From: Melioribacteraceae bacterium | GTDB lineage: Bacteria; Bacteroidota; Ignavibacteria; Ignavibacteriales; Melioribacteraceae | Direction: 5' to 3' | Length of the DNA: 42,353 nt | Assembly (NCBI GenBank): GCA_021647785.1 | Contig: JAKIUC010000039.1 | Location: forward strand, 1-42,353 | Part shown: positions 1 through 42,353 of the stretch, one piece after another | Layout: each line of letters begins with the position of its first letter | Numbering within the stretch: the stretch's first letter is position 1 | Translations under genes and position numbers: made by a program | The notes under the pieces: generated by a model | What the model saw: the letters and a program-made list of their open reading frames with translations, nothing else | Told to the model about the DNA's origin: nothing | Databases searched by the model: none

Positions 1-517
1 ATCCTAGATCCCAAGAATTTGCAGCACCATGTAATACAGCAATATTTCTATTCGGATTTGCAAGAGCATTTGAACGAAGCATACTTATGTATGGTGCAAC
101 TCCAGTACCAGTTGCAATTAAAACTAAGTTTGCATCTTTCGGTGCTTTATCCATTGTAAACATCCCAGTAAATTTGGTGGTCATTCCAACTTTATCACCT
201 TGTTTTAGATTAAAAAGTCTTGGAGTTAATTCGCCATTATGAACTAAAGTAATATAAAACTCAATGAACTCCATGTTTCTTGATGATGAAGCTATTGAAT
301 AAGCTCTACGAATCATTTTAGTTTGTTCAACTTCTTTCTCTTCGGGCTGCGCATTTGTGCATCTTGCAGCAGAGCCTGGTAAATACAATACTGCAAACTG
401 CCCAGCTTCAAAATTTGGTATTTCCCATCCATCCGGAGCTACTCTAATAATTATATTTAAGGGGGATAATTGCATTACTTGCGTTACTACACTATTTAGT
501 TCTAACTTCTTTGCCAT
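1..517 (-). CDS. Ferredoxin--NADP+ reductase family flavoprotein (partial, C-terminus off window)
   Basis: Translating the minus strand from the ATG at 515-517 gives 172 codons that run off the left edge, so the NADP-binding C-terminal part is missing. An AGGA Shine-Dalgarno lies a few bases upstream of the ATG. The visible part is an FAD-binding barrel followed by the start of the NAD(P) domain: RRAYSIASS is the FAD-binding RxYS motif, and GTGVAPYISM is the glycine-rich pyridine-nucleotide motif. This fits bacterial FPR-type ferredoxin/flavodoxin-NADP reductases, which move electrons between NADPH and ferredoxin or flavodoxin in the cytoplasm. The gene follows osmC and the perR/peroxiredoxin genes on the same strand, which suggests a link to oxidative stress, but a strong terminator separates it from osmC. 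A related flavin oxidoreductase cannot be excluded from the N-terminal half. Confidence 0.8.
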   Translation of the reverse strand, partial: MAKKLELNSVVTQVMQLSPLNIIIRVAPDGWEIPNFEAGQFAVLYLPGSAARCTNAQPEEKEVEQTKMIRRAYSIASSSRNMEFIEFYITLVHNGELTPRLFNLKQGDKVGMTTKFTGMFTMDKAPKDANLVLIATGTGVAPYISMLRSNALANPNRNIAVLHGAANSWDLG

Positions 518-592
518 TTCTTTTCCTAATACTTATTATTTTACTTTCAAGTTAATGATTAAATATTCAATTCAATTTATTTTTTTATTAAA

Positions 593-635
593 AAAGGATG
601 AAGATATTTGATAATTTTCAAATACTCCATCCTTT
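593..635 (-). terminator. Rho-independent terminator of osmC
   Basis: Minus-strand hairpin just downstream of the osmC stop. The outer stem is AAAGGATG/CATCCTTT and the inner stem is TATTTGA/TCAAATA around a short loop, followed by a U-rich tail. It ends the osmC transcript and separates it from the reductase gene. Confidence 0.8.
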
Positions 636-661
636 AAATAACACAATTTTTTAACTTAATA

Positions 662-1084
662 TTAAGCTACTAATTTTGCGTTTAATGTAATATCAGTTCC
701 AGCGAACAATTGTGAAATTGGACATTTTTCTTTTGCATCTTTAGCAAATTTTTGGAAATCTTCATCACTAATCCCCGGTATATTTGCTTCACAATTTAAT
801 TCAATTCCAGTTATTTTTGGTCCACCATCAACTGTGCCTAATGTAACAGTTGCTGTTGTTTCAATGCTTGTAGGTACTATTTTAGCACCACCTAAAAGTG
901 CTGATAAGAACATTGAAAAACACCCTGCATTTGCTGCCCCAACTAATTCTTCCGGATTAGTTTCACTACCATCTTCAAAACGTGATGCAAATGTAAATGG
1001 TCCTTCATAACCTGTAAAACTCATTGTACCATTTCCACTCTTTAATTCTCCATTCCATACTGCTTTTGCACTGCTTGCTCCCAT
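662..1084 (-). CDS. OsmC family peroxiredoxin
   Basis: A 140-residue protein of the OsmC/Ohr fold, which reduces organic hydroperoxides with a pair of cysteines. The first redox cysteine is C55 in NAGCFSMFL and the second is C121 in KEKCPIS. The helix context NPEELVGAANAGC is characteristic of the OsmC branch. The length matches the family. AAGGAG lies close upstream of the ATG. The gene starts 45 bases after the perR stop on the same strand, so it is probably cotranscribed with perR and ends at the terminator at 593-635. Peroxide-responsive control is inferred from this neighbourhood. Whether it belongs to OsmC proper or another subgroup is uncertain. Confidence 0.9.
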   Translation of the reverse strand: MGASSAKAVWNGELKSGNGTMSFTGYEGPFTFASRFEDGSETNPEELVGAANAGCFSMFLSALLGGAKIVPTSIETTATVTLGTVDGGPKITGIELNCEANIPGISDEDFQKFAKDAKEKCPISQLFAGTDITLNAKLVA

Positions 1085-1129
1085 TATATTATCTCCTTTT
1101 TTTAATAATTAATTTGTTTTATTTATTAC

Positions 1130-1570
1130 TTATTTCATTGAACCATTTTTGAGGCACTCATTACAAATACCCCTTAAATGAATGTTAACTTTTTCTACTT
1201 TATGATTTTCAATTTTTTTTATTCCATATAAACTACTACTTAAATCGATATCAATAACATTATTACAAACATTACATTGAAAATGAGCATGTGGTTTTTG
1301 CGATTGCTCATATAGTATTTCAGTATTATCAATTGTAATAGAATTAATAATTTTTTTCTCTACAAAGAGAGCTAATGTATTATAGACTGTAGTTTTTGAA
1401 AGAGTAGGAATTTCTGAAACTAAATCTTGATAGATTTTATCGACAGAACTGTGTTTCTCATTTACTGAAATAAATTGAAGTATTTTAATCCTCTGTATTG
1501 ACGGACTCACTCCCGCTTCCTGTAAAAGTTTTGTAATTTCAGCAACTGACATTTCTTTTAATACTGGCAC
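1130..1570 (-). CDS. perR: Fur/PerR family peroxide-responsive transcriptional regulator
   Basis: A 146-residue Fur-superfamily repressor. The N-terminal winged helix carries the recognition region LSKTTVYNTLALFVEKKII (about residues 57-75). The C-terminal part has the HAHFQC regulatory metal motif (H94, H96) and two CxxC pairs (C99/C102 and C136/C139) that form the structural zinc site typical of PerR and Fur. Its neighbours, a 2-Cys peroxiredoxin and OsmC, point to PerR rather than Fur or Zur. A PerR-type palindrome in the peroxiredoxin promoter is the probable target. The ATG lies 10 bases after the stop of a tiny winged-helix gene, so the two are cotranscribed. The PerR assignment rests on context and motifs, not on a tested metal preference. 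Confidence 0.85.
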   Translation of the reverse strand: MPVLKEMSVAEITKLLQEAGVSPSIQRIKILQFISVNEKHSSVDKIYQDLVSEIPTLSKTTVYNTLALFVEKKIINSITIDNTEILYEQSQKPHAHFQCNVCNNVIDIDLSSSLYGIKKIENHKVEKVNIHLRGICNECLKNGSMK

Positions 1571-1580
1571 ACTAACACTC

Positions 1581-1760
1581 TTATTTTGCTTCGTAAAAAC
1601 AGCGTTTCGGTGAATCTATCAATCCATCTCTTTTTAATATTTTAATTGCCTTTGCAACTACATCTTTCGACAAGCCAGATATTTCAACTATCTCACCACT
1701 CTTAAGTGGTTTTTTAGCTTTCTTCATTTTATCTAAAACTGTTTTTATATTTTGTTCCAT
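1581..1760 (-). CDS. Small winged-helix/HTH protein (59 aa)
   Basis: A short frame read directly from the minus strand, with ATG at 1758-1760 and TAA at 1581-1583. The product is a compact helix-turn-helix: a lysine-rich helix, then GEIVEISGLSKDVVAKAIKI as the likely HTH, and a wing ending SPKRCFYEAK. There is no room for a sensor or dimerisation domain. It sits between peroxiredoxin and perR, only 10 bases before perR, so a role as accessory DNA-binding or redox protein in the peroxide cluster is plausible. The single cysteine near the C-terminus (KRCFY) is worth noting. I recall similar tiny winged-helix proteins in anaerobes and thermophiles but cannot name a characterised function. Confidence 0.7.
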   Translation of the reverse strand: MEQNIKTVLDKMKKAKKPLKSGEIVEISGLSKDVVAKAIKILKRDGLIDSPKRCFYEAK

Positions 1761-1796
1761 TTTAAAATCTCTATTAAATAATTTATGTGTTAAAAC

Positions 1797-1840
1797 ATTA
1801 TAGCACAGCCAGTTTAAGTTGAAACTAACCGTGCTATAAT
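1797..1840 (-). terminator. Hairpin downstream of peroxiredoxin gene (terminator or attenuator)
   Basis: Perfect 10-base inverted repeat ATTATAGCAC/GTGCTATAAT (1797-1806 and 1831-1840) with a weaker inner AGTTT/AAACT stem. It starts 10 bases after the peroxiredoxin stop. There is no clear U-run, so it may be a weak or partial terminator that lowers expression of the downstream winged-helix and perR genes, or a processing hairpin. Confidence 0.5.
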
Positions 1841-1849
1841 TAAACTAAT

Positions 1850-2413
1850 TTATATTTTTCCTACTAAATCTAAGCCTGGGGTTAAAGTATCAGCACCCGG
1901 CTTCCAGTTTGCTGGGCATACTTCGCCATCAGCTTCAGCAACAAATTTAGCAGCCTGCAGTTTTCTTAGCAACTCATCTGCACTTCTGCCAATACTGTTG
2001 TCATGTATTTCATAAGCTTTCAAAATTCCATCAGGGTCTATTATGAAACTTCCTCTTAGAGCCATACCTTCCTTTTTAATATAGGTACCAAATTTCTTTG
2101 AAATTTTTCCATTAGGATCTGCACCCATAGGGTAAGTTATTTTTTTAATTGATTCTGATGTATCGTGCCATGCTTTGTGAGAAAATACTGTATCTGTGCT
2201 TATACTTAATATTTCACCATTGTTAGCTTTAAATTCGTCATACTTCTCAGCTAAGTCCTCTAATTCAGTAGGGCAAATAAATGTAAAATCTGCAGGATAA
2301 AATACAACTACTAACCATTTTCCCTTATAATCTCGTAAGCTAATATCCTTAATTTCTTCATTTTGAAATACTTGCAAACTTAAATCTGGTACTCTTTTTC
2401 CAATTTTTAACAT
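1850..2413 (-). CDS. Typical 2-Cys peroxiredoxin (AhpC/Prx family)
   Basis: Thiol peroxidase that reduces hydrogen peroxide and alkyl hydroperoxides. The open frame extends upstream to 2482, but the ATG at 2411-2413 is preceded by AAAAGGAG at good spacing and gives the normal family N-terminus, so the product is 187 residues. The peroxidatic cysteine is C47 in DFTFICPTE and the resolving cysteine is C166 in EVCPANWKPG, which are the two hallmarks of typical 2-Cys enzymes. R120 in ALRGSFIID matches the conserved active-site arginine region. It leads the peroxide-stress cluster. A sigma70-like promoter and an overlapping PerR-like palindrome lie upstream. No ahpF partner is visible; the nearby reductase is of another family. 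Confidence 0.93.
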   Translation of the reverse strand: MLKIGKRVPDLSLQVFQNEEIKDISLRDYKGKWLVVVFYPADFTFICPTELEDLAEKYDEFKANNGEILSISTDTVFSHKAWHDTSESIKKITYPMGADPNGKISKKFGTYIKKEGMALRGSFIIDPDGILKAYEIHDNSIGRSADELLRKLQAAKFVAEADGEVCPANWKPGADTLTPGLDLVGKI

Positions 2414-2453
2414 GATTACTCCTTTTAGTTTATAAATATGATTTTCATATATA

Positions 2454-2470
2454 TTTGTAATGATTACAAA
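2454..2470. promoter_or_regulatory. PerR-box-like operator of the peroxiredoxin gene
   Basis: Perfect palindrome TTTGTAATGATTACAAA (8-1-8). Its 15-base core differs from the B. subtilis-type PerR box TTATAATnATTATAA by one symmetric change in each arm. It covers the expected transcription start of the promoter at 2474-2502, a position suited to repression. The PerR-type regulator is encoded two genes downstream. Confidence 0.65.
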
Positions 2471-2473
2471 ACT

Positions 2474-2502
2474 AAAGTACAAACATTTTTATTGGATGTC
2501 AA
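2474..2502 (-). promoter_or_regulatory. Promoter of the peroxiredoxin gene
   Basis: On the minus strand a TTGACA -35 (2497-2502) is followed after 17 bases by TACTTT (2474-2479). The -10 region also resembles the Bacteroidetes TAnnTTTG element. It lies about 60 bases upstream of the chosen ATG and directly before the PerR-like palindrome. Confidence 0.6.
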
Positions 2503-2672
2503 GTCTTTTTATTGATATAAAATATTAATTTACAATTTTTTGTTTTGGCTATATTTAATTTTGGGGAAAAAGAAGAAATTTTGTATTTTACATAAAGTAT
2601 AAAAGCAAATAATTAATTTAAAGTAGTGATAAATGTGGATTGAGAATAAAACAACGACCGCACCAATTAATT

Positions 2673-3710
2673 ATGAAGTTACACACAAAAATAATTTATA
2701 CAGCCATAACAATGGTTCTTACAATTTTATTTGTTTGCTGCAATACAAATGTATCAGAAGAAGAGCTAAATGAATGTAATTCTTCTGGTCTGCTGGAATC
2801 ATTTACTACGCCTGATGGATATGAAGTGTTCATATATGAAGATGGGAACGCATATATTAATGACAACGGTTCTTGTACTTTTGCACTACAATATTTTAAT
2901 CCTGATTTTTTAGAAAATAATTATGTAACTAATAATTCAGGAACATTTTTAATTACTGAAAATGGAGACCTCTTCCCAACAAACAATAATTTCACAGAAG
3001 ATTTTGAGACTTACTCAATATTCACTGACCTATTTGTAAAGTCTCTTTCAGACACTCATTTGTATTGGACAGGTTTTACTTTGCAAAGCCCATCAGCTCC
3101 GGAAATATCTGATTATGTTGAGCTGAGGCAATGTATTCTAAACGGGACTTGTACTTTTATTGATAATAGAATAGAATTAGTAAAAGATCCAATAAATCTA
3201 TCAAATCAAGTTGTAAAATTTACAAGTGTTCCTCCAAGTGCCGAAATGGTTACAGCAAAATCTTCAATATCATCATCTTTGAATTTTTATACAAAAGGAT
3301 CGGAAGTTTGGTATCAAGCAGATTACCTTATTGAAAGTGGAATGCCTTTCAGTCTGGTAGATTTTGAAAATGGATATTTTGATCAAAGTCCAGGTACAAG
3401 GGTTGTTATCCGCAGCAATAAGTTAGCTATTGAAAATAAGTTTGGGGCAAAACAAAATTTTACTCACAATTCAGGAATATCTATCCCTCAAGGAGAATGG
3501 TTTACTATTAAAGTACATCTCAAGTACAGCAACGAAAATGATGGTATTATTGAATTATGGCAAGACGGCGTTTTATTAATTTCAACAACAGGAATTAATT
3601 TACCGACATCAAATTCAATTCAAAATGAGCTTGAAGTGGGTGTTACCGCTACGTCAATAGGATGTATATTACTTTTTGATAATATGAAAATTTCTGAAAC
3701 ACCATTTTAA
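2673..3710 (+). CDS. Putative lipoprotein with a concanavalin/polysaccharide-lyase-like C-terminal domain
   Basis: The frame is open from a TTG at 2640, but the ATG at 2673 begins a proper signal peptide (MKLHTKIIYTA, then a hydrophobic run ending LFVCC), so I use it; the product is 345 residues. The cysteine pair at the end of the hydrophobic run suggests lipidation, although the lipobox lacks the usual small residue at -1. The last third (from about residue 195) has the pattern of a jelly-roll domain: VWYQADYLIESG, RVVIRSN, GEWFTIKVHLKYS, GIIELWQDGVLL and LLFDNMKIS. This resembles polysaccharide lyase (PF14099-like) or LamG-like proteins. No catalytic residues can be identified, so a binding role is as likely as an enzymatic one. 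It stands alone on the plus strand. Confidence 0.6.
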   Translation: MKLHTKIIYTAITMVLTILFVCCNTNVSEEELNECNSSGLLESFTTPDGYEVFIYEDGNAYINDNGSCTFALQYFNPDFLENNYVTNNSGTFLITENGDLFPTNNNFTEDFETYSIFTDLFVKSLSDTHLYWTGFTLQSPSAPEISDYVELRQCILNGTCTFIDNRIELVKDPINLSNQVVKFTSVPPSAEMVTAKSSISSSLNFYTKGSEVWYQADYLIESGMPFSLVDFENGYFDQSPGTRVVIRSNKLAIENKFGAKQNFTHNSGISIPQGEWFTIKVHLKYSNENDGIIELWQDGVLLISTTGINLPTSNSIQNELEVGVTATSIGCILLFDNMKISETPF

Positions 3711-3783
3711 TTAAATTTCCAAACGTACTATAATAATTTCCAATAAAATATATACAACACAAATTATTTTTCATATAAGTCTG

Positions 3784-3841
3784 TGAGACTCTTACAGAGG
3801 ATGCCGTTGGTATGAGACTCTTAAAGAGGTTTTCGTTATCA
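3784..3841. repeat. Two tandem 29-base units with nested palindromes
   Basis: Units at 3784-3812 and 3813-3841 both begin TGAGACTCTTACAGAGG (the second with A for C). The first 17 bases differ at one position and the rest is partly conserved (CCGTTGGTA versus TCGTTATCA). Each unit holds a near-palindrome CTCTTACAGAG or CTCTTAAAGAG. It lies between convergent genes. It may be a dispersed repeat or a protein-binding array. Confidence 0.5.
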
Positions 3842-3893
3842 TTATTATGCATGCTTTAAAAAGCAAGATTGTTTCAATCAATTCTACAAAAAT

Positions 3894-4859
3894 TCAATCA
3901 CCATTACTAAATTTTTCATAGGCATTAATAATATCCTTCACTAACTTATGACGAACAACATCCCCCTTATTAAAGTAAGTAAAGCCAACACCATCAACAT
4001 TTTGGAGAATATCTTTAACCTGAACTAATCCGCTATCACTTCTTCTCGGTAGATCAATCTGAGTAATATCTCCGGTAATAATTGCTTTGGAGTTTGGTCC
4101 AAGTCGTGTTAAAAACATTTTCATCTGCATTGGGGTTGAGTTTTGTGCTTCATCAAGAATTACATACGCATTGTTTAATGTTCTACCACGCATAAACGCA
4201 AGGGGTACTATTTCAACAATACCTCGCTCAAGATAGTTTTTTATTTGTTCTTTAGAAAGCATATCCTGAAGAGCATCGTATAGAGGTCTCAAGTATGGGT
4301 CAATCTTATCTCGGAAATCGCCTGGTAAAAAACCTAAACTTTCACCGGCTTCAACTGCAGGGCGTGCAAGAACAATTCTTTCAACAATTCCCTTTTTTAG
4401 AGCAGCTACTGCAAAAGCAACTGCGAGATATGTTTTACCTGTACCAGCAGGTCCAATTGCAAAACAAATATCGTTTCTCGTTACACTCTCAAAGTACTCA
4501 ATTTGGTTAGGTGTTTTTGCCCTTATTACATCTTTCTTAGAATATAGAACTATACTATTATATTCATCATCTGAGATTATCTCTTTTCCAGAAACTGTTA
4601 AATCAATTATTGTTATTACATCATTAGAGTCTAATACGCCTGTTGTATTCAGTACATAAATCATCTCTTTAATAATTTTTTCAATATTATTAACTTCATC
4701 AGCAGGTCCTTTGATAGTTGCTTTGTCACCTCTAATTGTAAACGTAGAAGTGAATCTATCTTCAATTGGTTTTATATTTTTATCGTTAGGACCTAATAAT
4801 AGTTGAATATCAACATTCTCAATCTCAATGTGCTTCTCTATTTGCGTAATAACCTCCAT
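3894..4859 (-). CDS. PhoH family ATPase (PhoH-like)
   Basis: A 321-residue cytoplasmic ATPase of the PhoH family, whose members are linked to RNA metabolism and often neighbour ybeY. The N-terminal ~75 residues form a KH-like region (TIRGDKATIKGP), followed by the P-loop GPAGTGKT (136-143), Walker B VILDEAQN (233-240), and the sensor segments ITGDITQIDLPR and SGLVQV. The length matches the usual 310-330. The ATG lies almost directly after the T-run of the upstream gene's terminator and has no visible Shine-Dalgarno, so expression must come from readthrough or a promoter inside the upstream gene. No ybeY or 7TM-HD gene is adjacent here. The exact substrate is unknown. Confidence 0.93.
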   Translation of the reverse strand: MEVITQIEKHIEIENVDIQLLLGPNDKNIKPIEDRFTSTFTIRGDKATIKGPADEVNNIEKIIKEMIYVLNTTGVLDSNDVITIIDLTVSGKEIISDDEYNSIVLYSKKDVIRAKTPNQIEYFESVTRNDICFAIGPAGTGKTYLAVAFAVAALKKGIVERIVLARPAVEAGESLGFLPGDFRDKIDPYLRPLYDALQDMLSKEQIKNYLERGIVEIVPLAFMRGRTLNNAYVILDEAQNSTPMQMKMFLTRLGPNSKAIITGDITQIDLPRRSDSGLVQVKDILQNVDGVGFTYFNKGDVVRHKLVKDIINAYEKFSNGD

Positions 4860-4864
4860 AATAT

Positions 4865-4897
4865 AAAAAAAGGATGCTCAAATAAATGAACATCCTT
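4865..4897 (-). terminator. Rho-independent terminator of the LysM gene
   Basis: On the minus strand the stem AAGGATGTTCA/TGAGCATCCTT is followed by a run of seven T. It lies between the LysM gene stop and the phoH start, and ends about 5 bases before the phoH ATG. Confidence 0.8.
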
Positions 4898-4928
4898 AAA
4901 ATACATTTCTTATTTGATAAAACTCAAG

Positions 4929-5630
4929 TTAATTTTGAGATGGTGGTGCTGGTTTATAATTAGCTTTAGCTTTATCATATTTAGCTTTTTCTTCTTCATT
5001 CAAATTAGGAATTTTGAATTCTTGTTTTGGATAAATTAGATCAGGATCTTTAATTTGATCTCTGTTTGCATTATAAATAACTGGCCATGCAAAACCATTT
5101 CCATAAAATTCATCTTTCTTAGCAATTTTCCAAAGATAGTCACCTTTAATAACTGTATAAATAACTTCTTTACTAGCTTCTTCTTCTTCCCAAGCAGCTA
5201 ACATACGCTGCATTTGCCCATGAACTTGATCATTAAATTCTGGAAGTGCACTAATTTTATTTTTTTGAAGATTCTCTAATGCTAAATTAGCATCTTCTAA
5301 ACTACCTTCTCTTCTTTTTAGTTGTGCCTCTAAATCAGCAACATCTTTTCTGTAACGGGCTACCGAAGCATCTGTTCCGTCAACTAATGCATATAATTCT
5401 GTTTGACTATCATCAATTGATTCTAATGCTGCTTGTTTCGCTTTTAAGCCTTCTATAGAACTTTTTAACTCATTTACTTCTTTAGTTAACTCAACTCTTT
5501 CTTGAGTAAGTCTATTCATTTCATTTTGAAATTCTTCTTGAGTCATTTCTTTTTCTTCTTGAGCCATAATACTAACCGATAAAAGAAGTAATAAACTCAA
5601 GATACCTGCAATTAACTTATAACTTTTCAT
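4929..5630 (-). CDS. Exported coiled-coil protein with C-terminal LysM domain
   Basis: A 233-residue protein with a Sec signal peptide (SYKLIAGILSLLLLLSVSIMAQ, cleavage near MAQ-EE). A long charged heptad-rich coiled coil follows (about residues 25-125, for example LTQERVELTKEVNELKSSIE). A LysM peptidoglycan-binding domain starts at about residue 160 (VIYTVIKGDYLWKIAKK, WPVIYNANRDQI, PDLIYPKQEFKIP). The predicted role is a periplasmic peptidoglycan-attached structural protein. It starts 17 bases after a small coiled-coil lipoprotein gene, so the pair forms an operon that may link outer membrane and cell wall. It ends at the terminator at 4865-4897. The family pattern is known from Bacteroidota-like genomes, but I know of no characterised member. 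Confidence 0.8.
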   Translation of the reverse strand: MKSYKLIAGILSLLLLLSVSIMAQEEKEMTQEEFQNEMNRLTQERVELTKEVNELKSSIEGLKAKQAALESIDDSQTELYALVDGTDASVARYRKDVADLEAQLKRREGSLEDANLALENLQKNKISALPEFNDQVHGQMQRMLAAWEEEEASKEVIYTVIKGDYLWKIAKKDEFYGNGFAWPVIYNANRDQIKDPDLIYPKQEFKIPNLNEEEKAKYDKAKANYKPAPPSQN

Positions 5631-5647
5631 TTAATATCTCCTTAAGA

Positions 5648-5923
5648 TTAATGTTTCATTTTGGCTAAATTTGCTTCAGTTTCTGCTTTTTGTTTAGCAA
5701 TGTTTTCTAACTTTGCATTATGCTCAGCTATTTCTCTTTCAATTTTAGTTTTTTCACTTTTCAATGAATTCACTTCTTTTTCAAGAGTTTTTACTTCAGC
5801 TCTTAAAGCATTTAAATTTGCCATTTCTTCTTCACTAACTCCACTACAGCCAACAAAACCCACCATTCCAGCAAGCATTATTACAGCAAGAGTAGAAGTG
5901 AAAACCTTTTTTGCTTTTAGCAT
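5648..5923 (-). CDS. Small coiled-coil lipoprotein
   Basis: A 91-residue protein with a lipoprotein signal (hydrophobic LAVIMLAGMVGFVGC; lipobox FVGC at about residues 23-26) and a mature part that is a single continuous coiled coil (LRAEVKTLEKEVNSLKSEK and onward, ending LAKMKH). In size and design it recalls Lpp-like lipoproteins, but this is an analogy, not homology. CGGAGG lies a few bases upstream of the ATG. It is cotranscribed with the LysM protein downstream, and the two probably work together at the envelope. A weak Bacteroidetes-type -7 element (TATATTGC, minus strand, 5970-5977) lies upstream. Confidence 0.8.
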   Translation of the reverse strand: MLKAKKVFTSTLAVIMLAGMVGFVGCSGVSEEEMANLNALRAEVKTLEKEVNSLKSEKTKIEREIAEHNAKLENIAKQKAETEANLAKMKH

Positions 5924-5995
5924 TTGATTCCTCCGTGTTTATAATAAGATTATTGTTTCAACATAACGTGCAATATACAAAAAAAATTTAATAAA

Positions 5996-6673
5996 CTAAA
6001 TAATTCCCCTCTCTACAAAGCTAGTATATTTATTCCCTCCAATAATAATATGATCAAATACATTAATATCGAATACTTTACCGGCTTCAACAAGTTTTTT
6101 TGTAATTTGGATATCTTTAATACTTGGTTCAGGATTTCCACTGGGATGATTGTGCATCAAAATAATACTTGCTGAATTATTTTCGATTGCTATTTTATAA
6201 ACCTCGCGTGGATGAACCACACTACCTGTTAAATTTCCAACAGAAATTATATTATATCTTATAATTTTATTTGCAGAGTTTAATGAAATAACTATGAACT
6301 TTTCTTTTACTTCATCTCGCATCAATGGAATAAAAATATCAGCAACATCAGAAGGTGCTACAATAGTTTTGTTTGATAGCCATTTGCTTTGCGATTCAAC
6401 TCTGCGGCTAATTTCAAATGCAGCCAGTAATGTTGCTGCTTTATCTTTGCCAATGCTTAAATTTTTCTGTAGTGATTTAGCTGATTGAGTTGCTAACTGT
6501 GCAAGATTGATATATTTTTTAACAAGCTGCTGTGCAATTTCAACAACAGAAATACCCTTCATTCCAGTTCTAAGAAGAATTGCAATTAGCTCCGCATCTG
6601 TTAAACTTTGGGGTCCTCTCAATAAAAGTTTCTCTCTCGGTCTATCATCTAATGGAATTTCTTTAACTTTCAT
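5996..6673 (-). CDS. radC: RadC family protein (JAB/MPN domain)
   Basis: A 225-residue RadC/YicR family protein. The N-terminal helix-hairpin-helix region begins IPLDDRPREKLLLRGPQSLTDAELIAILLRTG, the standard RadC opening. The C-terminal JAB/MPN+ metalloprotease-like fold carries the zinc motif HNHPSGNPEPS-x2-D (about residues 173-186). The old name 'DNA repair protein' is not well supported by experiment, and the function remains unclear. It follows the guaA and TPR genes on the same strand, starting 12 bases after the TPR stop, so it is likely the last gene of that operon. Confidence 0.92.
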   Translation of the reverse strand: MKVKEIPLDDRPREKLLLRGPQSLTDAELIAILLRTGMKGISVVEIAQQLVKKYINLAQLATQSAKSLQKNLSIGKDKAATLLAAFEISRRVESQSKWLSNKTIVAPSDVADIFIPLMRDEVKEKFIVISLNSANKIIRYNIISVGNLTGSVVHPREVYKIAIENNSASIILMHNHPSGNPEPSIKDIQITKKLVEAGKVFDINVFDHIIIGGNKYTSFVERGII

Positions 6674-6685
6674 ATACCCTCTAAG

Positions 6686-7543
6686 TTATTTGATTTTACT
6701 AATATTAGGATTTATACCTTTTGCTTTTTCAAAATATCTATTTGCAATAGGAACATCCTTATTTCTTAAATGCCAATTCCCAATTAAATGTAATATTTCT
6801 GCTGATGAATCTGAATTGTCCATTGCATTTGAAAGTTTCTCTTCGGCTTTATGAATCTCATCTAACAGAACAAATATTTTAATCTGAAAATGTCGCCAAG
6901 CAATAACCGAAGGATTTAATTTTAATGCTCTCCTAATCGATTCGTTTGCATGATAATACATCTCTTTCCTGAAATAAATCTCGGCTTCAATTTTATAAGT
7001 TTCTGCATTATTCGGTGAGAGTTCAATCGAATTTTTTATAGCTTTTAAAGCATTTTCAATTTGGTTATTTCGTAAATATATTTTTGAAACATAGAATAAA
7101 ACACTCGGTAATAATTCTGAGGAATTATAATCTTTCAAAAATTCATTGAAAATCTTTATGGAATTTTCAAGATTATTAATATGAAAATTAACAACTCCTT
7201 TAAGAAAATCCATGTTTTCATCTTTTACATTTTCATATTTACTAATAAATTTTGAGGCTTCATCAAAAAGAGAATTTCGAACAAGATAGTAGCTAACAAG
7301 TTTAATTACTTCTTCGTCGCTGCTATTTTTTTTCAGATAACTATCAAAAAGTTCTATTGCCGATTTCGTATTTCCACTTTGGTCGTATAAATCAGCCAAT
7401 TTTATTGTAGCATTTCTCTCAGCCTCTTTCTGTGTAAGCAATTTTTTGTATATCTGTATTGCCGCTAACTGATTCCCTTCTGTAAGCAAAACAGAAGCTC
7501 TCTTAAAATTTGCTTCAATATTTAAAGTATCTGTTATTCCCAT
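6686..7543 (-). CDS. Tetratricopeptide repeat protein
   Basis: A 285-residue protein built almost entirely of TPR motifs, for example LLTEGNQLAAIQIYKKLLTQ, IELFDSYLKKNSSDEEVIKL, ALKAIKNSIELSPNNAETYK, ANESIRRALKLNPSVIAWR and ANRYFEKAKGINPNISK. There is no signal peptide or membrane segment, so it is probably a cytoplasmic scaffold. Its ATG overlaps the end of guaA by 10 bases, which implies translational coupling. The partner is unknown. TPR proteins next to guaA have no general functional meaning that I know of. Confidence 0.8.
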   Translation of the reverse strand: MGITDTLNIEANFKRASVLLTEGNQLAAIQIYKKLLTQKEAERNATIKLADLYDQSGNTKSAIELFDSYLKKNSSDEEVIKLVSYYLVRNSLFDEASKFISKYENVKDENMDFLKGVVNFHINNLENSIKIFNEFLKDYNSSELLPSVLFYVSKIYLRNNQIENALKAIKNSIELSPNNAETYKIEAEIYFRKEMYYHANESIRRALKLNPSVIAWRHFQIKIFVLLDEIHKAEEKLSNAMDNSDSSAEILHLIGNWHLRNKDVPIANRYFEKAKGINPNISKIK

Positions 7544-9075
7544 TCTATTGTTGATGGTGGTTTTGAACTAATATCATATACAACACGGTTTATTCCCGGA
7601 ACATTTCTAATTATTTTATTTGATGCAGATTCAAGCACCTCCGGAGAAAATGGGAACCAATCTGCAGTCATTCCATCAACAGAAGTTACAGCACGTAATG
7701 CTAAAACATTTTCGTATGTACGTGCATCGCCCATTACACCAACGGTTTGAATTGGTAAGAGCACTGCAAATGCTTGCCAGATATCATCATATATTTTATA
7801 ATTGTATAACTCATCAATAAATATTTGGTCGGCTTCTTGCAGCATCACTAATTTTTCTTTTGTGATATCACTAATAATTCTAACAGCTAAACCAGGTCCT
7901 GGGAATGGGTGCCTCTTAATAAAATCTTGAGGCAAGCCTAGCTCATATCCAATTGCTCTTACTTCATCTTTAAATAATTCTCTGAAAGGTTCAATTAAAT
8001 TTAAGTTCATTTTATCTGGAAGCCCGCCAACGTTATGATGAGTTTTAATAGTTGCCGATTGACCTTTAACCGGAACAGACTCAATAACATCGGGGTATAA
8101 AGTACCTTGCACCAAATATTTAACATCGCCCAGTTTTTTACTCTCCTCTTCAAAAACATCAATAAAAGTATTTCCAATAATTTTTCTTTTCTTCTCAGGG
8201 TCAGTAACCCCTTCAAGTCTGGAAATAAATTTTTCGGAAGCATCAACAAATATTAAATTTAAACTATAATTGTCTTCAAACATTTTAATGATATTTGCAC
8301 TCTCATTTTTTCTCATCATTCCAGAATCGATATGGATGCAAACAAGTTTATCACCAATAGCCTCGTGCAATAAAATTGCTGCAACCGAAGAATCAACTCC
8401 GCCGCTTAATGCACAAATTACTTTTTCGCTACCAACCTCCTCTTGTATTTTTGCAATGGAACTTTTTACAAAATTTGAAGGAGTCCAATCAGCAGTAACA
8501 TTACAAATATCAAAAAGGAAATTGTTAATTATTACTTTCCCATCTTTAGTATGTGCTACTTCTGGATGGAACTGTAATCCGTATATTTTCTTTTCCTCAT
8601 TGGATAAAACACAGATTGGAGTATTCTCAGTGGTGGCGTTAACTTCAAAACTATTTGGAACTTTTGTAATCAAATCTCCATGGCTCATCCAAACAACAGA
8701 GTTGTTATTAATACCCGAAAGAATTTTTGTATCACTTGTAATTTTGATATTTGCTTTGCCATACTCCCTATCGCTTGCTGGTTCAACTTTACTATTAAAA
8801 TTGTTAGCAATTAATTGTAACCCATAACAAAGACCAAGAATGGGAATACCAAGATTAAATATTTCACTATTAATCTGCGGTGCATCTTCATCATATACAC
8901 TCATAGGACCACCGGAAAGAATTATTCCAGCAGGATTAAATTCGGCAATACTTTCAAGAGTATATTCGTGCGAGTGTATCTCGGAATAGACATTGGCTTC
9001 TCGAATACGGCGTGCAATAAGCTGAGTATATTGCGAACCGAAATCAAGAATTAAAATCGAATTATTTTTTGGCAT
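7534..9075 (-). CDS. guaA: GMP synthase (glutamine-hydrolysing)
   Basis: A 513-residue two-domain enzyme that converts XMP, ATP and glutamine to GMP, the last step of guanine nucleotide synthesis. The class I glutamine amidotransferase domain has C83 in GLCYGLQ and H170/E172 in QFHPEVA. The ATP pyrophosphatase domain has the PP-loop SGGVDSS (224-230). The C-terminal dimerisation domain ends with the highly conserved KPPSTIEWE. The length is normal. It starts downstream of the gcvH terminator, with AAGGAAG before the ATG, so it probably has its own promoter or depends on readthrough. It leads the guaA - TPR - radC run. Confidence 0.98.
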   Translation of the reverse strand: MPKNNSILILDFGSQYTQLIARRIREANVYSEIHSHEYTLESIAEFNPAGIILSGGPMSVYDEDAPQINSEIFNLGIPILGLCYGLQLIANNFNSKVEPASDREYGKANIKITSDTKILSGINNNSVVWMSHGDLITKVPNSFEVNATTENTPICVLSNEEKKIYGLQFHPEVAHTKDGKVIINNFLFDICNVTADWTPSNFVKSSIAKIQEEVGSEKVICALSGGVDSSVAAILLHEAIGDKLVCIHIDSGMMRKNESANIIKMFEDNYSLNLIFVDASEKFISRLEGVTDPEKKRKIIGNTFIDVFEEESKKLGDVKYLVQGTLYPDVIESVPVKGQSATIKTHHNVGGLPDKMNLNLIEPFRELFKDEVRAIGYELGLPQDFIKRHPFPGPGLAVRIISDITKEKLVMLQEADQIFIDELYNYKIYDDIWQAFAVLLPIQTVGVMGDARTYENVLALRAVTSVDGMTADWFPFSPEVLESASNKIIRNVPGINRVVYDISSKPPSTIEWE

Positions 9076-9100
9076 TTAATTTTATCTTCCTTCTTAAATC

Positions 9101-9138
9101 AAAAAAAAAGCTGATGGTTATGAACCAATCAGCTTTTT
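9101..9138 (-). terminator. Terminator overlapping the gcvH stop codon
   Basis: On the minus strand the stem AAAAAGCTGAT/ATCAGCTTTTT with inner GGTT/AACC (one bulged base) is followed by further T. The left arm encodes the last gcvH residues and the stop codon lies in the loop, so terminator and coding end share sequence. Confidence 0.85.
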
Positions 9139-9498
9139 GTAAACTTCACTTGATAGTAGAGAGTCTAATTGAGATGAATCTGAAAACTCAACTTTAATTA
9201 ACCAACCTTCACCGTATGGGTCAGTATTAACAAGCTCAGGCTCATCTTCCAATGCTGGATTAATTTCCACAACTTTACCAGAAATTGGAGCATATAAATC
9301 GCTTACTGTTTTCACAGCCTCTATAGACCCAAAAGTTTCACCAGCACTAATCTCCTCTAAATCAGAATCGATATCGATAAAAACAATATCGCCTAATTCA
9401 CTTTGTGCATAATCACTAACACCAATAGTTGCAATAGTATCGTCAACTTTTATCCATTCATGATCTGTCGAATATTTAATTCCTTCAGGAAAATCCAT
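9118..9498 (-). CDS. gcvH: Glycine cleavage system H protein
   Basis: A 126-residue lipoyl carrier that shuttles the aminomethyl group between the P, T and L proteins of the glycine cleavage system. The lipoylation lysine is K63 in GSIEAVKTVSDLYAPISG. The N-terminal DHEWIKVDD and the C-terminal DPYGEGWLIKVE are family hallmarks. The length is typical. It lies downstream of accC on the same strand with a short gap. No gcvT or gcvP is in the window; the GcvT-like gene near 31.8 kb is of another type. Its position after a biotin carboxylase pair may only reflect housekeeping operon packing. Confidence 0.96.
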   Translation of the reverse strand: MDFPEGIKYSTDHEWIKVDDTIATIGVSDYAQSELGDIVFIDIDSDLEEISAGETFGSIEAVKTVSDLYAPISGKVVEINPALEDEPELVNTDPYGEGWLIKVEFSDSSQLDSLLSSEVYKKLIGS

Positions 9499-9540
9499 TT
9501 TAACCTCAATAATTTTATTTCTTATTTAATCAATTTAATT

Positions 9541-10878
9541 TTAATCATCTATTAATTTATCAATAGAATTTGTATCATAATCACCATTAAGGAAATACTT
9601 ATTATTAAGAACCTTCTGATGAAATGGTATTGTAGTTTTAATCCCTTCAATAGTGAACTCATCAAAGGCTCGTTTTGCTCTTTTAATTGCATGGTCTCTA
9701 TCCACACCCCAAACAATTAATTTTGCAATTAAAGAATCGTAGTAAGGTGGAATTACATAATCGTTATAAATATGAGAATCAATTCTTACACCAAATCCAC
9801 CTGGGAAATGTAAATATTCAATTCTGCCAGGTGAGGGTCTAAAGTTAAAATTTGGGTCTTCAGCATTTATTCTAAATTCAAAACTGTGACCTTTTATTTT
9901 ACCTGGCAAATCTTGAACTTTTTCACCAGCAGCAACAAGGATTTGTTGTTTTATTAAATCAACATTATTTACCATTTCTGTTACCGGATGTTCCACTTGA
10001 ATTCTGGTATTCATTTCAATAAAATAAAAGTTCTGATCTTTATCTACCAAAAATTCAATTGTTCCTGCACCTTCATAGTTAACCGACTTTGCACCAAGTA
10101 TAGCTGCTTCAGACATTTTAACTCTAACTTCCTCCGATATTACTGGAGATGGTGCTTCCTCAATTAATTTTTGATGCCTTCGCTGAATTGAACAATCTCT
10201 TTCACCATAGGAATATACATTTCCAAATTGATCACCCATAAGTTGTATTTCAATATGTCTTGGTGCTTCAATAAATTTCTCCAAATAGAGTTCCGGATTA
10301 TCGAACCCAACACTCGCTTCATTACTTGCAGTTAGAAACGCATTTTCAACTTCTTCCTCTTTCCAAACTATACGCATCCCTTTGCCACCACCACCTGCAG
10401 AGGCTTTTAGTATTACCGGATAACCAATTTCGTTTGCAATTTTAGTTGCTTCTTCAATTGTTTCAACTGCGCCATCACTACCTGGTACTACAGGAACACC
10501 ACAGTTTTTCATTGTGGTTTTTGCAATTGCTTTATCACCCATATTTTTAATCATATCAGGAGAAGGACCTATGAATTTAATACTCATATCCTCACAGACT
10601 TGAGAAAAATCAGGGTTCTCTGCAAGAAAACCATAACCTGGGTGGATTGCATCAGTTCCTGTTACTTCTGCTGCTGCCATAATGCTTGGGATGTTTAGGT
10701 AGCTCTCTTTTCCACTTGCAGGACCAATACAAACAGCTTCATCAGCAAACACAACGTGTGCTGCTTCTTTATCTGCAGTAGAATAAACAGCTACTGTAGC
10801 GATACCCATCTCTTTACAAGTGCGAATAACACGGAGAGCTATTTCGCCTCTGTTTGCAATTAATATTTTATTAAACAA
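9541..10878 (-). CDS. accC: Biotin carboxylase subunit of acetyl-CoA carboxylase
   Basis: A 445-residue ATP-grasp enzyme that carboxylates biotin on AccB with ATP and bicarbonate, the first half-reaction of malonyl-CoA synthesis. Visible motifs are the N-terminal [20 protein letters not shown], the glycine loop GGGGKGM (162-168), [12 protein letters not shown], and the catalytic-site [17 protein letters not shown]. The length matches AccC. It is directly downstream of accB, and the efp-accB-accC order is a widespread conserved arrangement. The last ~5 residues are variable. It could also serve a propionyl-CoA carboxylase, which would fit the methylmalonyl-CoA accessory genes elsewhere in the window, but this is speculative. 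Confidence 0.97.
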
Positions 10879-10905
10879 ATCTTTAACCTTCCTTTATCAG
10901 AATTA

Positions 10906-11373
10906 TCAGTTTTTTTCAATTAAAAATAGCGGTTGATTATATTCAACAGCGGTTGCATTATCAACTAAAATCTCTACTATTTTCCCACTTGCATCAGCTA
11001 CAATTTCATTCATTAGTTTCATTGCTTCCACTATACATAAAACTGAACCTTCCGCAACAGTATCTCCAACTTGCACATAAGCATCAGCATCTGGAGATGG
11101 TGAAAGGTAAAAAGTTCCCACTATGGGTGAGTGTACTTCATGCAATTTTGTATTTTTAGCACCAGTTTCACTTTCAGTACTCTCTACTTGTACTGCAACT
11201 GGCTGAACTGCTTGAACCTGCCCTAGAGCTGGTTGAGGTATTGCTGTGTTTATAATCTGCTGTTTTCCATTCTTAGATATCTTTATTTTAAGATCACCTT
11301 CTTGAATAGAAAAATCTGCTATGTCACTTTGTTCAACTACTTTAATTAGTTTTTTAATTAAGTTATAATCCAT
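10906..11373 (-). CDS. accB: Biotin carboxyl carrier protein (AccB)
   Basis: A 155-residue carrier. The N-terminal ~40 residues (LIKKLIKVVEQSDIADFSI, then a KIKISKNG strand) are typical of AccB. A Pro/Gln/Val-rich linker follows, then the biotinyl domain starting HEVHSPIVGTFYLSPSPDA with the biotinylated lysine K119 in VEAMKLMNEI. It carries carboxybiotin from AccC to the carboxyltransferase (accA/accD not in the window). It sits 13 bases after efp and 27 bases before accC on the same strand, a single transcription unit. Confidence 0.96.
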   Translation of the reverse strand: MDYNLIKKLIKVVEQSDIADFSIQEGDLKIKISKNGKQQIINTAIPQPALGQVQAVQPVAVQVESTESETGAKNTKLHEVHSPIVGTFYLSPSPDADAYVQVGDTVAEGSVLCIVEAMKLMNEIVADASGKIVEILVDNATAVEYNQPLFLIEKN

Positions 11374-11386
11374 ATCTCTCTACTAT

Positions 11387-11953
11387 TTATTTTTTAACTC
11401 GTTCTACGTATCTACCTTCTCTTGTATCAATTTTCAATATATCTCCAGCATTTATAAAGATTGGAACATTTATTACTGCACCAGTCTCTAAAGTTGCTGG
11501 TTTCATTACATTGGTTGCAGTGTCGCCTTTAAAGCCCGGCTCTGTTTCTGTTACTTCAAGTTGAACAAAAATTGGAGTTTCTGCTAAAATAATTACATCT
11601 TTATCATCCAATAAAAGTTCAACCTCTTCGCTCTCTTTCAGGAATTTATCATTCGTGCCAAAGTATGATCTATCAACATTTATTTGTTCATAAGTTTCGT
11701 TATCCATTAACACCAGTGAATCACCATCTCTATAAAGGAACTGATATTTTTTTCTTTCAACACGAACAACTTCAATTGGTTCACCAGAGCGGAATGTGTT
11801 ATCGAGTACTCTTCCAGTTTTTAAGTTCTTTAATTTTGATCGAACAAACGCCCCACCTTTCCCAGGTTTCACGTGTTGAAAATCTATGATTGTATAAAGT
11901 CCATTTTTGAACTTCATTATTAAACCATTTCTAAAATCTGATGTATCTGCCAT
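11387..11953 (-). CDS. efp: Translation elongation factor P
   Basis: A 188-residue EF-P, which binds ribosomes stalled at polyproline and promotes peptide bond formation. The N-terminal KOW-like domain has the tip loop HVKPGKGGAFVR with K32 at the position that is often modified. The two OB domains include FVQLEVTETEPGFKGDTA and end GDILKIDTREGRYVERVKK. The length is standard. Retention of lysine at the tip rather than arginine suggests an EpmA-type or unmodified system; no epmA or earP is in the window. It is cotranscribed with accB and accC. Confidence 0.97.
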   Translation of the reverse strand: MADTSDFRNGLIMKFKNGLYTIIDFQHVKPGKGGAFVRSKLKNLKTGRVLDNTFRSGEPIEVVRVERKKYQFLYRDGDSLVLMDNETYEQINVDRSYFGTNDKFLKESEEVELLLDDKDVIILAETPIFVQLEVTETEPGFKGDTATNVMKPATLETGAVINVPIFINAGDILKIDTREGRYVERVKK

Positions 11954-11989
11954 ATTTCCTTCTATCTATTGCGTAAAATTTAAATAAAG

Positions 11990-12679
11990 TTAGCTATTAA
12001 TTAAAGCTAAATATTTGTCAACTTCTCTTGCTGATAGTGATGTACCATACTCTTTTTTTACTTTGTTAAGAACATTCTTAGCTTCATTACTATTTTTAAT
12101 CTTCAAATAATTAATACCAGCATTTAATAGATAGTTAGGATTGGAGGGAACATACTCACTAACATTTGCTGCTTTAGAAAAATATTTTGCAGCCGATTCG
12201 TAATCTTTTTTAGTTTCGTAACAACCAGCTTTACCTGCTAATGCAGAAGCCACCAATAAATTATGGTTGCCAGAAAAATTGGCATATTCTTCCATTGCTT
12301 TATCATATTGTTCTGTATAGTAATAAGCATTGGCAAGGTATATTCTTGCAAGTTCACCTTGCTCCGAGCCACCATATTCATCAACAATTCTAGCTAAACC
12401 AATCTCTTGAGTTCCAGCTTTTCCTTCAATAGCCTGTAAATAAAGACCTGCATCATAAGTACTTAGAACTCTACTCAATTCAACAGATGCAGATAAATTG
12501 CTTTCATCAACCTTACTTGTGTAAAGCACAACACCTATAACAATAGCAACTACTATTCCAATAACTGAAAATATGGTTGTTTGTTTCTCTTCGTAAAATT
12601 CTTTTGCTTCATAAAACGTTGTAACCAACTTATCTTCTTTTATCTCTTTTTTAGATAATTTTCTCTTTTTAGCTAACAC
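11990..12679 (-). CDS. Membrane-anchored tetratricopeptide repeat protein
   Basis: A 229-residue protein with a basic cytoplasmic N-terminus, one transmembrane helix (about residues 36-53, SVIGIVVAIVIGVVLYTS) and an extracytoplasmic TPR-like region (ARIYLANAYYYTEQYDKAMEE, AGKAGCYETKKDYESAAKYF, NYLKIKNSNEAKNVLNKVKK). The layout recalls the YfgM/ancillary SecYEG translocon type of TPR protein (TPR_21-like), but sequence identity cannot be judged here. It lies upstream of efp on the same strand with a 36-base gap and is probably in the same long operon. Confidence 0.75.
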   Translation of the reverse strand: MLAKKRKLSKKEIKEDKLVTTFYEAKEFYEEKQTTIFSVIGIVVAIVIGVVLYTSKVDESNLSASVELSRVLSTYDAGLYLQAIEGKAGTQEIGLARIVDEYGGSEQGELARIYLANAYYYTEQYDKAMEEYANFSGNHNLLVASALAGKAGCYETKKDYESAAKYFSKAANVSEYVPSNPNYLLNAGINYLKIKNSNEAKNVLNKVKKEYGTSLSAREVDKYLALINS

Positions 12680-12729
12680 AATTTCTCCTTAAGTAAATAT
12701 TATAATATAACCATTAAATTTAATAAAAA

Positions 12730-13779
12730 TTAAAGTCCAATTCTAATATGATTTGAATATATCCACGCTTTTCCATCTAAAAATATCTCTACTCTATATG
12801 CACCGGATTTCCTAATTCTAAACTCGGCATCTATATTTTCAACTTCATCAATTACTTCACCATTAACAATTAGTTTAATAACTCCACTAATATTTGGCAG
12901 AATTACACGGAGTCTAATATTATCGTTATACTCAAGGCTTTCCCCCATCTGATAAATCATATTGGAATCTTGTGCAAAATATCTAAATCCTTTTGCATCT
13001 CCGTGGTAATAATTTGAAACGAACAATCGTCCACATTTAAGAGTTTTAAGAATTTCATTTTTATCCTCTGTAAACTCAACTCCACGATTAGAAACATGAA
13101 GCGGTCTGTTGCAAAGTAGGTGCGTTCTTATTGATTTAAATAAAACCTTGTATGGAAAAACCTCCATTTCAAAAAAGCCAAGTAAATTTAATTTATGTGC
13201 GTGAGCATCAACCCCGCCTATGCCAACAACACTTCGCTTCTTATTCAATTTATCCCACAATTCTAATGTCTTTTTTGGTGGTGCAACTATCGATTTTCGG
13301 GGATGCACAAAATGATTATATTTATTACTATCGTTCAAACCTTCCATCCATTCAGACATATGGTTCCAAATTTCAATACCAGTAAAGTCTTCTGTATTCC
13401 ATTCCTTCCAAGGGTAAGGAGGATGCTCACTCATTGAAGAACGTTCCTCGTGAGGATGTGCAATAAATCCTATACCGCCCTTCTCTTTTACTTTTGAAAC
13501 ATATTCTTTAGCAGAGATGCGTGTAGAAAAAGTTTTATCAATACCTAAAGCGAGGTAGTGATTAACATTTTGCTTATCGTTAATTTCTGCCCCAACGAGA
13601 AGAAAGGTTTTATCGTGCCATCCCTCTTTACCATCATTTTTTGCCCGCAAAGTATTATGGTCAGTTAAAATAATATAATCCAAGCCAACCTCTTGTGCAG
13701 CTTTAATTATTTCCTCTACTGTGCCAGAGCCATCAGAATAAGTAGAGTGTATATGTATTGAACCTACATACTCGACCAT
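12730..13779 (-). CDS. PHP domain metal-dependent phosphoesterase
   Basis: A 349-residue protein with an N-terminal polymerase-and-histidinol-phosphatase (PHP) domain. Metal ligands are visible in HIHSTYSDGSG, ILTDHNTLR, IAHPHEER and GGVDAHAH. The C-terminal ~110 residues look beta-rich (LRVILPNISGVIKLIVNGEVI, AYRVEIFLDGKAWIYS) and may form an accessory sandwich. PHP proteins of this layout act as phosphatases on nucleotide or sugar phosphates, but the substrate here is unknown. The start is 6 bases after the stop of the 98-residue gene, and it is followed by the TPR membrane protein on the same strand. Confidence 0.8.
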   Translation of the reverse strand: MVEYVGSIHIHSTYSDGSGTVEEIIKAAQEVGLDYIILTDHNTLRAKNDGKEGWHDKTFLLVGAEINDKQNVNHYLALGIDKTFSTRISAKEYVSKVKEKGGIGFIAHPHEERSSMSEHPPYPWKEWNTEDFTGIEIWNHMSEWMEGLNDSNKYNHFVHPRKSIVAPPKKTLELWDKLNKKRSVVGIGGVDAHAHKLNLLGFFEMEVFPYKVLFKSIRTHLLCNRPLHVSNRGVEFTEDKNEILKTLKCGRLFVSNYYHGDAKGFRYFAQDSNMIYQMGESLEYNDNIRLRVILPNISGVIKLIVNGEVIDEVENIDAEFRIRKSGAYRVEIFLDGKAWIYSNHIRIGL

Positions 13780-13785
13780 GATAAA

Positions 13786-14082
13786 TTATATTTCAATTAG
13801 GGTTAAATATTCTGTGGTGCCTGGTTTTACTAAATCAGAAAGTTTGTTCATTAGTATGTCGGTTCTTTCATCTGCAACATCATCATAATTATCGTAAGTC
13901 TCTTGGTTTTCAAATTGATATATTTCTTTATACATATTCTTCTTCCCTTTTACTGCATATACTGAATAGATCTCTAATCCATCAGCTTTTACAATATTTT
14001 TTAACTCTCTAATAACGTCTAAAAAAACATCATTTTTATCCTCTATAATTTCGTACTTAATTGTAAAAATAACTTTACTCAT
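13786..14082 (-). CDS. Hypothetical protein (98 aa), possible dimeric alpha/beta-barrel (ABM-like)
   Basis: A small soluble protein with the pattern beta (KVIFTIKYEII), helix (VFLDVIRELKNIVK), beta (LEIYSVYAVKG), beta (MYKEIYQFEN), helix (DERTDILMNKLSDLV), beta (TEYLTLIEI). This fits ferredoxin-like dimeric barrels such as antibiotic-biosynthesis-monooxygenase-like proteins. No catalytic residues can be named. Its ATG shares one base with the dapF stop, so the two are translationally coupled. The coupling suggests steady coexpression with dapF and the PHP gene but says little about function. Confidence 0.6.
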   Translation of the reverse strand: MSKVIFTIKYEIIEDKNDVFLDVIRELKNIVKADGLEIYSVYAVKGKKNMYKEIYQFENQETYDNYDDVADERTDILMNKLSDLVKPGTTEYLTLIEI

Positions 14083-14930
14083 TAATTTTCCTCATTATCT
14101 ATTTTATATATTCCTTGAAATACTATTTTTGCTGGACCAGTAAGTGTAACATTTTCAATTCTATTTCTATTTTTCTGAAAATCAACTTCCAAAATATTTC
14201 CTCTTTTAGTTTTAAGTTTTACAGGGGTTGATATTTTACCCTCCATAAATGAAATAATTGCAGAGGCAACTGAACCAGTACCGCAAGCAAATGTTTCTTC
14301 TTCAATCCCTTTCTCATAAGTTCTAATATTTATAATATTATTTTTAATTGAAATAAAATTAACATTTGTACCAAGTGGTTCAAAGTGCTTACTATATCTT
14401 ATAGCTTTGGCATATTCTTCCATAGGAAATAATTCGATATCCCCAAGTGAATTAGCAGAGTCATCAATGTTAACCACAGCATGAGAAGCACCAATATCAA
14501 CAAAAGAGAGGTTCAACTTTTTATTTAAAGCCTCTATTTTAATATTCTGCTCTATTGTTGTTGGTGAATTTAGATTAAATCGAATACTGTTATCATCAAT
14601 TAAAGCTCCCGAGAAATCTTCCCCATTAAATGTGAACTTTGTATCTACACCACTAATTCTTTTACTATAATCTGCGTATTTAATAACACACCTTGCACCA
14701 TTTCCGCAAAGCATTCCGCCACTGCCATCAGAATTAAAATACTCCATTTTGAAATCAATATTGTCGCCATCATCAATGGTTAGTAGTCCATCAGCACCAA
14801 CGCCATACCTTCTATCACAAATTCTTTTTATCAATTCAGAAGTAATAGAAGTTTTTGGATTTAGCTTTTTGTCTATTAAAACAAAATCGTTTCCGGCACC
14901 AGTTAGTTTTGTAAAATTTATTTCATTCAT
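14082..14930 (-). CDS. dapF: Diaminopimelate epimerase
   Basis: A 282-residue cofactor-independent racemase that converts LL- to meso-diaminopimelate, the peptidoglycan precursor and penultimate step to lysine. The two catalytic cysteines are C75 in LCGNGARC and C216 in ETFACGTGS. The N-terminus FTKLTGAGNDFVLID is characteristic. The length is normal. It is the first gene of a long minus-strand run (dapF, hypothetical, PHP, TPR, efp, accB, accC, gcvH). The promoter must lie in the 142-base divergent gap to bshC. Confidence 0.97.
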   Translation of the reverse strand: MNEINFTKLTGAGNDFVLIDKKLNPKTSITSELIKRICDRRYGVGADGLLTIDDGDNIDFKMEYFNSDGSGGMLCGNGARCVIKYADYSKRISGVDTKFTFNGEDFSGALIDDNSIRFNLNSPTTIEQNIKIEALNKKLNLSFVDIGASHAVVNIDDSANSLGDIELFPMEEYAKAIRYSKHFEPLGTNVNFISIKNNIINIRTYEKGIEEETFACGTGSVASAIISFMEGKISTPVKLKTKRGNILEVDFQKNRNRIENVTLTGPAKIVFQGIYKIDNEEN

Positions 14931-15038
14931 AGCAAGTCGAAATTTAAGTTAATAGAGCTTTTTAAGCAATAAAATAAAGTAGGATAAGTTATTATAAAGG
15001 AAATACTATCTTTTTAAAACCACTTCAAAATAAATTGT

Positions 15039-15046
15039 TATTTTTG
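15039..15046 (+). promoter_or_regulatory. Bacteroidetes-type -7 element before bshC
   Basis: TATTTTTG followed by CAC fits the Bacteroidetes -7 consensus TAnnTTTG. It is 27 bases upstream of the bshC ATG. The matching -33 TTG is not convincing; a T-rich stretch lies near 15010. This makes the 142-base dapF-bshC gap a divergent promoter region. Confidence 0.4.
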
Positions 15047-15072
15047 CACATAGAAAAATAAAAGGAAGTTAG

Positions 15073-16698
15073 ATGCAAATTGACTATTCAGATATTCCAG
15101 GAAATCAAAATCTATTTTTAGACTACATTTATGAATTTGAAAATGTTTCAACATTCTATCCAAAAGATTTTAGAAACAATGATGATTTCTTAAAAACTTT
15201 TGATGAACTAACGCACTACAACCGTCCGCACAGAAAAGTGATATCAGAAATAATTAAAAAACAGTATTCTAATTTTAAAATTTCAAAACAAACTGAATCA
15301 AACATATCGTCGTTAGCTTCAGAAAAAACATTTGCAATTGTTACCGGGCAGCAAGTTTCCCTTTTTGGAGGTCCGTTATATACAATCTACAAAACAATTA
15401 CTACAATTAAACTTTCACGTTTATTGAAAGAGAAATATAGTGACTTCAATTTTGTCCCGATTTTTTGGATGGAAGCTGATGACCATGATTTTGAAGAGAT
15501 ATCTTCAATAAATATTTTTGATAAAGAGAATAAATATAGAACAATTAATTATGATGATGGACTTGAGGAAGAAACAAATAGAGGCTCTGTAGGCGACATC
15601 AAATTTAATTCTACAATAGAATTTACTTTAGAAGATTTGGATGATGCTCTACGTAATAGTGAATTTAAAGATGAAATATTACATCTCTTAAAGGAGTGTT
15701 ATAGCGAAGGAAAAACTTTTAAAGATGCATTTAAAAAATTATTTATCAAACTTTTTGATGAATACGGACTTATAGTTTTTGACCCGCAAGATGTTGCCGT
15801 GAAGAATATTTTACTTCCAATTTTTGAAAAAGAGATTAATGATTTTGAAACACATACAACTACAAATGTTTTAAAGAGTGCAGAATTGGAAGAGGTATAT
15901 CATGCACAAGTAAAAGTAAAACCAGTTAATCTTTTCTATTCTGATGAAACAGGAAGGCACTTGGTTGAACCAGTAGAGGGCGAATTTAGATTTAAAGGGA
16001 GAAGGAAGAGGCTTAATAAAGAGGAACTACTTAATTTACTCTATTTCGATCCGTCATCTTTTAGCCCAAATGTTTTGCTCCGTCCTATTTGTCAGGATTA
16101 CTTATTGCCCACTGCTGCCTACGTTGGAGGCTCAAGTGAGATAAGTTACTTTGCACAAGTAATGCCAAACTATAAATTCTTTGATGTAATCTCTCCAATT
16201 ATATTTCCACGTTCGTCTTGTACAATAATTGAATCGCATCTATTTTCTGTTTTTGAAAAATATAATTTATCATTACCAGATTTCTATATTGATGAAAAGA
16301 TACTTATTGAAAAAGTAGTGAAAATAGTATCAGAGTTTAATTTTGATGAACTATTCTTTAATTCAGAAAAAGAGATAGTAACAACTTTAAACAAATTAAA
16401 AGAGAAACTGCTCTCTGTAGATAACTCACTTGCGCAGCCAATAGAAAAATCGATTACACGAATAGAGCAGACGCTACAAATGCTAAAGGGAAAATCGAAA
16501 GGTGCTGAAGAGAGAAAATATAAAACTTTAATTACACAACTTCAAAAAGTTAGAGATGCAGTTTACCCAAATGAGAATTTACAAGAACGTGAAATCAATT
16601 TTTTCTACTTTGCAAATAAATATGGATTAGATATTATTAAGTGGATAATGAATGAGCTAAACACTAATAAAATTGAACATCAGGTGGTTGAGTTGTGA
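15073..16698 (+). CDS. bshC: Bacillithiol biosynthesis cysteine-adding enzyme BshC
   Basis: A 541-residue protein that adds cysteine to GlcN-malate, the last step of bacillithiol synthesis. Family signatures are AIVTGQQVSLFGGPLYTIYKTITTIKLSRLL (a nucleotide-binding-like fold, residues about 92-122), FVPIFWMEADDHDFEEI, LRPICQDYLLPTAAYVGGSSEISY, and the C-terminal coiled coil with NLQEREINFFYFANKYG. The length is typical. An AAGGAAG Shine-Dalgarno precedes the ATG. bshA and bshB are not in the window. Bacillithiol would be a fitting low-molecular-weight thiol to accompany the peroxide-defence genes at the left end. The gene is transcribed divergently from dapF. Confidence 0.95.
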   Translation: MQIDYSDIPGNQNLFLDYIYEFENVSTFYPKDFRNNDDFLKTFDELTHYNRPHRKVISEIIKKQYSNFKISKQTESNISSLASEKTFAIVTGQQVSLFGGPLYTIYKTITTIKLSRLLKEKYSDFNFVPIFWMEADDHDFEEISSINIFDKENKYRTINYDDGLEEETNRGSVGDIKFNSTIEFTLEDLDDALRNSEFKDEILHLLKECYSEGKTFKDAFKKLFIKLFDEYGLIVFDPQDVAVKNILLPIFEKEINDFETHTTTNVLKSAELEEVYHAQVKVKPVNLFYSDETGRHLVEPVEGEFRFKGRRKRLNKEELLNLLYFDPSSFSPNVLLRPICQDYLLPTAAYVGGSSEISYFAQVMPNYKFFDVISPIIFPRSSCTIIESHLFSVFEKYNLSLPDFYIDEKILIEKVVKIVSEFNFDELFFNSEKEIVTTLNKLKEKLLSVDNSLAQPIEKSITRIEQTLQMLKGKSKGAEERKYKTLITQLQKVRDAVYPNENLQEREINFFYFANKYGLDIIKWIMNELNTNKIEHQVVEL

Positions 16699-16845
16699 GT
16701 TACTTATTTTAAATAATATCTTGGGCTGTTAATAAATATTTGGCTTTATAGAGATAGGGATTTTTCTTTTTTAGAACTGTCTTTAACTTTAGTTTCTTTA
16801 AACTATCAATTTAATTACATTAGTACTACGCTCAGTATTAACTAC

Positions 16846-18126
16846 TTACACGGGAATCACAGTTCTATCTTTTGGTACTGAAGTCCATCTAAATGCATCA
16901 GTTGGGCACAAATCGAAACAAGTAGAACACCCTGTACATTTATATGCATCAACTAAAGCAACAATACCTTTTTTGTTTTTACCTTCCCATCCTTTACCTT
17001 CTTTCATCTCAATTGCATAACAATGACCAATAGGCATACATAGTTCGCAACCAATACATTTGGGTTCATTAACAATAGCCACAGCCTCAGTGAGGTGTAA
17101 CGATTTTGCAGTTCTAACTTCAGGAACAATTGTATCTCTCATTGCTTTGAACGTAGCGTAATTATTCCGTTCCATATATTTTTTTAGTTGAGTAATTTCT
17201 TTGTGCAGAAAATCAAATCCACGAAGCATAGTTTCAGTACACATACCAATTAGGTCTGCTCCCATCATAGTCATTTCAATATAATCTTTCCACTTCGCCA
17301 TTCCACCATAACCACAGACGGAAACCAAAGATCCGTTATATTTCCGTATTTCATAAACATCTCTTAGTGCCAATGGTTTTAACCATGGTCCTGATAAACA
17401 CGTAATCGATGGTTCATCTTGCAGCATTTGAGAACTTAGTTTAGGATTATTAATATCAGGTATCGGTGGAACTCCTAAACGATTACCAACACTTGAAACA
17501 ACATCGGCACCAGCATCAAACGCAGCTTTTGAGACTTGTGCAATATTGCCCCCTTCTGGTGTAATCTTTGCAAACAATGGAATATTAGTCTCTGCCTTTA
17601 CCGCTCTTACAACTTCAGCAACAAGGTGAGGGCTGCGCCCCATTGAAGCTCCGGTACATTTTTTGATTTCATCTCCTGTAACTTCAACATTAAACGACAT
17701 ATTTGGACAGCACATATTTAACTCATTTCCATCAGCACCTGCATCCTCAAATGCTTTAGCCATTCGTACCCAGCCTTCAACCCCATCTGGTCCATCATAG
17801 GTTATGTTGCTCATTATTTTTGTGACTTTGGCTAATTTCTTACCTTCTTCACAAATTTTTAATGCTTCATCAAGTTTAATTCTTTTCTCGGCAGTAAATG
17901 TATGTAGTTTATCTTTTGCCCACCATCTATAACGGGGTTCTCTATTGATGTATGGTTCAGGGTCAATTGTTAATTTAATAAACGCTGCTCCCCATCCCGC
18001 TTCATCTATTTGTCGAATCATTTCTGTAGTTTTAACTGTAGGTCCTGAACCAACACAAAATGGATTGTGCAATTCAAGTCCCGCTATTTTTGTAGGTAAA
18101 TATGCTTTTTCCTGCATCTCATTCAT
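16846..18126 (-). CDS. PreA-like flavoprotein (dihydropyrimidine/dihydroorotate dehydrogenase fold) with C-terminal ferredoxin
   Basis: A 426-residue fusion of an FMN-binding TIM barrel (about 1-345) and a 2[4Fe-4S] ferredoxin domain. Barrel features include LPTKIAGLELHNPFCVGSGP, ELNMCCPN, GADVVSSVGN and SVCGYGGM; C-terminal clusters are CIGCELCMPIGHC and CTGCSTCFDLCP. This architecture is that of PreA, the catalytic subunit of NAD-dependent dihydropyrimidine dehydrogenase. The first cluster has five residues, not three, before its fourth cysteine. No preT, dihydropyrimidinase or beta-ureidopropionase is near; instead it is the last gene of the sugar-type operon, 39 bases after a Gfo/Idh gene. 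The true substrate may therefore be something other than a pyrimidine. It needs an electron partner that is not visible here. Confidence 0.8.
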   Translation of the reverse strand: MNEMQEKAYLPTKIAGLELHNPFCVGSGPTVKTTEMIRQIDEAGWGAAFIKLTIDPEPYINREPRYRWWAKDKLHTFTAEKRIKLDEALKICEEGKKLAKVTKIMSNITYDGPDGVEGWVRMAKAFEDAGADGNELNMCCPNMSFNVEVTGDEIKKCTGASMGRSPHLVAEVVRAVKAETNIPLFAKITPEGGNIAQVSKAAFDAGADVVSSVGNRLGVPPIPDINNPKLSSQMLQDEPSITCLSGPWLKPLALRDVYEIRKYNGSLVSVCGYGGMAKWKDYIEMTMMGADLIGMCTETMLRGFDFLHKEITQLKKYMERNNYATFKAMRDTIVPEVRTAKSLHLTEAVAIVNEPKCIGCELCMPIGHCYAIEMKEGKGWEGKNKKGIVALVDAYKCTGCSTCFDLCPTDAFRWTSVPKDRTVIPV

Positions 18127-18165
18127 ATCTATCCATCTTCCTTTCTAATATATTTATTTTAGTAA

Positions 18166-19209
18166 TTATAGTTTAACAAGTTTTCCGCTTTTAGCTGATT
18201 CATAAATTGCAAGAACAACTTCCAATGCTTTTAATCCATCCTCACCTCTTGTTCCAACATTAGGTTCTTTATCGTTTATCACGCAATCAATAAAGTGCTC
18301 AATCTCTTTTACATATCCTAATGAAAGAAATTCATCTACCGCTGGTTTTGTCCAACCATGCGTGAAGTCAGCTTTCTCAATCGCATATCCATAACCTGGT
18401 CGGCTGTACACATCAATTGGTGAACCTTTGGTTAAATCTATATGTATATTTCCTTCGGTTCCGTATATCTCAATTTTATCATCCATACCACCTGAAGTAA
18501 TATAGTTTGCTTCTACAAAACCTTTAACTCCATTTTCCATTGTTACTAAAGCTGCTGCCCAGTCTTCGCCAGTATAATTTGTATGTAGTAAGTTTGTATC
18601 GCCACCGGCTGTTGCCATTCCTACAACTTCTTTGATATCACTTCCGGCAAGGAAGGAAACAAATGCAACCGGATGAATTCCGAGATGTATCATTGCTCCG
18701 CCGCCGCAGTATTCTTTTTTCTGTGCATAAATTGAATGAGAACCTGAGTGAGATTCTTTTGCCTTTATGTATAACAGTTTCCCAATGCCGCCTTCTTCAA
18801 CAATTTCTTTTGCACGTATTACAGCAGGTGCAAACAACCAATCTTCAGCATACATTAAGCGTACATTATTTTTCTTACAAACATCAATCATAGCTTGGGC
18901 ATCTGGTATTGTTGTGGCTAACGGTTTTTCACAAATTATATTTTTGATTCCGGCTTCAGCAATATCAACAACTATTTTTTTATGTAAAAAATTTGGAACG
19001 CAAACACTAATCAAATCCAAATCTTCATTTTTTATCATTTCCATATAATCTTCATAAGTTGACGGCACTCCATACTCACTCGAAAATTTTTCTAAATTAT
19101 CTAATGAAGCAACCGCCTGTAGTTTCACTTCAGAAAAACGTTTATACGATTCTGCATGCAACCCTGCAGCAAATTGCGAACCTATTATTCCAACTTTTAT
19201 TTGAGTCAT
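18166..19209 (-). CDS. Gfo/Idh/MocA family oxidoreductase (347 aa)
   Basis: A NAD(P)-dependent sugar or cyclitol dehydrogenase of the glucose-fructose oxidoreductase/inositol dehydrogenase fold. The Rossmann N-terminus is KVGIIGSQFAAGLHAESY, and the nicotinamide-site CEKPLATT carries the catalytic lysine. The C-terminal alpha/beta domain has GGGAMIHLGIHPVAF with the histidine of the second catalytic motif, and EIYGTEGNIHID. The length is typical. It is one of three different Gfo/Idh enzymes in the same operon, between the SDR (40-base gap) and the PreA-like gene (39-base gap). The substrate is unknown; oxidation of a ring hydroxyl to a ketone is the usual reaction. Confidence 0.88.
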   Translation of the reverse strand: MTQIKVGIIGSQFAAGLHAESYKRFSEVKLQAVASLDNLEKFSSEYGVPSTYEDYMEMIKNEDLDLISVCVPNFLHKKIVVDIAEAGIKNIICEKPLATTIPDAQAMIDVCKKNNVRLMYAEDWLFAPAVIRAKEIVEEGGIGKLLYIKAKESHSGSHSIYAQKKEYCGGGAMIHLGIHPVAFVSFLAGSDIKEVVGMATAGGDTNLLHTNYTGEDWAAALVTMENGVKGFVEANYITSGGMDDKIEIYGTEGNIHIDLTKGSPIDVYSRPGYGYAIEKADFTHGWTKPAVDEFLSLGYVKEIEHFIDCVINDKEPNVGTRGEDGLKALEVVLAIYESAKSGKLVKL

Positions 19210-19249
19210 TATTTCTCCTAATAATTTTTTAATATTTTCTTTTCAAAAT

Positions 19250-20044
19250 TTAAATTGTCATTGCTGTAAAGCCGCCATCTACCCGCACAATAGAGCCAGT
19301 AACAAAAGATGCAGCTTTAGATGAAGCTAACCAAATTGTAGCTGCAACAAGTTCATCCGGGTTTCCAAAACGACCCATTGGTGTATGTGCCAATATACTT
19401 GCGACGCGTTCTTTCGTAAGCATTTTTTTATTTTGCTCTGCCGGAAAAAACCCAGGAGCAATAGCATTAACACGAACATTAGCAGTAGCCCATTCTATTG
19501 CAAGAGATTGTGTTAAACTATTTACTGCAGCCTTTGTAGCACTATAAGCAAAGACCTTTGATAGCGGAGGACCCGATGCTACTGAAGAAATATTTATAAT
19601 ACTTCCATCTTTATTATTAAACATCTCTTCACCAAATACTTGGCATCCGAAAAGAATACTTTTTAGATTAATGTCCATTATTTCATCCCACTCTTTCTCA
19701 GTAATTTCAAGAAATGGGGTTTTGCTTGTCATGCCCGGAGCATTAATTAGGATATCAACTTTTCCAAGTTTTTCGTTTATTTCTGCTTTTGCATTAACCA
19801 ATGTTTCCTTATTGGCTGCATCAACTTTTACTGCAATTGTTTTTACACCAATTTTATCAGTAATCTCACCTGCTTTCTTTTCTGCTTTTTCAAAATTTCT
19901 GGCAAGTATGGCAATGTTTGCTCCAGCATTAGCAAGCCCTTCAGCCATTGCACCTGCAAGTACTCCACTTCCCCCAATAACAACGGCGTTTTTATCTTTC
20001 AATCCAAATAAGTTTTCTAAATAATTCACATGCTTCTCAATCAA
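19250..20044 (-). CDS. Short-chain dehydrogenase/reductase (KduD/gluconate 5-dehydrogenase-like)
   Basis: A 264-residue classical SDR. The cofactor motif is VIGGSGVLAGAMAEGLA (about 22-38), the NAG-type motif is NAPGMTSKTP, the catalytic serine lies in NISSVASG (S153/S154), and Y167 and K171 are in YSATKAAVNS. The C-terminal FVTGSIVRVDGGFTAM is typical. The order of features and the N-terminal extension (MIEKHVNYLENLFGLKDKNAV) resemble fructuronate/gluconate oxidoreductases of hexuronate clusters. It is separated from the aldolase gene by 6 bases, so a keto-sugar-acid reductase or dehydrogenase feeding the kinase/aldolase steps is the best inference. Confidence 0.85.
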   Translation of the reverse strand: MIEKHVNYLENLFGLKDKNAVVIGGSGVLAGAMAEGLANAGANIAILARNFEKAEKKAGEITDKIGVKTIAVKVDAANKETLVNAKAEINEKLGKVDILINAPGMTSKTPFLEITEKEWDEIMDINLKSILFGCQVFGEEMFNNKDGSIINISSVASGPPLSKVFAYSATKAAVNSLTQSLAIEWATANVRVNAIAPGFFPAEQNKKMLTKERVASILAHTPMGRFGNPDELVAATIWLASSKAASFVTGSIVRVDGGFTAMTI

Positions 20045-20050
20045 TAATTG

Positions 20051-20788
20051 TTATTTATATTTTTCTGCAAATACTTTTAATGATTCTCTAATTATTTCAA
20101 CATCGCCCGGCTTCCCCTCTTTTTCAACTAATGCAAGTGGAGATGACATACCAAGAATTGGTGTATAACCAGCACCGGAAATAGCTTTTTTATATCCAGG
20201 AGCAGTTTCAAAATTAACACCACCTGTTGGCATAATAATTTTTCCGTTGTGCCTTTCGCGAACAAAGGGTGCTAATAAACCACCAATTCCTGAAGCACCT
20301 AACACTCCGGCTGGAAATACTTTAATTGCATCTGGTTCTAATCCATCTGGGCGTTCCATAAAATAATTAAATTCTGTAGGAGTCATAATTGCAGGAGCAG
20401 AAAATATTTCAACCTCTTGTGTTATTTTAATAAATTCTTTTCCTTCTGCATAACCACCCATCACATTGCCTGGTGCAACAATCATCTCAAATCCCATTTC
20501 AATTGCCTGCTCCAACTCTGATGGATTGATGATACTTCCGCATCCCAAAACAAAAGGATTATCCGCTGGTGATTCTTCACGCAATTTTACAAGTTCAACC
20601 ATTCCTTCTTTTAGAATAGCCGGGTCAATACGAAAAGTAGTTTCGGCAACATATCCTGCTTTATATACTTCAACCATTGTTGTAACAAGGTCTTCCGGTT
20701 TTTGAACATGTTTTTTATTTATTACAACAACTACTTCACTTTTAATTAGCGCTGCTCTAACTTTTTTTCTATCGTATTGATAACTCAT
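20051..20788 (-). CDS. KHG/KDPG-type aldolase family protein
   Basis: A 245-residue class I aldolase of the Eda family, which cleaves 2-keto-3-deoxy-6-phosphogluconate to pyruvate and glyceraldehyde 3-phosphate. The Schiff-base lysine is K156 in DAIKVFPAG, the general-base glutamate is E49 in VAETTFRI, and the phosphate/substrate-site pieces are VAPGNVMGG and MPTGGVNFE. It is longer than the ~210-residue Eda, with extra N-terminal sequence. The PfkB kinase upstream in the operon would supply the phosphorylated substrate. The pyruvate-handling chemistry is well supported; the precise substrate is inferred. GGAG precedes the ATG. Confidence 0.88.
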   Translation of the reverse strand: MSYQYDRKKVRAALIKSEVVVVINKKHVQKPEDLVTTMVEVYKAGYVAETTFRIDPAILKEGMVELVKLREESPADNPFVLGCGSIINPSELEQAIEMGFEMIVAPGNVMGGYAEGKEFIKITQEVEIFSAPAIMTPTEFNYFMERPDGLEPDAIKVFPAGVLGASGIGGLLAPFVRERHNGKIIMPTGGVNFETAPGYKKAISGAGYTPILGMSSPLALVEKEGKPGDVEIIRESLKVFAEKYK

Positions 20789-20836
20789 TTAATTTCTCCT
20801 GTTAATTTTTTGTTACACAAGATTTGAGATTCTTAC

Positions 20837-20856
20837 TCTTAATTCTTACTCTTAAT
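20837..20856. repeat. Distal arm of an inverted repeat flanking the S23 gene
   Basis: Twenty bases, perfectly complementary to 21327-21346 on the other side of the four-helix-bundle gene. It sits in a simple-sequence stretch (20828-20865) made of repeated ATTCTTACTCTTA-type units. ACAAGATT (20817-20824) and AATCTTGT (20861-20868) form a further short inverted repeat around it. Confidence 0.8.
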
Positions 20857-20871
20857 TCTTAATCTTGTATC

Positions 20872-21288
20872 TTAATTCTCTCTCTTATCACCATCAGCAT
20901 GATATTCAACACTTGGTTCATACACTCTATAATTAGAGTTACTCTTAATTAATCCAACCAACATTGATACAACTTCTTTCAACAAAGATTTCCCTTTATA
21001 AAGTTCTTCTTCAGAAATTTTATTCTTTATGTATTGAATATCTAATCCACTGGCACATTCTAATGATGAACCTCGTGCTATATCAAAATATTTACATCTA
21101 TCTTTACTCGTAAACTTACCATTTCCCTCTGCAATATTGAGCGGAATTGAAGATGATGCTCGTTCCAACTGACTTTTGTACGATGCACCTATTTTCTTTT
21201 GAAATATTATCTCGAAAAATGAAATTACTTCTAACGCTCTTTGATAAACAATAAGTTTCTCGTGATCAAAAAATATTTTCTCTTTCAT
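20872..21288 (-). CDS. Four-helix-bundle (23S rRNA intervening sequence / S23) protein
   Basis: A 138-residue protein of the S23/IVP four-helix-bundle family. The pattern FDHEKLIVYQRALEVISF, QLERASSSIPLNIAEGNGKFTSKDRCKYFDIARGSSLECASGL and LLKEVVSMLVGLIKS is typical. Relatives are encoded in intervening sequences of 23S rRNA and, more distantly, include the Avd accessory protein of diversity-generating retroelements. They form pentameric basic bundles that may bind nucleic acid. The gene sits inside a metabolic operon, surrounded by inverted repeats that its neighbours lack. The gap from the kinase stop to the aldolase start is 657 bases, against 50 or less elsewhere in the operon, so it looks like an insertion. 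Its function is unknown. Confidence 0.88.
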   Translation of the reverse strand: MKEKIFFDHEKLIVYQRALEVISFFEIIFQKKIGASYKSQLERASSSIPLNIAEGNGKFTSKDRCKYFDIARGSSLECASGLDIQYIKNKISEEELYKGKSLLKEVVSMLVGLIKSNSNYRVYEPSVEYHADGDKREN

Positions 21289-21318
21289 TATTTTTCTCCA
21301 CTATAGATTTACAAATGC

Positions 21319-21420
21319 AGATTAAGATTAAGAGTAAGAATTAAGATTATGATATTTTTCAAACAAATTATATTTTTTTTATTTTTCAACCGTTTTAATT
21401 CTTAATCCTAATCTTAATCT
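21319..21420. repeat. Hairpin-forming inverted repeat upstream of the S23 gene
   Basis: Arms 21319-21344 and 21395-21420 are 26 bases each and match as inverted copies at 24 of 26 positions, with a 50-base T-rich loop. The inner part of the first arm (21327-21346) also pairs perfectly with 20837-20856 on the far side of the gene, so two alternative foldings exist. Confidence 0.8.
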
Positions 21421-21445
21421 TTTTCATATTGCTTTATTTAATATT

Positions 21446-22597
21446 CTACCTAATTGCCTTTACACCACCGCCAGATTTTGCACGCTTCACTTCGCGTTCA
21501 ATATCTTTAACAGTAACCATTGTAAAATCGCCTGGAGTTTCTTGAACCAAAATACCATGAGCAGCTCCCCACTCAACAGCAGTCTGCAAACCCTTACCAT
21601 ACATAAGTGCTGATAGCACTCCAGAAGTAAATGAATCGCCACCGCCGGTTCTATCAGCAATGGGAATATTTTCACGCAATGGTGCAACATAAAATTTATC
21701 ATTTATTGCATCATACAATACAGCACCCCAATGAATTAAATCGGCATTAACAGCACCACGCCATTGTGTACCAATAAGAGAAAGATTTGGAAAATCGTTT
21801 GAAAGTTTTTTAACTGTTACTTTATATGCTTCAAGCCATTCTTCAAAAGTGGCACCTTTTTTAGTTTCAGTTTCGTAACCGAGTGCATCGCTTAAATCGG
21901 AATCGTTACCAACAAGGAAGCCGAGATAAGAGACAATATTTTTATTGATTGCACGAGCAACTGATTTATCGGGTTGAACTTTGGAACGGTAATTTAAATC
22001 AGCAGCAACTAACACACCATTTTCATTGGCTTTTAGTACTGCTTCCATTGCAACTTCTGCGGAACTATCTGAAAGCAATGTAAATATACCGCCAGTGTTA
22101 AATGTGCGAACTCCTTCTTCACCAAAAAGTTTATTCCAGTTAAAATCATTTTTTTTAAGTTCGCGTATTGCAGAGTGGGCACGGTAATAAACAGTATCGG
22201 AAGGAATTACCCCCTTGCCGTTATAAGTAAAATTAATTCCATTTGTTAAACCGCCTTTTTGGTCTGTGCTATGTGCAGAGCCATCGTTGTTTGTGTTAAA
22301 CCAAATAATGTTTGAAGTATCAACGCCAACTTCCCTCATCTGATTGCGAATATTCAATCCAATGTTATCATCAACTAAAGCTGTTAATACTGTGCTGCGT
22401 AACCCAAATGTGTATGATAACCCACAGGCTACATTTGTTTCGCCACCACCTTGTGATACTCGCAACTGCCTTGCTCTTGCTGTGGGAACATCGTATGGGT
22501 CAATGCGTAACATAACTTCGCCGAGAGACATTCCATCATATTTGCAGCTTTCTGCCGATTTAATTTCATTATACTTTACTACTTTTCCCAATTTCAT
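21446..22597 (-). CDS. PfkB family sugar kinase (2-keto-3-deoxygluconate kinase-like)
   Basis: A 383-residue ribokinase-fold kinase. The opening is SLGEVMLRIDP, the substrate region is RVSQGGGETNVACGLSYTFG, and the C-terminal motif is RTGGGDSFTSGVLSAL with catalytic base D321; the usual GAGD reads GGGD. It is longer than typical KDG kinases (~310-340) because of a lysine-rich start and inserts around residues 105-150. In the operon order it comes immediately before the aldolase, separated only by the S23 element, which supports phosphorylation of a 2-keto-3-deoxy sugar acid. The substrate could be another keto-acid. The gene starts 30 bases after the 2-hydroxyacid dehydrogenase. Confidence 0.85.
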   Translation of the reverse strand: MKLGKVVKYNEIKSAESCKYDGMSLGEVMLRIDPYDVPTARARQLRVSQGGGETNVACGLSYTFGLRSTVLTALVDDNIGLNIRNQMREVGVDTSNIIWFNTNNDGSAHSTDQKGGLTNGINFTYNGKGVIPSDTVYYRAHSAIRELKKNDFNWNKLFGEEGVRTFNTGGIFTLLSDSSAEVAMEAVLKANENGVLVAADLNYRSKVQPDKSVARAINKNIVSYLGFLVGNDSDLSDALGYETETKKGATFEEWLEAYKVTVKKLSNDFPNLSLIGTQWRGAVNADLIHWGAVLYDAINDKFYVAPLRENIPIADRTGGGDSFTSGVLSALMYGKGLQTAVEWGAAHGILVQETPGDFTMVTVKDIEREVKRAKSGGGVKAIR

Positions 22598-22627
22598 TTC
22601 TCCATTTATTATTAGAGTTAATATTAA

Positions 22628-23635
22628 TTATATTAAAACTTCTTTATTTACAACGTGGGTTGGGGTTTTGTCATTAACAAAGTCTATTACTGCTTCTGTT
22701 GACATTATCTGCATTCCAATTTTACCTGAATCTGTATCGGAACCAACGTGAGAACTTACAATAATATTCAGACTTTCATCCAATGGTAAATCTTTTTCTA
22801 ACCAGATTTCATCAAGTCCGTAACCCCATATTTTGCCGGCTTTAACAGCATTATATATTGCCCGATTATCGGTAAGAATTCCACGAGCACAATTTACAAG
22901 CACAGTTGTCTCTTTCATTAAATCAAGTTCTTTTTCTCCAATAAGCTGTTCACTTCCAGAAGCATGAATTGTAATAATATCACTCTGCTTGTAAAGTTCT
23001 TCGAGAGTAACATAGATAGCATTGTTCTCTACAGCCCAGTAAACATTGGGGTAAAGGTCGTATGCAAGAATTTCTACATCATAACCTCTCATTAGTTTTG
23101 CGACATTTTTACCTATTGTACCGGTTCCAATAATGCCAAGTTTTTTATTTGTAACATCCAAACGTGATGGACCTTCTTTTACCTTTCCGTTACTCGCCGT
23201 TGCGTAGTGTGCCATTCTGCGACCGGCAACATCCATTATTGTTGATTGCGTCCACTCGGCTGTTGGCATTGCATTACAGCCAGGTGCGTTTGTTACTATC
23301 ACTCCAAACTCTGTGGCTGCTTCAATATCAACAGAGATATATCCAATGCCGTATCTGGAAATTAGTTCTAAACTACCACCCATTTTTATTCCAACTTGAG
23401 AAAGCAAAGTTCGGTCATAAACTTCCAAATCGGCAATGACAGCTATAACATTTTCAAGTTCCTCAATAGCCAAAGGTTCTTCCGGATTTCTATCGCATCT
23501 ATATATCACTTTAATAGTATCACTAAATTTTGCTTCTAAGTCAGCAAGCATTTGTTTTGCTTTCCCTTCATCTTTGGGATTGCTTAATAAATCATCCAGA
23601 AAACTTGTTGCTAAAACTAAAATTATTTTATTCAT
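22628..23635 (-). CDS. D-isomer-specific 2-hydroxyacid dehydrogenase (phosphoglycerate dehydrogenase-like)
   Basis: The frame is open from 23659, but the ATG at 23633-23635 follows AAGGAAAT and gives the standard start MNKIILVLATSF; the product is 335 residues. It is an NAD-dependent 2-hydroxyacid dehydrogenase. The Rossmann motif is GTIGKNVAKLM, and the catalytic Arg is in VNCARGILTD, with downstream GLDEIW and the histidine in VSSHVGSDT. No ACT domain follows, so it is not SerA of the regulated kind. It would interconvert a 2-keto acid and a 2-hydroxy acid in this pathway. The substrate is unknown. Gaps to its neighbours are 30 and 33 bases. Confidence 0.85.
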   Translation of the reverse strand: MNKIILVLATSFLDDLLSNPKDEGKAKQMLADLEAKFSDTIKVIYRCDRNPEEPLAIEELENVIAVIADLEVYDRTLLSQVGIKMGGSLELISRYGIGYISVDIEAATEFGVIVTNAPGCNAMPTAEWTQSTIMDVAGRRMAHYATASNGKVKEGPSRLDVTNKKLGIIGTGTIGKNVAKLMRGYDVEILAYDLYPNVYWAVENNAIYVTLEELYKQSDIITIHASGSEQLIGEKELDLMKETTVLVNCARGILTDNRAIYNAVKAGKIWGYGLDEIWLEKDLPLDESLNIIVSSHVGSDTDSGKIGMQIMSTEAVIDFVNDKTPTHVVNKEVLI

Positions 23636-23668
23636 AATTTCCTTATTCCTTAATATCATTAACTTATT

Positions 23669-24733
23669 TCAGATGAAATTTTCATCAATAAATTTATCAA
23701 TTTTAATTACTTCATTTAATTTGGCTGATTCGTATATAGCCTTTACTATAGCAAGTGAAGCAATACTTTCCTTACCTGAAATTGGTGGTGTTTTTTTATT
23801 TTTAATAGCATCGGCAATTGCTTCAAACTGTTTCAAATGAGGTGTAAAAGATAATCCATCAAGTGGAGATGAAGCCCCGCTGTTTGATGCTTCGTTTTCG
23901 ATTTCAGAATTAGTGAGTGGTTTATCAAACGTTACAATTTCAAATGCGTCACCTACTAATGTGGCAGTTCCTTTTTCACCATGTATTTCAATTTTGCGTG
24001 GTACTGCTGGATGAATTGAGGTAGAGGCTTCAATTACACCTATGGCACCATTATTAAATCGTAAAACGGCTGCTGCAGAATCTTCACCTTCAATTCGCTT
24101 ATGTGTAAAAGTTCCTACTTCTCCGTAAACAGTTTTAACTCCATTCATTAACCATTGAAGTATATCTATAGTGTGAATTGCCTGATTGATTAAAACGCCG
24201 CCGCCATCAAGTTCAAACGTCCCTCTCCACTCTGCACTATCGTAATATGCTTGATCTCTATACCACTTAACATAAGCAGCCCCTTGAAATATTTTTCCCA
24301 AGTCTCCATCATCAATAGATTTTTTCATTTTTATTACACTATCCATAAAGCGACTTTGATAAATGACAGCAAGGCTAACCTTATTCTTTTCACATTCCGA
24401 GATTAGCATTTTAGCTTTTTTAAGTGAAACTTCAATTGGTTTTTCAACAATAACATGCTTCCCTTTTTCAGCAGCCAATTTCCCATAATTATAATGCGTA
24501 CCACTTGCAGTACAAATCACAACTGCATTCAATCTTTTATCTTCAATAAATTCATCCCAATCATTAGAGAATTTTGCATCATACTTTTCCCCTAAAATTT
24601 TTGCTCTATTGATATCCCTACTAAATAGTGATATCAAATTACAATTACTACTATTCTTAATAGCTTCTGCATGTATAGCTGAAATAACACCGCAGCCAAT
24701 TATACCTATACCTAATTTTTTTGAATCACTCAT
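23669..24733 (-). CDS. Gfo/Idh/MocA family oxidoreductase (354 aa)
   Basis: The frame can start at a TTG (24748), but the ATG at 24731-24733 gives the usual start MSDSKKLGIGIIGCG, so 354 residues. The Rossmann motif GIIGCGVISAIHAEA is followed by VIVEKPIEVS (catalytic lysine) and the C-terminal GGGVLINQAIHTIDILQWL with the conserved histidine. EIHGEKGTATLVGD is the usual beta-sheet segment. This is the second of three Gfo/Idh enzymes in the operon; it is clearly different from the 347- and 424-residue ones, so they probably act on different intermediates rather than being recent duplicates. It lies between the aminotransferase (31 bases) and the 2-hydroxyacid dehydrogenase (33 bases). Confidence 0.87.
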   Translation of the reverse strand: MSDSKKLGIGIIGCGVISAIHAEAIKNSSNCNLISLFSRDINRAKILGEKYDAKFSNDWDEFIEDKRLNAVVICTASGTHYNYGKLAAEKGKHVIVEKPIEVSLKKAKMLISECEKNKVSLAVIYQSRFMDSVIKMKKSIDDGDLGKIFQGAAYVKWYRDQAYYDSAEWRGTFELDGGGVLINQAIHTIDILQWLMNGVKTVYGEVGTFTHKRIEGEDSAAAVLRFNNGAIGVIEASTSIHPAVPRKIEIHGEKGTATLVGDAFEIVTFDKPLTNSEIENEASNSGASSPLDGLSFTPHLKQFEAIADAIKNKKTPPISGKESIASLAIVKAIYESAKLNEVIKIDKFIDENFI

Positions 24734-24764
24734 ATAATTTTTTCTCAATTGAAATTTCTATCAA

Positions 24765-26126
24765 TTATAAGACTTCGTTGCAGACCTCTTTTAAAACAGA
24801 GAGTCCTTCAACTAATGCTTCTCTCGTTATCATTAGTGGTGGTGCAATTTTAACACACCTTCCACCAATGCCAACTGGCGAAAACAATAAGAGACCTTTT
24901 TGAAAACAACCTTCATTAATTTTATATGCTGTTTTTTGATCTGCTTCATTTGTATTTGGTTTTACTATTTGCATTCCTGCAACAAGACCTTCGCATGTAA
25001 CCAATCCTATTCTATCAGAATGTTTCTGCTGAATTTCTATTAGTCCTTCTTTTAACACTTTGCCTAACTCAGCAGAATTTTCAGTCATCTTCTCATCTTT
25101 AAGAGCTTTCAAATTTGCAATTGCTGCAACAACCGGTAATGGACTTGCAGAGTGTGTTGAAGTCATACTTCCCGGAGGATAGATATCCATCACATCATTA
25201 CGTCCTATAACCGCTGAAATTGCTAAGGAAGAAGAAATCCCTTTGCCGCATGCTATTAAATCTGGTTTGATATCATAATGTTCGTAAGCAAACCACTTGC
25301 CTGTGCGACCAAAGCCTGATTGCACTTCATCCATAATTAGTAGTGCATCGTTTTCACTACAGAAAGCTTCAAGTTTTTGAGCATACTCTTTTGGCATAAA
25401 AAATGGTCCCGCCCCTTGATAACTTTCAGTAATAACGCCAGCTATATTTTTTGGTTCTACACCTAAATCTTTAAGTGATTTCAGAAAAAGGTCAAAGCTT
25501 GTATCCTCTTGAAAATACCCGTCAGGGAAAGGAACATTTACAAAACCAGGGTCAAGATTTATAATCCACTCTTTTAATGCTGGAATACCACCCGCCAGCT
25601 GTGCGGCAAGAGTTCTACCATGGAATGAATTGCCAAAGCTTACAATAATGTGTTTATCCTTTCCCCCTTTTTTTACACCATAAGTTCTCGCTAACTTAAT
25701 TGCATTTTCAGTTGCTTCGGAGCCAGTTGATAAAAGAAAAACTTTATCCAATCCGTCAGGTGTATCTTGCTGAAGAAGTTCAACTAACTCAGCACGTTTT
25801 TCGTGATAAAAAACATAAGTTGAAATTAATTCATTATCTATCTCTTCTATTAACGCCTCAATTACTTTGGGGTGTGCATGCCCTGCATTTGCAATAAGAA
25901 CACCAGATGACCAGTCCAGCCACATGTTTCCCCATTTATCATATATTTGAAATCCTTCAGCTTTATCCCAAAATATTGGAGGTTGACCCGACATCGAGAT
26001 TGGTTCATATTTTTCCAATCTCTCTATAATTTCCATCGATTCCGGAACAGGTAATGCAGTAACAATTTTTCTAAATTTAGTATCAACTTTCGGTACATCA
26101 ACAGGAGTACGACTGTAAAATGACAT
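24765..26126 (-). CDS. Class III PLP-dependent aminotransferase
   Basis: A 453-residue fold type I omega-aminotransferase. PLP contacts are visible at STGSEATENAIKLART (phosphate loop, about 133-148), SFHGRTLAA, D266 in LLIMDEVQSGFGRTG (pyridine nitrogen), and the Schiff-base lysine K295 in ACGKGISSS. The C-terminal PLMITREALVEGLSVL is typical. The family includes GabT, beta-alanine-pyruvate and other omega-amino transaminases. In this operon it implies that an amino group is removed from, or added to, a pathway intermediate, which is why an amino-sugar or amino-polyol is a possible substrate. A beta-alanine role beside a PreA-like protein is the alternative, but no other pyrimidine catabolic gene is present. 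Confidence 0.9.
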   Translation of the reverse strand: MSFYSRTPVDVPKVDTKFRKIVTALPVPESMEIIERLEKYEPISMSGQPPIFWDKAEGFQIYDKWGNMWLDWSSGVLIANAGHAHPKVIEALIEEIDNELISTYVFYHEKRAELVELLQQDTPDGLDKVFLLSTGSEATENAIKLARTYGVKKGGKDKHIIVSFGNSFHGRTLAAQLAGGIPALKEWIINLDPGFVNVPFPDGYFQEDTSFDLFLKSLKDLGVEPKNIAGVITESYQGAGPFFMPKEYAQKLEAFCSENDALLIMDEVQSGFGRTGKWFAYEHYDIKPDLIACGKGISSSLAISAVIGRNDVMDIYPPGSMTSTHSASPLPVVAAIANLKALKDEKMTENSAELGKVLKEGLIEIQQKHSDRIGLVTCEGLVAGMQIVKPNTNEADQKTAYKINEGCFQKGLLLFSPVGIGGRCVKIAPPLMITREALVEGLSVLKEVCNEVL

Positions 26127-26176
26127 TAATTTCTCCGCTATTATTTTAATTATTTTTATTCTAAATTTATTTTAAA

Positions 26177-27451
26177 TTATTTATACTCTTTAAATTTTAC
26201 TGTTGGGGTATCGCCATACTCAATAGTTACGGCACGTCCATCATTTAGTATCGACATTCTGCCAGCTTCAATAACAAGTTCGTTAAATGAACTATTTGCT
26301 GGTGTAGCTATAATTCCTTCATCGTCAATTATCTTAATCATTTCTTTACGTGCAGATAATTCATCACTTTTTTCTTGCGAATTATTTTCCACTCGGTGAA
26401 CTGAATTTATTAATCCTTCAATGCTGCGATAACCATATCCCACAGGGGTTAATCCATCTCCACCACGTTCTATTAATTTTAAATAATCAGGACTTGGTTC
26501 GTTGTAATACGAATCCCCTTCAAAATCACTTTTGTTAAGATATGAATGTTTAAGCCCGCGGTATTGGTCATCGTGGAACATCAAACCACCATCTTTTTTG
26601 CCTTGGGTAAAAAGCCAAATACCTTGTGAGTTACCACCAGGTGCTACGTTTGGGTATCCCATTCCATTTATCAATGCAAGGCTTGCTCCGTTTTCCCAAA
26701 TCACATTTGCGTTAGTCCACAAGTAGCCCTCGTTACCATTTGGGTATTTATCCCTAACACCATATACAGAGACCTCTGTTGGAAGCAGCCCGGTAATCAT
26801 ATTTACTTGATCAACATAGTGGCAGCCGATGTAAGTGAACATATCCGAGTTCTCTGTAGTACACCAATTTTGAAAATTAGAATCACGATAATACCACGGC
26901 TCTATTAGGGTTGCATAGCCAACGCGGAACTCACCAAAATCACCTGCACGATATTTTAAACGAGCTATTCCCACTCTATCATCAAAACGTTTGTGATATT
27001 CTGTTGCAACAAATAATCCTTTTGAGTAAGCAAGCTTTTTAATTTCCAACGCTTCATTATAGTTTAACGTTAAAGGCTTTACACTGATTACATGCTGGTT
27101 ATGCTCTAACGCATAGATAATTGCAGAGTAATGTAATTGATCCGGAAGAGCAATAAATACTATGTTTCTCTCTTCCATTTTACCGATAACATCTTTATAC
27201 AATTCAGGAAACATTTTATCTGCAGCTTCTGTTTTATAATCTGGGTATGAATTAAATGTGTGACCAGGGAAGGCTTGTTTAAGCGTTTCATTCTCTGCTA
27301 ATTGCTTTAAGGGCGGTGTGTTAAGTGCACACACATTAATATCTTTAACTGTACTACTACGTTGCAAATAATAAATTGAAGGTATAATCTGCATCTCCGT
27401 TATCATACCACCACCAACAATGGTAACATCTAATGGTTTTGAAATTTTCAT
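26177..27451 (-). CDS. Gfo/Idh/MocA family oxidoreductase (424 aa, divergent)
   Basis: The frame extends to a TTG at 27469, but GGAG sits upstream of the ATG at 27449-27451, giving MKISKPLDVTIVGGGMITEMQ and 424 residues. It is longer than usual Gfo/Idh enzymes. The conserved EKP motif reads VKP (VISVKPLTLN), so the glutamate is missing while the catalytic lysine remains. The C-terminal catalytic area is MFTYIGCHYVDQVNMITGL with a histidine, and a large insert follows (GGNSQGIWLFTQGKKDGGLM). It probably oxidises or reduces a bulky or modified sugar. It starts 20 bases after the deoR stop, so the regulator and this gene are cotranscribed. Confidence 0.82.
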   Translation of the reverse strand: MKISKPLDVTIVGGGMITEMQIIPSIYYLQRSSTVKDINVCALNTPPLKQLAENETLKQAFPGHTFNSYPDYKTEAADKMFPELYKDVIGKMEERNIVFIALPDQLHYSAIIYALEHNQHVISVKPLTLNYNEALEIKKLAYSKGLFVATEYHKRFDDRVGIARLKYRAGDFGEFRVGYATLIEPWYYRDSNFQNWCTTENSDMFTYIGCHYVDQVNMITGLLPTEVSVYGVRDKYPNGNEGYLWTNANVIWENGASLALINGMGYPNVAPGGNSQGIWLFTQGKKDGGLMFHDDQYRGLKHSYLNKSDFEGDSYYNEPSPDYLKLIERGGDGLTPVGYGYRSIEGLINSVHRVENNSQEKSDELSARKEMIKIIDDEGIIATPANSSFNELVIEAGRMSILNDGRAVTIEYGDTPTVKFKEYK

Positions 27452-27471
27452 AAATAATTTACTCCACAATT

Positions 27472-28230
27472 TTATACTAAATTAATTTTCAGTTTTAGCT
27501 TATTAAGTTTATCCTTATACTTTTTACTAATTCCCTTATCTGTAATAATTCTATCTACCTCGTTAATCTTTCCAATATATCCCATCGTCTTCTTTCCAAA
27601 CTTTGATGAATCAGCAATCAGAATTGTTTCGGAGGCTGCTTTAATCATTAATTGATTAAGTTTTGCTTCTTCATAATTAGATGCTGTAAGTCCTTTTTCA
27701 AAATCTACACCATCAACGCCCAAAAATAATTTATCGGCAACTGTGCTATTAATTACGTTTTCTGCAAAACCGCCTGATAGACCAAAAGTAGTTTTATTAA
27801 AAACACCACCTGTTAAAATCAGCTCGTTATCACTTCCAACAATTTCGTTTGCAACATTTAACCCACCTGTAATAATTTTAATACCGCTTCTAAATTTTAA
27901 TCTGCGAGCTATGTGAACAGCCGTAAAACCTGAATCCAGAATTACGACATCCCCTTCGTTAATAAGACTTTCAGCAAAACGGGCAATACGTTCTTTTTCT
28001 TTTAAATTAATTTTCTCTTTTTCGCTAATGGATAAATCTGGCACAACTGATTGGTTAAGTATTCCCCCGCCATGCACTCTGGTTAGAAGACCTTCTTCCT
28101 CAAGGGAATCTAAATCCTTACGTATTGTTACAGGAGAAGTACTATACTCATTACATAAATCATTGATAAGTACTCGTTGTTCAACAGTAACTTTTTTTCT
28201 TATCGCTTCTTTTCTTTCTGCGTTTAACAT
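27472..28230 (-). CDS. DeoR family transcriptional regulator
   Basis: The frame extends to a TTG at 28242, but the ATG at 28228-28230 gives the family-typical start MLNAERKEAIRKKV; the product is 252 residues. The N-terminal HTH (VLINDLCNEYSTSPVTIRKDLDSLEEEGLLTRVHGG) is the DeoR signature. The C-terminal sensor has the SIS-like sugar-phosphate pocket (VVILDSGFTA, ITGGLNVANE, LFLGVDGVDFEKGLTASNYEEA and ILIADSSKFGKK). DeoR regulators respond to phosphorylated sugars and usually repress the operon they lead. It is the first gene of the region, so autoregulation of the whole catabolic operon by a pathway sugar phosphate is likely. Confidence 0.92.
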   Translation of the reverse strand: MLNAERKEAIRKKVTVEQRVLINDLCNEYSTSPVTIRKDLDSLEEEGLLTRVHGGGILNQSVVPDLSISEKEKINLKEKERIARFAESLINEGDVVILDSGFTAVHIARRLKFRSGIKIITGGLNVANEIVGSDNELILTGGVFNKTTFGLSGGFAENVINSTVADKLFLGVDGVDFEKGLTASNYEEAKLNQLMIKAASETILIADSSKFGKKTMGYIGKINEVDRIITDKGISKKYKDKLNKLKLKINLV

Positions 28231-28398
28231 GTTTTGATACAACTATTGCTTTGTTTTTATTTGTTTTTCTTTTTTATACTTAGTAATGTATATATATAGA
28301 GAGATAAATACAAACTTTTAGAAAGGTTTAATGATGTTTAAATTGATTAAGAATGTGTCGCTGCGATGCAGCTATTTTATAATGGGATGTTTTTTCGT
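28231..28398. promoter_or_regulatory. Upstream region of the deoR operon
   Basis: This gap holds the promoter of the operon. On the minus strand TTGTAT, 17 bases, TACATT is the best sigma70-like pair, about 60-90 bases before the ATG. Two adjacent 10-base direct repeats (TTGTTTTTAT and TTGTTTTTCT, plus strand 28251-28270) lie between promoter and start and could be a DeoR operator. No convincing gene is present. Beyond it lies repeat copy 1. Confidence 0.35.
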
Positions 28399-28509
28399 TT
28401 CATGGTTTGGGCTCGCCAGGCGTTGTTTGAGCAAGAGTATCAATTATTTTAAAGTTTGCACCGCTTCGCTTTCAGCTACGCCGTGCAGTCTTCGTTTTTT
28501 CGCTTCGCT
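28399..28509. repeat. Direct repeat copy 1 of the ssrA-adjacent islet
   Basis: About 111 bases that match 29920-30026 in the same orientation. The core 28415-28474 equals 29936-29995 at 57 of 60 positions, and 28486-28509 equals 30003-30026 at all 24 positions. The centre differs: GCTACGCCGTG here, against the tmRNA-like CCTCCAC in copy 2. It contains repeated CGCTTCGCT motifs. Confidence 0.85.
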
Positions 28510-28628
28510 CTATTTAAAATGTTTACTTGCAAATGCTCGTCCAGAGTGGTTCTTTAGATATTTTTTTTGTTCTACAATATTTGTTTTTACATTTTAGAAA
28601 TAATTCTATTTAGCTTCTTTAAATAATT

Positions 28629-29768
28629 TCATCTTGAGTTCCTCCTTCTGTAATCATCAGCGTCGTTTCCTTTAAGGCAGACTGTTCGATTTCCATCCCG
28701 CACATAAAAGTTTTCATCATTGAGATAATACCATTTATCTACTGTTTGACTTACTGAAATTTTACAAATGGTGAAGTTTTCAAATTTTGGGAAAGTAATC
28801 TCCAATAAACCCACAACATTTTTCGAAATATGTTCGGCGATTAGATCTCTTAGGGTAAGTTCATATTTATCTAAATTTTCAATTTCAATTTCAATACCCA
28901 CTATATAATAATTTTTAATTTCGATATAAGATATTTTCTCAATCTCCACTATTGTGTATTTGTCGTTTTCTAAAACACCAATCAATATAGTTCCGCTTGA
29001 TGAATTTAATAAAGCAACGATGGTTTTTAGAACTCCATCTTTGGCGATTTGCTTATTTGTTTTGTTGTTCTCGTCTCCCTTAAGAAGACGATTGAGATCG
29101 AGTTGAACTGAACCTTTAACTTCAAAAGTAGCTGATTCGTTATTATTTAATATATCTTCTATCGAATTTTGCTCAATCTCTGGAAAGCTCTGTTGTATAA
29201 TGGGTTTGGTGCTAAAATTATGTTCGATACCTAATGGTGTTAAATGACCAGCAAAAATATTAAATATTGGTTTTTCTCGAAGTGGACCAGTAGTAGGATT
29301 CTCCATTACAATATAACCAAGTTTCCATATTTCATCTAAGATTTGAATTACCTGCTCTTCGTTCTTGCACCCCACATAAGCAATTAGATGGTTAACCGTT
29401 CCATCGACGGTGTCTAAAGAATTTTCAGATTCTTTAACAAACCATTTTAGGAGATTTTTTATTTGGTCAGAAAGTGAAGGTAACTCAACATTATTAATCA
29501 ATGTTTGAACATTATCCTTTGTGAGTGTCAAGGGATTTTCCGAATCAGAATTGTAACGAATATGATAGCTAATCTTTTGTTTAGCAACTTGATCATTAAT
29601 GATTGGAGTAAGTCTATATGCCATATATGTAATTGTAAAGTAACCACAATTATGACAATGATACTCGCCATTTCCACCATAGCCAAATAATTTAGAATGT
29701 CCTATTTCTATTCCACAAATAGGACACACTTTTTCTGGCAGTTTAGAATTCAAATAACCATTTTTCAT
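28629..29768 (-). CDS. Zinc-ribbon and Schlafen AlbA_2 domain protein
   Basis: A 379-residue protein with an N-terminal zinc ribbon (C15/C18 in CPICG and C38/C41 in CHNCG), an alpha-helical middle section (about 50-190), and a C-terminal AlbA_2 (Schlafen-type, PF04326) domain. The AlbA_2 signature is ATFEVKGSV, KTIVALLNSSSGTILIGVLEN, then a C-terminal FYVRDGNRTVCL and the tail DADDYRRRNSR. This domain occurs in DNA- or RNA-binding regulators and in several phage-defence and toxin-related proteins. The gene stands alone between two ~110-base direct repeats beside ssrA, which suggests acquisition by horizontal transfer. A defence role is plausible but not shown. AlbA_2 nucleases use acidic residues, and whether this one is active cannot be judged. 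Confidence 0.75.
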   Translation of the reverse strand: MKNGYLNSKLPEKVCPICGIEIGHSKLFGYGGNGEYHCHNCGYFTITYMAYRLTPIINDQVAKQKISYHIRYNSDSENPLTLTKDNVQTLINNVELPSLSDQIKNLLKWFVKESENSLDTVDGTVNHLIAYVGCKNEEQVIQILDEIWKLGYIVMENPTTGPLREKPIFNIFAGHLTPLGIEHNFSTKPIIQQSFPEIEQNSIEDILNNNESATFEVKGSVQLDLNRLLKGDENNKTNKQIAKDGVLKTIVALLNSSSGTILIGVLENDKYTIVEIEKISYIEIKNYYIVGIEIEIENLDKYELTLRDLIAEHISKNVVGLLEITFPKFENFTICKISVSQTVDKWYYLNDENFYVRDGNRTVCLKGNDADDYRRRNSR

Positions 29769-29919
29769 TAGTTCAATAATCCTTCATATACATTGCTTTT
29801 TGTTGCTGTGCCATCGTTTCGGCAAATGCTAAATATTGTTATACCAACAAACCCAAAAGTTTAATTTCATCTTCGTTTAGATGATTTTTTGCTTACTAAT
29901 TTTTTAAATCAATCTAATT

Positions 29920-30026
29920 TTCTTGGCTTGGTTCTGCCAGGCATTGTTTGAGCGAGGGTATCAATTATTTTAAAGTTTGCACCGCTTCGCTTTCACCTCC
30001 ACCAGTCTTCGTTTTTTCGCTTCGCT
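29920..30026. repeat. Direct repeat copy 2, adjoining ssrA
   Basis: The second copy of the repeat at 28399-28509. It ends within the hairpin that contains the last bases of ssrA. Inside it, 29994-30004 carry a second, inverted copy of the last 11 bases of the tmRNA gene, absent from copy 1. The span between the copies holds only the zinc-ribbon/AlbA_2 gene. Confidence 0.85.
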
Positions 30027-30049
30027 TAAAACGAAGACTGGTGGAGGTG
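29994..30049. repeat. 22-base perfect inverted repeat at the 3' end of ssrA
   Basis: Arms 29994-30015 and 30028-30049 are exact inverted copies around a 12-base loop, TTCGCTTCGCTT. The right arm covers the last 11 bases of the tmRNA gene (CACCTCCACCA read on the minus strand) plus 11 bases downstream. There is no U-run after the distal arm, so it is not a standard terminator. Confidence 0.9.
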
Positions 30050-30400
30050 CCGGGAGTCGAACCCGGGTCCGAGATTACTGTTCAGAGAACATCTACACAC
30101 ATAGTTACTCTTTTAGTCTTGTTCAATAATCTTTGAATAACAAAATACTATTGAACCAGTTTGATTAAAGTTTCGCCTCTTCTACTCAAACTCTCAATTT
30201 GGCTATCGTATCTAAACGGCGTTCGTTCAAGCTCTGATACGAAAGAACTTGAGGAACGAGTAGCTATCCTTTTGGGATTAAGCTGCTAATGCGTAATCGT
30301 AGTTATCGATTATTTAAGGTACCGTCGTTTAGCGTGTCTACGGAGAACACGATGCGCAGTTCAAAGACTAAATAATCCCGTCGAAACCAGTTTCACCCCC
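30039..30400 (-). ncRNA. ssrA: tmRNA (transfer-messenger RNA)
   Basis: Minus-strand RNA of about 362 nucleotides that rescues stalled ribosomes. The 5' end GGGGGTGAAACTGGTTTCGA and the 3' end CACCTCCACCA form a 7-base acceptor stem with the G3-U70 pair required by alanyl-tRNA synthetase; CCA is encoded. The T arm includes GGTTCGACTCCCGG. The tag frame ends NYDYALAA followed by TAA (30278-30304), the standard proteolysis signal. Upstream in that frame the codons are GAT, ATC, ATA and then TAA, so the resume codon is one of the first three and is not a usual GCN. The gene lies upstream of the AlbA_2 islet, whose repeat touches its 3' end. Confidence 0.95.
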
Positions 30401-30434
30401 AAAATAATAAATTGCTGCATTGTTTTATCGCTCC

Positions 30435-30467
30435 ATTGTTAAAACCAACAAACAATAATTTAACAAT
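30435..30467. repeat. Short inverted repeat upstream of ssrA
   Basis: ATTGTTAAA (30435-30443) and TTTAACAAT (30459-30467) lie in a stretch rich in ATTGTT/AACAAT words (30420-30475). It may be part of the ssrA promoter region or a simple-sequence repeat; no function is clear. Confidence 0.35.
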
Positions 30468-30508
30468 AGAACAATTAAGAAATAATAAGAAACAACAGAC
30501 TTATCTCT

Positions 30509-31051
30509 CTATTTCTTCCAAGGGATATCATCAACTTCGTTTACATTATTTTCATAACGTGCAAGAACAAATAATAGATCTGATAACCTATTAAAATAAA
30601 TCAAAATCAATTTTGATGTTTTCACATTTTTGGATAACGAAATTACTAAACGTTCTGCTCTTCTGCAAACAGAACGTGCATTATGTAGTAAAGACGCACC
30701 CTTAGTACCACCGGGCAATATAAATTGTTTCAATGGTTCAAGTTTTTTTTCATATTTATCAATACTATTTTCGAGTAACAGAATATCATTATTAACTAAT
30801 TTTACTCTATTCACATTTTTTTTGTTTTCAGGTGTTGCAAGCTCACCGCCAATTGTAAATAATTTATTTTGAATTTCATTTAATAAATTACAAACATCTT
30901 TAGTTTTAATTTCAGAAATAGTTATACCAAGTATAGAATTTACTTCATCCACTGTGCCGTAGCATTCAACACGTAGGGAATCTTTATTTACCCTTTCACC
31001 ACCAACAAGGGATGTTGTACCATTATCACCAGTTTTCGTATATATTTTCAT
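30509..31051 (-). CDS. ATP:cob(I)alamin adenosyltransferase (PduO/MMAB type)
   Basis: A 180-residue enzyme that makes adenosylcobalamin from cob(I)alamin and ATP. The N-terminal ATP-binding motif is KIYTKTGDNGTTSLVGGERV, followed by VECYGTVDEVNSILG, and the conserved NARSVCRRAERLVISL lies in the helical bundle. The length matches PduO/CobO-type human MMAB homologues, not the CobA family. Adenosylcobalamin is the cofactor of methylmalonyl-CoA mutase, which fits the MeaB gene at the right end of the window; the two are not in one operon. It stands between ssrA and the GcvT-like gene. Confidence 0.94.
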   Translation of the reverse strand: MKIYTKTGDNGTTSLVGGERVNKDSLRVECYGTVDEVNSILGITISEIKTKDVCNLLNEIQNKLFTIGGELATPENKKNVNRVKLVNNDILLLENSIDKYEKKLEPLKQFILPGGTKGASLLHNARSVCRRAERLVISLSKNVKTSKLILIYFNRLSDLLFVLARYENNVNEVDDIPWKK

Positions 31052-31178
31052 TTATTTTATTTGTAGTGTTATATTAAATATGTAATGTCGTATAAAAACC
31101 TTCGAGGTTAGTCAAGCACAGAACAAACTAAAGATTAAAGTTGGTTCAATATTATTAAAACTCAATTTTTCTAATAAA

Positions 31179-31209
31179 CCTCTTCCAAAGGAATCCCTTT
31201 GGGAGAAGG
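31179..31209. repeat. REP-like hairpin between the GcvT-like gene and the adenosyltransferase
   Basis: CTTCCAAAGG and CCTTTGGGAG pair over 10 positions with one G-U, in a CCTCTTCC...GGGAGAAGG context. Similar CTTTGGGAGAAGG words are common dispersed repeats in many bacterial genomes. It could also end transcription of the upstream minus-strand gene. The rest of the 244-base gap shows nothing else. Confidence 0.4.
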
Positions 31210-31295
31210 TTGGGTCTATTCGTAAATTTTTGTTGTTTTATAATTAACACAACAGTAGTAATTATTCTGCAAACGTATTTAAAACTTTATTAAAA

Positions 31296-32363
31296 CTATA
31301 AATCAGAGATATGAATTTTAGACTTTATATTTTCATCAACTGCAAAATATAATTCGCCATTTGGACTTATGCTCGACTCTATAAAACCCAAGCCAATAGG
31401 CTTCTTTAAATGAGTGGAATTTACAAAACTCGTAATAATTCCAATTTCTTCACCTAAGTTATTTTCAATTGAAATGTTTTTGTTTGATGAATTAAAATGA
31501 TTTTCAAAAGTAATGCCCACAAGTTTTCCTAACTCACTATTCCCTTCCTCAACTATCTTGTAGCCAATATAATTTTGCTTCTTAGAGCAGACCTCATTAA
31601 GCAAATTCACTTCCACTGGAAATATGGTGTCGTTCAATTCATTCGGAGCTATTGGAATTCCATTTTCAATACGGAAAATATTATACGCTTCTTCACCAAC
31701 CATTCCAAAATCGAAAATACTTTTCCGCTCATTCAGAACTTCCAATATGCTGGCAGCATTTTTAGAATCAACAAGAACAATATATTTATAAATATTTCCA
31801 ACACTCTTTAGCTTAATACCGTGAACAAAAAAATCATCAACTTTAACTCTAAGAATATTTTTTTCACTGAACTCATCAAATTTATCACCAAGAATCATCG
31901 ACATATAAGAAGTTGCTTGCGAACCCAACACTTCAAAAAGAGAATAATCTTCAAAGGAGTTTTCAATAATAATATCTTCATTAATAACAAATCTTTTAAT
32001 CCATTTGTACAGTTTTTCCTCATCAGTATTTGACCCAATTAAAAGGAAATAGTCTTCAAATTTTAATAATAGAGTTCTATCAATAATGTTGCCATTGTTA
32101 TTTACGAAGAGAGTTTTTACCCATTCCAAAACTTTTAAGTCATAAATTTTATTTGTTGTTAATCTTTTTAATAACGATTCACAATCTTTACCATGAATAA
32201 AAATTTTACTGTAATTTGATAAATCTCTAACAGCAACTCCGGTTTTTATTAAGTTATATTCTTCCTCTACAGAAGTATATTTTCTTACAAAGTTATTATC
32301 ATCAATCTCTATTTCACTAAATCTTGATTTGTAGTTGTTATATGTTTCTTCTCTATTTGTCAT
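31296..32363 (-). CDS. GcvT/YgfZ-fold folate-binding protein
   Basis: A 355-residue protein of the aminomethyltransferase-like fold. The N-terminal domain has GVAVRDLSNYSKIFIHGKDCESLLKRLTTNKI, as in GcvT and YgfZ, and the C-terminal domain contains EEAYNIFRIENGIPIAPNELNDTIFPVEVNLLNE. YgfZ proteins, which help assemble Fe-S clusters, carry a KGCYxGQE motif; here the corresponding segment reads SKKQNYIGYKIVEE without the cysteine. A GcvT-like (T-protein-related) fold without glycine-cleavage context, or a divergent YgfZ, is the best description. The exact function is unclear. It begins 7 bases after the lipoprotein gene, on the same strand. Confidence 0.75.
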   Translation of the reverse strand: MTNREETYNNYKSRFSEIEIDDNNFVRKYTSVEEEYNLIKTGVAVRDLSNYSKIFIHGKDCESLLKRLTTNKIYDLKVLEWVKTLFVNNNGNIIDRTLLLKFEDYFLLIGSNTDEEKLYKWIKRFVINEDIIIENSFEDYSLFEVLGSQATSYMSMILGDKFDEFSEKNILRVKVDDFFVHGIKLKSVGNIYKYIVLVDSKNAASILEVLNERKSIFDFGMVGEEAYNIFRIENGIPIAPNELNDTIFPVEVNLLNEVCSKKQNYIGYKIVEEGNSELGKLVGITFENHFNSSNKNISIENNLGEEIGIITSFVNSTHLKKPIGLGFIESSISPNGELYFAVDENIKSKIHISDL

Positions 32364-32370
32364 ACTTTAA

Positions 32371-33216
32371 TTAATATTTTCTGAACCAACGTCTGTTGAA
32401 TTTTGTTACATATAAACTTCTCGTAGTATCCCAATAAAATGGGATTGAATCCCTAATCCGAATTGAAATTGAATCATCCCAAAATCGATATTCAAAATAA
32501 TCAGGGAAACGATCGTCATTTACTTTTGTAAGAGTTCTTTTGTGTACCAATCCTACATAAGTTTCCATCAAGTGCGGTTCTTTTTCAATTCCGTTAACTA
32601 AAAAGAAATTATAATTTCTATGACCAGAAATAATTCCAGCTTCAAAATTTAGCTCAACATACATAATACCCTTTGGTTTCCATCTTTTGAGTTTCATTGT
32701 ATTAAAACCACCATGAATTGGTACTTCAGATTCCCATATCTGTTTGAACGTACCACCCACCTCTTTATCACACTCAAATAGGGTTAAAAAGAAAAATGCT
32801 GTACCTAATTTTGTACTATCAAGATTTATGAAACTCGATTCATACCCAATAACATTTTTAGGTTCAACAAATCTTTCACCTTGTTTCGATTTTGCAATTA
32901 CTGCAAAAATATATTGTTTCTTCTTCTTTTTATCGGTGTAATAAATTACTGCCGATTTTGGAACATTGTAAGTAAAAGTTCTATCGAACTCTACTAAATA
33001 CGTACCTGCAGTATCCTGGTCAATAATAAATTCCCTTAGAGCCAGTGTATCACAAGGATTATCGGTAGTTTTCTTTTGCTTCTTTGCCATTTCAACATTA
33101 TATCTTCTAATTGATTCATCTTTAGAAGCTGAATCTTCCGCTTGCTCTTTTGAAGAATCACCACAACTAAAGAGCAGAAAACTCAGCAGCACTATAAGTA
33201 ATTTTATTATTTTCAT
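32371..33216 (-). CDS. Uncharacterised lipoprotein
   Basis: A 281-residue protein with a signal ending in the lipobox LFSC (MKIIKLLIVLLSFLLFSCGDSS), so it is probably anchored in a membrane facing the periplasm. A Ser/Glu/Asp-rich linker follows, then a beta-rich body (TFTYNVPKSAVIYYTDKKKKKQYIFAV, GIMYVELNFEAGIISGH, RFPDYFEYRFWDDSISIRI) with many aromatic residues near the C-terminus (RRWFRKY). No known domain is recognised. The gene lies between the dipeptidase and the GcvT-like gene on the same strand, at short gaps. Confidence 0.75.
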   Translation of the reverse strand: MKIIKLLIVLLSFLLFSCGDSSKEQAEDSASKDESIRRYNVEMAKKQKKTTDNPCDTLALREFIIDQDTAGTYLVEFDRTFTYNVPKSAVIYYTDKKKKKQYIFAVIAKSKQGERFVEPKNVIGYESSFINLDSTKLGTAFFFLTLFECDKEVGGTFKQIWESEVPIHGGFNTMKLKRWKPKGIMYVELNFEAGIISGHRNYNFFLVNGIEKEPHLMETYVGLVHKRTLTKVNDDRFPDYFEYRFWDDSISIRIRDSIPFYWDTTRSLYVTKFNRRWFRKY

Positions 33217-33238
33217 TTATTCCTCAGCTAAAAATAAT

Positions 33239-34612
33239 TTAGACTTCTGTTTTAGAATACTCATCAAGAAAATATATTGAACTCAAAATTCCTAGTTCAA
33301 AATTCTTGATTGGGAAATGTTCATTTGGTGAATGGATGTTGTCTGTCTCAAGTCCTAACCCCATTAAAACTACTGGAGCTTTTAATTGTTTTGAAAACTC
33401 AACAACAATAGGTATTGAACCACCTTCCCTAGTATATACAGTCTCTTTACCAAAAGCCTTTGATACAGCATTTGCTGCTGCTTCAATAGCTTCATCATCA
33501 AGAGGCATAACAATTGGTAGCCCACCATGGTGTGCTGTAACTTTTATTTTAACACTTCGCGGAGTAATTGATTTAACATATTTCTCAAATAATTTTGCAA
33601 TCTTATTTGGGTCTTGGTTAGGTACTAATCGCATACTAATTTTTGTACTAGCTTTTGAAGGTAGTACTGTTTTAGCTCCATCCCCAATAAAACCGCCAAC
33701 AATACCGTTACAATCTAATGATGGTCTGCCAGAGAATCTTTCCTGAGTAGAATACCCTTTCTCCCCTTTCAATTCCTTAACACCATATTCTTTCATCAAT
33801 TCTGCATCGGAGAAATTTAATTTTTTATAATTCTCTCTCTCTTTTTTTGTAAGTGCTTTCACATCTTTGTAAAAATCCGGAATTGTTATCTTTCCATTTT
33901 TATCTTGCAGCTTACTAATAAGTTTTGCTAACTCATTAATTGGGTTTGCAATTCCTCCGCCAAAACTACCAGAATGTAGATCACGGTTTGGTCCAGTAAG
34001 CTCAACCTCCATATAACAAAGACCTCGTAAACCGTAGTTTATTGTTGGAATTCCTGGGGCATACATACTAGTATCAGAGATAAGTACTGTATCACACTTC
34101 AATAATTTTTTATTTTTCTTTATGAACTTTTCAAGGTTTGAACTGCCAATCTCTTCTTCACCTTCAATTAAAAATTTTACATTAACTGGAAGTTCACCTT
34201 TTATTTTTAGAATGGCTTCAACACTTTTTATATGAACAAAGTTTTGTCCTTTATTATCATCAGCACCCCTTGCCCAAATTTTTCCACCTTTAATTACCGG
34301 TTCAAAAGGGTCACTCTTCCATAGGTTTAATGGGTCAACAGGTTGAACATCATAGTGTCCGTAAATTAAAACAGTAGGTTTACCAGGAGCTTTCATCCAC
34401 TCAGCATATACCAACGGATGACCATCAGTAGGGTATATTTTAACACTCTCCATTCCAGCATCTTTTAATTTGGATGCTACAAATTTACTGCATTTATTAA
34501 TTGCACTTTGATGGCTCTTCAACGTAGAGATACTTGGAATACGCAGATAGTCTTTTAATTCTTCTAAATATTCTTTTTTATTAGCTTTAACATATTTAAT
34601 TACTTCTTTCAA
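33239..34612 (-). CDS. M20 family dipeptidase
   Basis: A metallopeptidase of the M20 family (dipeptidase/succinyl-diaminopimelate desuccinylase type). The open frame reaches a TTG at 34684, but the TTG at 34610-34612 has GGAG five bases upstream and yields the family start (M)KEVIKYVKANKKEYLEELKDYLRIPSIS; this gives 457 residues. Zinc ligands are visible in YGHYDVQPVD (H and D), RGADDNKGQ (D), EGEEEIGS (E/E), LISDTS (D) and HSPNEHF (H). The dimerisation (lid) domain lies in the middle. It hydrolyses dipeptides or similar N-acyl substrates in the cytoplasm. The exact start is the least certain point. Confidence 0.85.
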   Translation of the reverse strand: MKEVIKYVKANKKEYLEELKDYLRIPSISTLKSHQSAINKCSKFVASKLKDAGMESVKIYPTDGHPLVYAEWMKAPGKPTVLIYGHYDVQPVDPLNLWKSDPFEPVIKGGKIWARGADDNKGQNFVHIKSVEAILKIKGELPVNVKFLIEGEEEIGSSNLEKFIKKNKKLLKCDTVLISDTSMYAPGIPTINYGLRGLCYMEVELTGPNRDLHSGSFGGGIANPINELAKLISKLQDKNGKITIPDFYKDVKALTKKERENYKKLNFSDAELMKEYGVKELKGEKGYSTQERFSGRPSLDCNGIVGGFIGDGAKTVLPSKASTKISMRLVPNQDPNKIAKLFEKYVKSITPRSVKIKVTAHHGGLPIVMPLDDEAIEAAANAVSKAFGKETVYTREGGSIPIVVEFSKQLKAPVVLMGLGLETDNIHSPNEHFPIKNFELGILSSIYFLDEYSKTEV

Positions 34613-34800
34613 CACTTCTCCAATAAATTTAATATTGTGATTTAATTTAAATTCTAATTTACGTTTATTATTCCCATCTTTCAAGAATGTTTATCATATC
34701 AGTAGTTCTAAATTGTTTCATAAATTTTTTGATAATTTATTATTATAATTAGATACAGATTTTAAGAATTCATTTAATTACAGCGAGAATTTTATAGGTT

Positions 34801-36705
34801 GTGCGAAAACTCCTTTTTAACATATCTGTTTTTTTTCTATCATCATTTGTATTTGGGCAAATACCTGGAGATTCACTTAGTTTCGTTAAAACACGATATT
34901 CAAAACCCTTTCTTTTTTCCAGTTTTGAAAAACAGTTGCAAACCTATAATATGCGTCAGCAATTCAGTTATGGGCAGCAATTAGAAAATATTTTTCTTGG
35001 TGTTAATCAAACTTTTTTTTCAACAATAATTAAGTCTAATGGATTAAGCATTAGAGATAACGCTTTTTTTACTCTACTTGGTGAATACGATTTTGCAGAA
35101 AATTTTGCAATAGGCACTCATTTAAATTATAATATTTATGCGGATGATAAAAAATTGGCAATTAATAATTCTTCAATATTTAATTCTTCAGCGTATGCTA
35201 AATACTATCCCGCAAGAAAAATGAGCTTTACACCTTTTATTGGATTTTCCCGAAACGAGCAAATTGGAATTGTTGATAAAGGTCCAATATATGGGGCTGA
35301 GGCACTTTTAAATAATTATAGCTTTAACGAATTTAATTTATATTCAGAATTAAAATTCCAAATTGAAGATATTGCACCAAGAAAAAATACAATTTCTAAT
35401 ATAAAATTTAACATAGATAAAACATTTGAGAACTCATTTCGGAATCAATTATTAGGATTATATTCTGAACAAAGAAAAGATTTTTATTTTGATACTGACT
35501 CATTAACAATGAGCGAGTTTAATATTTCAAAAAATATACAAAGCCGAACAGAAGAGAAATACTCACTGATTGATAGATTGCGTATTACTTCACTTTTCTC
35601 AAATGTATCACTTAATATTGAAGGTAGTCTTGATTGGCGTACAATTGATAGAGAGACAAGATATATCTCGTTAGAGAATATTACCTCTTCTTCATTCGAT
35701 ACTAAAATTGAAGAGTTTAGAATAAACCTAAATTCTTACTTACAATATTCAACACAAAATATAAACGGTATATTTCGATTGAACTTCTCTGAACGAGAGG
35801 AAAAGCACAGAGCAAAAAATCTTGAAGGGAGTAGTGATATTATCTTTGAGGATAGAGATAAACAAGAGAAAAGGAAAAATAATACGAGTAATCAAATTAC
35901 GTTATCTGCCAAAGGGGAATTCAATATATCATCAAAGGATAAAATTAGACTAAGTTTATTTCATCGAAAATTAGTCTATGATACACCAAGCGATTTAAAT
36001 AATGACGATAGAGATGAATTACTCTCAATGTTTGGATTGAGATACACAAGAAAACTAACTCCCTTTTTCGATTTATATACTATTTTACAAGGGAGTATAA
36101 ATAGAACGGTATATATATATAAGGAGAGAAGTGCCAACAATAATATTTTACGAGTATTAAAGTTAATTGCTGGTGGAGATATTCGTTTAAAATATCTTTC
36201 ATCCAAAAATAGTGCCGAAGTAGTAGTAAATTATACTGTTTACGATTTTGAAGATTTAAATCCGAATTTAAGGAGCTTTTCATTTAGGCAATTGGCTTTA
36301 CGTGATTCTACAACAATAAAACTTTTTAGAAGTACCTACTTCAAATTTTTAGGATATTTAAAATTCTCTGAGCAAGGTGATTTTCAATGGAGTGGATTTG
36401 CAAATAATCCAGTAAGATATTTAGACGAACGCTATGCTGAGCCTACGTTTGAGTATCGTTTTAGAAATCTCTCCTTTTCATTTGGACTAAGATATTTTGC
36501 TCTGTTCACCTATCTGTTTGAAAATGATGGCACAAAATATATCCAGTCTATTTACAGTAGCACAGCACCACTTTCAATTATTAAATACTCGTTATCTAAC
36601 TCAATTGATCTTAGTATAAAAGGGTGGTACGAATTTATCAATACTGAGTCGAATAAAAATCAAGAGCTTGTTAATTTATTTATTCGTGTAAATTGGAATA
36701 TATAA
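34801..36705 (+). CDS. Putative outer-membrane beta-barrel protein
   Basis: A 634-residue protein that starts with GTG and a Sec signal peptide (RKLLFNISVFFLSSFVFGQIP, cleavage after FGQ or nearby). The mature part alternates short beta strands rich in aromatic residues, such as FAIGTHLNYNIYAD, KIRLSLFHRKLVYDT, RYTRKLTPFFDLYTILQGSI, SAEVVVNYTVYDFED, FRNLSFSFGLRYFALFTYLF and the terminal FIRVNWNI. A C-terminal aromatic or hydrophobic end supports outer-membrane insertion. No plug or known family is recognised. It is followed on the same strand by an RsbW-like gene, with an intervening promoter, so cotranscription is not required. Confidence 0.65.
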   Translation: MRKLLFNISVFFLSSFVFGQIPGDSLSFVKTRYSKPFLFSSFEKQLQTYNMRQQFSYGQQLENIFLGVNQTFFSTIIKSNGLSIRDNAFFTLLGEYDFAENFAIGTHLNYNIYADDKKLAINNSSIFNSSAYAKYYPARKMSFTPFIGFSRNEQIGIVDKGPIYGAEALLNNYSFNEFNLYSELKFQIEDIAPRKNTISNIKFNIDKTFENSFRNQLLGLYSEQRKDFYFDTDSLTMSEFNISKNIQSRTEEKYSLIDRLRITSLFSNVSLNIEGSLDWRTIDRETRYISLENITSSSFDTKIEEFRINLNSYLQYSTQNINGIFRLNFSEREEKHRAKNLEGSSDIIFEDRDKQEKRKNNTSNQITLSAKGEFNISSKDKIRLSLFHRKLVYDTPSDLNNDDRDELLSMFGLRYTRKLTPFFDLYTILQGSINRTVYIYKERSANNNILRVLKLIAGGDIRLKYLSSKNSAEVVVNYTVYDFEDLNPNLRSFSFRQLALRDSTTIKLFRSTYFKFLGYLKFSEQGDFQWSGFANNPVRYLDERYAEPTFEYRFRNLSFSFGLRYFALFTYLFENDGTKYIQSIYSSTAPLSIIKYSLSNSIDLSIKGWYEFINTESNKNQELVNLFIRVNWNI

Positions 36706-36721
36706 TAATTCTATTTATTAC

Positions 36722-36753
36722 TTGAAAAGAATAACTTATTATTCCTATTTTTG
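36722..36753 (+). promoter_or_regulatory. Bacteroidetes-type promoter of the RsbW-like gene
   Basis: TTG at 36722-36724 and TATTTTTG at 36746-36753 are separated by 21 bases, which fits the Bacteroidetes -33/-7 consensus (TTG, 17-23 bases, TAnnTTTG). It lies about 45 bases before the ATG. Confidence 0.5.
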
Positions 36754-36799
36754 AACTTCTATATTGAATTATAATAATTATAATTAATATTTAAATAAA

Positions 36800-37213
36800 A
36801 TGAATATAGCATTTAAAAAAATTGTACCAAGCGATCCCAACTTAATACCAGAAGTTGATGAGTTTATTTTTGATAAAATAACATCACTTAATTTGAAAGA
36901 GAATACTTTAAGTAATCTTAGTCTCGCTCTATCAGAAGCACTTTCAAATGCAATGGTTCATGGCAACAAACTCGATCCTAACAAAGATGTTATAGTTTCA
37001 ATAAAAATTTCTAATGATGAACTAATATTGTGCATCAAGGATGAAGGAAACGGTTTTGACCCAGACTCGGTGCCTGACCCTACAAAGCCCGAAAACATTA
37101 TGAGGGATAGTGGTCGCGGAATACATATTATGCGTTCTTTTATCGATCAAGTTTCATATAATTTCTCTTCTGTAGGAACTGAATTGAAATTTGTTATTAA
37201 TCTTAAAAAATAA
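36800..37213 (+). CDS. Anti-sigma factor serine kinase, RsbW-like ATPase
   Basis: A 137-residue GHKL ATPase (HATPase_c_2) of the RsbW/SpoIIAB type. The N box is LSLALSEALSNAMVHGN, the G1 box is DEGNGFDPDSVPDP, and the G2-like element is DSGRGIHIMRSFIDQVSYN. Such kinases phosphorylate STAS anti-anti-sigma proteins and bind sigma factors, or act in simplified partner-switching networks. No STAS protein, phosphatase or sigma factor is adjacent, so the partners are elsewhere. The length is typical. A Bacteroidetes-type promoter precedes it. Confidence 0.88.
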   Translation: MNIAFKKIVPSDPNLIPEVDEFIFDKITSLNLKENTLSNLSLALSEALSNAMVHGNKLDPNKDVIVSIKISNDELILCIKDEGNGFDPDSVPDPTKPENIMRDSGRGIHIMRSFIDQVSYNFSSVGTELKFVINLKK

Positions 37214-37318
37214 ACACCTCTATCTAATAATACTATCAATTCCACTTTTTTAACAAGTATATTTATTCCATTATATCTATTTTTAATATGTTCAATTATA
37301 AAAATATTTTTTAAATAA

Positions 37319-38299
<981 letters not shown>

Positions 38300-38311
38300 T
38301 CAAGATTTTGA

Positions 38312-38358
38312 GAGTTTCTGTAAAATAATCGACATATTTTTTTATTTTACAGAAACTC
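38312..38358. terminator. Bidirectional terminator between mdh and a small membrane protein
   Basis: Arms 38312-38328 and 38342-38358 are a perfect 17-base inverted repeat with a 13-base loop. The stem base GAGTTTCTGTAAAATAA includes A/T-rich runs usable in both directions. The stop codons of both convergent genes lie just outside. Confidence 0.8.
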
Positions 38359-38360
38359 CA

Positions 38361-38594
38361 TTATCTTACCAAACCACCAAGCATAAAAAGTAAAAAAGCG
38401 AATAAAAGCCAGAAAACATAATTTTTAGTTTCATCCCAATTAAGAATTACAAAAGCCAATTCTACTAATGGAATAAACAACGACCCAAAGCCCCACAAAA
38501 GTGATTTCTTAAATGCTTGAATTAAAATCATGATGTTACTAACTACAAAAAGAGCAGAAGCAATAACCATCAAAGCAATTCCTATTATTTCCAT
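38361..38594 (-). CDS. Small membrane protein (77 aa)
   Basis: A 77-residue hydrophobic protein with two to three membrane-spanning segments (GIALMVIASALFVVSNIMILI, LWGFGSLFIPLVELAFVIL, YVFWLLFAFLLFMLGGLV). No known family is recognised. It ends at the shared bidirectional terminator with mdh. It is plausible as a real gene because it has a normal start, a GGAG-like sequence (TTGGAGA) upstream, and convergent termination, but it could also be a minor frame. Confidence 0.6.
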   Translation of the reverse strand: MEIIGIALMVIASALFVVSNIMILIQAFKKSLLWGFGSLFIPLVELAFVILNWDETKNYVFWLLFAFLLFMLGGLVR

Positions 38595-38852
38595 TTTCTC
38601 TCCAAGTTCATAAGTAAATACACTTTGTTTTCTTCAAGATAGCAATATTTCTACGAATATACTTTTTGTTGCATTTATTAATATATTTTATTTTAGAGCT
38701 AAATTAGTTAGAGTTATTTCAGCAAGAGATATGAATAGAAAGGAAAGAAAGAATAGATAGCGAGCTAAGAAATTCTGCATAAACTAATAGACTTATTTAT
38801 TGGTCGTTAAAAATTATTCCATAGATATGGTATTGACATTCTGCTTTAAAAC
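38595..38852. other. Gap without recognisable genes
   Basis: About 260 bases between the small membrane protein and the L27 terminator. I see no open frame with a start signal, tRNA-like fold or long repeat. It must hold the promoter of the minus-strand 77-residue gene. Confidence 0.4.
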
Positions 38853-38882
38853 AAAAAACCCTTCCAAATAGAAGGGTTTTTT
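38853..38882. terminator. Terminator of the rplU-rpmA operon
   Basis: Perfect 12-base stem AAAAAACCCTTC/GAAGGGTTTTTT with a 6-base loop. It has A and T runs on both sides, so it works for the minus-strand rpmA transcript and possibly for plus-strand transcripts. Confidence 0.9.
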
Positions 38883-38906
38883 AATAAACATTATCAGAAA
38901 GAAAAA

Positions 38907-39164
38907 CTAAGCTACTTCGTACACACTTATAAATCTCCTATCATTTCTCTTTTTTTCAAATTTTACAGCACCATCAATTAGTGAAAAAAGAGTATCATCG
39001 CCACCACGTTTAACATTGTTACCAGGGTGGAATTGAGTCCCTTTTTGTCTAACTAAAATTGAACCAGCAGTAACTTTTTGACCACCAAATCTTTTAACAC
39101 CTAAATATTGTGCGTTACTATCACGTCCGTTTCTCGACGACCCCTGACCTTTCTTATGAGCCAT
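38907..39164 (-). CDS. rpmA: 50S ribosomal protein L27
   Basis: An 85-residue L27 that reaches the peptidyl transferase centre with its flexible N-terminus. The start [29 protein letters not shown] is the standard one without the Firmicutes cleavable leader, and [23 protein letters not shown] is conserved. It follows rplU by 12 bases, the universal rplU-rpmA pair. The terminator at 38853-38882 ends the operon. Confidence 0.97.
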
Positions 39165-39176
39165 TATTACCTCCGG

Positions 39177-39485
39177 TTAAGCTATTTTTGTTACTTCAAT
39201 TCTTGTTAACTGTTGTCTGTGACCATTTTTCTTTTTGTAAGACTTTCTTCTTTTCTTTTTGAAAACAATCACTTTTTCATCTTTTAAATGCTCAAGAACT
39301 TTTGCAGTTACTTTCATTCCATCAATAGTTGGTAAACCAACTTTTGTCTCTTTTCCATCATTAAAAAGAAGAACCAAATCAAATGTTATTTCGGTATCAA
39401 CATCGTTATCTAATCTTGGCACATAATACTTCGTATTTTCTTCAACGTTAAATTGCTGTCCAGCTATATCCACAACTGCAAACAT
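39177..39485 (-). CDS. rplU: 50S ribosomal protein L21
   Basis: A 102-residue L21 that binds 23S rRNA with L20. The N-terminal FAVVDIAGQQFNVEE and the C-terminal basic tail FKKKRRKSYKKKNGHRQQLTRIEV are typical. TTGGAGGAA lies upstream of the ATG. It leads the rplU-rpmA operon; a sigma70-like promoter is predicted at 39520-39548. Confidence 0.96.
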   Translation of the reverse strand: MFAVVDIAGQQFNVEENTKYYVPRLDNDVDTEITFDLVLLFNDGKETKVGLPTIDGMKVTAKVLEHLKDEKVIVFKKKRRKSYKKKNGHRQQLTRIEVTKIA

Positions 39486-39519
39486 CTATTCCTCCAACTC
39501 TTAAAATATTCGAATTATA

Positions 39520-39548
39520 AATTTAGTTAAAACAACAATTTAAGTCAA
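39520..39548 (-). promoter_or_regulatory. Possible promoter of rplU-rpmA
   Basis: On the minus strand TTGACT (39543-39548), 17 bases, TAAATT (39520-39525). The -10 matches the consensus at four of six positions. It lies 35 bases upstream of the rplU start codon. Confidence 0.4.
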
Positions 39549-39638
39549 TTTTTATTTTAATTCAAAATATTTTCATCTAACATTATTTCTTTTACTAACT
39601 TTGTCATCAATTAATAAAACCACATATTTTTGATAAAA

Positions 39639-40577
39639 ATGATAATACCCTCAATAATTGCAGCAATTCTGCCAATGCTAATCTATCTCTTTTTTCTTTG
39701 GAAATTTGATAAAAATGAACCTGAACCTATAAAATTTGTTCTTTATCATTTTATCTATGGTGCAACCGCAGCAGTTATTCTGGGCTTAATAGGAAGTTTA
39801 GTTTTATCAATCCCTTTAAACTCACTTTTTAGTGAAGAAATAACTACCCGATTAAAAGTAATAATGATTGCACCAATTGTTGAGGAGTTAGCCAAAGCAT
39901 CTTTACTCTTTAAAACAATATCAAATAAAAACATCGATAATTTAACAGATGGTCTCATTTACGGTGGTGCAATTGGTCTAGGTTTTGGAATGACGGAAAA
40001 TTTTCTCTATTTCATAGCTTTTGGAGATACACTACAAACCTTAATACCATTAGTTTTAATGAGAACTCTATTTTCGGCAGTGATGCATACAATTTCTACT
40101 GCAACTGTTGGTGGAGTTATGAGTCTTTCAAAATATTCATCTAAAAATAAATATATAATTGCAGCTACTACTGGAATCTTAATTGCAATATTCATCCATT
40201 TTGTGTGGAATTTTAGTGTAAGCTATTCCAATACATTTTTTATGGGAATTGTTTTTATGATTTTGATAATTGCAATATTTATTATCACTTTCTACTTTTC
40301 GCTGAAATATGAAAATAAAATTATCAAAAAAGAATTGGTGAATGAAATTCCTTCGCTCTTACTTTTGCACTTAACATCTGCAAAAAGATTTCAAAAAGGA
40401 TGGTTCTTAAATCCTTTCCAAAATAGATTTATTGAACTAACTACAAAATTGGCTTTTCGTAAACATGAGGTTGAAATTAGTGAAGGGAATAATGAACTTT
40501 ACATAAAAGAAATTGAGTTTTTAAGAGATGAAATTTCTGAACTTATTGAAAAACACAATTATAGTAGAGCTGAATAA
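39639..40577 (+). CDS. PrsW family intramembrane metalloprotease
   Basis: The open frame begins at a TTG (39630); the ATG at 39639 gives MIIPSIIAAILPMLIYLFFLWKFD and 312 residues. It is a polytopic membrane protein with the PrsW signatures VEELAKA (EExxK, the catalytic-site-like motif), GLGFGMTENFLYF, and HTISTATVGG plus HFVWNF for metal-binding histidines. PrsW proteases act in regulated intramembrane proteolysis of anti-sigma factors (known from B. subtilis). The substrate here is unknown, and no anti-sigma gene is adjacent. The C-terminal ~80 residues form a cytoplasmic helical tail. The end overlaps the upstream reading frame of nadD but not its chosen start. Confidence 0.88.
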   Translation: MIIPSIIAAILPMLIYLFFLWKFDKNEPEPIKFVLYHFIYGATAAVILGLIGSLVLSIPLNSLFSEEITTRLKVIMIAPIVEELAKASLLFKTISNKNIDNLTDGLIYGGAIGLGFGMTENFLYFIAFGDTLQTLIPLVLMRTLFSAVMHTISTATVGGVMSLSKYSSKNKYIIAATTGILIAIFIHFVWNFSVSYSNTFFMGIVFMILIIAIFIITFYFSLKYENKIIKKELVNEIPSLLLLHLTSAKRFQKGWFLNPFQNRFIELTTKLAFRKHEVEISEGNNELYIKEIEFLRDEISELIEKHNYSRAE

Positions 40578-40596
40578 TTACATCCGAGATACATTT

Positions 40597-41175
40597 ATGA
40601 AAAAAAAAGTTGGAATTTATGGCGGAACATTCGACCCAATTCATTTAGGACATTTGATAACTGCCCGTTCAGTAAAGGAGATTAGAAATCTTTCTGAAAT
40701 TATATTTGTTCCTGCAAATAAATCTCCACTAAAATTAAATATAGAATCAGCTTCCACAAATGATAGATTTAAAATGACAAAACTGGCAGTTGAAAAATAT
40801 GATGGATTTAGTGTAAGTGATTATGAAGTTAATAAAACTGAAATTTCATACACCATAAATACAATCAAATATTTTAAGGAAAAATATGAAAATATTGAGT
40901 TAATAATTGGATACGATAATTTTTTAATTTTCGACAAATGGTATAAATCTGAAAAAATATTAAATTTGGTTGATATAATTGTATTAAAAAGATTTTATGA
41001 AGATTCAATTAAACCGAAAAAAAACTCTAATAAATTTATTTTTGTTGATAGCCCAACAATCCAAATCAGTTCAACAATGATTAGAGAAAGAGTATCAAAA
41101 AATTTACCAATAGATTTTTTAGTTTCTACAGAAGTATCAAAGTATATCACTGAAAATAATCTCTATAAAAAATAG
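40597..41175 (+). CDS. nadD: Nicotinate-nucleotide adenylyltransferase
   Basis: The open frame starts at 40528, but the ATG at 40597 gives the standard MKKKVGIYGGTFDPIHLGHL start and lies just after the prsW stop; the product is 192 residues. It adenylates nicotinate mononucleotide to deamido-NAD in NAD synthesis. The GGTFDPIHLGH nucleotidyltransferase motif and ISSTMIRERV near the C-terminus are diagnostic. The YDNFLIFDKWYK segment matches the family GADxxxxxxxW region. It is followed by meaB after one base, so the two are cotranscribed. Confidence 0.95.
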   Translation: MKKKVGIYGGTFDPIHLGHLITARSVKEIRNLSEIIFVPANKSPLKLNIESASTNDRFKMTKLAVEKYDGFSVSDYEVNKTEISYTINTIKYFKEKYENIELIIGYDNFLIFDKWYKSEKILNLVDIIVLKRFYEDSIKPKKNSNKFIFVDSPTIQISSTMIRERVSKNLPIDFLVSTEVSKYITENNLYKK

Positions 41176-41176
41176 T

Positions 41177-42142
41177 ATGAATAGTATGAATAGTATTAAC
41201 AACAACTACTTAACACTAATTAATAAACTCTCCATTTCTAATAAGAGAAGTATTGCTCGTTTAATTTCCATTGTTGAATCTGATGATAAGAAAGCAACAA
41301 TAATATTAAAGGAGATTTTTCATAAAACGGGAAATGCTTATAGAATTGGAATTACAGGTCCACCTGGGTCTGGAAAATCTACAATAACTAATCAACTTAC
41401 AAAACATTTATTGTCCCTTTCAAAATCGGTTGCAATTATTGCTGTTGATCCTACAAGTCCATTCTCTGGCGGTGCTCTGCTTGGTGATAGAGTTAGAATG
41501 AATGATATTGGATTACTTGATAATGTATTTATTAGAAGTATGGCAACACGCGGAAGCCTTGGCGGATTAAGTAAAAAAACAATTGATACTGCTGATATAC
41601 TTGATGCATCGGGATTTGATTACATTATTTTTGAAACAGTAGGTGTTGGGCAATCTGAACTTGACATTGCAAAGGTAGCCGATTCTACAATTGTTACACT
41701 TGTTCCAGAATCAGGCGATTCAATTCAAGCAATGAAGGCTGGCTTAATGGAAATTGCAGATATATTTGTTCTTAATAAATGTGACAGACCTGGTGCTGAT
41801 AAGGCTTTTATCTCGCTGCAAACAACGCTCCATTTACGAAACTTCAACATAGATAGTTGGCAGCAACCAATTATTAAAACTATCGCAACTAACAATAAAG
41901 GAATTTCCGAAATTGTTGAAAAATTTGAAGAACACAACGCATTTTGTCAAAGTAATTCTATATGCAAAGAAAAAAGACTTAAAAATTATAAACTGAGGGT
42001 TATAGATATTGTTGAAACCTTATTAAGGGAGAAAACTTGGAATGAGTTAAATGTTAAAACATTAGAGAACTCAATGGAGAAAGTACTTTCCGGTAACCTT
42101 TCACCCTATGAATTGGCAGATAAAATATTACGAAACATATAG
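41177..42142 (+). CDS. meaB: Methylmalonyl-CoA mutase-associated GTPase MeaB (ArgK family)
   Basis: A 321-residue G3E GTPase that protects methylmalonyl-CoA mutase and gates its adenosylcobalamin loading. The P-loop is GPPGSGKST (61-69), followed by AVDPTSPFSGGALLGDRVRM, ETVGVGQSE (switch/Walker B) and NKCDRPGAD for guanine specificity. The length is typical. Two in-frame ATG codons lie near the start (41177 and 41186) because of a repeated ATGAATAGT; either could be used. It is coupled to nadD (gap of 1 base). The mutase genes are not in the window, but the cobalamin adenosyltransferase at 30.8 kb belongs to the same process. Confidence 0.94.
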   Translation: MNSMNSINNNYLTLINKLSISNKRSIARLISIVESDDKKATIILKEIFHKTGNAYRIGITGPPGSGKSTITNQLTKHLLSLSKSVAIIAVDPTSPFSGGALLGDRVRMNDIGLLDNVFIRSMATRGSLGGLSKKTIDTADILDASGFDYIIFETVGVGQSELDIAKVADSTIVTLVPESGDSIQAMKAGLMEIADIFVLNKCDRPGADKAFISLQTTLHLRNFNIDSWQQPIIKTIATNNKGISEIVEKFEEHNAFCQSNSICKEKRLKNYKLRVIDIVETLLREKTWNELNVKTLENSMEKVLSGNLSPYELADKILRNI

Positions 42143-42353
42143 CGATAAATTGCAAGTGAAAAGGCAAACGTGAAAAGTGAAAAATTTTCTGCAACAATTC
42201 AGTTTTCTGTTTTTTTGATTTAGGACCAGCAATTCAGAGTCAATTTTAAATTCATAAAAAACAATGATTTATGCAGAAAGCAAAAGATATTTTTCTTGTT
42301 AAATGGAAAAAGTAAAAAAGAAAGGAAATAGAGTTTTATATTAATTTATCACT
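42143..42353. other. Right-edge stretch without recognisable genes
   Basis: After meaB the sequence is A-rich, with degenerate GTGAAAAGTGAAAA words at 42160-42185. No start with a plausible frame, stem or RNA gene is seen before the window ends. Confidence 0.4.

Follow-up and report, generated by a model that had tools for sequence, protein, structure and literature searches.

What is a small S23 gene doing in the middle of a sugar-acid operon, surrounded by inverted arrays of short repeats? The question is raised by a locus of a Melioribacteraceae bacterium (assembly GCA_021647785.1, contig JAKIUC010000039.1), found in a stretch of 42,353 nucleotides, analysed as a whole and hereafter called the window. 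A preliminary description, made from the letters alone, had suggested a mobile or self-processing element related to the intervening sequences (IVSs) of 23S rRNA. The features of the locus, all on the (-) strand, are the following:

20789..21445, (-): whole 657-base gap that carries the insert, between kinase stop and aldolase start; the congener G004 has only 72 bases here and no S23
20872..21288, (-): S23/IVP (four-helix-bundle) gene, 138 aa, frame intact; residues invariant in two alignments are kept
20829..20879, (-): downstream array reaching over the stop codon of S23, its units being AAGATT/AAGAGT/AAGAAT when read on the S23 strand
21319..21353, (-): array adjoining the S23 start, inverted relative to the downstream array; 20-base perfect arm
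21395..21421, (-): third array, inverted relative to 21319-21344 (24/26); 24 bases from the kinase stop codon
21446..22597, (-): PfkB-family sugar-acid kinase (profile matches), upstream neighbour of the S23 gene
20051..20788, (-): KDPG/KHG-type aldolase (profile matches), downstream neighbour of the S23 gene

Read along the S23 strand, the kinase is followed by array (+), loop, array (-), S23, array (+) and finally the aldolase. The perfect 20-base inverted repeat of the preliminary description is confirmed, 20837-20856 and 21327-21346 being reverse complements at 20 of 20 positions, and the arms may be extended to 26 bases at 92% (20831-20856 / 21327-21352). Their score, 53, was reached in 0 of 2000 dinucleotide shuffles, the maximum being 32. 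The second hairpin, in which 21319-21344 pairs with 21395-21420, is equally found (24 of 26 positions), with a score of 42, above the maximum of 2000 dinucleotide shuffles (36). As to the unusual size of the gap, it holds within the sugar-acid operon (16846-28242), where the other gaps measure 2-50 bases, but not for the window at large, where larger gaps occur elsewhere. The arrays are built of short-unit repeats of the AAGANT type, with periods of 6, 7 and 13 bases; simple-sequence growth is therefore part of their nature. A scan of 20600-21700 against Rfam gave no match, nor did the gap, compared as DNA with plasmids.

The S23 protein belongs to the S23/IVP family, as indicated by profile scores above the curated cut-offs (PF05635: E 1.2e-19, 71 bits, cut-off 33.8; TIGR02436: 68.9 bits, cut-off 24) and by a predicted four-helix model (pLDDT 88.4), which matches the S23-family structures 2gsc and 2rld. 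Avd, the accessory protein of diversity-generating retroelements (DGRs), has a similar fold and matches the model less well: the TM-score by target length is 0.86 for 4dwl (Foldseek E 0.035) and 0.80–0.83 for the matched chains of the DGR complexes 8ubb, 8ube, 8ub8 and 8ub7, which we take to be Avd; for the Avd-type chains, identity is 12–14% and E is above 0.001. Among the nine window proteins scanned with profiles, no reverse transcriptase was found, such as would adjoin Avd, together with template and variable repeats, in a DGR. Given the weaker match to Avd, it is a natural guess, and no more than that, that S23 might be a nucleic-acid-binding partner of a reverse transcriptase. One survey of DGRs, in whose data no Pfam family is commoner than PF05635, compares this family with Avd and remarks on their homology (PMC10053308).

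PF05635 genes are common, being found in 77 of the 79 genomes of the bacterial family, and bear no more than labels of the kind 'four helix bundle protein' and 'S23 ribosomal protein'. Under the former name they appear among the strain-specific genes of one genome paper (PMC8700078), and in a table of phage elements in another (PMC5524665). An origin from phages was considered and set aside, as one S23 protein of the family, L018, had no match in 50,697 phage records.

The empty site proposed as a check of mobility was looked for in the relatives. At E values up to 1e-30, the aldolase is found in two of the 79 family genomes, the window's own and the congener G004. In the latter, the only congener found to contain the operon, kinase and aldolase are 92% and 89% identical in protein, lie 72 bases apart, and have neither an S23 gene nor such an array between them. 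The preliminary description had held that the same gene and repeats, at the same position in all relatives, would speak against mobility: they are absent from G004. At about 80% DNA identity, the junction cannot be placed to the base, and no target duplication is resolvable. The state of the gap in G004 is probably the ancestral one; as the junction is not base-exact, a deletion in G004 may account for it instead.

Eleven S23 genes above the cut-off are carried by the window's own genome, distributed on 8 contigs and at most 45% alike in protein. For 9 of the 11, the arms score above the 95th percentile of mismatched pairs; their units, by eye, vary between loci. One of these genes, on contig C98, is absent in four out of four congeners, three of which feature 46–55 bases between the matching ends, and the fourth 217 bases of other sequence. 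At another site, that of L001, the gap of the relative G003 where S23 is expected is, by coordinates, only 118 bases long; its length is all that is considered here. Arrays are also present on their own: one with the window-type unit is located at C40:49096-49123, with no S23 gene within the 800 bases read, and about seven copies of GTCATTTATA lie in a co-directional gap of contig C32 (L122:4991-5060), which has no S23 gene. The window itself features a bare GTGAAAA-type array at 42154-42183, near the contig end, with the unit kind found in the arms of L001.

The suggestion to search for other S23 genes with flanking repeats proved fruitful: inverted arrays are general, and their units differ between loci. 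For each S23 gene, the upstream flank was set against its own downstream flank in reverse complement and, as control, against those of other S23 genes. The 77 family genomes with PF05635 matches contain 1–31 each (31 in G043, the highest number). The family loci, which are the best-scoring among the matches listed, plus 12 of the own genome, and not a random sample, were obtained from 118 profile hits, 113 without duplicates, 111 of which have 150-base flanks (none came from L012, L022 and L032). Measured against mismatched pairs, 66 of the 111 have an inverted pair above the 95th percentile, and 42 one above the 99th; for direct repeats, the corresponding numbers are 15 and 11. A similar picture emerges from named genomes, where the best 80 of 561 confirmed loci, including L202 in spite of its 37-aa frame, cover Bacteroidota, Chlorobiota, Chloroflexi, Cyanobacteria, Omnitrophota, Patescibacteria and archaea, among others: inverted pairs pass the 95th percentile in 46/80 and the 99th in 17/80, direct repeats in 13/80 and 8/80. 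For 45 of the 111 family genes and 34 of the 80 named ones, the arm pair is not above the 95th percentile.

S23 genes were also compared with genes of other kinds, in a census of 829 kb from the own genome and four others. An arm score of at least 28 is found for 9 of the 15 scorable S23 genes and 17 of the 320 scorable other genes, flanks being too short to score in 2 of the 17 S23 genes and 324 of the 644 others. One of the 17 non-S23 hits (L144|7898) adjoins an S23 gene, and some others appear, by eye, to be ordinary palindromes. In a first, small control set, the sole hit at 32 or more was an S23 copy itself (L063, the same gene as L037). Tandem arrays are present in 10 of the 21 S23-adjacent gaps, and in 26 of the 311 other gaps of at least 60 bases; one of these 26 adjoins an S23-linked gene of L144. 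On the gene's strand, the average arm is rich in G on the upstream side and in C on the downstream side, a pattern that control genes do not share; the window is an exception, its array near the S23 start being C-rich, opposite to the usual polarity. A comparison covering 186 of the 191 loci finds flanks to be related in most cases where the S23 proteins are more than 65% alike, and in most cases unrelated where they are less similar. Above 70% likeness, most loci are syntenic, which indicates that movement is not frequent. In L144 (7250-8500, genome G049), an S23 gene and a gene which by eye is Cas4-like lie among three arrays of one unit kind; a 17-base pattern taken from this unit has exact matches at four places in G049, and one in each of two of the 78 other family genomes.

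Orientation is strongly biased. Among the 191 loci, 185 have an upstream neighbour no more than 800 bases away, which runs in the direction of S23 in 183; for the downstream neighbour, the number is 170 of 184; for control genes, upstream neighbours are co-directional in 314 of 402, and both neighbours in 269 of 402. In the census, both neighbours are co-directional for all 17 S23 genes and for 382 of the 562 others. Two antisense copies are known, both on plasmids (L233 and L249). The sense orientation, together with the fit between stop and start codon, suggests that S23 is read from the transcript of its host; the pattern may also be the product of selection, rather than of mechanism.

Of 43 plasmid records with an S23 match, 13 were taken; 12 loci were scored, L232 being left out as a near duplicate of L231. 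L242, in one of the 43 records (AP018264), was added through a separate match, and L260 is a further copy in a record already included. Two plasmids of a single Calothrix strain carry L231 and L232, which have one S23 element and its context in common (96.6% identity over 2.65 kb). The arm score exceeds the 95th percentile of mismatched pairs in 8 of the 12 loci and falls below it in four, L235 included.

Empty relatives were sought for seven plasmid sites, among some of the matches listed. One of these sites, in the VirB operon of conjugative plasmids of Nostocales, is occupied in L235 and L242 and empty in L239, L240 and L241, with identities to L235 of 97.3–97.9%. The empty allele reads AAAAAGTAATTAAC and has no array; the filled one features an insert of 414–428 bases, composed of array, S23 and array, with GTAAT on both sides, a base-exact insertion with a 5-base duplication. 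In L235, the base-exact copy, the right array is short, and the arm score is only 22. The same site contains a decayed S23 in L243, and in L246 arrays only, around a different loop. At a second site, between two hypothetical genes, the insert measures 506 bases, with ATG on either side when L253 is compared with L256; in the empty alleles, L256 and L257, the genes overlap or nearly touch, and there is no array. In the relatives read, gene and arrays are missing from the cmr2-cmr3, TraM-hyp, integrase-hyp and nrdB-nrdA sites, but the ends are less exact or unanchored. As to duplications, GTAAT is seen in three filled/empty pairs of the VirB site and ATG at another site, while none is seen at two, and three pairs provide no anchor: a short duplication is thus present at only two plasmid sites, with differing lengths. 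Relatives of plasmid sites with flanks 87–98% identical do not contain S23. The cas6-cas4 site was rejected as a clean empty site, because its 99% identical relative, although devoid of S23, carries another hairpin-like repeat in the gap. In this type I-D operon, S23 lies between cas6 and cas4 (L234:2632-3527), and the right array enters the cas4 reading frame, the start of which differs from that of L238.

A single Flavobacterium site is occupied by S23 and arrays in L155, by two bare arrays in L162, and by neither in L165. A reading of these loci as hopping of one copy is wrong in part. The L155 contig, from one Flavobacteriaceae genome, contains two S23 copies (4001-4360 and 6848-7207) with proteins 97% identical, about 2.5 kb apart; both carry TTGTATAATGTA-type arrays, and the S23 genes of L158 and L165 are in synteny with the second copy. 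Among archaea, the S23 proteins of L196 (ANME-1) and L211 (Methanomicrobiales), both on draft or metagenome contigs, are 94% identical. The main shared stretch runs from -110 to +34 and takes in the AGCGGTTT arrays common to both; outside it, matching is limited to two more pieces, of 45–48 bases.

At the RNA level, one of the folds put forward by the preliminary description, with the S23 gene in a loop, is recovered by prediction: in the minimum-free-energy structure computed for the 657-nt strand, a stem encloses the gene, with a z of -2.99 relative to 20 shuffles. Selection on an RNA stem should leave more G.U than A.C mismatches in the arms, and no significant excess is found: 96 versus 102 over all 191 loci (p 0.72), 78 versus 61 in the non-redundant 150 (p 0.175), and 51 versus 37 for arm scores of at least 36 (p 0.165; 19 loci versus 8). 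Orthologous arms, compared in 51 loci belonging to 18 groups picked by hand, pair with themselves no better than with each other (26 versus 25 of 51), with no lineage-specific compensation. Both RNA-stem selection on the arms, given the non-significant wobble test, and concerted evolution of the arms among orthologues, given the negative pairing test, were accordingly set aside. As neither a significant G.U excess nor compensation between orthologues is seen, the arms are treated here as ends at the DNA level, which may also have a role in RNA. By these two indirect tests, the self-processing part of the preliminary description finds no support; the part concerning a mobile element related to 23S IVSs is supported by the filled and empty sites for the class, and is likely for the window copy.

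We therefore read the window locus as a member of a widespread class of intergenic S23 elements, akin to the IVSs of 23S rRNA and residing in protein operons. At this locus, S23 gene and inverted arrays would form one small mobile element, of about 0.4–0.65 kb, inserted between kinase and aldolase, to which we assign a probability of roughly 0.7. Presence and absence at orthologous sites are documented at the window and G004, at C98, and at the plasmid and Flavobacterium sites.

Three other explanations compete with it. The arms may work as a stem in the operon transcript, where a putative cut by RNase III would free the S23 mRNA and split the operon message, as in 23S rRNA IVSs. Such processing, compatible in itself with mobility, appears rather unlikely, yet it is the alternative to be taken most seriously: nearly all copies are in sense orientation, a stem is predicted around the gene, RNase III excises rRNA IVSs (PMC4990558), and G.U pairs are somewhat more numerous in the non-redundant set, though not significantly so. 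The balance of G.U and A.C over all loci, the lack of compensatory change between orthologues and the two antisense copies point the other way. Arrays may, alternatively, be simple-sequence hairpin hotspots, which arise independently in operon gaps and into which S23 genes recombine as passengers, so that an association, and not one element, is observed. The 26 gaps with bare arrays, the bare array of L162 where L155 has its first S23 copy, and the hairpins published for cyanobacterial gaps such as hupS-hupL (PMC2670836) fit this idea. It is nevertheless improbable, since in the VirB and hyp-hyp empty alleles no array is present and both arrays come with the gene, L165 has no array at the L155 site, and the archaeal pair has arrays and gene in common on contigs which are otherwise different.

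The remaining explanation, an ordinary resident gene of the operon with a regulatory hairpin, lost in the lineage of the congener, is very unlikely. It may draw on the synteny of most S23 loci with proteins more than 70% alike, and on the fact that one relative with the operon was found, the aldolase being confined to two of the 79 family genomes, own included. It has to face the 11 S23 genes of the genome, dispersed on 8 contigs and at most 45% alike, the copy of C98 missing in all four congeners, and the relatives of the plasmid sites, which lack S23 within flanks 87–98% identical.

If S23 gene and arrays are one mobile element, left array, gene and right array would move jointly, and would settle mostly in the gap between a stop codon and the next start of a co-directional operon, to be read, presumably, from the promoter of the host. 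S23 is the only gene of the element, and its product, with an Avd-like fold, may act on the arrays or on their transcript; the hairpin may render the insertion tolerable to the operon. Arrays without a gene would be derivatives or partners of full elements. A bolder version, which we regard as doubtful, makes S23 proteins the mobility proteins of a new class of minimal elements: the Avd-like S23 would bind a transcript folded by the array stems and pass it to a reverse transcriptase or to repair machinery acting in trans, and the arrays would be rebuilt at every insertion, which would explain locus-specific units, inverted symmetry and sense orientation. The IVSs of rRNA would then be a special case, landed in rRNA, and STRR-type hairpins gene-less remnants.

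Should S23 be the core of a minimal mobile element, the purpose of rRNA IVSs and of the S23 protein would become directly testable, and so would the origin of hairpin arrays in operon gaps. A '23S rRNA IVP' is named in a figure legend of a paper on CRISPR association (PMC10910872). S23 copies are found inside cas operons (L234, L248), and insertion in operons, those of cas genes included, may be the plain reason for the presence of the family in such a screen. In the literature searched, where few subscription journals are covered, no account was found that presents S23 genes and the arrays around them as a mobile element of intergenic regions, outside rRNA.

Among known systems, the nearest in anatomy are the IVSs of 23S rRNA with an S23p ORF, as in Coxiella and Leptospira. 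IVSs of rRNA feature this ORF and complementary borders, and are excised by RNase III (PMC4990558); IVP ORFs are also reported in rRNA insertions of CPR bacteria (PMC11270868). Complementary terminal arms around an ORF are present in the window element as well. IVSs are inserted in rRNA genes, in helices 9, 25 and 45 of 23S rRNA (or in 16S), whereas S23 elements occupy the gaps of protein operons; lying between kinase and aldolase, and thus not in rRNA, the window element is not an rRNA IVS by membership. S23 elements also differ in their arms, which are arrays of short degenerate units differing between loci, and in their number, up to 31 matches per genome.

A second likeness is with the STRR repeats of cyanobacteria, hairpins with usually 7-base units and a function given as unknown (PMC2670836). 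Short units and intergenic hairpins are shared, the arms of plasmid S23 loci being similar by eye, and short tandem units with hairpin potential are found in the window gap too, with units of 6–7 and 13 bases, though the term is used for cyanobacteria. The published passage on STRRs assigns them no role as ends of a gene-bearing element, while S23 arrays flank genes and are absent from empty sites.

A third comparison concerns the REP/BIME sequences associated with RAYT genes, where one small gene lies between inverted repeats, and bare repeats are present elsewhere in the genome. S23 elements resemble them in both respects. They differ in that S23 is a four-helix bundle with no known nuclease, and in their units, which are shorter and specific to each locus.
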